From positions 310,001 through 374,000 of the forward strand of contig VLTN01000019.1 in the NCBI GenBank assembly GCA_008330645.1: a stretch of DNA of 64,000 bases. The letters are read 5' to 3'. The translations under genes and the position numbers were made by a program. The notes under the pieces were generated by a model, which was given only the letters and a program-made list of their open reading frames with translations, was not told the DNA's origin and did no database searches. This document shows positions 1 to 64,000 of the stretch, one piece after another (position 1 is the stretch's first letter; the number at the start of each line of letters is the position of its first letter). The stretch comes from Cafeteria roenbergensis. Taxonomy: Eukaryota; Sar; Bigyra; Bicosoecida; Cafeteriaceae.

Positions 1-3000
1 GTGGAGGCGTCCCGTCGGGCTTGCTCCTCGGCCGCCCTTCGGCCGCGGGCAGAGGCCGCCGTTGGGGCGGCGCGTCCGCCGCGCGCCCCAGCCTGGCTCG
101 CGCTCGCCCTGCGCTTGCGGTCGCGCTCTGCCGCGGCCTGCTCCGCCACGTCGCGCCGCATCCGCCGGTTCATGCGTCGCTCGGCCCGCGCTCCGGCCTG
201 CGCCTGGGTCTCGGCGGCGCGCCGCAGCCGCTCCTCGAGGCCGCGGCGGCCGGACCGGTCCCGGGAAGGGCCCAGGCTGACCGAGTCGAGCGAGATGGCA
301 CATGCGAACTGCGCCGCCGGGCGCGCAGCGCCTGCGCAGCGGTCCCAGCCCAGCTTCCAGACGTCCACGGCGCGGCCGATGCAGCGAAGCGTTGCCGGGG
401 TTAGCGAGAGCTCGACAGCTCCGGCATGCACCTTGGTGGCTGAGCGGGTCAGCACGATCGGCCCGCCCCCTCTGTCCGGCGCCCCGGGGCGGACGTACGC
501 GCCCGTGGTTGTGAGGGACACCGCCCCCACGGAGGCCACCGGCCAGGACCCCAGAACCGCGCTGGCGGCTCGCGGGGCAAGGCCACTGCCGGCGCCGAGC
601 TGCCCGGCGGGTCCCGACAGAAGGCCCCCCCGCCCGCTGCCGCGGCCCAACGTGCCTCCCTGCCCCTGAGCGCCCAGCGCCGCGCCGGCCTGAGCACTGA
701 GCGGGCCGAGCAGCGCCGACGCCGCGTCCGCTCCCTGCGCGAAGGCAGTGAATGCGGCGCCGACCATGCCCGGGCTGCACCCGAGCGCCGAGGAGGCCAG
801 CACGTCAACAGCGTGCTTGGACGCGAGCACGGCCCGCCGACGCGCCACCGTCTGCCAGTCGCCGTCGTCTGCCGCCTGCGAGAGGCGTGCGCCCGGCCCC
901 CCGCTGATGGACCGGCCGGCCACGGACGCGGCGCTCTGACGAACCCCGCTTCGCGTCGACCGGCCGCCATCCCAACCGCCGCCAGCGCCGGGTCCGGCGC
1001 CCCCCCCGCCCGCGTCGCCTCCGCCCGGTCCGCCTCCAACCGCCGCCGCCGCCGCCGCCGCCACCGCCGCTGACCCGGCTGCGGAGGCAGCTGCGGCCTG
1101 CCGCTGCGTTGTGGCGGGAACGGCGCGCGTGAGACCAGCGGTGAGTCGGGCCGCGCCCTGGGGCGTTCGCACGCCCACGAATCGCCGCAGGGCCGGTACG
1201 GATCCAAAAGCGCCCATATCCGACCCGGCTCCCACGCTCGCGGCGGCGCTGGTGGCGCCGCCGCCGCCACCGCCGCCGCCACCGCCACCGTCCGCGCCCC
1301 GCTCGCCTGCGCCGGGGCCCTGCTGCGCCGTGCACACGGCGAAGTCATCGTCCTGCGCGGCGGCGCCGGAGTCAGGCCCCTCCAGAACGACGGAGGCGGG
1401 AGACACGTCCAGCGTGAGCTCAGAGCCGTAGGTGGCGCCGCGGTACTGGAGGGCCACCAAGGGGCAGCACAGGACAATCACGGTGGGCGCGGCAGCGGCG
1501 AGCACTGGGGCACCCGAGGAGGCTTCGGGAAGCAGGCTGGTGAAGGCTTGCTGCAGCGCGGCGTCCAGAGGGGAGCGGCGCCGGCTTCGCGGCTCTGCCG
1601 ACGCGTCCGCGCCGTCCAGGCACCCGGCGAGAGTGGCGATCGCGTCGCGGTCCGCCGCTGGGACGCGGGCGCCGGCCGACGCGGCGCACGCTGCCGTGGC
1701 GATGATATCGCTGCGAGAGGCCTCGGCGCCCGCAACCAGCGCTGCAAGCCTTGGGGGCAAGTCCGACAGGCAGGCCGCGAGGCCCATTCCCGCCGAGTCA
1801 GCGCCGGACTCGCCACGGGAGCGCGGTCCCCCGCCCGCGGCACTCCCTGCCGGGCTGTTCGGCCGCCTGGCGGCACTGCCTCGGCCGGTTATTCCGTCGC
1901 GGCCATCGTCTGCGAACTCGTCCATGTCACTGCGACGTCCCACGGCGGCGCTGCTGGAGCGGTTGCGGTGCCCGCCTATGGCGCCGCTCTCGCGGCCTCC
2001 ACGGGGCGAAGCGCCCGGGGGAGATCCGCCTGAGGCACGAGCGAGAGCCGCGCGCGCCCTCGCAGCCCGGGCGGCCGCGCGGCGGCTGAGGAGGCGCGCC
2101 ACGTCTGCCGCGGCGCCGGCAGGGTCGGCGTCAGCAACGTCGGACGCGTGCTGCGTGGGCACCACTGCCCGGACGCCCCGAAGGTCCACGCGCGCGACCA
2201 CCTCCATGCCCGTCCACCCGGACCGCCAGTCCGCCGGCCGAAGCGGGCCCTGCGCGCGCCCGACCCACGAACCGGCCTGCGCGGCCGTGGCCGCTGCAGG
2301 GCCGACCGGCTCGACGAGGGACGTCCTCCCAGTCACGTACGTCTCGAGGTTCTGCCCGCCGGTCATGGCGGCCTGGAGGGACGTCACCGGCTGCTGCGAG
2401 CCGCCGAGGATGTTGTTGATGAGCGCGTGGACGAGGCAGGACACCGCCTCGGGCGTGGCCGTCAGGTCAGCGGAGTCGAGCCCGATGGCCATGTCCAACG
2501 TGTCGGCGCTCTGCGGGCTTGCGTGGTTTCGCATGCGGTACTCGCCGGAAACGCTCAGTCGCTCAAAGGCCCCGAATCGCTCCGAGAAGAGGCAGCCCCC
2601 GCCCAGTGCCCGTGCTGACGGGTGCCAGCTCGGCAGCGTCGCGAACAGCTCGCACGCCGCAGCAGCAGACGCCGCCGCAGCCACGGCAGCCGCGGTGCGC
2701 TCCGCGACGGCGGCGCTGCTCCTGCCCCCCCCTACTCCGGCGCCGCCACCCGGCGCGCTCGAGCCCGGGCCGCCAGCGCCCCCTCCTCCCGCTCCGCCGC
2801 CGCCCCCTCCTCCGTGGGACCCCGCGACGGCGCCCGATCGGGCGTAGCTCTGCGCGAGCGCGCTGCGAAGCGCGTCAGCACCGGCCCTGGCGAGGCCGCC
2901 CGCGAGAGGCTCCGCCTCCTCCGCCGCCGCAAGCAGCGCCTCTGCCGCCATGACGCCGGCGCCCTGCGCCCCGCCCTGCATGCACGTCTCTGCCACGAAG

Positions 3001-6000
3001 TCCAAAAGCAGCGACTGCGACCCGGCGGGGCCGGGGCCGTCGCTCCCGTCCACGAGGGCTGCTAGCGCCAGGGCCGCCGCTTGCGGCGACAGTGCGGACG
3101 CGTGCAGAACGTCGGAGGCCGCCTCGGCGCTACACCCACGACTGCCACCGGCTTGCCTCAGCGTGCGAAGGGCGCGCCAGTCTGTCTCGTCGCCCTCGTC
3201 TCCCGTTGTCGGGGGTGGCCCGCCGTCCGCCGCCACGGCTGCGACGTCGGTTGAGCCGCCGGCCAGTGCAAACGCCTCGGCGATCGCCGCCTCCCTCGAG
3301 GCCCGCACCGCCTGCCCTGCGAGCGCCGACGCAGCCGCGAACCGCGCTGCGGCAGTGGCCGCCAAAGCCTGCCTGTGCGCCAGCGGGGCGCCCCCGTCCT
3401 GCGCGCCTCCGCCCGTCCCCGAGTTGCCCGGCGCGACCATCGGCCGCATCGGGTTGCCGGCATCGCAGAGCACCTCGCCCGACTCGGGGTCGGGCAGTCC
3501 TGCGAGCACGTCGAAGCGCACCGCTGTCTCGGGCTGGCCCCATTCGAGGAGGTCCATTGATATCTGGGCGACAAGGCAGGGCAGCGACAGCGTCGCGGTG
3601 GGCGTCTCCGACAAGTCGCCGGGCGTGTCGACGACGTTCCCGGGCGCAGCGGCAAGGGGAAGCACGGGGGCGTCCATGCGGATCACGGTGACGCTCGAGT
3701 ACGGCTGGAAGTAGGCTGGGGCTGGCGTTGCCGGGCCGGCAGACCGGCGGGACAGCTCCTTCTGGGAGAGCCAGGTGGGAGTGGCGGCCATTGCGGCGGA
3801 GAACCCCACGCCGAGGTCTGTGAAGGCGCTGATGTGCGCATAGGACAGGGGCCACACCGGGCGGAGCAAGGACACGCTGAGCGTCGAGAGGGATGGCTCT
3901 TCCCACCGGAACGGCGTGAGGGCAGAGCTCTCCACCGTCAGGCCGTCAGCCACCAGCACCGTGTCGTCTTGCACGCCCCCAGCGACGCGCGCGCATCCCG
4001 TCAGCACGTGCATGGTGGACGCCGTGCCGCACGCCTGGGGCCGGGGCGCGGCCCCCTGGGCACCTGCCTGGGACCGGGAGCGGGCCGCAGAAGTCGGCGG
4101 GCCGCGTTCGCGTTCGCGTTCGCCTTCGCCTCCGTCTTGACCACTGCCGTCGGGGAATGCCACCGCAGCGATACCCTCCGCCGTGGGCGAGACGATGGAA
4201 ACATACAAGGCAGTTTCAGCCCAAAAGGCTGCCTCCCGCGCGCTGGTGGCTCCAGCCGCGTGGGAGCTTGGAGGGGGCGGGTGGCCAAGGCGCCCAGACC
4301 CGCCCCGCCCGACGGCCCTCCCGGGGCTGGGCGCGGGATCGGCGTGGCCACGTCGACGGGAGCGCACGCCGTCGCCCAGGGGTGGCCCGCCCCACGACGA
4401 GCTGAGGTCGGCGTCGGGCTGCTGGCCGTCGCCACCGCCTTCGCGAGGCGGTGCCGCCATCGCGGAGGCGGTCTCAGGGGCTATGCCAGGCCGAAGCGTT
4501 ACCACGAGCGACTCACAGCGCCGCCCGTCCGCCAGGGCGGCCGCGTGCGGACCCCCCGCCGCGATGTGCTGGAGGCGGAGCCGCAGCTCGCGAGCGTACG
4601 CCCACGCCGCCTGCGCCTCCCCCAACGTGGGCAGACCCCGAACCGACGGCGACCCGCCAATGGTCGCACCCTGCGGTCCCGGGGCTGGGGCGCCCGCGTC
4701 GCCCAGCGGCCGACCCACGCCTCCCACGGACCCACCGCTGGGGCCTGCTTCGGAGCCGGCCGCCCCGACGCCGGCGCCGGCGCCGGCTCCCGCTCCCGGC
4801 GTGCCGCCTCGCACGCCGCTGATGCCGCTGGCGCGGGAGTCCATCGCAGCTCTCGCCCCCGCCGCAGACGCTTCGCCGCGCCCCGCCATTCCCTCTGCAA
4901 AGGCGACGTGACCCCGGCCCCGGCCTGAGTCATGCTGTCCGGGGAGAAGGCCCCCTTGGTCGTCCGCGTCCGCCCCGGCCGCCTCTACCGCGGCTCGAGC
5001 AACCGCGTCGTCAAGCAGCGCGCTCTCCTCCGTCCCGGCACGCGGCCTGTGCCTGCTGCCGGAGCGCCCCTGCGCCCCCCCGGGCGCACCAGCCGCACCC
5101 AGCCGCGCCCCGCCTTGCGGAGCCAGCCCCATGCCCCAGGCGCTGCCGATCCTCGCCTCCTCCAGGGCCGTCGCGGACGACACCCGTGCTGCGCCGGGGA
5201 GCGGCGACCGGGCCCGGGCTGGCCTTCTTGCCCCCGCAGGGTCAGCGCCGCTGCCGCCGGCTGCTCCGCCGCTGGGTTCGTCGTCGCGCTCGTCCAGGCC
5301 GCTGCCTTGGCCGGCGCCCCCGCCGCTTCGCCACGACGGCCAGGTTCCCGACCCGAAGCCTGCGCCCCCGAGGCCGTGCAGCCCGGAAAACGCGCTCGTC
5401 GAGTCGTTGACCCGGTCCCGTGCCTCCGCCTGCGCGGCCAGCGCCTCCAGCACGCCGGCTGCAAAGTCGTGGGGGTCTATGCCGCTCTCCCCGGACTGAA
5501 GCAGCGCGGCGGACGGCGCAGTCCGGCCCCACGGTCCCAGCGAGGACGAAATGGCCTCCTGCACCATGCGCCCGATGGCCTCGCCGCCCGCCGCGCTGTT
5601 GCGCGTGAAGGGGAGGTCCAGCGCGACAGGACGGCGCACCGCCACGCTGAGAGCAAACGTGGAGGGGCACCCGGACAGAACGTCCAGGTGCGAGAGCGCG
5701 CCCTTGGCCGGCGCGCTGGGGGTCGCGTCCGCAAAGGTTGGCGGCGCGAAAAAGAGCGAGAGGAGGACGCGCTGCCGCTCGTGCCAGGGCCCGTAGGACA
5801 CCCGAAGCGGAGAGGTATCGCTGACGTCGTCTGACGCGTCTCCGGCGGGGGCGCCGAGAGGGGTTCCAAAGGCAGCGCCGCACGGCGGCACGTCAATGTG
5901 CAGCCCGGATCGCAGCGGGGAGGGACGGAAGGCCCGCGGAGGCCGGGCGGCCCGGCGGCCTCTGGAGCGGCTCGAGCCAGCCGACGCAGTGCCGCGCAGC

Positions 6001-8631
6001 GCCGCCTCCGGCGACACGTCGGGCCCGGGGAGGCCGCGATCGGGGCCGGACTCGTCAGCCTGCCAGGCAGCGCCCCCTGCCCCGTCAGCCTCGTCCGCTG
6101 CCGCTGCTTCAGCCGACGTCAGCGACGCTGCTGTTGCTCCTGCCGCTGTCGCCGCAGACGCGGCCTTGGGCGTGGCCCTGTGGGCGGACCCGGCCTGCAC
6201 ATGCCACTCAGACACGTACAGCACCCGTAGACGGGGCACCACCGCCAGCGCTGGCTCGGGGCAGTCCCAGGACGTGTCCGCGAGTCGGTCGGCAAAGACC
6301 CGCGCGTCTGCGACGGCCTGTGCCAACGGGTCCCGGCGGCCGCCGCCGAACCAGCCGCCGCCCCAGCCCGTCGCTTTGGCGGGCTTGGCGTCATCGCCCG
6401 CGCCGGTCTGGTCCGCGAGGAATGCGTCGTCTGTAGGGCCTGCCTCCAGGTCCCCCGCCGTGGGCCCGCTGGCCGTCGAGTCCGCGGCCGGCGAGTCGAT
6501 GCTGGCCGGGATCGCGCCCTCGGCAGCGATGTCCACGGCCGGCCTGCCGCTTGCGTCCGACGCCATGGCCGCCAGCTTCCACGGCCGGATGCTCGGCGCT
6601 TGCGACGAGGCCCGGGCGCCGTGGTGGGGGCCGAACGTGGCTGCGAACTCGCCGGCAGCCCCTTGGTCGAGGTCCCCGTCGAAGCCGCCGCCGCCGCCCT
6701 GGCCACTGGCCACCATGTAGTCATCGTCGTCGTCGTCGTCGTCAGTGCCGACGCTCATGCCGTCGACGCCGTCAGCGTCGTCATCGTCGTCGTCGCGCGT
6801 CCCGAGAGCGGCGGCGCGGTGCCCGAACAGGCGGCCCCGATGGCGCTTGACTCGCCGCCCTCCCCCTCCACCGCCGCTTCCCTGCGCGGTCCCGCCCCGC
6901 CCCGACCCAGCTGCCTCGTCGTCACGACCGGCGCCGCCACCGCGCGGTGCCAGTCGGCCGTCCCCGGTGCCTCCCAAGCACCCTTCGCCGCCAGCACCGC
7001 TGGAGCAGCAGAAACAACAGCAGCAACAGCAGCACAGCCAGTCCGGGCAGAGCCAAGCGCGAAGACAGCGCCTGGGGCGAGAGCAGCACCCGCCGGCGCT
7101 TTCAAGCGCCGCCCTCGCCGCCTCACGCAGGGAGGGGACCTGCGCCCTCGTGCGGCGCACGTGCAGGAAGTGCGGGTTCCGCACGATGGACAGCGTCACG
7201 TCGCGCGCGGTCGTGTTCACGATGGATCGGGCTCTGCCGGCCTCGTCCAGGGTGGCCGAGCGCTTGTGCGCCGGGCTCCCCCCTCCTCGCGGCGCAGCAG
7301 CTCCCGTGCCTGCCACGAACGAGAGCAGCGCAACGTCCTTGGCCGACATCACGGCAGTGGAAGGAAGCAAGTGGTTGCCGACCACCAAGCGCAGGCTCCG
7401 CACGTTCACCCTGACGAACGAGAACAGCAGCGACGCGGTGGAGAGCCGGGACCTGTCGGGTCGCAGCATCATAAGCTCGCCCAGCGTGGAGGCTGCGGTT
7501 TCGCGGAGCACGCTGGCGGCTTCCGCGGAGTCTGCGGCTGCAAAGACTCTCCCTGACGCGTCGGTCTCGGCGTGGACCCCGGACGGTAGGTGCGCGTCCG
7601 CTTGTGCCGCCGAGTCCGCGGGGGAGCCAGCCCCTGCCGCGCTCGTGTTGGCTGCCGTGTCGGGGGGCCGGTGCCCGCGCCGCCCGCCGGACTTGGCTGT
7701 GCGCTGCGCCGCTGCGAGCTGCTGGAGCCGGCTGTACGTGCCTGCGGCCTCCACGAGGAACACCTCGGCGCCGTCGAGGTCGGCGGCCAGCGGGGGCGGG
7801 CTGGCGGCGTCGGAGGACGCGCCGCCTCCCAGCATCCAGTAACGAACAAATATGTTCTGCGGCGGCAGTGGCGGAGCGGGGCACGGAGCGCACCGTGGGT
7901 GGGGGAGCCGGGAGGCAGGGGAAGTTGGCTGGTGGGGGACGTCCCGGGGGCGGGTCGCGCAGCCGCCATGTTTCCCCCCCCCCTCCCGCGCAGCACACGG
8001 CGCCACGCTGCGCGCTGCAGGCAAGCTGGATGTCAGTGCCACGCGGCACCGGCAGGGCGCGCCCGCGAGGCCTCACCGCCTTTGCTATGCGCACGACGGC
8101 GCCTGGTACCTGCACGGAGAGGCCCCGAAGCACGAGCGTGCCGCCAAGCATTGACAGCTCCGCCCAGTCCAGGCGCACGCGCGTCTCTGCGCGCAGGAGG
8201 AGAGCAGGCGGCAAGCGGCAAGAGACACGTCGTGTTGGCAACTGCGTCAGCCCGGCCTCGGGGGGCCCGAGCGCGAGGGCGCCGGCCGAAGCGCAACCAA
8301 CCAGGAAACACGCAAGCAAAGCCAGCGCGGCGACCTCGCGCCAGGCCAGGGACTCACTAGACCTGGACAGGCGCATGCAGCAGTTGATCATGACTTGCAC
8401 GAAGCGGCCCACGATGTACTGGACGCCCCTCGCGCACATCACGGCGACCGCGCAGGCAATCGCTGTCCAGACAGCGACGTAGAGCGGAAACGCCGGATCG
8501 TCCGGGCGCAGAACCAGCGGCAGCTCGCTGCGCGTGATGTTCACCAGCGTCACATTGACCGATGGGCTGGCCGATGGCGAAGGGCTCAGCGGCGACGGCG
8601 ACGGAACACCGGTGGTGTTGTTAAAGGCCAT
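1..8631 (-). CDS. Csf1/BLTP1 (tweek)-family bridge-like lipid transfer protein, N-terminal part
   Basis: Exons 8358-8631, 8077-8186 and 1-7856, the last open to the window edge with no stop, give at least 2,746 residues; the C-terminus is off-window. The family forms long hydrophobic grooves that carry lipids between membranes at contact sites, anchored in the ER by an N-terminal helix. Seen: a hydrophobic segment at residues 48-66, a groove-start region ending in NIFVRYWML from residue 129 (exon 3 start), a segment near residue 270 (SLRLVVGN), and a YGPWHERQR motif at Y816, which I recall as conserved in Csf1/BLTP1. Between these lie long Gly/Ala/Asp-rich insertions. The first intron (171 bases) is in frame and stop-free; I removed it because the join restores the family pattern (RLDWAELSMLGG). 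The ATG lies 254 bases from the divergent phosphatase. The far half is low-complexity and weakly assignable. Confidence 0.7.
8187..8357 (-). other. In-frame, stop-free intron in the Csf1/BLTP1-like gene
   Basis: Starts GTGAGT and ends GCAG. Its 171 bases are a multiple of three and contain no stop, so it could be mistaken for coding sequence. If retained it would add a hydrophobic stretch that the family lacks at this point; splicing gives an A|AG lysine codon and a better family alignment. Confidence 0.6.
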
Positions 8632-8885
8632 TCAAGCTGCCCCCCCGCGGCCTCTGGCCAAGAGTCCGGCGGCAGCCGGCGCAAGCCTGGGCAGGCGCTC
8701 GCAGCGCGGGATGCACCTGCACCAGCGCAGGTTTGGGCCGCTTCCGCCTGCCGAAGGACCCGCGCGGGCGCCGTCGGGCCTGTGCGAGAGCTGCCTCGCG
8801 AGGCAATGCTTGGCGAGACCCAAATATATCGGCGGCCCCGCGCAATGACGAAAGCCTGCGCCACGTTTGCCGGCACTTGGGGGAC
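8632..8885. promoter_or_regulatory. Divergent promoter region with a TATA-like patch
   Basis: This 254-base gap separates the start codons of the Csf1/BLTP1-like gene (minus) and the phosphatase (plus). It holds a rare AT-rich patch, AAATATATC at about 8822-8830, some 60 bases before the phosphatase ATG. The location fits a core promoter, but I infer this only from base composition. Confidence 0.35.
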
Positions 8886-9881
8886 ATGGCAGCGGCCGCG
8901 GGCGCAGCGCCGCCGTCTGAGGTCGAGGACGTTGCTGGCGTGCGTGCGTTGGCTGCTGGCATTGCCGACGGGATTGTGCCTCCCGCCCTGCCCGCATGCG
9001 AGGCCGGCGCAGCCACCGGAGTGCGCGCAGTTTTCGACTTTGACTGGAGCATGGTGAACGAGAACACGGACACGTTCTGCTTCATGGAGCTGGTTGACTC
9101 CCAGACGTACAGGGAGACGGTGGAGCGGTGCAGGAGCATTTCAGCCACGGCCGGCTGGACCGCCGCGATTGACTGGGCGCACGGCTGGCTCGCGGACACC
9201 CAGGGCAAGAGCGCCGCCGACGTGCTCCGGGCGCTGGAGCGGACCCCAATGGATGCATCGCTGATCCGGTGTCTGGAGGCGCTGTGCGCCCGTGGTGTTG
9301 AGGTCAGCGTCGTGTCGGACTCCAACTCGCTGTTCATCGCGCAGGTGCTCCACGCCCACGGCGTGCGAGTCCCGGCGCGCATGTCCAGCGCGCTTGCCGC
9401 CGCCTCCAAGATCGCGCTGATGGACCCGGCGAAGGAGCCGGGCGCCGGGTGCGCGAGCGTGGCGCGGGTGGCCACCAACGTGGCGTGGGTGGAGGGCGCG
9501 GCCGCCGACGGCGGGCCTGGCGTGCCGCGCATCCGTCTCAGCCCCCACGACCCACGGCCAGTCGGGTGCCCCCGCTGCCCCGCCAACCTCTGCAAGGGCC
9601 GCGCGCTCCACGCCGTTCTGGGCACGGCTGCCGGAGCAGGTGCCGCCGCCCCCGCCAGCCCCGCCCCCTCGCGCGTCGTGTACGTGGGGGACGGCTCCAA
9701 CGACCTGTGCCCCGGCATGTGCCTTCGCGAGTGCGACGTGCTGCTGGCGCGCAAGGGCTACCGCCTCGCCGAGAAACTTGCCGCCGACCCGGCCAGCGTC
9801 AGGTGCTCGGTCAGGCTGTGGGAGGACGGCAGCGAGCTGGCGGCGCTGCTTCTTGAGTGCGCGGTGGCGCCCGCTGCGTGA
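8886..9881 (+). CDS. PHOSPHO1/2-like HAD-family phosphatase
   Basis: A single-exon gene of 331 residues. The HAD fold hydrolyses small phosphate esters through an aspartyl-phosphate; PHOSPHO1/2 relatives act on phosphocholine, phosphoethanolamine or pyridoxal phosphate. Seen: motif I FDFDWSMVNENTD with the nucleophile and acid at D51 and D53, a motif II-like segment VSVVSDSN, and motif IV VYVGDGSND near residue 269. The position usually held by Thr after DxD is Ser here, a mild change. The region between motifs II and IV has the Cys/His-rich stretch CPRCPANLC, reminiscent of the metal-binding cap of this family. I chose the ATG at 8886 because upstream in-frame starts are TTG or GTG and precede the promoter-like gap. 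The exact substrate cannot be read from sequence. Confidence 0.8.
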   Translation: MAAAAGAAPPSEVEDVAGVRALAAGIADGIVPPALPACEAGAATGVRAVFDFDWSMVNENTDTFCFMELVDSQTYRETVERCRSISATAGWTAAIDWAHGWLADTQGKSAADVLRALERTPMDASLIRCLEALCARGVEVSVVSDSNSLFIAQVLHAHGVRVPARMSSALAAASKIALMDPAKEPGAGCASVARVATNVAWVEGAAADGGPGVPRIRLSPHDPRPVGCPRCPANLCKGRALHAVLGTAAGAGAAAPASPAPSRVVYVGDGSNDLCPGMCLRECDVLLARKGYRLAEKLAADPASVRCSVRLWEDGSELAALLLECAVAPAA

Positions 9882-10321
9882 CTGCTGGGCCTCGCTCTGA
9901 ACGGCGCACGCTCGGCGCCCAAAGGCAGCCAGCCGGCCCCCCCCCCGGCAGTCAGGCTGCTTGACCGCCTTCCCCGCATCCGGGGTGCTGCGCCCCGGAT
10001 CCGCCGCCCGAGGCCACGCCGGCGTGCGCGCACCTCTCTCGCCGGGCGAGGGCGTGGTGCGGGCACTGGAGTCCCCGCGCTCTGGCCGCGACTGGCTGCG
10101 CGGCGCTGGCTGGGAGGCGCTCGCGTTTGGGGCGCGCGGGGGGCTGTTGGCGACAGCCGCTGTTGTGCTGATGAAGTGCGTGCTCGTGCCGGCGCTCGCG
10201 TGGGCAGTTCCCTTGCGCCGTGGAGAGGCAACAGCGGGGCGCGATTGCAGTTGCTCTGCTCGAGCAGCCGGCCGCAGTCGGAGCGCTGCGCTATGCGCCA
10301 CATCACCGCTCGACTGGGCGG
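9882..10321. other. Intergenic, phosphatase to glycoside hydrolase
   Basis: These 440 bases lie between two plus-strand genes. They contain a long C run near 9936-9945. I see no conserved gene, RNA or repeat; the region probably holds the 3' end of one transcript and the promoter of the next. Confidence 0.5.
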
Positions 10322-11928
10322 ATGGCTCGCGTCCCGGCCTGGCAGCTGGCAAGCTGCCTTGCGGCGCTCATGGCAGTGCACGGTCGCGGCAGTATGACAA
10401 CAAGGGGCTTCTCCGTTCGGTGGAACGACATTGACGAACACGAGCCAATGCTGCGCGACACCGGCGCGACCACTGCGCGGCTGTTCATGTGCTGGAAGTA
10501 TCTGCAGTCCGGGCGCCAGCCCAGCCCGATCGACATGAGCCTGACCGTGGAGCAGGCCATGCGCGACGGCGACTCGCTCGCCGACGCGTTCCTTCGGCGG
10601 CCGGAGTTGCAGCGCGGGCTCAACCACACTGCCGCTCAGTTGGGGCGTATCGCCGCGCTTGGAATGCGGTGGTTCTTGTCCATTGGGGACGGCGGGGCCA
10701 ACTGCCTGCCAAGCGTGGTCGACTCTCGAAACGTGAGCGCGCCAGCAGTTGCAATGGACCCGAACATCGTCGGCAGCGAGACCTATCTCGCCCACAGCTA
10801 CGTCCTCACGCGCGCCCTGGTGCGGCGCTTCAAGAGCAACGCAGAGGCGATCCAGCTTGGCAACGAGCTCAACTACTGCTGGGTTGCCGCGCTCGGCGGG
10901 GAATTCCACTGGGCAGACGGCAGCTTGGCGCCTCGCCAGAGCCACGCCTCGCGCCTGCGGGACTTGCCCGCGCTGCGGCGCGCGCACGGGCCGGCGGGCG
11001 GCCGTGAGGGCCCCACGAGCTGGCTCACCGCGCTCATCGGCCAGTGGGGCAACGCCTCGTTCATCGACCGCGCGGTGGCAGTCCTCGACAGCGCAGTCAA
11101 GGCGGAGGACGGTGAGCTGCAGCCGGCGCGCTGCGCGACTTGCTGGCGGCGTGCGGGGCGGGGTGTCGGGGGTGCGGGGTGGCCGCCGCGAGTTTCGGGC
11201 CTGCCAAATGCCAGCCAGCCAGCCAGCCAGCCACCGGTCCCTGCCTGGTCCCTGCCTCCCTCCGGCTCGCTCCGCGCGCAGCGTCGCTCCCGACGAGCAT
11301 CAACTACATGGTGGACGTGCCGCCCTCGTTCTCCGCGCTTGCGGAGATGCCGGACTGGCGCGACCTCGCGCAGCGTCAGCCGTGGCAAGGCGCGCAGCAG
11401 GTGCTCGCGATCGACTCGTACCCCAATTTCGTGTTCGCGCAGCCGCCGCGATCTGACATCGTGCGCAGCAGGGTGCAGGAGGCGGTGGCCCTGGCTGCTG
11501 GCAGCCCCGTGTGGATTGCTGAAACCGGCATTGGCGTGCTGCACGCCCCGACGAGCGAGGCCTTTTCCGCCACGAACTTCTCTGCGGCCAATCAGGCCCA
11601 GTACTACGCCGACTCCTACAAGCAGGCCGAGATGGCGGGCGCGACCGGCTTCTTCGCCTTTGGCTGGTGGAGGGACGCGGGCATCTCGGAGCCGGCCGGG
11701 GGCTTCCTTGCCGACGACCAAACGGGTCTCATGGACATCGCAGACCTGTACCTGAACGGCACGGCAGCGATCGGCGCACTCGCCGAGTTTGCCCTCTCCC
11801 ACCTGGAGTACGCAGCCGGCCGCCTCGTGCCGCTCGTCACCAACGTATCCACGCACTTTGGCGTGTTCGACGAGAGCGGCAACCCCCGCCCAGCAGCGGC
11901 CGAGCTCAAGCGGCTGTTTGCCGACTAG
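10322..11928 (+). CDS. Putative secreted clan GH-A glycoside hydrolase
   Basis: Exons 10322-11111 and 11282-11928 (phase 1, GTGAGC to GCAG, joined codon GCG) give 478 residues. Residues 1-23 look like a signal peptide (LASCLAALMAVHG), so the enzyme is probably secreted or vacuolar. Clan GH-A enzymes are TIM barrels that use two glutamates: an acid/base in an NE motif and a nucleophile on a later strand. Seen here: GNELNY with E182 and WIAETG with E344, plus an early GA-TARLFMCWKYLQ strand and FFAFGWWRDAG near the end. These fit GH5, GH17 or GH53-type enzymes, but I cannot choose the family or the sugar. Possible roles are cell-wall or storage-glucan turnover. The intron carries a short AGCC tandem repeat. 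An upstream in-frame GTG at 10220 was rejected. Confidence 0.65.
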
Positions 11929-12615
11929 CGCGCTGTGCCGCCCCCCCGCCGTGGGCTGCCTCGCGCTGGCGAGCGAGGAGCGAGCGTTGGGCGGCGCCCC
12001 TGGCCCCCGCTCAGGCGGCGGACGAGCCGGGCAGCCCCGCCTCGCCTGCCTGACCCCATCGCACTGCCCCGCCTCGGCTGGGTGGGAGGACGCAGGCCAC
12101 CGGCGCGGAGGGCGTCGCCCCTCGCCCGCGGCATCAGCGGACGGGCGAGGGCGGGGCATGAGCTCGTTTGGGAGGCGACTCTCGCCGCCCGAGTGCCATG
12201 GGCGCCTCGAGCGAGCCCCGGCCCCGGCTGCGCGGCCGCACGCCGATTGCCGCGCTCTCTTTGCAGGTGCGGCTGTGACGATCGACGTGGTGCCAGCGCT
12301 GCCGTTTCGCATCCGTGTGTGCGCGGCGCGACCCCCCGAAGCGGCCAGGCAGGCGAAAATGTTGACCGCAACACACCGTTGAGGGCTTGTGCCAGGCGTG
12401 GCCCACTGGCAGCGAGCAGCCGGCGGCCAAGCATACGCACAGCTTGCGCGCGCGAGCGCTAATCATGCCGAAATCGGGCGCCAGGCCGTCCCAGCTGCAC
12501 CCCTGCCGGATCACTGGCCGCGCCGGCGACACAGGTCTCTGCCCGCCGCGCTGCCAGACAAGGGCTGATGCTCCGAGGCGGCACGCGAGCGAGGGGCGCA
12601 CCCGTCCCTTCCGGG
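11929..12615. other. Intergenic between convergent genes
   Basis: These 687 bases lie between the hydrolase stop and the CWC27 stop. Several open frames cross it, but all are typical GC-rich shadows with no recognisable domain. I see no RNA gene, poly(A) signal of the AATAAA type or repeat apart from a short C run at about 11940. Confidence 0.5.
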
Positions 12616-13507
12616 CTACCGGCGGCCGTGGGGGCGCGTGGAACGGGCGCCCATGCGCTGCTTCGTCGCGCCGCTGCGCCGGGCCCCGCTTGCGCGATCG
12701 TCAACCGTCATCAGCCCGTCGTCGGCCCCGGCGCGCAGCGCGTCGTCCTGGTGACGAGTGAACCGCAGCGTGCCCGCCGCCCAGTCGAGCCCGCCGCCGG
12801 CCACAGCGCCATCGTCCTCGTCCTCGTCGGCAGCGCCGTCGTAGCCGCCGTCAGCCGCCCTCCGCCCTCCAGAACCTCCGCCGCCGCCGCTCTGCCGCCG
12901 CTTCCCAGCGCGCAGACTCGCTGAGAACGATGCGAGCCTGGCCATCGTGTCGCTCTCCCTGCCTCTGCCGCCAGCTCGCCGGCCAGGCTTGGTCTCCGCA
13001 GCATAGGCCCCCAGGATGCCCCCGGCAAAACCGGCTGACGACGTCGACGCGGCAGGCTCGGCCGCGGCAGGCTCGGCCGCGGCGGCTGATCCAGAGTCCG
13101 ACGTGGCGGCCGCTGCCGGCGCCGCTGCGCCAGGGGGCGCGCAATCTGAGGCGGTGGGACCCGGAGCCCCCGCCGCAACCCCGCCCTCCGCTGGCGTTCC
13201 GTCAGGCCCCGGCGCCCCCGCTGTCGCGGCCAGAGCTGCAAGCCGCTTCCTCATGCGCGCCTCGAACGTGTCATCCTCCCCTGCCTGCCCTGGGCGCCCC
13301 TCAGCGGCAGGCCCATCGGTGTCCTTGCCTCTGTCAGCAGCCGACGATGCCGTCTCCCTGACTCGGGCGGCAGGGTCCGGCAGAGCCGACTTGTCGGCAA
13401 CGCTGGCGATTCCGCCCTTCAGGAGGAGGCGCCTCCTCCGGGCCGCGGCGCTCCCCTGCCCAGCTGGCTTGCCCCGCTTCCCGCCCAACGCCAGGGCCCC
13501 CTCGTCG

Positions 13508-13544
<37 letters not shown>

Positions 13545-14542
13545 GGGCCCCTCCCAGAGATCCCTTGCCCCGCTTGGCGCCGCCGCCGAAGCTGAGCAGC
13601 GCGGGCGTCAGCCGGCCCTCCCGCCGGGGCCGCTTCGCGGGTCGTCGCGACCCCCCGCCCTGCTCGGCTTTGCCCCCCGCCGATCCGGCGTCGGCTCCCC
13701 GCCCCGGCCGAGCCGGAAGTGCCCGCGTCACAATGTCGGTGAAGGGGTTGTCCACGATTTCCGCGGCCTCCAGCCGGGGCGGCTCCAGAGGCCTGTCGTC
13801 GCCGTCGGTCGCCGAGTCCCCAATATTTGCAAGCACGAAGATTCCTGGACCGACGACCTTTCCGAAGATGGTGTGCTTGCCATCGAGGTGCCGCGCCTCG
13901 CCCAGCGTGAAGAAGAACTGGCTGCCGTTGGTGGACGGGGCGTTCTCGTTTGCCGACGCGAGCAGGCCGCGGTGGGAAAAGACGAGGTTGCGGTGGATTT
14001 CGTCCTCGAAAGGGCGGCCAAACGCGCTTTCGCCGCCCGACCCGGTGCCGGTTGGGTCGCCGCCCTGCACCATGAACCCTTTGATGATGCGGTGGAAGAT
14101 GGTGTGGTCGTAGTACTGCGGATGCGCCAGTGAGGGGGGAAGCCGAAGGCAGCGACGTTCGAGGGCGGCGGCCGCAGCTGGCGCGTTCAGGCACTCCGAG
14201 GCGCCGGCGGCCACGGCGCAGGAGCCATGCCCGCGGGATGCCGCTCTCCGGTGCGCGACTTCGCGTCGCGGGCGGCCCTGCTGGCGGAAGCACGCGCGCC
14301 GGCGGGCCTCACCCCTTCGAGGCACAGTTGCACAAAGTTGCGGCAGGCCAGCGGCGCCTCCTTGGGCCAGAGCTCAACATCGATGTTTCCCCGGGACGTC
14401 ACCAGCCGAACCTGCGGGAGCGCGCGTGCAGCGCTGCGGCACAGCATCGCCATTGCCCTCGGCAAACGGGCCGCGCAACAAGCGCACCGGCCAAGCACGG
14501 ACTGACCTTGCCGTTGGTGGGTGGCTCCGCCACCGAGGACAT
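12616..14542 (-). CDS. CWC27: CWC27-type spliceosome-associated cyclophilin
   Basis: Exons 14507-14542, 14313-14411 and 12616-14115 encode 544 residues. CWC27 is a nuclear cyclophilin-like protein of the activated spliceosome (Bact complex). The start MSSVAEPPTNGK, then VRLVTSRGNIDVELW, FHRIIKGFMVQGG, GGESAFGRPFEDE and NGSQFFFTLGEA follow the family almost word for word. The two early introns (GTCAGT and GTGAGG donors) sit inside the cyclophilin domain; joining restores LCLEG-YYDHTIF. As in other CWC27 proteins, the canonical isomerase residues are only partly kept, so catalysis is doubtful. After about residue 190 the protein is disordered and basic/acidic, with a run of 13 Asp encoded by a GAC repeat, and a short MRKRLAALAA helix that may match the conserved C-terminal helix. 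It shares a 231-base divergent promoter with phytochelatin synthase. Confidence 0.9.
13503..13542. repeat. (GTC)n microsatellite coding for poly-Asp
   Basis: A run of GTC with one ATC interruption on the plus strand. It is read as GAC on the minus strand and gives 13 consecutive Asp in CWC27. Likely polymorphic in length. Confidence 0.85.
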
Positions 14543-14773
14543 ACCAGGCCCACCGCAGGTAGCGCGTCTTGCCCGCCAGGCGGGCGCCGCCCCTCCGTGC
14601 GTGTGGGCGAGCCGGGCGGGCTGGTCTGCGTGGCAAAGCCCAGCAGAGCTGCGGCTTGTGGGGCAAGTTGCAAGTTCGACTTGCCCTTGCAAGCGCCACA
14701 CACACGCCCACCTGCCAGGAGTGAAAGGGGGTGGCGGGAGCGAGGTGTGCAAGGAAACCAAGCCGCTAGGGAT
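14543..14773. promoter_or_regulatory. Divergent promoter of CWC27 and phytochelatin synthase with a CAAG palindrome cluster
   Basis: Between the two start codons, 14661-14693 holds four CAAG-type half-sites: GGGCAAGT at 14661-14668 with its exact inverse ACTTGCCC at 14679-14686, a nested GCAAGT/ACTTGC pair at 14670-14684, and the palindrome CTTGCAAG at 14686-14693. The cluster lies about 80-110 bases before the phytochelatin synthase ATG. A dimeric transcription factor site is the simplest reading, but this is inference. Confidence 0.45.
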
Positions 14774-16465
14774 ATGCTGTCCCTGCCACGTGCCGAAATG
14801 GCGGCTTCCCCTGGAGCCAGTGGGGGCGTCGGGGAGCTGCCCGAATTCTACATGCGTCCCTTGAAGGAGCCTTGCGTCTCCTACCTAAGCGAGGAGGGGA
14901 AGGCGCGCCTCATCCGCGCGCTGACGGCCGGCACGGCAGAGTGCTTCCTGCCGCTGAGTGCGCAGTTCCGCACCCAGGACGAGCCGGCGTTCTGCGGGCT
15001 GTCGACCATGGTGATGTGCCTCAACGCCTTGCAAATCGACCCCCGCCGCCGCTGGAAGGGCTCATCCGTGTGGCGGTGGTTCGAGGAGTCCATGCTCTCG
15101 TGCTGCGAGCCCATCGAGGCCGTCCGCGAGAGCGGCATCTCGCTCGACTCGCTGGCGTGCCTGGCCCGGTGTCAGGGCGCCGGGGCCGAGGTTCGCCGGC
15201 CGGCGCCACCTGCTGCCGATGAGGGCGACGACGCCTGTGCGGGAGCGACAGGGGGCTCGCCGAAATGCGCTGGCAAGCCTGGGTGCCCCAAGGCCCCGTC
15301 AGGCGCGATGTCGGTGGCCGAGTTCCGGAGCATGGCCGAGGCCGCCGGCCGCTCGACCGCCTCCGTGCTGGTCACGTCGTTCAACCGGCGAGCCCTCAAC
15401 CAGACCGGCGGGGGCCACTTCAGCCCCATCGCTGCCTTCGACGCGGCCACTGACTCGGTCCTCGTCCTCGACGTTGCTCGTTTCAAGCTGCCGCCGTTCT
15501 GGGTTTCGGTGGCCGCACTCCACCGGGCGATGCAGGACCTTGACTCGGCAACCGGCGCCCCCAGGGGGTGCCTGCGAATGTGGAGGCTCGCCTGCGCCCC
15601 GCTCATCGTCTCCACGGTGGAGGACCTGGTCCTCAAGACCCCGCGGCGGCAGTCGTCGCCGGCAGCAGAGGCACCTGAGGCGGCGGCACCAGCAGCATCG
15701 CCAGCGCCGGCAGCAGCAGGCGAGACGGACGGCTCCTCTGCTCGCCGCGGGTGCTGCAGCGCTGCCTCTCAGAGCGCCATGTCGTGCGTTGCGCCCACCC
15801 TCGTCAGCGTGATGCAGACGCTGCTCGCCGACGCGACCGCCGCTGCGCCGTCTCCCGCATCGTCATTGGCCGCGTCGTCCCCCCGGCCCGACAGCGCCCT
15901 CGTGGCGCCTCCCTCCGACGGCTGCGCGAGCGCCGCAGAGGCCATGGCGGCCGTGCCGGAGCGGTTCGTTCGCGCCTACATCCGCGCCATCGGCCCGGAA
16001 GCTGCCTCCTCGCGCTGCCTCAAGCGGGTGTCTGGCGCCCAGGTCGCGGACGCACGGGCCCTCCTGGCGGAGCTAGAGGCCTGGCCGCCGTTCGAGCAGG
16101 TCCAGCGGCTCTTTGTGGCTGGCCATGCGCCGGCCAGCGGTGCCGCCGACCTGTGCGGCGATGCCGACTCGTTCGGCTGCGGCTCGTGCGTGAAGGTGAA
16201 GCGCGAGCACGCCGCCTCTCTGCTCCTCGCCACACTGGCAGCAGCTGCCCACCGCGTGGCGGCGGCGGGCGACGAAGCGCTCGCTGACGCCTGCCCCTCC
16301 TGCACCGCGGCTACGGCGATGGGGCTGACTGCCGCGCCCGCCCAGGCGGCCTTGCCCGGGCTCGCAACGTTCACTGCTGTCTCCCTCCCCGGCACGGGCA
16401 CGTCGCTGCTTCGCGAGGCGACGATGCTGAGCGAGCAGCTGCTTGCGCTGGCCAGCCCTCCCTGA
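14774..16465 (+). CDS. PCS: Phytochelatin synthase
   Basis: A single-exon gene of 563 residues (start at 14774, or at the second ATG 14798). The enzyme is a cytosolic papain-fold gamma-glutamylcysteine dipeptidyl transpeptidase that builds phytochelatins from glutathione to bind cadmium, arsenic, zinc or copper. The catalytic triad is visible: C74 in QDEPAFCGLS, H215 in GGGHFSPIAAF and D233 in VLVLDVARFKLPPFWV. The 18-residue His-Asp spacing equals that of the Arabidopsis enzyme. A Gly/Ala/Cys-rich insertion of about 35 residues separates Cys from His. The WKGSSVWRWFEESMLSCCEP block is almost identical to plant enzymes. The C-terminal half is divergent and has scattered Cys pairs (RRGCCSAAS, GCGSCVKVK), as expected for the metal-sensing region. 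Metal-responsive expression is plausible but not shown. Confidence 0.93.
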   Translation: MLSLPRAEMAASPGASGGVGELPEFYMRPLKEPCVSYLSEEGKARLIRALTAGTAECFLPLSAQFRTQDEPAFCGLSTMVMCLNALQIDPRRRWKGSSVWRWFEESMLSCCEPIEAVRESGISLDSLACLARCQGAGAEVRRPAPPAADEGDDACAGATGGSPKCAGKPGCPKAPSGAMSVAEFRSMAEAAGRSTASVLVTSFNRRALNQTGGGHFSPIAAFDAATDSVLVLDVARFKLPPFWVSVAALHRAMQDLDSATGAPRGCLRMWRLACAPLIVSTVEDLVLKTPRRQSSPAAEAPEAAAPAASPAPAAAGETDGSSARRGCCSAASQSAMSCVAPTLVSVMQTLLADATAAAPSPASSLAASSPRPDSALVAPPSDGCASAAEAMAAVPERFVRAYIRAIGPEAASSRCLKRVSGAQVADARALLAELEAWPPFEQVQRLFVAGHAPASGAADLCGDADSFGCGSCVKVKREHAASLLLATLAAAAHRVAAAGDEALADACPSCTAATAMGLTAAPAQAALPGLATFTAVSLPGTGTSLLREATMLSEQLLALASPP

Positions 16466-16908
16466 GCGATTCAAAAGCACGTGTGCCCACCAACACTGGA
16501 ATTTGATGCCCTGGCCGGAGCGGGGGGGTGTAAGCACCACTGGGGCTGCAGCCGAGTGGAGCCTTGGCAAAAACTGAGACTGAACCGATTTGACTGCCAG
16601 TGCTGCCGCAACCCGTGGCAGCAGCGCGAAGCAAGATGCCTGCCGCTTCGAGTGCGCTCTCAAGGCTGGCTCGCTGCCACTCGACACGCTGCCGGGCAAA
16701 AAGGGGGGGAGGCTGGCTCCTTCAAACGCGGAGAAAGCAGACACAAACCTGACAGGCAGGGCGCGGCAGCTGAGACACTCACTCACACATGCAAAAGGGG
16801 ACGAAAGCTCGCTCAACCGCGCGCTGGCTCACAATTCGCCAGCGCCACTCCGCCGGACGCCTGTGTGCGGGACGAGGGAGGGAGAGCAGAGGAGCAACTG
16901 CCTCGCAG
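16466..16908. other. Intergenic between convergent genes
   Basis: These 443 bases separate the phytochelatin synthase and NDC80 stops. They are a little richer in A/T than the coding DNA. A TGTAA motif at about 16529-16533, 64 bases after the synthase stop, resembles the poly(A) signal used by some algae; nothing else is recognisable. Confidence 0.4.
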
Positions 16909-19346
16909 CTAGTGCTCGCGGCAGCGGTCCTCGATGTGCTGCGCCCTGGCGCGCGCCCCGGAGATTGCAGCCTGCACCGAGGCCTCAACGTCCGTCGCGG
17001 CCGAAGCCAGCAAGCCGCGGATGCGGTCCACGTGCGCGGCCACGGCCTCCGTGTCGGCCCGGAGCGCGGCGACCGCTTGCTCCGTCTGCCTGCGCGCCTC
17101 GTCCACGCGGCGGTTGGCGGCCTCGCGGATGCGGCGCAGCGCGCGCTCGTCGACCCGGGAGGCCTCCTCCTCCGCCTCGGCCAGCTCCTTGCGCGCCGCC
17201 TCCACCTGCGCCTCGACGTCGTCCGTGCGGGCCACGAGCCCCTCCAGCGACCGGTCGACCGCGCTCTTCTCCCGCTTGTACGTCTCCGTGAGGCTCTGCA
17301 CGCGCTTGGTCGCCTCGGCGCGGCGCGCCCGCAGGTCCTCCGCCCCCTCCCGGGCTGCCTCTGTCGCGTCGCGCAGCTCCGCCTCGGCGGACTTGGCCTG
17401 CCCTGTGCGGGCGTGAAGCGTGGACTTGAGCTCTCGGAGCGCCGGGCGAATCACGCCGCGCACGTCGGTTCCGAGGATGTCGGCCGTCGAGAGGCGGCTC
17501 AGCTGCGCCGAGAGGCTCTCGCGCCGGCCCGCCGCGCTCCCGGCCGCAGCGCCGCCGCCGCCGCCGCCCCCGATCCTGCTGGCGGCGAGCGAGGACGCCC
17601 CCCCGTCGGCAAGCCCGTCCCCGCCCAGGCGCCCCATGTCCAGCTCCAGCTCGAAGTTGACGCCCTCGGCGTTCTCGTCGTCGGGCGCCAGCAGACGCAG
17701 CGAGCCCGCCGCGCGCGTGTACGCCTCCAGCTGGGCCTCCAGCCGCTCCAGCGCCGCCCCGAGCGCTGCGTCCGCCTCGTCCAGCTCCAGGGCAGCCTGC
17801 TCTCGCTGCCTGGCCACCGCTGCCGCCCGCTCGCGGTGCTTGGCCCGCTGGGCCTCCATGCGCTCCACGTCCTCCGGGCAGAGCTCCTGCGTGTCCACGG
17901 TGTGGCGCGCCTCCTCCAGGGCCCGCCTGGCCTCCTCGGCCTCGGCCTCCTTCCCATCCGCCTCGTCCGAGCGCTGCTTCAGCTTCGCGTCCAGCGCCGC
18001 CTGGTGGGCCTCCAGCTGCCCGATCAGGTCTTCAAACTTGCCCTTGTCCGACACGAGGTCCGCGCGCCGGGAGCGGCTCTCTGGCAGAGCCGACTCCTGG
18101 GAGCGAAGCGCCTCGAGCTCTGCCCGGAGCCGCGCTGCCTCGTCCTGAATCTCCGCGGTTTCGGCAGCGATCTCCTCCTGCTTTGCCTGGAAAGTGCCAG
18201 AAATTTCCGCGTCCAGAGCCTCGTGGCGGTCGTCGTCGCCGCTGAGGAAGGCCTCGTACGACCGGCGAAGGTACTTGAAGAACAAACGCTCGTCGCCGCC
18301 GTCGACCGCCGCGCCGTCGTCGTCGTCCTCCTCCGCGTCCCTGACCACCCCGTCGTACTGGAGGAGCTCTACCAGCCAGCTGAGCGCGGCAAGGAGCGCG
18401 GGCCAGGTGTGCGGCGACCCCACGGCCGTCAGGCCAGTCTTGGAGATGCTGAACGGGTACCGCAGCGCCTTGAACACGAGCGGCACCTCGTCCTCCATGC
18501 GGCCTTCGATCTCGTAGCCCTCGTCAAGGAGCTTGAACAAGAAGGCCACCACGCTCTTGAAGTCCTTGCTCGTGGGCGGGTTGAACATCTTGTGGCTGAT
18601 GCGCTGGTTATAGTTGTTCTGGGCGAGGAACATGATCAGCTCGTTCACCTGCTCGTTGATGAACTCGCGGCTGGCCACGGGCCGCGGGTCTGCGGCGCGC
18701 CGCGACACTGCTGAGCGGCCTCCGCCGTAGAGGCTTGCCCTGCGAGCGCACGAGCCAACGACGCAGCCAGAGCGACCAGGCCGGAAGCGGTGAGGGGAAG
18801 CGGGCCGGCAGCGACGGGAAGGCGCGCGACACAGCGATGCAGTCAGGTCGGGCGGGCACGCGCTCTCGGAGGCGCTGCGGGAGCCAGGGCGCGCAGGCGC
18901 AAATTTTGTTGCGCGGGGCCAACAGCCGCTCTTGGCCCCCACGTCTCGAGCGCCTCCACCCCCCGCGCCCGCCGCATGCGCCCGGCCGCAAGGACGCCAG
19001 TCGTCGGCAGCTGGACCGCGGCGGCGACGGCTCCGGCGAGCAGGGCGACTGCGGCGGCAAGCGGCGGCGGCGCCCGGCGGGCAGCGCGCTGGAGCAAACG
19101 GCGGCGCTCGCGCAGGGCTCACCGACCAGAGGCCGGGCCGGCCACAGAGCCGCGGCGCGAGGCCATGGAGTCTCGCCTGGACGAGGCCGCAGCAGCGGCG
19201 CCGCCGCCTGCGGTCGGCGCCATGGAGGCGCGGCCGCGGCGGGTCGGGCCGCCCACGGACATGCGGGACTTGGACCCGCCCAGTGACGCCCGCGAGTCAG
19301 AGTTGAACGCCGAAGAGTGCACGGGACCCAGGGTAGTGCGCCGCAT
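16909..19346 (-). CDS. NDC80: Kinetochore protein NDC80 (HEC1)
   Basis: Exons 19123-19346 and 16909-18739 (383-base intron, CG|G codon) give 684 residues. NDC80 is the microtubule-binding subunit of the outer-kinetochore Ndc80 complex. Seen in order: a basic N-terminal tail (1-91) with repeated RRxS/T sites; a calponin-homology domain from DPRPV at residue 92 to about 230, with EVPLVFKALRYPFSISK and VGSPHTWPALLAALSWLVE; then long coiled coil to the end, broken by a Gly-rich loop near IGGGGGGGAAAG. The N-terminal exon is absent from the long open frame; I chose it because its tail matches the family and its splice phase fits exactly. Length is close to the human 642 residues. The start faces HAAO across 410 bases. 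Confidence 0.9.
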
Positions 19347-19756
19347 CGCTGCAAGGCTCCGGGGCTCGACTGCGCGCAGTGCAGAAGCTTGTCGATGGGG
19401 GCGGGCTGCGCCACCAACGGCCGTAGAGCGGTGAGTTTTGCGCAACCCGCCACGGCAAGCGCCTGGCTCTGCCGCCAAGCTCTGCCGGCGGCCACGGCCA
19501 TTGTGCATTCTGCTGCCGAGGCGCGCGAGCAGGCGCGCCGCACACGTGGCGAGATGGCAGCGACGGCCGCGAGCGCAATCGGTGCGTGCCGCCGGGGCAC
19601 CAGGCGCGAGGCGCCCGCGTGTGGAGGGCTGGCTGCGCGCCGCCGGACGGGGACGAGCGAGTTGCCGACCGCGGCCCGACGGCCGCCGTTTGTTCCGCTT
19701 CCCGCCCCCTCCCCCGCCCGCCGCCCGCAGATGCTGTCCAGGCTCCCAAGCCCCTG
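19347..19756. promoter_or_regulatory. Divergent region between NDC80 and HAAO
   Basis: These 410 bases between two start codons should carry both promoters and 5' leaders. A C-rich stretch at 19700-19730 precedes the HAAO start. I see no clear TATA box, palindrome or upstream coding exon. Confidence 0.35.
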
Positions 19757-20890
19757 ATGGGGTGGATTGACTCCATCTTGCCGGACCTCAAGCCGCCAGT
19801 GGGTGAGCCGAACACTTGCCTGACCGATCCGCGATTGCAGCCGGTCGCCGCCCTCGGGGGCGCCCGCGGAGAGCGGCCCGTCGCGGCTTCGGCTGGCGGG
19901 GTGTGTGTGTGTGTGTGTGTGTGTGTTCTCGCTGCCGAAGGTGACCCTGCGCTGGGCCGCTCGCGCGCCGGAAACGGGACGCTTGTGCGCGGCCGCGTGC
20001 TTGCGATTGCGTTCGTGTTTGCGTTCGTGTTTGCGCGGAGCTGCGCAGGGAACAAGCTCATGTACGGCGCGGGGCAGCTCAAGGTCATGATTGTTGGCGG
20101 GCCCAACACCAGAGAGGACTACCACATCGAGGAGGGGGAGGAGCTCTTCCTCATGCTGCGGGGGGACATGCAGCTGGACGTGATCGAGAGGGGCGCCAAG
20201 CGCAGCATCGTGATCCGCGAGGGCGAGATGCTTCTGCTCCCCGGCCGCGTGCCGCACAGCCCCCAGCGCCGCGCCGGGACTGTGGGCCTGGTGCTGGAGC
20301 GCGAGCGCCTGCCCGCCGAGCTGGATGGCCTGCGCTGGCACGTGCCTGGCGAGGAGGGCCGCACCGTGCTCTACCAGGAGTGGTTCCACTGCACCGACCT
20401 TGGCGTGCAGCTCAAGCCCGTGATTGACAGGTTCTTCGCGTCCGACGCGTATGCCTCCAAGACCCCTCCCGAGGACCTCGACGCCTCGGACAAAATCGAG
20501 CTCAACCGCGACGTGGCGGTCATGGACCCGGTGTCGCTCCGCGGCTGGGCGGCGACGGCGTGTGCGGAGGCAGGCGGCGCCGCGACGATGACCACGCCGG
20601 TGGGCTCCCCTGAGTTCACTGTGGAGGCCAGCACCGGCGGCAAGAACAGGTGGAGCGAGGGCGTGGCCGTGGGCGGCGAGGAGGTGTTCGTCATGGCAAT
20701 GGAGGGCGACGTGGTGGTGAGGATGAGGGCCGCGGGCGACGACTCGGCCGAGCGCGCTGTGACGGTGCCCAGCGGGTCGGTTATGCTGGTGGACCTGCCC
20801 GCCGGCGCTGGCACAGTCTCCATCGATTGGGCCGATGCCGGGCTCGGGCTGGTCATGACCAACAGCACCGTCGCTCCCGCGGCTGAGTGA
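19757..20890 (+). CDS. HAAO: 3-hydroxyanthranilate 3,4-dioxygenase
   Basis: Exons 19757-19802 and 20049-20890 give 295 residues, close to the human 286. The enzyme is a cytosolic iron-dependent cupin dioxygenase that opens the ring of 3-hydroxyanthranilate, leading to quinolinate and NAD in the kynurenine pathway. Seen: MGWIDSILPDLKPPVG spliced to NKLMYGAGQLKVMIVGGPNT; iron ligands H41 and E47 in DYHIEEGEE and H85 in RVPHSPQR, with the same 6- and 44-residue spacings as the human enzyme; then VGLVLERERLPAELDGLRW. The C-terminal half is a weaker second cupin, as in animal and fungal single-chain forms. The intron (246 bases) is in frame and stop-free and carries a GT repeat. Its presence implies tryptophan-derived NAD synthesis in this organism. 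Confidence 0.93.
   Translation: MGWIDSILPDLKPPVGEPNTCLTDPRLQPVAALGGARGERPVAASAGGVCVCVCVCVLAAEGDPALGRSRAGNGTLVRGRVLAIAFVFAFVFARSCAGNKLMYGAGQLKVMIVGGPNTREDYHIEEGEELFLMLRGDMQLDVIERGAKRSIVIREGEMLLLPGRVPHSPQRRAGTVGLVLERERLPAELDGLRWHVPGEEGRTVLYQEWFHCTDLGVQLKPVIDRFFASDAYASKTPPEDLDASDKIELNRDVAVMDPVSLRGWAATACAEAGGAATMTTPVGSPEFTVEASTGGKNRWSEGVAVGGEEVFVMAMEGDVVVRMRAAGDDSAERAVTVPSGSVMLVDLPAGAGTVSIDWADAGLGLVMTNSTVAPAAE
19901..19926. repeat. (GT)13 dinucleotide repeat in the HAAO intron
   Basis: Thirteen uninterrupted GT units lie in the middle of the intron. If the intron were retained it would read as alternating Cys-Val. A 12-base tandem duplication, TTCGTGTTTGCG, follows at about 20010-20035. Confidence 0.9.
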
Positions 20891-21345
20891 TGGATGCAAC
20901 TAACAGAGCGAGTTTCCCGTCGGGCCCGGGACAGGTTTTCGGGCCCAGGCCCTGGCCGGGCGCTGCTGTCGTGTTCGGCGCCGCTGGGCCTGCAAATTTC
21001 AGTCACCCCGCCTCGCGCAGCCATGGCACCCACTCTCGCGCGACCCCAACTCGCTGGCTGCGCTCGACACGCCTCGTATGCGCCCCCGGCGCCTCGGCCC
21101 GCGAGCAGTTGGCGCGCAACAACACACGCGATGATCACGTGCGACAGAGCCGGCCGGCAGCGCTGCACCGCTCCCCGGCACCTCTGCGCGCGGCGGCACT
21201 TGGGGGCGTCCACACTCGGCAGGGCCGGTTGCGGCTGACTTTGCTGGACTCTTCTGGCGGGGGAGCGCGTTCTCAGTCGCCTCGGCTTCTGCAGGTGCCT
21301 GGGCCCGCCTGACTCGCGCTTCAGGCCTCGGGTGTGGCACGCAAA
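20891..21345. other. Intergenic, HAAO to RlmN
   Basis: These 455 bases lie between two plus-strand genes. I see no domain-bearing frame, RNA gene or strong repeat. The region just before 21346 has an in-frame GTG (21334) but no better start. Confidence 0.45.
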
Positions 21346-22635
21346 ATGGCCGCGGTTCGGCCTGCCGCGGCGTCGGCATTGCGGAACCTTGCGGGAGTGG
21401 CGCGGGAGCAGCTTTGCGAGCTGGTTGGTGGACCCGCCTACCGTGCTGCCCAGGTGTGGGAAGCGTGCATGCGGCCCGAAGTGCTGCCCGGGACGGGCGA
21501 TGCTGCGCAGTGGAGCCTGCAGCGCCCACTGGGCACCGTCACGACGCTTCCTGCCGCCCTCCGGCACGAGCTGGACGCCAGCGGACACCATGCGTCGTGG
21601 GGCACCGTGCGGACGCTGCAGCGCAGCGCGCAGGACGGCACCATGAAGCTGCTGGTCGGACTGGCGCCAGAGCAGCGCGACAGCCCCGACGCCGGGCTCG
21701 TGGAGGCAGTCGTGATCCCAGCGCGCTCCCCGGACCCGGATGCTGGCCCGGAAGGAGGCGCTGCCGGGACGGTTTGCGTGAGCTCCCAGGTGGGCTGCTC
21801 GTTCGCGTGCCGGTTTTGCCGCACCGGGACCCAGCGGCGGGAGCGAAACTTGACCGGGGCGCAAATCGCCGGGCAGGTGATGTTGGCGGAGGCTGCAATC
21901 CGCATGGAGCAGGCGCGCGACGCCGAGGCTCGGGAGCCGGAGCGAGCCGCGCCCGTTCCCTCCCGCCTGCGCTCCGTGGTGTTCATGGGCCAGGGCGAGC
22001 CGCTCATGAACTGGCCGGCCGTCAGCCAGGCCATTGACATTCTCTCTGACGACCGGGGCCCGTCCCCGCTCGCCCGCCGCCGCTTCACCGTGAGCACCGT
22101 TGGGGTCGCTCCGCGCATCCCGCTCGTGGCCGACGCGGGCGCGCGCCTCGCGCTCAGCCTCCACTCCGCGGTGGACAGCACGCGAACGGCAATCATGCCG
22201 ACCAACGCGCGCTTCCCCCTCGCGGAGGTGCAGCGGTCGCTGGTGGAGTACCTGGCCCGAGCTGGAGGCGGACGTTCCGGCCCCGGCCGCAAGCGGGATG
22301 GCCGCGCGCCTGGCGACAGGCACGCGCACTGGGCGCGGGTTAGCTTGGAGGTGACGCTGCTGCGCGGGGTCAACGACGACCTGGACCTCGACGTCGACAG
22401 CATCTGCCGCTTTGCGCGAGGGCTTGGCGAGGGAGCCGCCCACGTGAACCTCATTCCGTTCAACGCGTGGCCCGGGTCCACGCTTCGGCCGTCGTCCAAG
22501 GGCCGCTTGCTTCGGTTTGCGGAGCGCCTGCGCCGCCGGGGCGTCCACACGACCATCCGCGCCACTCGCGGCCGGGACATCCTTGCCGCCTGCGGGCAGC
22601 TTCACTCGGAGGTCGAGGCGTCGCTGCGGCAGTGA
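21346..22635 (+). CDS. RlmN-family radical SAM rRNA/tRNA adenine C2-methyltransferase
   Basis: A single-exon gene of 429 residues. RlmN methylates C2 of adenine in 23S rRNA and some tRNAs; a nuclear copy in a eukaryote probably serves the plastid or mitochondrion. All catalytic parts are visible: the 4Fe-4S cysteines C151, C155 and C158 in VGCSFACRFC; the resolving cysteine C144 seven residues earlier (CVSSQVG); and the methyl-carrying cysteine C416 in DILAACGQL. VFMGQGEPLMNW and RRFTVSTVGVAP are further family hallmarks. The first 40 residues are Ala/Arg-rich and could be an organelle transit peptide, but this is weak. Insertions after residue 180 and near 310 (GGGRSGPGRKRDG) are specific to this copy. 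The listed GTG start upstream was not used. Confidence 0.92.
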   Translation: MAAVRPAAASALRNLAGVAREQLCELVGGPAYRAAQVWEACMRPEVLPGTGDAAQWSLQRPLGTVTTLPAALRHELDASGHHASWGTVRTLQRSAQDGTMKLLVGLAPEQRDSPDAGLVEAVVIPARSPDPDAGPEGGAAGTVCVSSQVGCSFACRFCRTGTQRRERNLTGAQIAGQVMLAEAAIRMEQARDAEAREPERAAPVPSRLRSVVFMGQGEPLMNWPAVSQAIDILSDDRGPSPLARRRFTVSTVGVAPRIPLVADAGARLALSLHSAVDSTRTAIMPTNARFPLAEVQRSLVEYLARAGGGRSGPGRKRDGRAPGDRHAHWARVSLEVTLLRGVNDDLDLDVDSICRFARGLGEGAAHVNLIPFNAWPGSTLRPSSKGRLLRFAERLRRRGVHTTIRATRGRDILAACGQLHSEVEASLRQ

Positions 22636-23014
22636 CAGCTTGGCACGGGGCGCGAGCGCTGGCTGCTGGGCCAACGGGGGGGGCCTCCACCTGATGGCCA
22701 GCGCAGCCACACTCGGGGGGTCCGTGCTCAGGAGGCCCCCCAGGCCCTGAAGCTCCCGCCGTGGCATGGGCGCCTGCGCTCGGGTCGGCCCTTTGCTGCG
22801 GGCGAGCGAGCTGCCGCAGCGCTCGGAATCGGAGGCCGCGCGCGTGAGTCGGAACCCCCTCGGCAGTACGCAGCGCGACGGCCGGGGCATCGATTGGTTG
22901 GCAGAACGTTCGGAGCGCGCTGCCCGCTCAGCCAAACACTCACAGACACGCACATAGACGCACGCACGCAAACACGCGTGCGGAGCCGCTTGGCCGACTC
23001 GGTGCAAAGGCAGT
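22636..23014. other. Intergenic between convergent genes with a CACG-rich simple tract
   Basis: These 379 bases separate the RlmN and P450 stops. A tract rich in CACA, ACGC and CACG spans about 22935-22982. I see no coding frame with a domain and no AATAAA signal. Confidence 0.45.
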
Positions 23015-25311
23015 CTACTCGGTCGCGCGAGGCGCGCATGTGAAGGCGACGGGCGACTCGATGGAGGAGTAGAGGTCGGCGCGCATGCGCAGCGACGTGA
23101 CCGGAGACTGCGCAGGGCGAAGCAGCAAGCAGCACGGCAGGGTCAGTGCAGTCCCGGCGCGCCAACGCCGGCGCACCCGGAGCGCGGACTTGCTGCAGCG
23201 GCTGCGCGAGTTGGCCGGCGCGGAGCAGATGGCGCGCATTGCCGGGCGTGGCCGGTCGCTCACCGTGACGTCGAACCGATCCAGGACCGCGTGCACGCCC
23301 ACCGTGTGCTCCATCTCTGCGAGCTGCTGGCCGGCGCACTTGCGCGGACCGCTGAGGAACGGGAGGAAGGCTCGCGGGTTCGCGGTCGCATCCGAAGCCA
23401 GCTCGTGGTCGGCGGGCAGCCAGCGCTCGGGGCAGAACTCGTTGGGCCGAGAGAAGTGGTCGGGGTGCGTGTGCATGGCCTGCAGCGCAATCCCGATCTC
23501 TGTGCCGGGCGGCAGGGTGACCCCGTCCACGGTGATGGGGAGGCCAGTCTGGCGGCCGGTGCCTGCGATCGCGCGGAGACCAAGCGGACGACGGAGGCCA
23601 AAGCGCGAGCGCGCGTGGGGGTGGGGGGTGGCAGCGGCGGCGGCGGCAAAACCCCCATGGCAGCGCGAGCCGCGTTCTGTGCAGGGCGCGGGCTGGGCTT
23701 CGGCCCGCCGCACGCGGCACTCGAGGCCCAAGGCGGAGGGATCTCACAGAGCGAAACGACGTGGAGGCGCATGACCTCCTTGATGACGGCGCCAGTGAGG
23801 GTGAGCTTCTTCACGTCGGAGCGGCTGGGGGCGTTGGTGAAGCCCTTGGAGCCAGCGGGAGCCTTGCCCAGCACCGCCTCCCACTCGGCACGCAGGCGGC
23901 CGACCCACTCCGCGTTGCAGGGCTGGGCGAGGCGCCACAGCATGCAGGCGATTGAGAACCCGGCTGCCTTGTGTGCTCCGTGCACGTGGTTCACCTCGGC
24001 GGCCATTTCGTGCGCGCCAAAGCCCGCAAGCCACATCGAGCGGAGGCCGTCCTTGGCCTCGGCCGAGTCGTCCTCCGCCTGCACCCGGGCCACCTGCTCC
24101 TCCGTGGCCTGGTCGCGCGTGGGGGCGCCGAAGCGCTCCACCACGTACGAGTTCACGAGGCTGCGAATCTTGTTGGTGCAGTCGACGACGCGCCACAGGC
24201 CCAGCGGCACCGCGAAGATGCCGCCGACGCCATCGGAAATGCCCGCAAGGTGCTTGCCGTAGAGGGTGAGCTCGCGGCCGAGCTCGCGGCCAGCCGCGGA
24301 GCGCGGGTCCAGGGAGACGGCAAAGTCAAGCACGGCCTCCATGCCGGCGGCGCGAGACGCCGCCACCAGGTCGGGGCCGCCAGACACGGCAGCGGCCGCT
24401 GCGGGCGACCAGCCAGCTTCGGGCTCCTCCGGGAGGATCCCGTCCTCCGCAACGACGCCCGCAGCCCATGCCTCAGCGTGGCGGGTCATCGCGTCGTGGA
24501 ACTTGCTGGTGTACAGGTTCACGTTACCCACGTGCAGCAGCGGGTAGAGAGCCTCCTTGTGCTTCCGCCAGACCGCGCCGTCCAGGTTCAGCAACCCGCT
24601 CATGCCGTAGAGCAGGTGCGTGGATGCCTGCGTCTCACTCGTTCAGCGCGCGCACCAAGCAGCCAAAGAGAGGCCTGCAACTCGCGGCACGGAGACCCGC
24701 TGCAAGGCGGCGACGCAGCAGGAGCGCCGCCCCGCCGCAGAGGCGCCGCGCCCCGTGAGCCGCACGCTCCGGAGCAGCAGTGCCATGCCAGGGGACGCAC
24801 GGCCTCTCGGCCCGCCGCTGCTCTGCGATGGACCCCTGCGCGAACACTCACGGAGTAAAACCTTGAGCGGAACTCGCAATGCTCGGACTTGGTGAGCAGC
24901 TCGCGCACCAGGGCAGGGTCGCAAGTAATGGCGAAGCCTGCAGGGGGGGGGGAAGGGCGGACGAGCAAATGGGGGCAGGCCGCGAGGCTGGTCGATGGCG
25001 TTCTGACAGGCGATGCAAGCCCTTGCGGGAGCCTCGCGCTGCACTGACGAAGCGCGCGTCTGCCGCGCGTCAACTGCGCATCACGCCTCACCCTCCATCT
25101 CGCAGGTCTTGCCGTACTCCGAGAAGAGCTTGATGAAGGCCTGTTCCCGGTCATCGCCCTGGAACATGCGCACCAGCTGGCCGCGCGGGACCTGGGACTT
25201 GAGGTGCGGCCTCTGCAGCCACAGGTAGAAGGCGGTGGTGCCAGCCAAAGCCCCCACTGCCACGGTGCCCGCGCCGACGAGGAGCGTGGTCTCGGTTGCA
25301 GACAGCTCCAT
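23015..25311 (-). CDS. Cytochrome P450
   Basis: Five exons (25092-25311, 24852-24937, 23748-24627, 23264-23562, 23015-23107) encode 525 residues, a normal P450 length. All four introns have GTGAG donors and GCAG acceptors, and all phases match. Residues 10-32 (LLVGAGTVAVGALAGTTAFY) form an N-terminal membrane anchor, so it sits on the ER or a plastid envelope. Seen: the ExxR pair E386/R389 (KEVMRLH), a PERW motif, and the haem loop FLSGPRKCAGQ with ligand C471. The central I-helix is atypical: where monooxygenases have (A/G)Gx(D/E)T, this protein has VHGAHKAAGF at about 317-326, with no acid and no Thr. This hints at non-monooxygenase chemistry or an unusual subfamily. The last intron (156 bases) is stop-free and in frame. 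The substrate is unknown. Confidence 0.85.
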
Positions 25312-25729
25312 GGTTCCGTTCGCGAGCCCGTGCCGGAGTGAGGGGCGCAGGCTGCGCTCGCGACTGCCCGGCAGAGCCGGCGAACTTGAACTTGTGCCAT
25401 GGCTCTCCAGCACGCACCGGCTGGCGCAGGCGGCTTCCGCGCGCGAGTGCACTCGTGCGGGGCTAGCAGGGCTCTGTGCGTGGTGCGGCTTGCGAGGGGG
25501 GGGGGGGGCGGCATTACCGGTGCCCGCTCGTTCGCCCAGTTTGCTTTTGCAGACAACAAAGGGATCGCGCGAGGACTTGCGACCCGACGCGGCTCTGTTG
25601 GCTTGCCCGCCGGGCGACACTCGGGCACGGCGCGCAGGTTCGACGAAGCCCAGGACCACGCAATTCCGTCGCCCGCGAGCGGCTGCGGGAGCCACAGGCA
25701 GTGTGCGCCCAGGCACGGCGGCGCAAGGC
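25312..25729. other. Intergenic, dehydrogenase 3' end to P450 start
   Basis: These 418 bases lie between two minus-strand genes and should hold the P450 promoter. A run of about 12 G at 25497-25508 is the only striking feature. No gene or RNA is recognised. Confidence 0.45.
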
Positions 25730-26817
25730 TCAGTCGCGCTTGGAGGCGGCGCCCTCGGAGCCAGCAGACTCCGCGGCAGCCGACCTGCCTTTGGGACCCC
25801 TGCGGTAGAAGAAGAGCCCACTGAGGACCCCCAAGCGCGCCAGCGCCTCGCGGGCAGCAACGGGGAGCGCCCCCGACATCTGGGCCAAGAAGTAGGTGAA
25901 GGAAGGGAAGGCGATCACGGGCAGGTCGCACGCGAGGCCCTCCCGAATGCACGCGATTGCCTCGTCCATGTTGATGAGGCCCGGCATGTAGAACTTGTTG
26001 ACGGCCGTCATGGGGGAGCGCACGAACCCAGGGCAGACCACGTTGACGCGCACGCCGAAGCAGAGGAGCTCCGTGCGGAGGGCCTCGCCCCAGGTCTTGA
26101 CGGCCGCCTTGGACGCGGAGTAGGCGGCGGAGCTGGTGATGGGGCCAAAGCCTGCGAGGGAGCTGACGATGGCAATCTGGCCGCGCCCGCGCGCCTTCAT
26201 TGGCTCGATAAGCGGCACCACGGTGTTGAGGAGGCCGAACACGTTGATGGGGAGGATGGTGCGCGCAGCCCCCGCAGGGTCGTTCTGCACGGCAGCGGTG
26301 GCCTCCGAGACGCCGGCGTTGGCAACGACCAGGTCGATGGGGTGGTCGGTGTCCACGGCGGCAATCCAGTCGCGCATGCCAGACTCGTCGGTGACGTCGA
26401 TCTGCGAAGGCAGGTGGGCCCCGCGGACCGCAACGAGAGCGCACGCAAAGGGCAGCAGTCGCAGCCCCGGGGGGAGGGAGCAGGCGGGCTGCCAGCGAGC
26501 GTGGTGGCACAAGAACTCACAGCCTTGAGGATGACAGCAGCACCCTTGGCGTCGCAGGCATCGGACACTTCACGCAGGCGCTCCATGTTGCGGCCGGTCA
26601 GCACCAGCGTCATTCCCGGGGACGCATAGTCGATGGCGAGGGCCTTGCCGATGCCGCTGCTCGCGCCAGTGATGAGCACAACCCTGGGAGCAGGCGCTCC
26701 CTTGCGCGGCGCCACGACGGACCAGATGAGGTCCAGCACGCTGATGACGCAGGTGAGAAGCGCCGCAACCTGCGACGCGGCCCACCCGCACACGACGGTC
26801 CAGGCATAGAGCGACAT
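25730..26817 (-). CDS. Membrane-anchored short-chain dehydrogenase/reductase
   Basis: Exons 26521-26817 and 25730-26401 (119-base intron, phase 0) give 322 residues. Classical SDR features are complete: cofactor loop TGASSGIG at 50-57, NAG at 127-129, catalytic S180, Y193 and K197 (YSASK), and CPGFVRSPM after the active site. Residues 14-36 are hydrophobic, giving an N-terminal membrane anchor with the catalytic domain probably facing the cytosol, as in ER enzymes of lipid or steroid metabolism. The C-terminal part (VIAFPSFTYFLAQM, AREALARLG) resembles bacterial SDRs more than KDSR or HSD17B12, to my recollection. The cofactor is NAD(H) or NADP(H), undecided; the substrate is unknown. It lies upstream of the P450 promoter on the same strand; a shared pathway is possible but unsupported. 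Confidence 0.85.
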
Positions 26818-27449
26818 GGGCGCCGTGGAGAGGCGGGGTGTGCTTGCAGCCGTCGTGGAAGCTGGCCCACTCGGGCAGAGCCCGACCCAAGCGGCACCGC
26901 AGGGCGCATCCAACTCGGCACAACACACCTCTACAGGCCTGGATCACGCGGGGGCCGATGTCCCTCACCCGAATTCAGCGTTGCGGGCCCGAGGGGTCCC
27001 GTAGGTGGTGAAGGCCGCCTGCCGGAAGCATCGTGGGGCGCGCCGCGAGCCCCGGGCGAACCAGGGGCGCGCGTGCGACGTGTGCGCACTGCAGGGCTCG
27101 GAAGTCGATGGGCAGTCGCCAGCGGCGGATACAGCCTGAGTGTGCCGGTCTCACCGGGAGCGCGCCAGTCTCCTGCCGGTCGGCGAAACCGGCCGCCGCT
27201 GCCGACGCTCGAAGGTTGGGCAACACCAGCCCCGGGCCTTCACCAGCGCCGGCCGCATCGAGTCGCAGCACTGGCCGCTGCGCGGAGCTTGGCAGATGCC
27301 GTCGGCGCGTAAAAGGAGCCGATGCTCTGTCGCGCTCTGCAGGGAGGGCTTGCGTTGCAGCTGGCAGCACTCCTCGGCTCCGGGTCCTTTCCGCCCCTCG
27401 GCCTCCACTCGACGCGCCCCTCGCCTGTCCACGACGACCAATTGCAAGG
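26818..27449. promoter_or_regulatory. Divergent region between the dehydrogenase and the Rab gene
   Basis: These 632 bases separate two start codons. Open frames here have no recognisable domain and I found no extra exon whose splice phase fits. No TATA-like or palindromic element stands out. Confidence 0.35.
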
Positions 27450-28362
27450 ATGGCCTTCTCCGGGACTCCCTCTGGGCTTGCAAGCGTGTGCGCGGCGACT
27501 GACTAGTGAGGCGGCCGCCGCGCTTGCCCGCGGCAATTCCAGTTGCCACGTCATGACAACACATTTTCCCGGCGACTTCGGCAAGAGCCCGCGATGTTGA
27601 AGCTTGCCGCGGCACTCACCCGGCATGCGTTCCCTCGCGCCCAAGCCCCACCGCCCGCTCCCGACGCAGTGACAGCCTCGTCAGGGTGATGCTCGTTGGA
27701 GACTCTGGCGTGGGCAAGTCCTCCATCGTGTCGTGCGTTTGCCACGGAGAGGTCGATCGCAGGCACCTGGCCACCATTGGCGTCGACTTCCACTCGACCA
27801 ACGCCACGATCAACGGAGCGCGTGTGAAGCTGCAAATTGTGAGACGGGCCCGCCGGATCGGGGCCCGAGCTGGCGCTGCGAGCGCGGGCCGGCAGCGAAT
27901 CGTCCGCCTGCGCTGACTTTGCTCGACCGCAACCCGTCATTCCGCCGCGCGCAGTGGGACACAGCCGGGCAGGAGCGGTTCCGCATGCTCACGCCAACCT
28001 ACTACCGCTCGGCTCACGCTGTGGTCATCGTGTTTGACTTGACCAGCCACGAGTCGTTCAAGTCTGTGCAATCCTGGGTCGAGGAAATTAAGCGCTACTC
28101 GCCCCTGAGCACGCAGACGGTGCTGGTCGGAAACAAGAGCGACTGCCACGAGGTCCGCGAGGTGACACGTGAGGAGGCCGAGGACCTGGCGGAGAGCTTG
28201 TCGTGCGCCTACATCGAGACCAGCGCTTTCGAATCGCATGGCGTGTTTGAGCCGTTCAAGCTCGCGGCCTCCGCCGTCGTCGAGGCCGGCATTGAAGAGC
28301 CGACCGAGCGGGGTGTGGACCTTGCCAAGCCGGCCGCGAGCTCGACTCGGTGCTGCTTGTAG
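27450..28362 (+). CDS. Rab-family small GTPase
   Basis: Exons 27450-27505, 27670-27838 and 27955-28362 give 210 residues. Rab proteins are prenylated GTP switches that direct vesicle traffic. The first exon is short and outside the main frame; splicing TA|T restores the typical start ATDYDSLVRVMLVGD. Seen: P-loop GDSGVGKSS at 29-37, switch I TIGVDF, switch II WDTAGQERF, NKSD, and ETSA. The C-terminus SSTRCCL offers two adjacent cysteines for geranylgeranylation. The effector region (TIGVDFHSTNATINGARVK) and LTPTYYRSAHAVVIVFD suggest something near Rab18 or Rab1, but I cannot assign the subfamily. The 3' end converges on the CXC-domain gene with a 173-base gap. Confidence 0.93.
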
Positions 28363-28535
28363 CGCCCATGGCGTGAGTGCCCTCCGCGTGGCTTTTTCTT
28401 CATGCAGCCTGCCGCTGCCAATCGCTTTGCGGCCATTGTGCGCCTGGCCGCTCTATGACTGCTCTTGTTGGCGTGTGTATCCGAGTGCGTGCCGTCGTTA
28501 TGGCCCCCAACCACCGACTGCTTCGCTGGGTCGCA

Positions 28536-29543
28536 TCACCCGCTGTTGCCTCGCTGCAGCTCGGCCACCCACGACGGCGGCTCAACGGAGCTTGCCAGCA
28601 TCAGCAGGCCAGCCATCGGGCTCTCGTAGCCGTGCACCGCCTGGCGGCTTCCGCCATGCGTCGCCGCGTCGCCATGTCGCGCGCCTGCCGCCTCCGCGTC
28701 TGCCAACGCCGCAGCGTCGCTGACCGCCGCCTCGTCGCGCTCCTCGGCCTCCCGGGCCTGCTCAACTGCCTCAGCCCGGTCCGCCAGAGCCATCAGCTGC
28801 TGCGTGAGCACCTGGAGCAGCATCCGCTCGTCCTCGGCCGAGAGGTCCTCCCGGCCCCCGGGCAGTTCCCCCAGCGACGCCCGCAAGCTTGCCTGAGCTG
28901 CCCTGAGATCGCGCCGCGCCTCGGGCACGTCAGACCGGTCCTCGGCCGTGCCCGCGAGCGCCTCGACCGCCTGCGCCGCTCTGCAAACCTCCAACACGCT
29001 CGCCAGCCGCTCGCCGCCGTCGGCGGGCGGCCCGGGCAGCGAGGCAACGCCGGCCAGCACGGCAGGCGGCCGCTGGCTGTGAAACCGCACGCTGCCCACC
29101 GAGGGCCGCCCGCTCGACGGCAGCGACTGCACCGACGACGATGCCGAGGAAGGAGCGGCGGCTGACGTGTTGCGGCTGGAGGCTGCCTGCATGGCTTGGT
29201 CGGTGCTCTCCCCAGCAACACCGGCCGCCACCATGGTCGCCACGACCTGCCGGTAGCCACGCAACACCTCATCGGCGTCATCCGGGCCCGCTGCGTCGCC
29301 TGTCATGTCCAGCTCGGCCGTCGCCGCCGTCTCCTGGGACAGGGGGTCGGCCTCGGCGGCGCCGCCTCCCGTGCGCTCATCGCTACCCCCGTCACCAGCA
29401 CTGCCGCCTTCGTCGTCCTTATCGTCATCGTCCTCCTCGGCCTTGGGGCTAGGGCTTGCGGCGCGGCCGCCGGCCTCGCCAGGCTCCGGTTCAGCAGCTG
29501 GATCACGCCGAAATCCGGCGCCAGCTCTGCCAGCAATCCCGCC

Positions 29544-29596
<53 letters not shown>

Positions 29597-32500
29597 CCCC
29601 GCCGTCGCGAGGGGGGCGGGCGATGCTGGCGGAAGCTCCGGCCGCTTGGCTCGAGCTTTGCGCGGCGGCGCCTTCGCCCGCAGCATCAGCGAGAGCACGC
29701 CCTTCGGGAATGCCGCGAGCCACAGCGTCCTCAGCGGCTGCCCCTGCCACTGGAAGAGCTTCCGGTTGGGGTTCACTGCGGTGAGCACCGCCCTGCGCAG
29801 CCCGGCCAGCTGTCGGAAGGGCTGCGCTGCGCGGCTGGGGCTCGGGTTCCCGCGCTGCGGCACCCTCCTCCTCCTCCTCCTCCTCCTCCTCCTCCTCCTC
29901 GTCATCCGCCGAGCCTGGAGACGAGCGGCTGTCGCCTCCGCTGCTGCTGCTGCTGCTGCTTCCGCCACTGCTGCTTGTGTTGGCACCAGCGTGCGCGTCT
30001 GTCCTGCTGCGCCGCCGGCCCCGCCGCCTGCCGCCCCGGATCCCATCGCGGGCTCCGGGTCCTCCGTGGCCTCCTAGCGAGCCGATTCCGGATCCGTTCG
30101 ATTCGGCCGTCATCCCTGCGCTTCTGGCTGCATCAATCGCGTCCTCCGCCACCGCTGCCACCAGCTCGGCGTCGTGCCGCACCTGCGCCTTGACAAGGCA
30201 CTTCACCACCTTGAAGCACGCCTGCGTCACATCCTCGGGCGTGAGGCCCCGGCCAAGAACCGTCGATGCCGGCAGCCCCAGGTGTGCAGACTCGCCGACA
30301 CGCGCAGACCCGCCCAGAGCGGCACTCAGAGACTGGCTGAGCGACGCGAGCTCTGCCTGCTCTGCCGCCGCTTCGGCAGCTGCTGCAGTCAGCCGCCCCC
30401 TGCGAGCCCGCCCCGGGGAGGCCGCCCTGCCTGGCGGCTGCTGCTTCGCATCACAGGCCGCCCGTGAAGACGACGACGACGACGGCGGCGGCGGCTGGGC
30501 TGCAGCGGCAGCAGCCGCCGCGGCGCGGGATGGCGACGTCGACCCTTGGAACAGCGGCTCGACCCACAAGGGCCCTGTCGGCACAGCGCCGCGTGGGCAC
30601 GCTCGCCCAATCCCCTGCGCACCCGGTGTGGTCACCGCACCGCCGGCAGCGGCACCCGCGCCTGCCTGACAGCCGGCGCCGGCTGCGGGCGCGCCGGCAC
30701 CGGCACAACTGTCGGCGCCGCCGGTGCCGGTGCCCTCGTCGTCGCTGTCTTGCCCCGGGGGGAAGAGCTCAAGCAGACCGCTCGTCGTCCGAGCGCGCGC
30801 CCTCCGCGCGGCCGCCACGAGCTCAGCCGCCGTCGGGACCTCCCACCCCTCGCTGCCCAGCGACCCGAGCGACGCTGCAGTGAGCGACTGCACGAGCGAC
30901 AGCGGCAGCGCTTGCGCAACCGCCGGCAGGTGCCGTGAGGCGGAGCCGCGAGAGACGACGGAGGCTGTCTCGTAGTAGCTGGCCGAGCCCGGATCGAACG
31001 CAAGCACAGTTCTGAGACCTGCGCGCCGAGGCGCTGAGGCCGACGAGGATGTGGAGGCGGCGGATGCGGCCGATACGGCCGAAGCCGCGCCGGCGTCCGC
31101 TCCCGACGCGCTGCAAGGCTGCCTGGCGCGCTCTGCACGGCGCAGCCGGCGGGGCGGCGACCGGCCCTCCTCGCCCTCGCTCTGCCCAGTGCCGCTGTGG
31201 CGACGGCTTGCAAGGCGCGCCTCGAGGCTGTTAGGCGGGGGCGGTTTGCGGCCGAGAGGTGCGGCCGCGTGGGAGCCAGCACCCCCTCCCAGCGCCGAGC
31301 GAGCACGCCCCGCAGCGTCGGCCTGCCCCCCTGCGGAAGACCTGCAGGCATCGCCGGGGCTGGCAGCATCCCAGCAAGCCTCCTCGCTGCTGTATCCAGG
31401 GTCCTCGCCGGAGCCCAGCGGCCCCAGCGGCGCTGGAATACCCACGAACGCAGCCTCCAGCTGCCCAAGCCCGCTCGTGACTGCCTCGGCGGACTGGCCC
31501 ATGCGCGAAACCGCCTCGGGAACCCGGCGCCACGGATCCGGCCGGCGTTGGAAAGAACCAACCCCGGCACCGTCCGGAGCAGGCCCCGCCCCGGGCAGAG
31601 CCGGAAGACCCGGCAGCTCCGCCGCCACGCCGGACTGGCCGATGGGGTCGGCACCGGCGGCAGCCGCCCACGGGCGGGTCACGCTGCTGTCTCCCGAAAG
31701 CACTCCCCCTGCCCAGGCCAGCTCAGCGTGGGACACTCGATCCGCATGCAGCAGTGGCTGCTGCTGCTGCTGCTGGTGCTGCAGCTGCTGCTGCTGCTGC
31801 TGCTGCTGCAGTTGGTGTTGCTGCTGCAGCAGCAGCTGCTGGTCGCGGGCTAGGTGGTGATTCTGCGACAGCGATGCCTGGCTCTGGATCGACGAATCTG
31901 ACCGAAGCGTGATGCCAGCTGACGCTGCCTCGCCAACGAGCGCGTCGTCAGCTGCGGCGGCAGCGGCGGCGGCGGCAGCGTTGTCTGCCGCCGTGGCCTG
32001 TGCGAGAGCGTAGCCGGTGTGCACCTGGCCTGGCCGTGATGGGACGGTGATTGTCCGCCCCGTCCGGGACCGCTTCGGCGCCGGCTCGGCCAGCTGGGCG
32101 AGCGGCTGGTGCTCCGGCCCCGATGCCTGTGATGACGTCATCGAGGCTGCGGTGGAGTGAGAGCGGGCTCTGCCGGCAGGGCCTGCGTGGCGGCGGCCCA
32201 CGAGGGCGGCGAGACCGTGGCTGGGGTGTGAGGGCTGAGCCGCAGCGCGCATGACGGGGTCGTCGAGAGCGGCGCCGGCGGGGGCCTGGGGAGGCTGCGG
32301 CGGGCCGTCGGAGGACGCCGTGCTCGCCACCGATCGACGGCGTCTCCTGGCGCTGGCGCGGGACCTTCCCGCGGTGCCACTGTGGCCCGTGGAGGACGGC
32401 GTGCCGCTGCCCGCCCCGGCGCTGTGGCTTGCTGCTGAGCCCGTTGACGAGCGGGGCCGCTTCCTAGGGCCGGCAATGGTTTCGTAGTTTCGCAGTCGCT

Positions 32501-33320
32501 CGAGGTCGGCGCTCCCCGCAAAGTTGCGACAGTCTTTGCAGTGGCACCTGTCCGTGCAATGCACCCCCCCCTGAAAGCACTCGCAATAGCGCTTCAGGCA
32601 CTTGCTGCGCTTGCAGTTGCATCCAAGCTCGTGGGAGCGGCCGGCCCTGCGAGAGAGGGGAGAGGGGGGGGGGGTTGGGGGGGAGAGGGGGCGTTGCGCG
32701 AGACAGCGCCAGCACCGAGCGGGAGAGGGGCGTGCAGTCGCGGAGGAGCGCGGGCGGCATCGCGGAGTGCGGTGCGTGCTGCTGCAATGACCCGGCAGGC
32801 TTGGGTCCCGCTCAGTGGAGGCGGAGTTGTGGGAATCGGGGGGACAGGGGCTCGCCCCGCAGGAGTCCGTCTGCTGCTGGCAAGTGTCACGGTGGCCAAC
32901 CGCCGTCCCATGGCGCGGCCGCGCGCCGCAAGAGGACGCACGTGCTTCGTGAGATCTTGGAACGAAAGGCGTCAGGCCTCCTGCTCAGAATGCTGTCGAT
33001 GGCATGCTGCCGCGCGGCCGCGTGCTTCTGCGGGACGGGATTCCAGTTCGAGCAAACGCAGGCGGGAGCGGGTTTTCAGGCCGGCCGTTACCGCTGAACG
33101 CGGGCTTTGCTGTGTCTTTTGCAAAGCTGCAGGGCGGAGCCGCGATATCCGCGGTCGGGGCCGCTGCGAGAGGCAAACGGCGATTTTAAAACCTTACCTC
33201 GCAGTTGTGGCAGCCATCGCAAACGCAGGCCTTCAGGCACAGCAGGCCCGCCGCGAAGCACTCGCAGTACAGCTTCAGGCAGCGCGACTTCTTGCAGTGG
33301 CAGGGCTTGCGCTCCTCCAT
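28536..33320 (-). CDS. CXC (CRC/TSO1-like) DNA-binding protein with a very long disordered tail
   Basis: Exons 33198-33320, 32942-33027 and 28536-32646 encode 1,439 residues. CRC proteins (LIN54, Tesmin, TSO1) bind CHR-type promoter elements through two Cys-rich modules that hold zinc. Seen: CXC1 at residues 6-40 (KPCHCKKSRCLKLYCECF), the hinge at 42-70 with AIDSILSRRPDAFRSKI, and CXC2 at about 78-113 (GCNCKRSKCLKRYCECF). The hinge comes from an 86-base internal exon that I located by its family pattern and phase. The placement is odd: the CRC region begins at residue 6, whereas known members carry it internally. The remaining 1,300 residues are low-complexity, with poly-Gln, poly-Ser, poly-Glu and poly-Ala runs; conserved-looking islands such as LAFDPGSASYYETASVV are unassigned. 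It faces IFT57 across 217 bases. Confidence 0.85.
29545..29595. repeat. (CTG)17 trinucleotide repeat, coding poly-Ser
   Basis: Seventeen uninterrupted CTG units on the plus strand are read as AGC on the minus strand inside the CXC-domain gene. Confidence 0.9.
29866..29898. repeat. (CTC)11 trinucleotide repeat, coding poly-Glu
   Basis: Eleven CTC units on the plus strand give about eleven consecutive Glu in the CXC-domain protein tail. Confidence 0.9.
31757..31840. repeat. CTG/CAG-rich tract coding poly-Gln
   Basis: A partly interrupted CTG tract (plus strand) encodes a Gln-rich segment with runs of up to eight Gln (LQQQQQQQQLQH) in the CXC-domain protein. Confidence 0.85.
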
Positions 33321-33537
33321 CGCGCCGCCCTCCTCAGGGCGCCGCCCGCCGCGTGCCGGCCGCGCAGCCTCAGACTCTGACCGCGCCGGCAAACATCGAA
33401 CGACCCGCTGGCTCTGCCTGCACCTGGCCGCGACAACGGCGCAGCACCCGCGCGTTGCACAAGCCCGCCGGAAGCCGCTACGGAGCAGAGGCAGGGACCG
33501 CGTGCCGGCTCATTCGCCTGTCGAGCGCTCCGCGGGA
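33321..33537. promoter_or_regulatory. Short divergent promoter, CXC-domain gene and IFT57
   Basis: Only 217 bases separate the two start codons, so the two genes very likely share a bidirectional promoter. No TATA-like element is visible. Confidence 0.4.
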
Positions 33538-35317
33538 ATGGCTGCGTCTGAGGGCGGGGACGATGCCCGCAAGGGCAACGTGCCGGTGAGCGGTTGCCAG
33601 CCCAAGCGTGGCCTGCCCCTCTCCCCTGCGCCCGCGGCCCGGATCCTGCGCTGCGGCCCCCTTGGGTACCCTACGTAGCGAGGTCGCAGCGACCGGGACT
33701 CGCTGGGGCGGCGGAGGCCGGCTCGCCAGTGCTGCGAGTGGCGCGCGCCCGCCGGCAGGCTCGCCGACGCGCTCGCTGGCCGTTTGCACTCCGGCCGCTG
33801 ACTGCCGACCGCCGCTGCCCCTCCTCTGCGCCTCGCCGCCGCCCGCTCGCAGGACCAATCGCTGAGCCTGTGCGCCGACCTCATCTCTAAGCTCTCCATT
33901 CTGGGATACGAGCGCGAGTATTGCCTGAAGCACGACGCGGTGCCATTCGACCCTGCTTTCTTTGCGGCAGAGATCCCGGGCTCCACGTGAGGTCGTGGCC
34001 CGCCCAGGCTGGTCCGGGCGCGTTTGAGGGACTCCGCTTGCGCGTAGCGCCGCTGTGGCATCGGCGCCACGAGGCGGCCGCGAGCCTGCAGGCAGGTGCC
34101 GCGCGGCATCGAGCTGCCCATTGAGCCCGTCCCCCCCCCGCCCCCCATCCACTGCCTCCGCCCCCCGCTGCCTCCACAGTACGCAATTCCACCACTTCGT
34201 TGGCATCACGTCGTTTTTGGGTGGCATGATCGGCAAGCCGGGCCTGGGTGGCGACGGGTACGACGACCCCTCGTCGGTGATCAACTCCATGTCCGCCACG
34301 CTCAACGCCATGGGCTTCGTGGCGGACTTTGCCCCCATCAAGCTGCGCCAAGGCTGGGGGGAGCCCGTCTGCCGCGTGCTGAACTTCCTCAGCGACCAGG
34401 CTCTCAAGGCCAAGCGGTTCGCGTTCGCCAGCCCCGCGTACCCCGCGGACCTCGTCGGGGCGGGCGCCGGCGCGTCGGCCGCCGGCATGGCCGCGGAGGA
34501 CGACGGCGGGGAGGACGACGAGATCGAGGAGGAGGTTCCGGGCGCCATCCACGGGGAGGAGGAGGCCCTCTACACGGAGGCGCCGGCCGCCGGGCCAAGC
34601 AGCGGCTCTGCCGCCGCAGCCTCGTCAGGCGCGGCGGAGGACGAGAGCAGCAGGCGGCCCGCCGTGGACCGCGCCGTGTGGGAGCAGGAGGTGGAGCGCA
34701 TGGGGCCCCGCCTCCGCACTCGCGCCTCTGCCTCGGGGAGGGAGTGGCGATCCCACCTGGAGCAGACGAGCCGCCATCACAAGACCATCTCCACGCTCCG
34801 CGCCGACGCGGCCGGCAGTCTGGCGGCCGTGAATGCGGAGGTGTCGGCCGCCCTGACCCGCGTGGCGGACAAGGAGCGGTTCCTGAACGCCACGCTCACG
34901 GGGCTGCTGGGCGAGCACGAGAAGGCGCAGGCTCGCGCCACGCAGCTGGAGGGCGAGCACCGCCAGCGCACCAGCGCGGTGGCCGCCCTGACGAGCGAGA
35001 TCGGGCAGATGGCCGACGACCTGGAGGACGCCAAGGCGCGGATGGACGAGCACGGCAGCAGCATGACGGACCAGGCGCCCCTGGTCCGGATCAAGGCCGC
35101 CCTTGGGAAGCTTCGGGCCGAGTCCCGCGCGCTGGACCTCAGGGTGGGCGTGACGGGCCACTCGGTGATGCAGCGCAAGCTTCACGCGTCGGCCAAGCAG
35201 GCGGCGGGGGAGCAGGACGCGGAGAACGGCGGCTCGGCCTGGGACGAGGAGGGGGAGGACGGCCGCGGCGAGGACGCGAGCGTTTCCGCGGCGGGCCGCA
35301 GGCGCGGCGCCTACTGA
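33538..35317 (+). CDS. IFT57: Intraflagellar transport protein 57
   Basis: Exons 33538-33585, 33853-33986 and 34180-35317 give 439 residues, near the human 429. IFT57 is a peripheral IFT-B subunit in cilia and flagella, so the organism should have a flagellated stage. The first two exons lie in other frames; they were found by phase and by the segment [20 protein letters not shown], which matches the N-terminal CH-like domain. Then come [34 protein letters not shown] and LSDQALK, all close to the family. An acidic, Ala-rich linker occupies roughly 160-220, followed by a coiled coil (about 230-420) expected to pair with IFT20 or IFT38. The last residues are acidic and disordered. Confidence 0.92.
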
Positions 35318-35721
35318 TTGGCCCGGGAGCGGGCATCGACTGCGTGTGTTTCGGTGCATGGAGCCCTGCCCGAAGGAAGCTTGCGTGGCGGCACAGCGCG
35401 GACTGCACGGGGCGTGGCCGAGCGCTGGCGGTGAAACGGATCGTCTCCAACGACACATTGTATTGCCGGCCGGCGCAGCGACCTCGTCGCTCCCACGCGC
35501 GCAGCCACCAAAGACTGCTCCTCGCACACTCACCCACACTCCCACGTGCTGTGGCCGGGCGCGGAGGCAGCCCGGGCACCGCCCGAAGCCGCCGGCCGCC
35601 CACTCGCCACTCGCCCACTCGCCACTCGCCCCTCGCCGCGCACCACACGCCACGCGCCACGTGCCACACAGGCGGGTGGGAGCGACTTTGGCAACGAGGG
35701 AGGCGGGGCTCCACCGCCGGC
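35318..35721. other. Intergenic between convergent genes with a short tandem repeat
   Basis: These 404 bases separate the IFT57 and enolase stops. A tandem repeat of CCACTCGCCACTCGCCC units at about 35597-35635 is followed by a CCACGCGCCACGTG-type tract. No gene or RNA is recognised. Confidence 0.5.
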
Positions 35722-37694
35722 TCAGAAGGCCTCGGCCGGGCAGCGGAACTTGAGGCCGGTGTAGACGGCATCGGCGCCCAGGTCCTCCTCGATGCGCAGC
35801 AACTGGTTGTACTTGGCGAGGCGCTCGCTGCGGCAGGGGGCGCCGGTCTTGATCTGGCCGGTGGCGAGGCCAACGGCGAGGTCGGCGATGAAGGTGTCCT
35901 CGGTCTCGCCGGAGCGGTGGCTGGTCATGATGCCCCAGCCGGCCTTCTTGGACATGCGCACGGCCTCGATGCTCTCCGTGACGGAGCCGATCTGGTTGAC
36001 CTTGAGGAGGAGGGCGTTGGCGGCCTTGTCGTCGATGGCGCGCTGCACGCGGGTGGGGTTGGTGACGAGGAGGTCGTCGCCCACGATCTGCACCTTGCCG
36101 CCGATGGCGGCGGTGAGCTTGGCAAACTGCGGTGGAGCGGGCGGGGCGGGGCGGGGCGGGGCGGGAGCGTGGTGAGGCCGCTGGCTCTGGCATGCAGTGT
36201 CGCACACACCTCGCGGCAGTGCCTTGGCGGGCGGCTGCAGCCGGGACACGGGCGGGGCGGGCGAGGACAAGGACATGGCGGAGGAGACAGCTGCGGCTCA
36301 CGCTCTCCCAGTCGTCCTGGTCGAACGGGTCCTCGATGGAGACGATGGGGTACTTCTCCACGAGGGAGATGTAGAGGTCTGCAAGGGCCTCGCCGGTCAT
36401 GACGTGAGCGGGGTCGCGCGAGTCGGCGGGGAGGCTGAAGTCGAGGTCGTACTTGCCATCGGCGTAGAACTCGCCGGCAGCGACGTCGAGGGCGATGCCG
36501 ACCTTGCCGGTGTAGCCTGCCGTCTCGATGGCAGTCATGAGCAGCTCGAGGCACTCGCGGGGGTCGCCCACGCTGGGGGCGAAGCCGCCCTCGTCACCGA
36601 CGTTGCAGGCGTCCTGGCCGTACTTGCCCTTGATGATCTTCTTCAGGTGGTGGTAGGTCTCGGTGCCGATGCGCATGGCCTCGCTGAAGCTGGCGGCGCC
36701 GGTGGGCAGGATCATGAACTCCTGGAACGCGAGGGCGTTGCCGGCGTGGGAGCCGCCGTTGATCACGTTGAACGCCGGCACGGGGAGCATGTTGGTCACG
36801 GCGTTGCCCGCGATGGCGCCGATGTGCTTGTACAGGGGAAGGCCCTTGTGGGCGGCGCCCGCCTTGCACACGGCGAGGGACACGGCCAGGATGGCGTTGG
36901 CGCCCAGAACGGACTTGGACCAGCCCCACTCGTTCTTGGAACCGTCGAGGGTCTCGACCATGAACTTGTCGATGCCGGTCTGGTCGGTCACGTCCTTGCC
37001 GATGAGGGCCGGGGCGATGGTCTCGCGGATGCTCGTCAGCGCCTTCTCCACGCCCTTGCCGTGGTACTTCTCGTCCTTGTCGCGCAGCTCCAGCGCCTCG
37101 TAGATGCCTGCGCAGTGAGGGGAGCGGGGTGGTGCGGCGGCGAGGCCAAGGGGTGTCGAGGCAGGACGGGGCACCAGGGCGAGGAGAGCAGTGTTCGCGT
37201 CGCGACGGATGCGACCGCGCCGCCGCTGCGCGCCCGCCGCGCGCCCGCCTGCCGCGCTGGGAGCTGGCGCACCACGGCAGGCCCCGCTGCAGTGTGCGGG
37301 GTGGCAAGGGCGGCAGCCTGCGCTTCAGCGCGCGCTCGCCCAAAGATTCCGCGTGAGCCCTGGCGCGGTGACCCAGGCCAGCCTCACCGGTGGAAGCGCC
37401 GCTGGGAACGGCCGCGCGGAACATCCCTCCGGCGGTGGTCAGGTCGACCTCGACCGTCGGGTTGCCGCGGGAATCGAAGATCATGCGGGCCTGCGGGCGC
37501 GCGGGGAGGGCAAGGCACGGAGTCAGAGGGCCGACCTGTCGAAGCTCTCACCAGCTGCAGCGAAGGATCGGCGACTGGCGGGTGACCGGGCGACTGCAAA
37601 GGCGCGCCGGACCACAGCGCCGCAGCCTAATCCACCGCACCTTGATGGCAGTGATCGTGCTTGCACCAGCAGCGGCGGCAGCGGCGGCGGCCAT
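35722..37694 (-). CDS. ENO: Enolase (phosphopyruvate hydratase)
   Basis: Exons 37641-37694, 37388-37490, 36302-37107 and 35722-36126 give 455 residues. Enolase converts 2-phosphoglycerate to phosphoenolpyruvate in glycolysis and needs Mg2+. All hallmarks are present: [16 protein letters not shown], the mobile loop [27 protein letters not shown], the signature [14 protein letters not shown] and SHRSGETED. Introns fall after ITAIK, within the GASTG loop and after DDWES; all phases fit. The N-terminus carries an extra Met-Ala8-Gly stretch, too short and uncharged to be a clear transit peptide, so I favour the cytosol. The last intron has CCCCG repeats right before its acceptor. It diverges from the acetyltransferase gene across 237 bases. 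Confidence 0.96.
36138..36165. repeat. (GGGGC)n pentamer repeat in an enolase intron
   Basis: On the transcribed strand this reads as CCCCG repeats placed about ten bases before the CCGCAG acceptor, where a pyrimidine tract is expected. A similar array precedes the UTP11 acceptor. Confidence 0.8.
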
Positions 37695-37931
37695 GGCAGC
37701 AAGTCTGTCGTCGGGGAGTGCGCCAGGCCGCCAACCCAAGTCATTTGTTCCCAACTCTGGCAGAGCATTGCAGCGGCCCGCGCTCTGCGAGGGCAGCGGC
37801 GACACGTTGGGGCGCCTGGGGCGCCAGCCGGCCCGCCGGGAATCCGCCGCGCCCGAGCTTGCTGGTGTTCCGGGCGCTGTCTGTAGCCGACCCGCCGCGC
37901 AGCCGCCCTGCCCCCGCAGCCGCCGGCAGCC
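37695..37931. promoter_or_regulatory. Divergent promoter, enolase and acetyltransferase
   Basis: These 237 bases between two start codons probably act as a bidirectional promoter. No distinct motif is visible. Confidence 0.35.
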
Positions 37932-39730
37932 ATGGATGTGGGTGTCGAGGACGGGATCAACATTCGCCACATCGACTGGCGCGCCGATGAGCTGGCGGTC
38001 AGGCAGCTTCACGTGAGCGGGCACAGCCAAAGCGGCCGCCCTGCCTGCAGCGCGAGCGCGACGGACGGGGGGCGGCTGGCTGCGTGCGTGCGTTCGAATG
38101 CGGGCAGCGGCAGCGGTGTGCAAGTGATTGCTCCGCACGCGCCTGCAAGCGCGCTCGCGACAGGGGACCATGCAGCTCGCCCGCCTCGCTCCGCCACGCG
38201 CACCGCGCCCTCCAATCCCAGGCTGCCACCCTGGAGGTGCCGTACGGCGATAGCTTCTTCCGCATGCTGCGTGAGAGCTCCCGCGCGGCAACCTTTGTTG
38301 CCGAGGTGCCTGCACAGCTCAGCAGCGCCGCCAGGCTGCCGCCGGCGCCCGCGGGCCACGCCGGGATGGGCGTCGACGGCGTCCGCCTGCTTGACTTGCC
38401 TGAGCCCCCGCTGGTGGCCGGCTCGGCCACGGCCCTCGTGGGCTTCGTGAGCGTCATGGTCAACCCCGAGAGCGCGTCGGCGGAACCCTGGCTTGAGGTC
38501 TTCGAGAGCATCGGCTCGCTGCCTGGCGCTGCCATGGCCGGCATCTCGTGGTTGTTCTCGACGCTTTGGGGCGCCTCTGGCCTCGGTGACGGCTGCGCGG
38601 CTCCTGCTGGCAGCCGGTCTGCGGGATCGCCTTCCGCGCACGCAGCGGCGGCAGCAGCGACTGGGGCGGGCAGGGCTTCCGAGAGAGGCGCCGCACGGAC
38701 GGGAGGCGGCGCCGCTGCGGCCGCGTCCGCCCCGCGACGGGAATCGAGGGCGGCAGGCGGTGCCGTGGCTCGCGGCGCGCTCTCGGACGCGGGCTCCGCT
38801 TCGGGCTCCGCTGCGGGCGAGAGCGATGACCAAGGCCACGCCGGCGACGAGGACGACGGCTACAGCGACTGCGGCTCCTCCGACGGGTCCTCCTCAGACG
38901 GATCCTCCTCCGACAGCGAGGCGCCCGGCCGCGACGGCTCTGCCGTGGTCGACGCCGCCAGCCTCGGTTTGCCCCCGCAATACGTGGTCTACGTCATGAC
39001 GCTGGGCGTGCACCCGCAGTTCCGCCGCTTCGGCCTCGCCCGCCGCCTCGTGCGCGTGGCGCTGGGGTACTCGCACACGGTGCTGGGCGCTGAGGCCGCG
39101 GCTCTGCACTGCCTGCCGTCCAACGCGGCAGCGGTCAGGCTCTACTCCGGCCTCAAGTTTCGCCGCGTCGGCATCCGCAGCGGCTACTACTCCCTCGGCG
39201 GCACGCGACACGATGCGTGGGAGATGGAGGCGGCACTGCCGCTGCCCAGGCCGCCCTCCCCGCGCGCGGAGTTCGGGTGCCCAGTGCCGATGGCCGTTCG
39301 AGCCGCAGCCGCCGCTGCTGCAACAGCCGCGGCAACGCCAACAAGCGCGGCGAGCGCGGGAGCTGGAGGGGGCTGCGACGCCGCCGCTGCTGGCAGACGA
39401 GAAGCAGCGGCCGAATCGCCTGCGCCGTGGGGCCATGGTGCGGCAGAGGTCGACCCGCCGCAGGGTCATGGCCAGGCTCCGCCTCCCAGCTGCCCCCACT
39501 TTGCCCGGACGACGCCGCCGGCTTGTCCGCCAGCAGGAGCGGCACCGCCGCCATCAAGCCCGGCCCGGGCGGATGCGCGGTCGTGCCCGTCTGGCCCGCG
39601 CGCCGATGAGGCGGCGCCGGGTTCCTGCGACCACGAGCCGCCGACGCGGCCGCTGCCGCCGCCGGCCTGCCCACACGCAGCAGCTGCTCGGGCTGCCGCT
39701 TGCGCCCAGTCGCCGCCGACAACCTCGTGA
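37932..39730 (+). CDS. NAA50/NAA60-like N-alpha-acetyltransferase (GNAT)
   Basis: Exons 37932-38012 and 38222-39730 give 529 residues. GNAT enzymes of this group acetylate protein N-termini (or histones) with acetyl-CoA. The start INIRHIDWRADELAVRQLH spliced to AATLEVPYGDSFFRML matches the substrate-side helices of NAA50 and NAA60 (compare FPVSYNDKFY). The core resumes with VVYVMTLGVHPQFRRFGLARRLVR at about 280-305, where RRFGLA is the acetyl-CoA loop, then AVRLYSGLKFRR and SGYYSLGG. NAA50 has YIMTLG and NAA60 has the YYS ending, so I leave the choice open. Two low-complexity regions are added: a large Ala/Ser/Asp-rich insertion (about 110-270) in the middle of the fold, and a Pro/Ala-rich tail of about 150 residues. 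Neither is usual for the family, whose members have 170-240 residues. Confidence 0.78.
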
Positions 39731-40040
39731 AGCGCCCTCCTCGCGCATGCAGCGACCCCCCTTGCGGCGTGGGGGATTGAGGCCAGCGGCCTTGAAGGCT
39801 CGCGGTCCTCCTGTAGACTTCATTTCTGTGTTGTGACTGCCGCCAGCGGCCTCTGCCCCCGCCTCGTGTGTGGCATCCCGAGTTTTGTTTGTGCTGGGCT
39901 GCTCGTGGCCCGATGAATCGCAAGCGAGGCAGCAGTGAGCCAAGAGAGCATGACTGAATGTGCAAACGGGGCATGGTGACACAGCTCAAGCGGCGCCTGC
40001 GTGCACGTCCACACAGGGCGGGCCGACCAGCAGGCCTCGG
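39731..40040. other. Intergenic between convergent genes
   Basis: These 310 bases separate the acetyltransferase and PDR transporter stops. The composition is less GC-rich than its surroundings, as expected for 3' untranslated DNA. No canonical AATAAA is seen and no gene is recognised. Confidence 0.45.
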
Positions 40041-43000
40041 TCAGCGCTTGCTGTGGTTGATAAAGGTGAGCGCAAGGATGGCCAGCGTCTCCACGGTGAG
40101 CGCGATGACGGCGATCTGCCAGACCACGTCGAAGCGGTTCTCCCACTTGGAGTCCACGAACTGCTCCACCCAGGACTGGCGGTCAACGGTGCCGAACTGT
40201 CCGTCGACGAAGGCGTCAATGACGACAGGCTCGCTGCCCTCGGGCGTGTGGAACTGGATGAGGGCGAGGCCGCGCGTGGCGAGGCCGGTGGGGTTGATGG
40301 AGTAGATCCAGCTGTAGATGGGCGGGATGTCGGCGGGGGGCAGGAAGATGCCGGAGAAGAGGTTGGTCTGCGTGAGGAGCACGGCGCCACTGACGATCTG
40401 CGCCACCGCGATGGAGGGCATCAGGGCGGCGAAGAGCTGCGCGTTGCAGATGAACCAGGTGGCGACGAGCAGAACGACCAGGTACGACTCGAAGAAGACC
40501 TCGGCGTCGGCGCGCAGGCCCACGAGGAAGTAGAGGATGGGCGTGAAGATGAGGAGGAGCACCGAGAGGAAGATGAGCTCCGTCACGGTGATGGCGAGGT
40601 AGTAGATTGCGGGGGTATACATGCCGACGGACTTCTCGCGGTAAAAGGCCGCCCGGCGCTTGCCCAAGGCGGGGAGGAGGCTGGAGAAGCTGATGGTGCC
40701 GCCGAAGCCAGCGGAGGAGTAGAGCGCGCTGATGACGGAGCGCACACCTGCCTCGTCCTTGGTGGTGTCGAGGTTGAGGTAGGCGAGGCCGAAGACGGTG
40801 CCGAGCACAATGAGGACGATGAGGCGGGAGGCGTTGTACGCGTTGTTGCGCCAGTAGTCGGCCATGACGCGACCCCACACGGCGGCGGACCGGGCGCAGA
40901 AGCCAACGGGCCGTCCGCCCATCGCGGACCCTGCCGGGGCAACGGCCTTGGAGGCGAAGGTGGCCCTTCCGATGGGGTTGACCCCCTCGAAGGTGTCCCC
41001 GCTGGCGAGGGCGCGCGCCATCTCCGCGTTGGAGGTGGACAGGGGGCTGGCGGCGTAGACGCGCGCGAGGGAGAGGGAGGGCTTGGCAGAGCTGCCGCCG
41101 CCGGACTCGGCGACGGCGGGCGACTTGGCCTCGTCCTTCGCGCCGTCAGCGGCGGAGGCGGCGTCGGCGTCCTTGAGCTGCGCCGCCTGGAAGCGGGCCA
41201 CCTCCTCGAGCATCCACGTCGCGGGGTTGGTGCGGGGCGGGAGCTTGCGCACGCCCGGCACGCCCTCGAGGAACTCCACGAAGGAGGAGGCCATGTGGCC
41301 GAGCTCCCCGAAGTACACCTGGCGGCCCCCGCGCTCGAGGAGCAGGAGGTCGTCGAAGGAGAGGAAGATGGAGGAGGAGGGCTGGTGGATGGTGGCGAGG
41401 ACGGAGCGGCCGGTGCTCGCGATGTTGCGGACCACCTTCATCACGACGGCGGCAGACTTGGCGTCCAGGCCGGTGGTGGGCTCGTCGAGGGCGAGGATGG
41501 CCGGGTTGGCGCAGAGCTCCACGCCGATGGTGAGGCGCTTCATCTCGCCGGGGGCGAGGGTCTTGACAGGGCGGTCGCGCAGCGTGGTGAGCTCGAGGAG
41601 GCCGAGGTTCTCGTCGACGAAGGCCTCGCGCTGCTCGGTCGTGATGGAGGCGGGGAGGCGCAGGGCGGCGGAGAAGAGCAGGGCCTCCCGGACCGTCGCC
41701 TCGGGGAAGTGGAGATCCGTCTGCTCCACGTAGGCGATGGACTTGGCCAGCTCCGCCGGCTCGGTCGTGCGGCCGTTGATGCTGATCTGGCCCTCAACAT
41801 TGCCCTGGTTCTTCCGGCCGCAGAGGCAGTCCATCAGGGTGGTCTTCCCGGCGCCGGACGCGCCCATGAGGGCGACCATGCGGCCCGGAGCGGCCACGCC
41901 GTGGATGTTGCGGAGGAGGGCGAGGCCCACCATCTTGCCCTGGCGCTCGAGCTCCTCCGGCTTGTAGGACCCGTCGGGCGCCAGCATGCCCTTGTCGGTG
42001 CCTCCGGCGAGCTCGTCCGCCTGCGACTTGATGTCCTCCTTGACGAAGACGGTGTACCGGAGGTCGTGGAAGGCCAGAGAGGAGCGCTCGAACGGGAAGG
42101 AGCTGCTCACGCTGGGGGTGCCGGCGGCGATGGCGGCGGTGGTGGCGGTGGTGGCGGCAGCGGCGGCGGCCGTGCCACCGGGGGAGCGCGTGGCTCCGGC
42201 TGCGCCCTCCTTGCGGGTGCGGCGCGTGCCCACCTCCTTGTTGTGGCGGCAGAAGCGGAGGGCGACGGTGGAGAGGACGATGCCGAAGAGGACCGAGTAG
42301 ATGGCGAGGACGCCGATGCCCGACCAGCGCCACACGTCGTCGGTCGGGAACTCAAACGCCTCCAGGTAGGCCACGCGCTGCGTGACGTTCTCGAGCTGAG
42401 GCACCGTGTTGGGGGGGAAGGCCTCCACCAGCACGGGGGAGGGCGGCACGGCGGAGAAGTTCATGACGATGTTGCCGGAGCCGTCGCGCTGCGGCACCAT
42501 TGGCGGGTCCACGTAGCGGGGCGGGTCGTAGGGGCGCTGGATGATGTCCTGGTAGCGGTCGTTGCCGAACTCGTTGAGCATGAGGGCGCGGGTGATCCAG
42601 GCGAAGGGGGAGATGTAGTAGAGCGCGATGGCGGCGCCGGGCATTTTCTCGCGGGTGAGGAGGAAGCCGGAGAAGAGGAGGAAGATGCCGGTGGAGGAGC
42701 CGCTGAGGGTGTTTGCGAGCTCCTCGGTGGGCGCGAACAGGGACATCATGCGGAACCAGGAGGCCATGGTGAGCTCGGTGAGGATGGTGCCGAGGACGAA
42801 GAAGAGGAAGGAGGGGGCGTTGGGCGCGAAGCCGACGAGCCAGTAGATGATGGAGGACGCGATGGTGGAGTTGATGATGGCGATGGGGAGGTGCACCACC
42901 CACACGGAGGTGATGAAGGGAAGCTCGGTGTAGAACCCCGAGAGCGTCTGCTTGTACGCGGTGCGGCGGGCCTGGAAGGTGACGGGGAGCTCGGAGAAGT

Positions 43001-44930
43001 TCGAGAAGGAGAGGTAGATGAGGATGAAGAGCGCAATGCCGAAGCGGAGGGCGAAGTTCTCCTCGTCGGGCTGGTAGAAGAGGGTGCCGAACACCACTGT
43101 GTTGAGAACGGTGGCGAAGAAGCGGGCCTGGATCAGCACCGGGTTGCGAAGGGTGAGCTTCGCCTGGCGGCTCATGGTGCGGCTGAGCTGGGAGAGGAAG
43201 CTGGATCCCACGCCCACGCCGAACTTGGCGCAGGCAAAGGGCGAGGCGTGCAGGATGGCGTCGCTGCCGGAGGGGAAGCGCTTCGCGTCGGGGATGAAGG
43301 CGTCGAGCTGGGCGACGGCGCTGGCCTGGCGGCGCCACTCGGCAGCCAGGCCAGACACTGTGGTGATGTCCACGTCGGCGACGGAGACGGCGCCCTCGAG
43401 CGCGGGCGACCCGCCAGACGCCGGGGCCTTGGCCGCGTCGGCGGCGGCCTTGATCGCTGCGGCGGCCGCGCCGCTCGCCTCGCCGTGCTCTCGCGCCAGC
43501 GCCGGGTCGGTGACCACCTCGATCAGCCAGTCAGCGAGGTCCGACGCCGGAGGGCAGATGAACCCGCGCGCGTTGAGGTAGGGCTCCAGGCTCGCGAGCG
43601 GGCCCTTGAAGATGATGTGGCCGTCGCTCATGAGGCAGATGTCGTCAAACAACTGGAGCAGCTCGGGGGTGGGCTGCTGGAGGGCGATGATCGACGTCAG
43701 CGCGCGAGCGCGCGTGAACTCGCGGATGCCGGCGACGACGTCTGCTGCCACAGCGGCGTCGAGGCCGTTGGTGATCTCGTCCCCGCAGAGCACGCGCGCG
43801 TCGGTGAGCAGCATCTCGCCCACGGTGACGCGGCGCTTCTGGCCACCCGAGACACCCCGGACCATGTCGCTCCCCACGACGGTGTTCTCGCACTCGTCGA
43901 GGCCGAGCAAGCGCGACATCATCGCCGGCTTTGCCGCGAGGGCCTTGCGCAGCTCGTCCGAGGAGCCCTCGGCGTGCATTGCCGCGTCGTCTGAGCAGGC
44001 CGCCGCGAACTCAAACGTCTCCTTGACCGTCAGCAGCGCCACGTGCTCGTCCGTCTGCTGGATGAGGGAGGCGACGCGGGTTGCCGAGAGCGGGCCGAGC
44101 TTGGAGGGCTTGAGCCCGTTGTAGCGCACGGTCCCGGAGGTGGGGTTCTTGCGACCGGAGATGAGGCGCAAAAGAGAGCTCTTGCCCGCCCCGGGCGCGC
44201 CCAGCACGAGGCACATTCGCCCCGGCTTGAACGTCACCGTCGTGGGGTGGACCACGTTGAGCTCGTCCTTGGCGCGCCAGTGGCGGGCAACGTCGCAGAA
44301 AAACGTGCCAAGGTTCGTCACCTGAGCGTCCGTCTTGGGGATCATGATCTTCAGGGCAGCTTGGTCCAGGGTCACCTGCGGGCCACGGGGGCGGGGGCGG
44401 CAAGGAAACGCGCGCAGCTGGGGGTCGCGAGCCGCGAGCGGGAAAAAATATCAGGCTGGCGTCACACCTGGCGCCGAGGCGCGACAGCCACGCTCGGGGC
44501 CGAAGCAACGCGCCAGAGCCGCGCTCCCGCACCGCAGCCCCGGGTCGCAGGCGGAGCGCGGCACTGCCGCTCGCCGGGAGCGCAGGCCGCCGCGGCGGCT
44601 GGGAGCGCTGCGGGGCGGACTGACGCGCGAAGCGCTCCACACATCTGGCCCTCTTCCCCGGGTGACGTGTCTCCTCGGCCAAGCGATGCAGCCATGCCCC
44701 GGCGACGCCGCCCGCCAGCCCGGCAGTGCAGCGCCACACCCGCCATGAGGACCGCGAGGATCCAGCGCAAAGAGAGTCAGCCGGGCGCTGCGCCTCACCT
44801 CGACAGCCGGGAGCGGTGGCAGAAGCTCTCCGCTCCGGCGCAAGTACTCCGGGAGCGCGTCCTTGCCATCGTTGAGCTCCCACAGCGCGTCAGACGCCCC
44901 CGGCGCGGCAGAGGGTGGAGCGGCTGCCAT
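40041..44930 (-). CDS. Full-size ABCG/PDR-type ABC transporter
   Basis: Exons 44799-44930 and 40041-44375 (423-base intron, GTGAGG to GCAG) give 1,488 residues. PDR transporters pump lipids, hormones or toxic compounds across the plasma membrane and have the order NBD1-TMD1-NBD2-TMD2. Exon 1 supplies the N-terminal region ending LPAVE. NBD1: Walker A GAPGAGKSS at 103-111, signature VSGGQKRRVTVGE, switch follows. NBD2: Walker A GASGAGKTT, signature-like LAPGEMKRLTIGVEL, Walker B ILALDEPTTGLDA. Each TMD is hydrophobic with about six helices; TMD1 includes NTVVFGTLFYQP, TMD2 NLFSGIFLPP. The NBD1 Walker A keeps its Lys, unlike fungal PDR pumps with Cys; the sequence recalls oomycete PDRs. The first residue of exon 2 is a spliced GTG codon, not a start. 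Confidence 0.93.
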
Positions 44931-45729
44931 GGTCGGCAGCGGCACTCGCCACGCGGGAGGTGTGCCAGGTCCGGCGCAGTGCCCGCTGGCGCGCGAGCGA
45001 CGACGCCCAGCAGCATTGATTCCCGGCTCTGTCCAGGAGCTTCTGGCCATCCGCATCCCGGCCACGCAAGCGCCAAGCCAGGGGGGCTGACCGCCCAGAG
45101 TCACGGAGCACCGGCGCTGGCCTCAAGGGTGCCTCCCCTCGCGTGCGCCAAGGCGGACGCCGGTTTGGGTCGCACGGCGAGTCGGTGGGACCGCGGTCGG
45201 CCGGCGGAAGACGACCAGCGCTGCGGCCGCTCGAGGCTGACGGGTGCGCCCGCCCCGGCAAGTCGCCGCGCAAGCGAGCTTCCGAGGCATGGTCGGCTCT
45301 CCGCCGGCCCTAGCAGCTCTTTGCAACGCAGCGCAATCGGAAGCGTCCGGAGGCAGCTGGCAGGCTTCATTCAACCTGCGCGGAAACCCCTGCCTCGTCA
45401 GCTGCCGCTCACGCAGCAGTCAGGCGCGCGCGGGGCCGCGAGGCCGCGCCGAGTCACAGCCCTGCGCTGGGCAACCAGAGCCCACGATGCAGCAGCCCCC
45501 CCGTCCTCGACTCCGCGTCCTCCTCGCCGGTACCTTGCGACTCCGCCTCCGCGCGCCGACACAGCTGGCAGAGCCAGCCTAGGCCGCTGCTGGTCGACGC
45601 CAACCGCCGGCTCTGGTTCTCTCGGCGCTCGTGCGCGCGCGGCGGACACTCTGGCGCGCGCGGGGCGGGCGGCCCTGGTTGCCTGTGTCCGCAAGCCGCG
45701 CGGGCATTGTCGCGAAGGTGCTGGCCGGC
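44931..45729. promoter_or_regulatory. Divergent region between the PDR transporter and the TRIC-like gene
   Basis: At 799 bases this is the longest non-coding gap in the window. Open frames across it lack domains. It should contain both promoters and possibly a 5' untranslated exon of the TRIC-like gene. I see no repeat, palindrome or RNA gene. Confidence 0.35.
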
Positions 45730-47691
45730 ATGCAGGCGGTCCAACAACTGTCTGACGCGCTGTTCGCCAGCGTGCCCATTCCCCCCAGCGCTGAGTCGGC
45801 CTGGCACGCCTACACCGCCGCCGTCAGCGACATCGCCAGGCTTGCGTTCATCGTCCAGCTAACGGACCTGATCGGCTCAGCGCGAGTCGCCGCGTGGTAC
45901 CGCGTGAATGTGCGCCGCCCGGTGTCATGGCACCAGTCGCTGCTCGTCGTGCTCATCGTGCATTTCGGCGGCACAACCATGACTGGGATCATGACGGGCA
46001 AGTCGCCAAGCTGGGTGACGTCCTACGAGTCGCTCCTGGCCGTCATCGTCTCGTGGTGAGCCCTGGTCGGCCACGAGACTTTCAGCTGCCGCCGTTTGTG
46101 CCCCTTGCGTGGCGCAACGTGGCGCGCACGGCGCCGCCCCTTCGTGCGAGCACGCAGGTACCTGACGTTCTTCTGCCCCTTCGACCTTTGGTGGCGCGTC
46201 TACAACGTGCCTTGGGTCAACGTGAGTGTTCCTTGAATGGGTGGATGGATGGCTGCGAGCGCGCTGGCCACGTGTGAGGTTGCCGATTGCGCCCTGCTCG
46301 CGGCACCGCGGCGGGGCCGCGCTCGGTCACGCCAAGAAAGGTGCAAGCTCTCGCGCTTCGCTCCCGCCTCGGATCCGCAGCGGGCCTGCGTGGTGTTTGA
46401 GTCCATTTCGCTCGCAAACGGCATTGGGAATCTTGGCGTGGGCAAGGTGCTGGACCATTCTCGGGGCCACTTTGCGCACCCCGGCACAGCGCCGTCGCCC
46501 GTCCTCGGCTGGGTGTGCGGGATCATGAGCGGGTGCGGCGGCGGCGTGCTGTCGGAGTTTGCGAACTTTGTCGACGACCCGACGCCGCACTCCCGCCGGC
46601 CGCAAAAGGCCCACCGCCGCCGCTTTGCGCGCGCCCTGGTTGGGTCGTCGGTCATCATGCTGTGCGTGTGGCCGCGCTCGGGCCGCGTGGAGGACTTCAA
46701 CGACTGCGACATCGAGGGCCCGATCGCGCTGGCCGCGCTGCTCTTCACGCTCGACGGGCTTGGGCTCGCGTCCAGGGCGCTCGCGTGGCCGCTCGGGTCG
46801 GCGGCCTGGCTGCTCCCGGGCTTCCGCTCCGTCTTCGTTCCCAACCTCGCGGGCCTGGCCAACGGCCCGGAGGCCACCTGGGGCAAGCTGCGAGCGCGTG
46901 CCCGGCGCGTCATCGCAACGGCAGGCGTGCGGACGGGCCTCCGCAGCAGGTGGGCGTGCTGCACCGGCCTGCGCGCCGGCGATCCGGGGCAGGAGGCGGG
47001 ATCGTCCACCCCAAAGCCCAACCTGAGCGTCCGCGCCTCCGCCCTGCGCGGGGCCTCGGGCGCCATCTCGCAGACGGAGAAGCGGCGACGGGGCCGCCTC
47101 GTCCGCGCCATGCCGCCCCTTGAGCCAGGCACCCCGCCTGCGTCCCCGCTCAGCCCGGCGGCCTCTGACGACGCCGGCATGTCGCCGACTCCCGGCAGCG
47201 CAAGCCGCGCCCGCGCGTCCAAAGCGGTCAGGGAGCTGGCCGCCGAGCGCCTTACGTCGGACGCCGTCCTCATGCCGTACGCGCGAGACAAGGCCGTGCC
47301 GCGCGAGGTGCTGGCCAGGCACAGGGTGGACCTGCAAGACGCAGGCGTGGACGAGGAGCAGGCCCTTGCGTACATCGGCATCGTGCTCGGCTGCACGCGC
47401 GGCAGGGCCTCCAAGCTGCTGGAGGAGCAGGCGGCTGTCGCTGCGCAGGCGGCGCTGGAGTGCGACAAGGTCGCCTCCGCGCTGCACCGCGCCCGCCAGG
47501 AGGACATGGACGAGCCGCCGGAGGAAGAAGACGAGGAGACCGACGAGGTCGCAGCGCACCAGGCTCACAAGCGCCCGCCCGCTGGTCCCCAAGCCGAGAC
47601 TGGAACCGCGCCCGCCAAGACCGGGCCCTCGGTGGCGCCGGGCTCGATGCCTGCCTCCGGAGTGCGCAGGCGGCGAAACAAGCGCCGCTGA
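45730..47691 (+). CDS. TRIC-type (TMEM38-like) intracellular cation channel with a long C-terminal tail
   Basis: Exons 45730-46055, 46158-46221 and 46381-47691 give 566 residues. TRIC channels are trimeric K+ channels of the ER/SR that balance charge during Ca2+ release. Three separate frames rejoin to give the family core: HQSLLVVLIVHFGGTTMTGI, then VIVSW-YLTFFCPFDLWWRVY, where TG|G forms the Trp and animal proteins read WYLIFFCPLDL, then FESISLANGIGNLGVGKVLD and GWVCGIMSGCGGGVLSEF. About seven hydrophobic helices end near residue 270. The remaining 290 residues are polar, with a helical block (VDEEQALAYIGIVLGC, SKLLEEQAAVAAQAAL) and a basic end. That tail has no known counterpart in animal TRIC proteins. 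Assignment rests on the middle exon and the pattern of helices. Confidence 0.72.
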
Positions 47692-48058
47692 GCGGCTGTG
47701 AAGGGGTTGAGTGACGTGATGTTGCCTGGCCCGCACCCATCTCAACCACAAACCAAAAAATAAAATGTCGACTTTCGGAGAGTGCGGGTCGCTTTGCGTG
47801 CGCGGGGGTCACGGCAGGCCCAGCGCCGCGCTTGGCTTCCCGCAGGAGCGCGCGGTTGCAAGCGTCGCGCTGCACAGCATCGGCACCCGATGCAGACGGT
47901 GGGCCGAACCCCATTCCTGGCAAGGCTCAGTGCCACCTCGGGTCGAAACGCAAATCGAATCGCTGGCAATCGGCAAAGCTTTGTGCGCGCTGCGGAACGC
48001 CCTCGTCCCACGGACGCTTGACTCAAGCATCGCTGGGCCGCAGCCGCCGCTGCTGGCG
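47692..48058. other. Intergenic between convergent genes with a poly(A) signal
   Basis: These 367 bases lie between the TRIC-like and zinc-finger stops. The first 75 bases are unusually AT-rich and hold a canonical AATAAA at 47759-47764, 68 bases after the TRIC-like stop. Nothing else is recognised. Confidence 0.5.
47759..47764 (+). terminator. AATAAA polyadenylation signal candidate for the TRIC-like gene
   Basis: AATAAA lies in the A-rich stretch AAAAAATAAAATG, 68 bases after the stop. It is one of very few such motifs in this GC-rich DNA, at the position expected for 3' end formation. Confidence 0.5.
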
Positions 48059-49969
48059 CTACGGGACAGCTGTGGACAGCTGGGCGACGTCCGACACGGG
48101 GTCGGCCGCGGCCTGCAAGGGCGGCTTCGCCCCCGCCCCGGCCCCGCTCGGCCGCTCGTGCGCCTGACGGGTGCGCTCCGCCACGCTGATCCGTTTCGCA
48201 GGCACGAGGCGAATGGGAATCGCCCCGGCCGCTCGCGCCGCCGCGGCCTCGGCCTCTCGCGCCTGGCCCTCTGCCACCACGCCGTCGCCGCCGTCCCCCC
48301 TGGCGGCCACCAGCGGGTGGAACTTGGCAACGTGCCGAGCCGCGCTCGCCCGTTGCGTGAACCGGTGCGAGCACTCGGAGCACCGGAAGTCCTTCCCGGG
48401 CCGGTGCACCGTTGCGATGTGCCGCATCACGTTGGAGTGCTTGGCGAAGGTCTTGAAGCAATGGGGGCAGGCAAAATCCCGCGCTCCCATGTGCGTCAGC
48501 CGGCGGTGCGCCTGCAGGTCCGACTTGCGGGCAAATGCCCGCTCGCAGTCCGAGCACGCAAACGGCCGCTCGAGGCTGTGGGCAGCTGCCACGTGCGACT
48601 TGAGGGACGACCGGTCGCCGAAGGCCTTACCGCACTCGTCGCACTCAAAGTCGCGCTGCTGCCTGTGGACCACGCGCATGTGCTGCCGGAGCGAGGTGGC
48701 GGTGGCCAGGGCCTGGCCGCACTCGGCGCACACGTGCCCAACGCTCAGGTTGCCGCCCATCGACGCTGCTCGGCGCCGCGAGTGCGGCTTCCGGGCCGGG
48801 GGCGTGCGCCCCGCCGGGCGGGGACTCAAGGTGCCCTGGCGAGCGCTCGTCGACGCGGACCCGGGGGAACCCGAGGCCCCTCCCGTCACGGCTGCGCGCC
48901 CTTGCAGCCTGCTCTCCGCCGGAAGCGCCGGGGCTGCGGCGCTGGTGCCGCGCTGCGCGAGCACGGCAGGCGCATCGGGCCCGCGCCCGGCCGCTGCCGG
49001 GTCGTCCGCGCTCGCGGGGCTGCCCAGCACGCCTGCCGTGCCGGCAGTGAGGCTTCCCTGGGGCGGCGAAAACGTACCCGGCCACGCGCCCGTCGCGTGG
49101 GCTGGCTCGCTGAGGGCTCTGCCGGAGGGAAGCGCCCCCCTCGACCGCATCGCCGTCCACAGCCGCTGCGCGGTGGCGAGGAGGATGGTTGGGCTCACAG
49201 GGGCGCCGCTGGGGGCGAGGGGCGCCGCGATGGTGCCGAGGGTCGGTCGGGAGAGGCTCGACGAGGAGGCCAGCACGGCGGCGGCGGCAGCCGCCGATGC
49301 GGCCGCGGAGGCAGCCGCCGCCGTGGCGGCAGCGGACGGCAGAAGCGCAGCCAGCTGCTCAGCGGAGAGGGACGCCGCGAGAGACGCGGGCACGGCGCTG
49401 GCCGGCTGGAGGGTGGCTGCCGGCGGTGCGGACGCCACGGCCGAGGACGCCGCCGGGAGCTGGGGAGGCAGCGGCCCGGCTGCCCCTGCGGCCGATGCGA
49501 TGGGCGTTCTGGGTGCCGGCGGCCGCTGCATTTGCGCTGTCGGGGAGGGCAGCGCCAGCGCCGAGGGGGAGAGGATGCCGCCGCTGGGCGTGCTTGCTGC
49601 CGGAGACGCCGCCGCCGCGAAGGAGGCCCGGCGGCGCATCTGGGCCAGGGCGGACGCGGCGGCCGCTGCGGCATGAACGCCGGTCTGGCTGGCGGTGTCA
49701 ACGTCGGCTCCCGCCGGCTCCGCGGCAGTTGCCGCTGCAAGCAGCGCCTCAACCCCGACCGACGAAGCGCGCCGCCGAGGGACGCTTGCTCGCACAAAAC
49801 GACGCCGGACATCGTAGTCCTTCGCCACAGCGTCTGCAAAGGAACCGCCGCGCGATCGCGGGCCCGGCACCTGAGCGGCAGCGAGTGGCGATGACGACCA
49901 CAAGCCACGGGAGTCAGCACGCAGGCGGCCTGCGCTCAGCTGCGCCAGGGCCGCAGCCGATGGCAGCAT
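48059..49969 (-). CDS. C2H2 zinc-finger protein with five fingers
   Basis: A single-exon model of 636 residues. Five tandem C2H2 fingers lie at about 410-550, each with CxxC and HxxxxH spacing: CAECGQALATATSLRQH, CDECGKAFGDRSSLKSH, CSDCERAFARKSDLQAH, CPHCFKTFAKHSNVMRH and CSECSHRFTQRASAARH. Linkers are of the type HxxERPFACxxC, as in DNA-binding fingers, so a nuclear transcription factor is likely. The N-terminal 400 residues are Ala/Ser/Pro-rich and disordered, including a basic patch RRRFVRASVPRRRASSVG. The frame is also open upstream of the chosen ATG, up to 50434, but that would overlap the UTP11 start, so I use the ATG at 49969. An undetected in-frame intron is possible. The target is unknown. 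Confidence 0.8.
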   Translation of the reverse strand: MLPSAAALAQLSAGRLRADSRGLWSSSPLAAAQVPGPRSRGGSFADAVAKDYDVRRRFVRASVPRRRASSVGVEALLAAATAAEPAGADVDTASQTGVHAAAAAASALAQMRRRASFAAAASPAASTPSGGILSPSALALPSPTAQMQRPPAPRTPIASAAGAAGPLPPQLPAASSAVASAPPAATLQPASAVPASLAASLSAEQLAALLPSAAATAAAASAAASAAAAAAVLASSSSLSRPTLGTIAAPLAPSGAPVSPTILLATAQRLWTAMRSRGALPSGRALSEPAHATGAWPGTFSPPQGSLTAGTAGVLGSPASADDPAAAGRGPDAPAVLAQRGTSAAAPALPAESRLQGRAAVTGGASGSPGSASTSARQGTLSPRPAGRTPPARKPHSRRRAASMGGNLSVGHVCAECGQALATATSLRQHMRVVHRQQRDFECDECGKAFGDRSSLKSHVAAAHSLERPFACSDCERAFARKSDLQAHRRLTHMGARDFACPHCFKTFAKHSNVMRHIATVHRPGKDFRCSECSHRFTQRASAARHVAKFHPLVAARGDGGDGVVAEGQAREAEAAAARAAGAIPIRLVPAKRISVAERTRQAHERPSGAGAGAKPPLQAAADPVSDVAQLSTAVP

Positions 49970-50336
49970 TGCTGACTGGAAATTCCTCCCTTGGAAGTCG
50001 CCGTGGCGCCAGCCGAGGCCTTGCCTGCGGAGCCTTGAAGCGGTCGCGAGTTGCCGAGGAGGTGGGAAAGGCGAGGGGCCGTCGCGTGACGACGACTCCC
50101 GCCAAGCCCAAGCGGCGCGCTCGCCGAGGCAAGTCGAGTGTGCACGCCGAGCGCGGGAGCCACAGCTGGCTCGACGCCCCGGTTCGGTTTGTGGCCTGCG
50201 AGTCGTGCGGCTGTGGGGCGCGACAAAGGGCAAACGTGGGTTGCTCTGGCGGCACTCGCTCGTGCGGCTCTGCACAGCTCTTTTTTCGCGTCCGGCGAGC
50301 AAACGCCTCGCGGACCGCAGCAGGCACAGGGCGGCC
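49970..50336. promoter_or_regulatory. Divergent region between the zinc-finger gene and UTP11
   Basis: These 367 bases hold both promoters. A T6 run at 50281-50286, rare in this DNA, lies about 50 bases before the UTP11 ATG. No other motif is clear. Confidence 0.35.
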
Positions 50337-51683
50337 ATGGCGTCGGCTTGGAAGAATGTGGTGCCCCGGCGCGAGCACCGCGAGCGCCCGCAGCCCGAGG
50401 CGCGCCAGCACCTGGGCCTGCTGGAGAAGCACAAGGACTACGTCAAGCGCGCTCGCGCTCACCACAGAAAGCGGGACCGCATCGTCGCCCTGAAGCGCCG
50501 CGCCGAGCTGCGCAACAAGGACGAGTTCTACCATGGCATGGCAAGCGCCAAGACCAAGGTGCGCTGGGCCTGCCTCGGGCGGCTCGCGCGCGCGGCGGCG
50601 CGTTGTGCGTCTCGCGCAGCGCAGCTCACGCCCTCGCGCTCGTCGCTGCCCAGCAGCCCAGCAGCCCCTCGCAGGCCGTGCGGTGTCACCCAGGTGGTTC
50701 CCGGGGCCTGCCAACCCCCGTTCCCGCCCCGCCCCGCCCCGCCCCGCCCCACCTCGCAGGATGGAGTCCATGTGAAGCAGAGGCCGAGCCAGCAGCCGCC
50801 CGTGTCGGTGCTGAAGCTGCTCAAAACCCAGGACGTGGCTTACGTCGGCCTCAAGGCGCAGGCCGAGCGCAGCAAGATCGAGCGTCTTCGAGCCACGCTG
50901 CACCGGACGGCGAGCGGCGGGCAGGGCAAGCACATGTTGTTCATGGACGACCCTCGGGGCGAGGCCCGCTCTGAGGCGGAGGACCTGGGACGCGCAGGCC
51001 GCAGCGACGACGAGGACTCTCTTGGCAGCGACGCGGGGTACGATGCCGCGGACGGCTCTGCGGCCGGCAGCCTGTCGGCAGCGCTGGCAGCGGCGGGGGA
51101 GGAGGGCGACGGGCCTGCGCGCGCGGCCGGCCAGGCGGGTTCGCCGGGAGTGGGGGTAAGGGCGCGGAAGCGGCAACGGGAGGCTGACGCCGGCGACGGC
51201 GGGGCGGAGTCCGGAGACGACGAGGCGGACGAGGAAGAAGGGGAGGAGGACGGGGCGGGTTCGCCGGGAGCCGCCGCCGGCGGGCAGCTGACGGCCGTGG
51301 ACGCCGCGGACGCCCTTGCAGCGGCAGTTGCGGCCGCCAACGCTTCTGCGCACGACGGCCTGCGGCAGGTCAGCGCCAAGCGCCTCGCCACCGAGCAAGG
51401 GGCCGTTCCCGCCGCGCAGTTGTTGGCGGCCGCTGCGGCCGAGGGCCCCAAGAAGCGGAGCAAGAGGTCCCTGCGCCGGGCGGCCAAGCGGGCGGCCAAG
51501 GGCAGCGCGGAGGCCTACGAGGAGCTGCGGGAGCGGGAGGCGCGCGCGGCGGTGCTCAGCACTGCCGCCGCCCACTTTGAGTACCAGAAGCACCTGCTCA
51601 GCAAGGGGCGCCGCGTGAAGGTGGCCGACGCCACGCCCAACAGGCCAGCGCTCTTCAAGTGGAAGCGTGAGCGCAAGCACTGA
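50337..51683 (+). CDS. UTP11: U3 snoRNA-associated protein UTP11
   Basis: Exons 50337-50558 and 50760-51683 give 381 residues (human 253). UTP11 is a nucleolar component of the small-subunit processome needed for 18S rRNA processing. Seen: SAWKNVVPRREHRERPQPEA, LGLLEKHKDYVKRA, NKDEFYHGMASAKTK joined to DGVHVKQRP, LKLLKTQDVAYVGLKAQAE, and the C-terminal KGRRVKVADATPNRPALFKW. The intron (201 bases) is in frame and stop-free, so an uninformed gene finder would keep it, but the family reads straight through KTK-DGVHVK. It uses a GTGCGC donor, one of the few that are not GTGAG, and has CCCCG repeats before its acceptor. An acidic, Ala-rich insertion of about 130 residues (about 165-295) explains the extra length. 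Confidence 0.93.
   Translation: MASAWKNVVPRREHRERPQPEARQHLGLLEKHKDYVKRARAHHRKRDRIVALKRRAELRNKDEFYHGMASAKTKVRWACLGRLARAAARCASRAAQLTPSRSSLPSSPAAPRRPCGVTQVVPGACQPPFPPRPAPPRPTSQDGVHVKQRPSQQPPVSVLKLLKTQDVAYVGLKAQAERSKIERLRATLHRTASGGQGKHMLFMDDPRGEARSEAEDLGRAGRSDDEDSLGSDAGYDAADGSAAGSLSAALAAAGEEGDGPARAAGQAGSPGVGVRARKRQREADAGDGGAESGDDEADEEEGEEDGAGSPGAAAGGQLTAVDAADALAAAVAAANASAHDGLRQVSAKRLATEQGAVPAAQLLAAAAAEGPKKRSKRSLRRAAKRAAKGSAEAYEELREREARAAVLSTAAAHFEYQKHLLSKGRRVKVADATPNRPALFKWKRERKH
50727..50750. repeat. (CCCCG)n pentamer repeat at the UTP11 acceptor
   Basis: A pentamer array on the sense strand ends eight bases before the TCGCAG acceptor and takes the place of a normal pyrimidine tract, as in the enolase intron. 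Confidence 0.8.
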
Positions 51684-52177
51684 GGGCCGCAAGGCCGCGG
51701 GAGTGGAGAGGGTTTCTGGGGTGCGTGCGATGCAGTGCGGGTCTGCGTGGGGCGTGCAATGTGTGATTCCGTGCGAGTCAGAGTGTGTGCAAGCACAAAG
51801 CGGACGGACGGCCGCCGGCGCGCGCTCTGCCGCTGAGCGCGTGTGGTGCACTCGTGCGTCGCAGCTGCTGTCAGAGCACCATCAGCAGCACCATCAGCAG
51901 CACCAGCACCAGCACCAGCACCAGCACCAGCACCAGCAGCGGCGCGCCTCGGCCAAACAGCAGCAGCATCAAACGGTTGGGGTGTGGCGGCGGCGGCGGC
52001 GTCAGCGGCACGCACGACAGCACAGCGCAGGGCAGCACGCAAAGCTGTCCACGCGGCGCAAGAGGGGTCGCGAGCGCGGTCGCAGCGCGCCGGACGGGCC
52101 GGCCAGCCGGTCGCAAAGGGCGGCGCAGCGACAGGGGGTGGTCGGTGCGCAGAGGGTCGGCTCCGCCTGCCGCGGCC
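51684..52177. other. Intergenic between convergent genes with a CAGCAC repeat
   Basis: These 494 bases separate the UTP11 and MRPL47 stops. The first half is GTGTG/GTGCG-rich, and a hexamer repeat occupies 51879-51940. No gene is supported; frames through the repeat encode only His/Gln runs. Confidence 0.5.
51879..51940. repeat. CAGCAC/CATCAG hexamer repeat
   Basis: About ten units of CAGCAC, preceded by two CATCAGCAGCAC units, in a non-coding gap between convergent genes. Confidence 0.85.
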
Positions 52178-53229
52178 TCAGGCGCGGTCGTCGTCGTCGC
52201 TGCTGCCGGCATCCTTGGCCGCGCGGGCGCGCTCGCGCGCCGCCTCCTCCACTTCCGCGGCTGCTGCTGCGCGCAGGGCGCCCAGCCCCTCCTCCTGGTG
52301 GGCGAAGCGCGTGTCCGCCTCGGCCCGCCCGATGGCGTCGTCCACGGTCTGCGCCTGCAGCTGGCCGGCCTCGCGCTCGGCGTACCACTTGCGGACGTCC
52401 TCGGGAAGGTCGTCGAGGCCCTTGGCGCGCGCAGCCTCGATGGCTGCCTGCCTGGCCAAGAAACGGTCCCGGCGGCCGCGACGGCGCGCCCACTCCTTGT
52501 GCTCCGCGCGCGTGGGCCGCTGCGCCATGGGGTGGTCCGACGGCACCTCATACTTGCGGCCGAACTTCTTCAGTGTCACCATCTCGCCCTCGAAGGCGGG
52601 AAGGGGCTCGCCGAGGTCGACCGAGTCGGCCGCGGCGATGGCGCGGTCCACCGCCATCTTCCGCTCCGACAGCACGCGCTTGATGCGCGCCATCGTCTTG
52701 CGCACCTTCCGAACGCGCGAGGAATCGGGCATCTCCACGCTGACCTGGTTGTAGTACATGCGGTCGGTCATCAGCGCGTTCTTCTCCTTGAGGCACACCC
52801 ACCAGAGGCGGTGCAAGTCCTCAAAGCTCTTGCCGCGAAGCTCGGCGGCGCGCCACGAGCGCCCTGCGGAGCGAGCCACGCGAGACGCACAGCTTCGGAG
52901 ACCCGGGTAAAGAGAGGCGGCCCAGGCAGCCGGGCCGCAAGCCGGTGCAGCGCAGGGCGCTCGCGGGGGGCAGCCGGCTGGCTGCGAGGCGCGGGCGAGC
53001 GCGCAACGCGAGGCGGCGCAGCGCGGCCCTGGCCAAAGGCGCGCGGGGCGAGCTCACCGACAGGCTTGCGCATCCGCTTCCCCTCTCCGTCCACGCCGTA
53101 CGCCGGGGCGAAGAACTCCTCCATGCCGGCCGAGGGCGCGGACGCATGCATCAGGCGGATGCTGCCCGGGGCGGCCGGGAGCGCGCCCGACCGGTTCGCC
53201 GAGCGGCGAACGATGCCAGCAACGGCCAT
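52178..53229 (-). CDS. MRPL47: Mitochondrial ribosomal protein L47 (uL29m)
   Basis: Exons 53058-53229 and 52178-52863 (194-base intron, G|GG codon) give 285 residues. This is the uL29 protein of the mitochondrial large subunit, at the peptide exit tunnel. Splicing gives GMEEFFAPAYGVDG followed by KPVGRSWRAAELRGKSFED and LHRLWWVCLKEKNALMTD, which matches the family closely; then RVRKVRKTMARIKRVLSER. Residues 1-30 (MAVAGIVRRSANRSG) are basic and lack acidic residues, as in a mitochondrial presequence. The C-terminal 100 residues are charged and helical, longer than in animals. It shares a 192-base divergent promoter with a small Tim chaperone gene, so two mitochondrial genes may be co-regulated. 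Confidence 0.93.
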
Positions 53230-53421
53230 CCTGATCGGCGTGCTCGCGGGGTCCAGGGGAGGGCGGCCTGGGCGCCGAGTCCGCTGCAGGCGGCGTCGGG
53301 CAGTGGCCCATCAGCTTCAGCGAGGAGCCCGGCTGCCCGCCGCGGCCACGGCTCTGCCGGCGAGTGCTCTGGCCGGCCTCCCGCGCGCCTCGCACTCCGC
53401 TGCAAGGGAGGGCGCGCCGTC
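53230..53421. promoter_or_regulatory. Divergent promoter, MRPL47 and small Tim gene
   Basis: At 192 bases this is the shortest start-to-start gap in the window. Both genes encode mitochondrial proteins, which fits a shared bidirectional promoter. No distinct motif is visible. Confidence 0.4.
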
Positions 53422-53861
53422 ATGGCAGCCGGTGTCGGAGAGTCGGACCTTCAGAGCATGATGGCGGCCGTGCAGCTCGAGCAGAGCGTGCGGTGAGCCC
53501 GGCCGCAGCCCGGCGCTACTCGTTTCGCCCTCGCGCTTGGGGCCGCCGCAGCGCCTCCCCGCCGCCGCTCGCAGCCGCCGCAGCTGCGACCGTGATGTGC
53601 GCATACTCGCGCCGCTTCTTGCGCAGGATGTACAACATGGTGACGGAGACCGCGTTCCGGCAGTGCGTGCACGGGTTCCGCACCAACGCGCTGACCAGCG
53701 AGGAGAAGACTTGCATCGGCCAGGCCACGACCAAGCTGCTGCGCCACACGGCCCGCATCAAGCAGCGCATCTCCGACATCCAGGACAAGGAGCAGGAGCG
53801 CATCAAGCAGAGCGTCAAGGACGCGGTGGCCGTCAAGGAGACCGGGCTGCCCTCCGTCTAG
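53422..53861 (+). CDS. Small Tim chaperone (Tim9/10-like) lacking the outer cysteine pair
   Basis: Exons 53422-53492 and 53627-53861 (CG|G codon) give 101 residues. Small Tims form hexamers in the mitochondrial intermembrane space and carry hydrophobic proteins to the inner or outer membrane. Each normally has two CX3C motifs in a helical hairpin. Here the first reads A33-FRQ-C37 and the second C53-IGQ-A57, with a 15-residue gap as in Tim9. So the outer pair is replaced by Ala at both ends, while the inner pair is kept. The core RMYNMVTETAFRQCVHGF and LTSEEKTC otherwise fits Tim9/Tim10. The C-terminal helix (QDKEQERIKQSVKD) extends beyond the usual length. Assignment is by pattern; the change in cysteines lowers certainty. 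Confidence 0.7.
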
Positions 53862-54061
53862 GCAAAGGCCGCGGCGACGGGCCGCTGCCCTGGCCCAGGG
53901 CAGCCCTGCGTGTGTCTAACAGTGCGTGCGTTCCTGAGTGTTGCGGGCCGCGGTGTTGCGCGTAGCGCCGGCAATGCACGGCCGAGCCTCTTGCAGGCGC
54001 CCGCTCACGCTGTCCTGGCCCGCCGCCGCCCAACCAACAGCCACCACAGTCCCCAGGGACC

Positions 54062-56505
54062 TTAGTCCACCACAATCCAGCTCTCGCCCCCCAGCGAGTC
54101 GGAGTCCGACGCGCCAGACCCCCGCGAGTCCGCGGACGACTGCGACTCCCCCTCGCTCGACTCGGAGTGGCCGCCGCCGCGCCGCGCCGCGCCCCGCCTC
54201 CGCTTGGCAGGGCGGGGCGACGACTGCTCCTCGTCTTCCCGTGGGTCCCACGCGTCCGGGTCGGAGGCCGTGGAGTGCTGCCGCCGGGCCCCGGCCGGGG
54301 CGCCCACGGCTTGCAGGCGCAGCGGCCGGACCACGCCGCGGCCCCCCTGCTGCCGCCGCTCCAGCGCCCCTGCCGCCTGAGGGAGGGTCAGTGTGGTCCC
54401 GGGGCTGCGCAGGTCGATTTCCATCTGACCCGGAGCGCACCTGCCGCGCTTGGGAGCTCTGCCAGCGGGGGCGTCGGGCAGCGCAGTCCGCCCGCCATGC
54501 TCACCGCCCCGGGCAGGCTCGCCACTCGCGCCAGCGCCTGCCTTGCCGCCGCCGTCACCCGCCGCCGAAGCCCCTCCTTCGCGGCCGCGGTTCGCGTGAT
54601 CATCCTCCCCCCCCCCCCCTCCTCCTCCTCCTCCTCCTGGCTGGACCACTCTTCTCGAAGGCGCGCCCTGACGCCGCGAGGAGCGTCTGCCCGGTACGGC
54701 ACCGCGGCCAGCGCTGCGCGGCGCGCAGCGGCGGCCGCAGCCGCGTTGTCCAAGGCGGCCACGCTGGCGTGCTTGCCCCTCGCGCTGGGCAGCGGCAAGC
54801 AGGACAACAGGCCCGCGCCGTCGGAACGCGGCATCGCCCCGGGGACCTCCCACCATTGCCTTGAGGTGCCTGGCTGCACTCCGGCGGCAGCGCTGGTGGG
54901 CGCCCGGCCCGCGCTGCCCAGCCCTCTGGGCGCGGTTGCGGCCGGCCAGGCCCCGTCTGCGCGCGCGGCGGTCGCCGCGGCCCCCGCCGCTCCGCCGCCC
55001 GCCCTCGCGCTGCCGGCCGCGAGCCAGCTCGGCCCCGCCGACGTCCCCGCTCGCTGGGGGTCGGACCCTGCTCCCAGAGCGGTCAGTCCGCCCGGAGTCA
55101 CCGGCTCGGGCGGCTCCGTTGCGGCGGTGAAGCGCTTGCCAGGCGCACACACGTCGCAGGTCCCCCTGCAGGCCCCCGCGGACCCCCTCTGCCCAAAGTA
55201 CTCGAGGAGGACGCTGCGGCGGCACCGGTCCTTGCCCTCGGCGTAGGCCTGCATCTGCTCCAGCTTGGACCTGTCCTCGTCCACGGCAGGCCCGGACCTG
55301 CCCCGGCGCGCGCCTTTGCCGCCCCTGGAGCTGAGCGTGATCAGTCGCTTGGACCGGGTGACGTCCTTCCTTGAGTAGAGCAGAACGCACTGCGCCGCCC
55401 TGCCGTCGCGCCCCGCGCGGCCGCTCTCCTGGTAGTATCCCTCGAGCGACTTGGCCATGGTGAAGTGCACGACGAAGCGCACGCGGGGGCAGTCGATTCC
55501 CATCCCATAGGCGATGGTGGCCACGACCACGCGCACGGCGCCGCCCTGCCACAGCCGTTGCACGGTCTGCTTCTGGAGCGGGGTCATGCCGGCGTGGTAC
55601 TGGTCCGCGCTGACCCCGCCCCGCTTGAGGAAGGAGGCCACCTCCTCGGTCTCGTCCCGGCTGAGGCAGTACACGATGCCGATGTCCGTGGGCCGCCGCT
55701 CCCTCGTGACCAGGTCCAGCACGGCCTGCAGGGCCGCGGCTTTGCCGTCCGGCTTGGGCCTCACCTCGTACCGCAAGTTCGGCCTGTTGAAGTCGTTCAC
55801 CACCACGGCGGTGTCGGCCCGCATCGCCAGGCTGGACTTGATGTCCTCGACCACGCGTGGCGTCGCCGTCGCCGTCAGGGCCATCACGGGCGCCCCTGGG
55901 AACCGCGACCGAAGGCTCCCCAGCTGCCGGTACGCTGGGCGGAAGTCGTGGCCCCACTGAGAGACGCAGTGGCACTCATCCACCACAATCCTGGCCAACA
56001 GCCCGCCCGCGTGCAGCTTCCGCAGCACCGCGTCGAGGCCGGCGGACGCCCCGCACAGCCGCTCGGGGGTCACGAACAGCACCTTGCAGTCGCAAAACGG
56101 CGCCGGGCCGTCAGCCGCGCCGCCGGGCACGCCGCCGGGCACACGCTCCATCGCAGCGTCCGCTGAGCGGTGCAGGTCGAAGAGCAAGGCCCTGCAGTCG
56201 GCCTCCGTCTGCTCCGAGCTCAGGTAGGCTGCGGGGATGCCCCCGCACACGCTTGCCGTTCCCCTCACCAGGTGCACGACCTGGTCCTGGATCAGCGACA
56301 GGAGCGGCGAGACGACAATCGTGACTCCTGGGCTCATGCAGGCCGTCAGCCCGAAGCACAGGCTCTTTCCGGCTCCTGTGGGCATCAGTGCCAGCACGTC
56401 CCGCCCGGCCAGGGCGGCTCGCACGGCCTGCTCCTGCCCCGGGCGGAACCCGCTGAAGCCGAACAGCCGCTTCAGCGCGTAGTGGACGTCGTCATCAGAC
56501 GACAT
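54062..56505 (-). CDS. RecQ-family DNA helicase
   Basis: Exons 54505-56505 and 54062-54424 (80-base intron) give 787 residues. RecQ helicases unwind DNA 3' to 5' and act in recombination and fork repair in the nucleus. Seen: FSGFRPGQEQAV (motif 0, Q24), Walker A MPTGAGKSL with K47, VDECHCVSQWGHDFR (DEAH-like box with the aromatic loop), ALTATATPRV, DFNRPNLRYEV, ATIAYGMGIDCPRV and YYQESGRAGRDG. The zinc-binding subdomain follows (CRRSVLLEYFGQ, CRGTCDVC). I see no clear RQC winged helix or HRDC domain; instead the last 250 residues are low-complexity, ending with an acidic Ser-rich tail (ASDSDSLGGESWIVVD). The size suggests a RecQ5- or RecQ1-like enzyme, not BLM or WRN. The upstream in-frame GTG at 56643 was rejected. 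Confidence 0.92.
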
Positions 56506-56742
56506 CCGCAGCGGCGCCCTGCGGAGGGCCCAGGCAGCTGCGCCGCGAGGAACTGCGGGGCGCTCTGACCCGGCGGCCGCCTCCACAGGCGCGGACGGTG
56601 CGAGCGCGTTCGAAACAACACATTGCTGCAGAGCCGGTCGCACAAAGCTTTGGCCGACGACGAAGGCTTGGAGGTCGCAGGCGCGACGGGTCTCCCCCGC
56701 ACCGCGGCACTCCGGGGCTCAGCGGCCGGCTGCGTGGCAGCC
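56506..56742. promoter_or_regulatory. Divergent promoter, RecQ and sugar-nucleotide transporter
   Basis: These 237 bases separate two start codons. The plus-strand frame is open upstream of 56743 but has no ATG there. A short AT-richer stretch at 56610-56625 is the only visible feature. Confidence 0.35.
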
Positions 56743-58096
56743 ATGTTCGCCAAGATGTCGCCGGAGACGTGGAAGGGCCTGATGATCTGCGTCATGTACG
56801 CTGCATGCTCGACGTTTCTGTCCATGATGTACAAGGCTATCCTCTCGGTGTGGGACTTCCAGTGCTCGTTCATTCTGCTTGCGTGCCAGGTGTCGGCCGG
56901 GCTCGGGTTCTGTCTGGTCGCTATGCAGGTTGCCCCGGGCTCCCCGCTGCTGCAGCTCAAGCCCTTCAAGACGGAAACCTTCTTGGCGTGAGCTGCAAAA
57001 CCAACAAACGTGTTGCCGAGCCGCATTTCCGCGAAGTCGGCCCGCCGCCCCTCTGCCCCAGGCCCGCCAATCCGGGCTGGGAGCCCGATGCAGCTCGACG
57101 GGGCGCTCGTGCTTGTCCGGGCGTCCCCGTGTCGGCTCGCTGCCGGCCAAGGCCAGGCCCGGCCGCGCAACGCTTTGTGCCGGTGGCTCGCTGAGGCCGC
57201 CTGCTCGCGCCAGGCCCTTGCGACTGCGGCCCGCAACGGCCACCGCGAGTTCTGCTGTCCCGCGGGAGCCCCTCCGTCATAACCGCAGGTCGCTTCCTCT
57301 CGGTCTGCTGTACGTGGCGAACCTGGCGGTTGGCTGGTGGGGCTTGGCGCTGGTGGACGTGCCCATGTTCCTGGCGATCCGGCGCACCACCACGGTTATG
57401 ACGATGGTCATTGAGTTCTTCATGATTGGCACGGCGCCCTCTGTCTTTGTCCGGCTCGCGGTGGGCGTCATGATGCTCGGCACCATCGTGGCGGGCTGGG
57501 AATCGTTCAACGACGACTTCCGCGGCTACATGTTCACGCTGCTCAACAACCTCATCACGGCCGTGCAGCTCAACTTCGCCAAGAAGTTCCGCAACGAGCA
57601 CGACGTCCAGGGCTTCGGCCTCGTCTTCTACAACGGCCTGACCGCCCTGCCCGTCTCCCTCGTGCTGGCAGGCGTCCTCGGGGAGTTCGAAGTGGCAGCA
57701 AACTTCGAGCACCTCACTCACCCCGGATTCATCGCCGCAGTCCTCATCGCCAGCGTGTCGGGCGCCTTCATGACCTACGTCGTCCTCCTGTGCGCAACGG
57801 TCAACTCACCCACCGCCACCTCCGTCACCGGCAACATCAAGGACATCGTGACCACCTTCATCGGCGCATCGCTCTTCGAGGGCTTCGAGCCCACGCTGGC
57901 CAAAGTGTTGGGCCTCGGCATCAGCTTCGTGGGCGGCGGCTGGTTCAGCTACCTCAAGCTCGAGGAGTCGGGCGCGCTCGCCAAGCCCGCGGAGCCGGTC
58001 AAGGCCACCATCGTTGCCGGCCCGATCGAGGAGGACGCCTTCGAGGAGAGCGCCGTGGACTCTGGCGACGAGGGCCGGCCTCTTGCGCGCGTGTAA
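56743..58096 (+). CDS. SLC35D-like nucleotide-sugar transporter
   Basis: Exons 56743-56987 and 57289-58096 (301-base intron, GC|G codon) give 350 residues. The family exchanges nucleotide sugars such as GDP-mannose, UDP-GlcNAc or UDP-xylose for the nucleotide monophosphate across the Golgi or ER membrane. About ten hydrophobic helices are visible. Family landmarks: LLYVANLAVGWWGLAL, VPMFLAIRRTTTVMTMVIEF (the RR-TTV-T core), GWESFNDDFRGYMFTLLNN, VYN-type motif FGLVFYNGLTALP, and NSPTATSVTGNIKDIVTTFIG near the end. The C-terminal tail is acidic with EEDAFEESAVD. The substrate cannot be fixed from sequence; SLC35D and plant GONST-like members are the closest by memory. Confidence 0.9.
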
Positions 58097-58434
58097 GCCG
58101 GTGCAGCGCGCAACCGGGCTGGTCACGACGGCTCACATGGCGACGCTGTTGGACGGGCCGCCAGCACAGCGAGTCGCCGGCTGGGTTTGGCTGGGTGAGC
58201 GCGCCGGGCTCGCAAGGCTGCTGCACGCGGGCGCTCTCTGCCTTGGCAAGCATGGCGCACAGTCGCTCCTACTGCCAGCCGCCTCGGCTCCCAGGAGGCT
58301 GGCCCTGCCCGCGTGGCCGAGCTTGTCGCTGCGAATACTCATCTGAGTTGACCAAAGATATTTGGCTCCCGCAGCCAAACTCAGCTCAAGCCAGTCACAG
58401 TCCCAAGCACGCGCTGCCACCACTCGCGTGCGCC
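58097..58434. promoter_or_regulatory. Intergenic, transporter to glutaminyl cyclase, with an AT-rich palindrome
   Basis: These 338 bases lie between two plus-strand genes. An inverted repeat CCAAAGATATTTGG (58352-58365) lies about 70 bases before the next ATG and is the most AT-rich patch nearby. It may be a core promoter or a MADS/CArG-like site. Nothing else is recognised. Confidence 0.35.
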
Positions 58435-59691
58435 ATGGCACGCCGCAAACGGGGAGCGCGGTCCAGGGAGGGCGCCACCCCGCGCGGCGACCGAGTTGCC
58501 TCGGCCAGCGGGGCTCCCAAGGGGCAGGACGGCCCCGCGCAGCCCTCAGCCACAGCGCAGGCATCGGCGGAGCATTCCGCCCCGCCCGCAGTGGGCCCGA
58601 GGATCCTGGCCGCGGCCATCGTCGTTGTTATCGCGGTTGCCATCGCGCTGCTGGCCACGTGGGCCCCGTCGCAAACGGCCGGGGAGCAGACGCCGGCTGC
58701 TGCGCCATCCGCCTCAGTGGTCGATTCGGCGCCACTGCCCTCTCCCAGTGCCGTCGCCCCCCCCGGAAACGCATCGCTATCGCTGCGGGAGCAGCTTCAG
58801 TACCGCGGGCACGAGCTTACGGGCGAATACAGCATCGTGCGCTCCTTTCCACACGACTCGAACGCCTTCACGTGAGCATGGCCGCAACCGGCTCCGCGTT
58901 GCCTTGGAGGGGGCTCCGGGGAACTGCGTCGCCCGCACGCCAGGGCCAATCCCGCACGCATGTTGCGCACCTGGCCCCCCGCTGCGCGTGCCCGCAGGCA
59001 GGGCCTTGCAATGTTCGAGGGAAGGCTGTTCGAGTCCACGGGGCTGTACGGGCACTCCTCTGTCAGGGAACTCGACCCACAGACAGGCGCAGTGCTGCGC
59101 AGCATCCGCATGAGCGACGCGGTGTTCGGCGAGGGCATGGCGGTGATGGAACAGGGGCTGGCCAAGGTCCTGACTTGGCGGGCGCGTCAGGCGTTCGAAT
59201 ACAACGTCAGCACCATGCGCCCAGTCAGCCAGCAGTCGTTCCAGTCGGAGAGCGGGGAAGGCTGGGGCCTCGCGTACGATGGAGACGACCTCTTGCTCAC
59301 CGACGGGAGCGACAGGCTGCAACGGGTCGACAGGCGAACGATGCGGCCCATCACCAGCACGCTCGTGCACGGCAGCTCGGGGCGAGTGCGGCTGCTCAAC
59401 GAGGCAGAGTGGGTGTTGGGGGAGGTCTTGGCCAATGTGTGGTTTGAGGACTACATTGTTCGCATCGACCCCGGCACGGGGCGGGTCCTTGGGACGCTGG
59501 ACATGACCAGGGTGGGCATTCCTGCTCGGCGCGCCGACGGGAACAACGTGCTCAACGGCATCGCCTGCGACCCTGCCACGTTCGCCGACGATGGCGGCGT
59601 GAGGTGCTTCGTGACGGGCAAGCAGTGGGACCGCATGCACGAGGTTCGGCTCCTCACCCAGCCGCGAGCGGCCGGCGGCGCGTCGCTCTGA
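58435..59691 (+). CDS. Glutaminyl-peptide cyclotransferase (plant/bacterial type), membrane-anchored
   Basis: Exons 58435-58871 and 58998-59691 (126-base intron, AC|G codon) give 376 residues. The enzyme turns N-terminal glutamine into pyroglutamate in the secretory pathway; this beta-propeller type is unrelated to the animal zinc enzyme. Residues about 54-77 (ILAAAIVVVIAVAIALLATW) form a signal anchor, so the catalytic part faces the ER/Golgi lumen or cell surface. Propeller landmarks: HDSNAFT-QGLAMFEGRLFES, TGLYGHSSVRE, GEGMAVMEQGLAKVLTW, GEGWGLAYDGDDLLLTDGS, LNEAEWVLGEVLANVW, DYIVRIDPGTGRVLG and VLNGIACDP. The splice joins two frames exactly at FTQGL, a conserved family site. An N-terminal Arg/Lys-rich cytosolic stub precedes the anchor. 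Confidence 0.93.
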
Positions 59692-59934
59692 TGCGCCGCC
59701 GCCGACTTTGCACAGCTGGCCCCTCGCTGGGCTAGTGTCGCGTGCGTGACGCGCCCCGCCGCCCTCACAGATGCGGCATATTGCACTGTGAGTCAGGGCC
59801 GTGCCGCATGGGAACGGTCTCGGGGGCCTGCCGCTGCGCTTGGGCGTCTGCGCACTCTCGCACATGCGAAAGCAACACGCATGGCTTCGCGGCGGCAGCC
59901 TGGCAGCAATCCAACGCCCGCGCGTCGTCGGATC

Positions 59935-62900
59935 CTACACAACTGACTTGTATCCCAACGCTGGCCGGGGCCGAGCCAGCAACGCCAGAGCGCGCTCCTT
60001 GGGGTCGAACACGTAGCGGCCCTCGGCCTGCGAGTGCTCCTGCACGAAGCCTCCCAGGAACTCCCACCGGGGAACAAACTGCCAGTCGGGCACCTCATTC
60101 AGCAAGCCCTGCAGCGAGATGGACCGGTACGGGGGACCGGCTGCGCTGGGCAGCTCCCACACGCCCCCAACGTTGGACAGGAGCACCTTGGACATGCACA
60201 GCACGCCAGCGCCGGGCGCGCGCGTGGTGTACGTCACGGCCACGCTGCACGGCGAGCTTGACGACAGTCGCACCACGAAGGCGCCCTCCACTCCGAGCCT
60301 CAGGGCGTCAACAAGCATGGCCTCGGCGCTAGCTGAATCCAGAAACGGGTGGAACGGCGCCGCCTCGCTGAGCGCCCACAAGCCGTCCGCGCCCTCGAGG
60401 ATGCGCATCGCGTCCGCGAGCCACGGCCACAGCACGCAGCTCCACTGCGCGAAGGACACCATCTGCGAGGCCCCCAGGGGCTGGCCGCCACGGGCCAGCA
60501 CGTCCATGAGGAACTCCGCGTCGCCCTCCGTGAAGTCACGCGCCGCGAGCCCCTGTGGCGCGCTGGTGCCCAGCTGGTCGCGGATGCTGCACAGCACCTT
60601 GTCCCAGCTGCAGGGGCGCGAGACGCAGTCCACTGCCGCAGGGTCCACCTCGTCCTGCAGCCGCATCGCGATCCAGTGGCGCGCGCCCAACCAATCCAAG
60701 CCGTGTCCCGGCCCCAGCAGCTGCCCCGCCCGCCTCAGCAGGCCGGCTTCTGTCCAGTCCTGGCCGATAGGACCGGCTGGTGCAGCCGCCGATGCCGCTG
60801 CTGCAGCAACTGCTGCGCCTGCGGCCACCGCCGCCGGCTCTAGGGGGACGTGCGCCCGTGATGCCGCTGCCTCAGAGTCCACGTCCGTGGACGGGTCCTG
60901 CTCCACCCCGCTGTGGCGATCGCCGAACACTTCGCTGGCGATGGACTGATCGGCCGGAGGGCCGAACGCCGCGGCGACGCGCCGCTGCTGCGAGTCAGTC
61001 GGAGAGAGGGGGTGGAAGCCGCTCTGCGCGCCGGAACCGCTGCCTCTGGCGTCCCAGGGCAGCGTGCTCGAAGCGTCGCCTCCGTCGTGCGGCGTCGGCC
61101 TCGCGTCCTCCTTGCGGGGGGTCTTGAAGCCCTCCAGGTCAAAGCTGGGCTGCCTGGGCCCGAAGAACGGGTCACTGTCGGCAGAGCCCGTGGCTCGCAG
61201 GTACGGGCCGCTCTTGATGCCGTGGCCGGCCTCTCCGTCCGAGCCGGTCGAGTCGCAATCGCTGACGTCGAACATTTCAGCGGCGAGCCCCACGGGTCTG
61301 AGCGGGGTTCCACTTGCAGTGGCACCAAGGGCTGGCGCGAAGGCTCCGCCAATGGCAACATCCATATCCATGGCCATGGAGACAGTCTTGCGAACCGCCT
61401 CGGGCGACATGGCCTCGAGCACGGCCCCCAGCGTGCGCTGAGGTGCCCTGGCAAGCAACTGGGCAAGGCGGACAAGCGCTCCGGGGGCCCCGTTGCAGGC
61501 CCTCACGGGAGCCACGTACTTCGCCACGGCCTTTCCAAGATGGCACGATTCTGCCTTGTACTGGGCGGTCAGCAGCCCGAGGTCGCTCGTGTGGGTGTGA
61601 TGAAACGGGAGCCAGTGGACGAACAGCATCCCAGAGTCGGCGGGTGACAGCGGCGAAACGTGCAGCACGCTCTCCGACCCGCCGCCCTCAATGCGGGGGG
61701 CGAGGGGCCGGCCGCTGGTGGTGTAGAGCACGCGCGGGCTGCCCCCGCTGCTGAGAAGCGCGCCAATGAGGCTGCGAGCGTCCGTATCCGTGCCGGGCTG
61801 GGCCTGCGCGTGGGAGCGCTGCCGCTCCACCGGCTGCGTCGAGGCACGGGCCATGCGGCTCACCGGGGCGCGGAGCTCGGACTCCGCGCGCTCGGAAGAG
61901 GCGCGAGTGCCTTCCCCAAGCGGCAGGAGGCAGCTCGCGGACACAGTCCTGCCGTGCTGCAGGTTGCCGCGAACAGCCATGGGCGTGCCTGCCAAGCCGG
62001 CGCGAGCGGGCGGGTGGCTTCGGCAGTGGCCGGCGTACGCAGGGCTCTCGGAGGGGTCGTCGCCGAGGTCGGGCCCGCCCTGGCTGCCTTCCGGGTCGCT
62101 CGCCACCGAGCCGACGCTCCTGCTATCCTGCAGCGGGGCCTGGGGCCGCCCACTGCGCGCCGCCGCGTTGCTCGCGCGGCCCGGCGGCGACAGCGCGTCA
62201 GGCCCCTCGGCCTGGGGGTCGAGCTGGCCTGGGCTGCCGCTTCGCGAGGAGGCTGGCCCCGTCGTGCGCGCAGTCGGGGTGGCGCTTGTCGCCCCTCCGG
62301 CTGTGCCTGCTGCCTCGGCTCCCGGGGCGGCAGGGCCCCCGTCATCGCCGTCGTCATCGTCTTCCTCCTCTGGCCGGCCCGTGCGCGCCACCACTGCGTG
62401 CGCCTCCGGGTCTTGGGCCATGACTGGCGGGCCGACGGCGCGCGCAGGAGCCGCTGCCACATCTCCAAACGCTGCCTGCGGCGAGGCGAGGGACCGCGCC
62501 CTGGCCCTCACCCCCGCGCCGTCGCCAGCGCTCCGCCAGTCATCGATCCGCCCGCTCGCTCCGGGCGTCTGCACGTCAAGCGCCCCCTCTCCCTGCCAGG
62601 ACTTCCGCGCCGCGCCCCCTCCGCCCACAGAGCCCCCGACAGAGGGGTCCCCGGAGGGGGGGCGGGCGCCGATGCTGCGGCGCCCCCCCACCTCCGTCGC
62701 GTGCGGGAGCGAGTCCAGGCCGTCGAACACGATGAGCGCGCGGGGGAAGCAGCGCCGGATGGCGCGCACAGCGTCGGCCTCGGTCTTGACCGCGTGCTTG
62801 GCGAGGCTGGCCGCGAGCCGCGTTCCCGCTGCCGCTCGCCTTGCTGCGCGCATAAGCAGCTCCCACACGGGCCGGGCAGGAGCGGGGGAAAGATCGTCGG

Positions 62901-63908
62901 CATCCAACCCGCAGCCGGGCTCGTCTGCGTCCTCCGCGGCAGCCTTTGCTGCCGCTGCCGCCAGGCCAGTCGGCCGCGCGGCGCTCGCAGCGCTGCCCTC
63001 GGGCGAGGGCCCGGAATCCAGATCCTCCTGCCCTGGGCTGGCCCGGAGGCCAGTGTCTGCGTCGACAGCAGGCCGGCCCCAGGCCCCGCTGGCGCCCCAT
63101 CCAGCGTGGGCGGGGTCTCGCATGCGGCGCCTTGCAGCGCGCACGTGCTTGCGCAGGTCCACGAACAGCACGCCTCCCGGGAAGATTCGCCTCCGGTGCG
63201 CGAAGCGGCAGGCCGCGGAAGCGACTGTGGAAAGGCCAAGGCCGCGCCGCTCGTCCTCCGCCCGCAGGCAGACACAGGAGGCGCTGGCAAGGGCGGACAG
63301 GGTGTTGTGGACGATGACGTTGCGACCAAAGACGGAGCGGGGCGGCGCGGGGAAGTAGCTTAGCGGAGGCGGCGGCGTCTCGTCGACCCACGCCCCGTCG
63401 GCCGTGTCTCCAAACACTGCCACCTTGTGCGCTGTGGTCCGCCCGCTGATGAGGGCGTCCACCGTGGTCGGGTCCGTGCCGCGCCCCAGCAGGACGAAGG
63501 GGCACTCTCGCGTCTCCAGCCGGGTCGTGCTGAGCGCGCGGTCGAAGGACGCGAGCACCGTCAGGCGGTTCTGCAAGAGGCAGCTGTAGAAGACGCTGGC
63601 GAAGGACCGAACGGTTTGGTCGCTCACTGCCTTGGTGGTTCCGACCACATGCGGCACGCCAGCGATGGCGAAGGCCTCCGCCGCCTTGTTGGAGTGGCAC
63701 GCGGCCGCGAACACGAGCTGCAAGCCGTTCAACGCGCTGTGGCGGAGCGGCGAGGGGCGCCCTGCCGCCGCGAGCGACGCAGCTGAGGGCGCTGGCGCGA
63801 CGGCGACGGGAGTGCTGGGTGGGGGCGTGACTTGGCACTGGAGCAACTGCGAGAGGTGCGACGAGGGGGTCTCCTGTGTGCCCCCGGCGCTCGTCTCCAG
63901 CATGAGGT
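59935..63908 (-). CDS. CHAT - NB-ARC-like STAND ATPase - SH2 protein (5' end off-window)
   Basis: One open frame of 1,322 residues from the ATG at 63903; the exon probably starts at 63908 after a GCAG acceptor, with earlier exons off-window. Residue numbers use that ATG. C-terminal half of a caspase-like CHAT domain: LQLVFAAACHSN (C69), AGVPHVVGTTKAVSDQ and FASVFYSCLL (to about 125); its His half is expected upstream. NB-ARC-like STAND core: FGRNVIVHNTLSALA (192-206), a degenerate P-loop RRGLGLST (219-226) with no Lys, FPGGVLFVDLR (241-251), Walker B ALIVFDGLD with D394, sensor-like VLYTTSGRPLA (about 725), LSPADSGMLF and NGAPGAL (about 803). A disordered insertion of about 320 residues splits it. 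C-terminal SH2 at about 1186-1275 with GAFVVRLSSSS (R1212), preceded by a STAT-like Trp-rich linker (about 1140-1185). The end GYKSVV could be a phosphotyrosine or PDZ ligand. Function is inferred. Confidence 0.72.
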
Positions 63909-64000
63909 CTGCGGTCGCGCCCCGGGCAGTGCAGGGCGGGGCGGGGCGGGGGGGAAGGCGGTGTGGCGAAGCGGGGCAGTGCGGGACGAGGCGGGGAGGA
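63909..64000 (-). other. Probable intron at the right edge
   Basis: The sequence before 63908 ends GACCGCAG on the minus strand and has CCCCG repeats at 63934-63952, as in two other introns here. No ATG-led continuation of the CHAT frame is visible, so I read this as the 3' end of an intron. A 5' leader starting near the edge is the alternative. Confidence 0.45.

Follow-up and report, generated by a model that had tools for sequence, protein, structure and literature searches.

The analysed window comprises 64,000 nucleotides of the Cafeteria roenbergensis genome (C19:310001-374000; C-numbers denote contigs of this same genome, which was searched as 167 contigs of 36,303,456 bases). On the minus strand, one reading frame was open from position 63999 to a stop at 59935 (1354 codons). 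The initial annotation had described motifs of a CHAT, a STAND and an SH2 domain, in this order and without a stop, and all of the quoted motifs were found in this frame. By protein search, the frame was identified as part of the deposited C. roenbergensis gene FNF28_00672 ('CHAT domain-containing'), the protein of which is referred to as P0001. C. roenbergensis is a bicosoecid stramenopile, and neither a haptophyte nor a cryptophyte. Apart from the spliced parts, the window frame and P0001 differed at two residues.

Gene model and neighbourhood

The initial annotation had called for the upstream exons, and two of these were found just outside the window: exon 1 with the ATG at C19:374668-374485 and exon 2 at C19:374303-374214. 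Both join the frame at C19:373908, in phase and via GT-AG introns, and the start of P0001 is identical. The upstream end assigned earlier, 63908, coincides with the base that directly follows the exon 3 splice acceptor. The start of exon 3 (63832-63908, minus strand, as are all features of the gene given below; ..HLMLETSAGGTQETPSSHLSQLLQCQ) encodes the CHAT linker between the putative catalytic His and Cys, and its GT-AG phase join is identical to that of FNF28_00672. The deposited model omits two in-frame stretches as introns, one of 114 bases with GT..AG ends (63718-63831) and one of 216 bases (62476-62691), and both are absent from P0001. Gene prediction in C. roenbergensis was in general supported by RNA-seq, according to the relevant part of PMC6972860. 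The C-terminal end and the stop codon, as read from the frame, occupy 59935-60090.

Long open frames overlap in this region (38 frames of at least 150 amino acids in 54000-64000), and the frame could thus be an artefact in which domains of different genes are joined, as GC-rich DNA has few stops. In contrast to this explanation, the deposited FNF28_00672 model is a single gene, and in a metagenomic relative, P0002 (43% overall identity to the window protein), the parts follow one another in this order within a single predicted protein. The P0002 prediction begins shortly before the Cys motif, and runs from the Cys half of CHAT through a STAND-like core to an SH2-like tail, as in the case of P0001. 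An artefact of the frame is, accordingly, highly improbable. The order of CHAT, STAND-like and SH2-like parts in one gene is supported by these predicted models, and the three parts very probably belong together.

Relatives were sought among 5.8 billion proteins, with the 8000 candidates sharing most words scored per search, and the protein itself and P0002 were the only ones detected. Scans of viral and prokaryote contigs, with two peptide patterns each, one of them of low complexity, gave no relative, and P0001 had no match in PADLOC or NCBIfam. The six neighbouring frames encode a RecQ helicase, a glutamine cyclotransferase (window 58876-59691, 208.5 bits, adjoining the gene on the opposite strand), a Ras-like fragment, a CDP-alcohol phosphatidyltransferase, a transporter-like protein (below cut-offs) and one protein without a match; no defence gene or defence cluster was found among these six.

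The CHAT domain and the STAND-like core

The CHAT profile of Pfam matched the frame alone at 26.6 bits, P0001 at 40.3 bits and the frame joined to exons 1 and 2 at 42.2 bits (E 8.7e-11), all over the cut-off of 24. The 'CHAT half-domain' of the initial annotation is therefore a CHAT domain, but not a half: it is complete once the two upstream exons are added. Exon 2 carries the motif HFLGHG (His86 of P0001) and exon 3 the motif AACHSN (Cys124 of P0001, codon 63699-63697), which we take to be the catalytic His and Cys motifs of CHAT. The C-terminal half of the domain lies at 63472-63717, a stretch in which P0002 shares 51 of 80 residues, the Cys among them; the CHAT match of P0002 reached 23.7 bits, just under the cut-off. 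These results show that the window gene encodes a full CHAT domain with a putative catalytic His and Cys, and its product may be active as a CHAT protease.

The genome holds five CHAT matches by profile search. In three of the genes, on C32, C69 and C97, CHAT is followed by a P-loop region with GKS or GKST, and the match to NACHT was 26.8 bits for C97 (cut-off 26.7), while those to AAA_16 were 27.1 bits for C32 and 28.3 bits for C69 (cut-off 32.6). We compared the P-loop region of the window protein (63151-63357) with those of C32, C69 and C97, and obtained a score of 47.3, while none of 100 shuffles exceeded 17.7. The window gene thus resembles these genes in having CHAT and then a STAND-like P-loop region, but the GKS/T is kept only in the latter: the alignment sets the sequence RGLGLS at their GKS position, and therefore the Walker A lysine is a leucine in the window protein (codon 63234-63232). 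RGLGLS is identical in P0002, where the lysine is likewise a leucine. No SH2 motif of the GAF-V-R type was found in the examined stretches of C32, C69 and C97.

Several side observations were made on these and other genes of the genome. The gene on C69 (C69:92650-100999) lies in a very long open frame with, by eye, an LRR-like stretch, CHAT and a STAND-like core in order. The CHAT-STAND protein on C32 (C32:40767-47892) has, close to its N-terminus, a PUA-like stretch that just missed the cut-off of 24.8 (24.7 bits), and the fifth CHAT gene (C10:601844-604529) shows kelch-like sequence after CHAT, by eye. A strong NACHT match (42.5 bits) was detected at C2:1115110-1115631, inside a frame of 4658 codons.

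Downstream of its P-loop region, the window protein keeps the acidic strand of Walker B (62707-62742, RALIVFDGLDSL), which reads LIVFDGLD, and LLVIDGVD in P0002; a weak NACHT match extends across it. A sensor 1-like strand (61702-61740, SPRVLYTTSGRPL) is conserved with P0002, the surrounding segment being identical at 33 of 70 residues, and the motif at 61453-61500 (ACNGAPGALVRLAQLL) is presumably GxP-like. NACHT remained below its Pfam cut-off of 26.7, with 13.0 bits (E 0.094) for the frame and 13.7 bits (E 0.056) for P0001. As to the NB-ARC-like core proposed initially, the P-loop region was thus confirmed as homologous to those of STAND-like genes, but the Pfam cut-off was missed and the Walker A lysine is absent. 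These results show that the central part of the predicted protein carries a STAND-like P-loop region in which the lysine is lost. This loss makes a nucleotide switch doubtful, and with it the proposal that the protein is 'ligand-gated' in the classical sense. NLR-like receptors usually sense via repeats. Pfam listed CHAT and NACHT alone, both for the frame and for P0001, and no C-terminal LRR, WD40, TPR or ANK repeats were detected.

SH2 domains are mostly docking modules. The SH2-like tail may direct the protease to membranes or to substrates that carry phosphotyrosine, with the degenerate STAND region as a scaffold rather than a switch-like receptor. This explanation is favoured by the main role of SH2 domains in docking and by the absence of the P-loop lysine from both the window protein and P0002, but the Walker B and sensor-like strands are still conserved, and inactive STAND cores can be regulatory partners, as in the iSTAND proteins of bacterial conflict systems (described in part of PMC7159879). 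We regard this targeting explanation as rather unlikely. The iSTAND proteins resemble the window protein in having a STAND core without catalytic competence, but belong to bacterial vWA-MoxR gene systems, according to the same part of PMC7159879.

The SH2-like tail and the SH2-ended genes of the genome

Between the STAND-like core and the tail lies a conserved, helical-looking segment (60355-60762), in which 70 of 131 aligned residues are identical in P0002 and for which no family was found. A STAT-like linker, suggested by eye at this position, was rejected, as 39 of 200 shuffles reached its score. The tail itself (60091-60354) includes the sequence GAFVVRLSSSS with a putative phosphotyrosine-contacting arginine (Arg1195, codon 60270-60268), and both the arginine and the motif are identical in P0002. 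When the 221-residue tail was searched alone with Pfam, SH2 was the sole match, at 13.5 bits (E 0.082), below the cut-off of 21; Pfam gave no SH2 match in the whole frame, in a 121-residue piece of the tail or in the tail of P0002. SH2 domains usually carry a His before the second strand, and this residue was not seen in the tail by eye.

We then compared the tail pair of the window protein and P0002 as a profile with 11 known SH2 domains, the sequences of which were typed from recall. The score was 37.5 (P 1.3e-5), while the maximum of 100 shuffles was 20.6. Among 11 control segments of the window protein, 10 scored 12.4 or less, and the eleventh, which overlaps the tail, scored 35.0. The recognizable part is the first half, from 60354 to about 60220, or approximately 45 residues including the arginine; for the second half, the score was reached by 39 of 200 shuffles. 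A PDB search with the tail pair gave two sequences, GRB2 (E 1.5) and a DARPin repeat protein (E 0.0012), the latter taken as an artefact, as its single stretches had E values of 63 or worse.

The SH2 domain of the initial annotation was thus recovered in its first half with the arginine, which exceeded all 100 shuffles, but missed the Pfam cut-off and was not detected in its second half; it is the weakest of the parts of the window gene. Read literally, Pfam leaves two of the three domains without an above-threshold match, an outcome that the initial annotation had named as speaking against its reading. The more sensitive tests overrule this result for the STAND-like region and for the first half of the SH2-like tail.

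Two other genes of the genome have a STAND-like core and a C-terminal SH2 domain. The first (C36:188762-192967) is deposited as FNF31_02360 and FNF27_06026, 'SH2 domain-containing', and its SH2 domain scored 26.6 bits in Pfam, over the cut-off of 21. By alignment with the second gene, its P-loop reads GYGRSS, with the lysine replaced by arginine. A search with this protein among 5.8 billion proteins gave two records, both from the same species. The second gene (C1:593742-596879) is an open frame with a TIR-like start, an intact STAND-like P-loop (GCGKT) and an SH2 tail. Its Pfam matches were all below cut-off: 22.9 bits for TIR_2 (28), up to 23.0 for NACHT (26.7) and 17.1 for SH2 (21). Compared with known structures, its start gave weak matches to bacterial TIR domains (E 0.27 and 0.38) and its tail an SH2 match (E 0.0065). 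The start of the C36 protein resembles this TIR-like start only via an alignment of the pair (30% overall). Two NACHT-like matches, one beside the C36 gene and one on C46, were set aside, as by eye the former is an ABC-type ATPase and the latter a protein resembling a helicase.

The C36 tail detected C1 in a search of the genome (E 8.7e-8), the reverse search detected C36 (E 1.8e-7), and the two tails jointly scored 49.3 against known SH2 domains, with 100 shuffles reaching at most 19.9. The genome search with the Pfam SH2 profile found only C36, even at E values up to 10, and missed both the window gene and C1; any number of SH2 genes counted here is therefore a minimum. Both genes resemble the window gene in the STAND-like core and the C-terminal SH2, but differ in that they have no CHAT, that their SH2 domains are full length and that their tails are not demonstrably the closest to that of the window protein. 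A genome search with the window tail gave itself and two weak matches elsewhere (E 0.03 and 0.07), neither of them C36 or C1. When the C36 tail was added to the tail pair, 176 SH2 matches were obtained in the PDB (best E 3.5e-5), and these matches lean on C36. A direct comparison of the tail pair with the C36 and C1 tails was not significant (score 18.8; the best three of 100 shuffles scored 21.9 to 23.6). For the three tails, separate gains are therefore as likely as shared ancestry.

The tail could also be a degenerate SH2 domain, or another fold with a GAFVVR-like motif arisen by chance, and would then not bind phosphotyrosine. The unsupported second half, the Pfam score below cut-off and the lack of a link to the C36 and C1 tails agree with this possibility. 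It is less compatible with the first half, which stands above every shuffle and the 10 other segments, with the identity of the arginine and its motif in P0002, and with the presence of two further STAND-like genes ending in SH2 in the same genome. We consider it improbable, and the tail, read as SH2-like, may bind phosphotyrosine.

NLR-like architecture and a possible link to phosphotyrosine signalling

The best-known setting of SH2 domains is the tyrosine-kinase signalling of animals and their relatives. Among the best 20 of 146 genome matches to the kinase family PF07714, one was tyrosine-kinase-like (C33:215055-215711), with the loop HRDIAARN and the sequence PIRWLAPEAL, which we assume to be tyrosine-kinase-like motifs; the exact pattern HRDLAARN had no match in the genome. 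Tyrosine phosphatase gave four genome matches. In conjunction with the C33 kinase, these matches indicate that candidates for a writer and an eraser of phosphotyrosine exist.

The window protein can be compared with several described systems. In fungi, NLR-like proteins that begin with a CHAT protease are described in parts of PMC10197012 and PMC12881547, and support the earlier comparison with CHAT-bearing NLR-like proteins. As in the window protein, a CHAT effector precedes a STAND-like core in one protein; in contrast, the C-terminal part of the fungal proteins is described as WD40, TPR or ANK repeats, whereas that of the window protein is SH2-like and its P-loop lysine is lost. In the choanoflagellate proteins with TIR and SH2 domains, SH2 is likewise joined to an immune-type effector domain, but neither CHAT nor a STAND core is named in the part of PMC6040629 concerned. 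In the open-licence literature, no paper pairing SH2 with CHAT was found, and a search for SH2 and NLR in protists gave an unrelated paper only; a literature match for SH2 as an integrated domain of NLRs was discarded, as 'SH2' there is a barley line. This agrees with the initial statement that no described protein with this domain order is known. CHAT-STAND proteins are known; what is new is such a protein with an SH2-like tail, of which no description was found.

The best explanation, which we hold with about equal belief and doubt, is that one gene encodes an NLR-like protein with a CHAT effector, a degenerate STAND-like hub and an SH2-like sensor or recruiter, a design that resembles an unusual immune receptor. 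The order kept in P0002, the SH2-ended genes on C36 and C1 and the writer and eraser candidates speak for it, and the missed Pfam cut-offs for STAND and SH2, the undetected second half of the tail, the lost lysine and the lack of a defence gene among the six neighbours speak against it. With effector, STAND core and C-terminal sensor predicted in one protein, it is 'NLR-like' by architecture only. A CHAT protease of this kind may answer to phosphotyrosine, a mechanism that we propose with slightly more doubt than belief. The SH2-like tail would dock on a tyrosine-phosphorylated protein, and docking would release or cluster the STAND-like hub, perhaps jointly with a STAND paralogue that is intact. 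This change in the hub would bring CHAT domains together, so that a substrate would be cut by the protease as part of a response in defence or cell death. Oligomerization of the window protein and a role in defence are both suggested by this reading.

It is conceivable, if quite doubtful, that SH2-ended NLR-like proteins form a class in this bicosoecid, with a shared plan and interchangeable effectors (CHAT or TIR-like). Such proteins might watch phosphotyrosine signalling within the cell, for example for its disturbance by the giant virus of this flagellate, and P-loop-deficient members might sense for intact ones. If the proposed reading is true, phosphotyrosine signalling would be tied directly to a caspase-like effector in a stramenopile, one that, according to PMC6972860, hosts the giant virus CroV, and protist immunity could then be tested on one protein.
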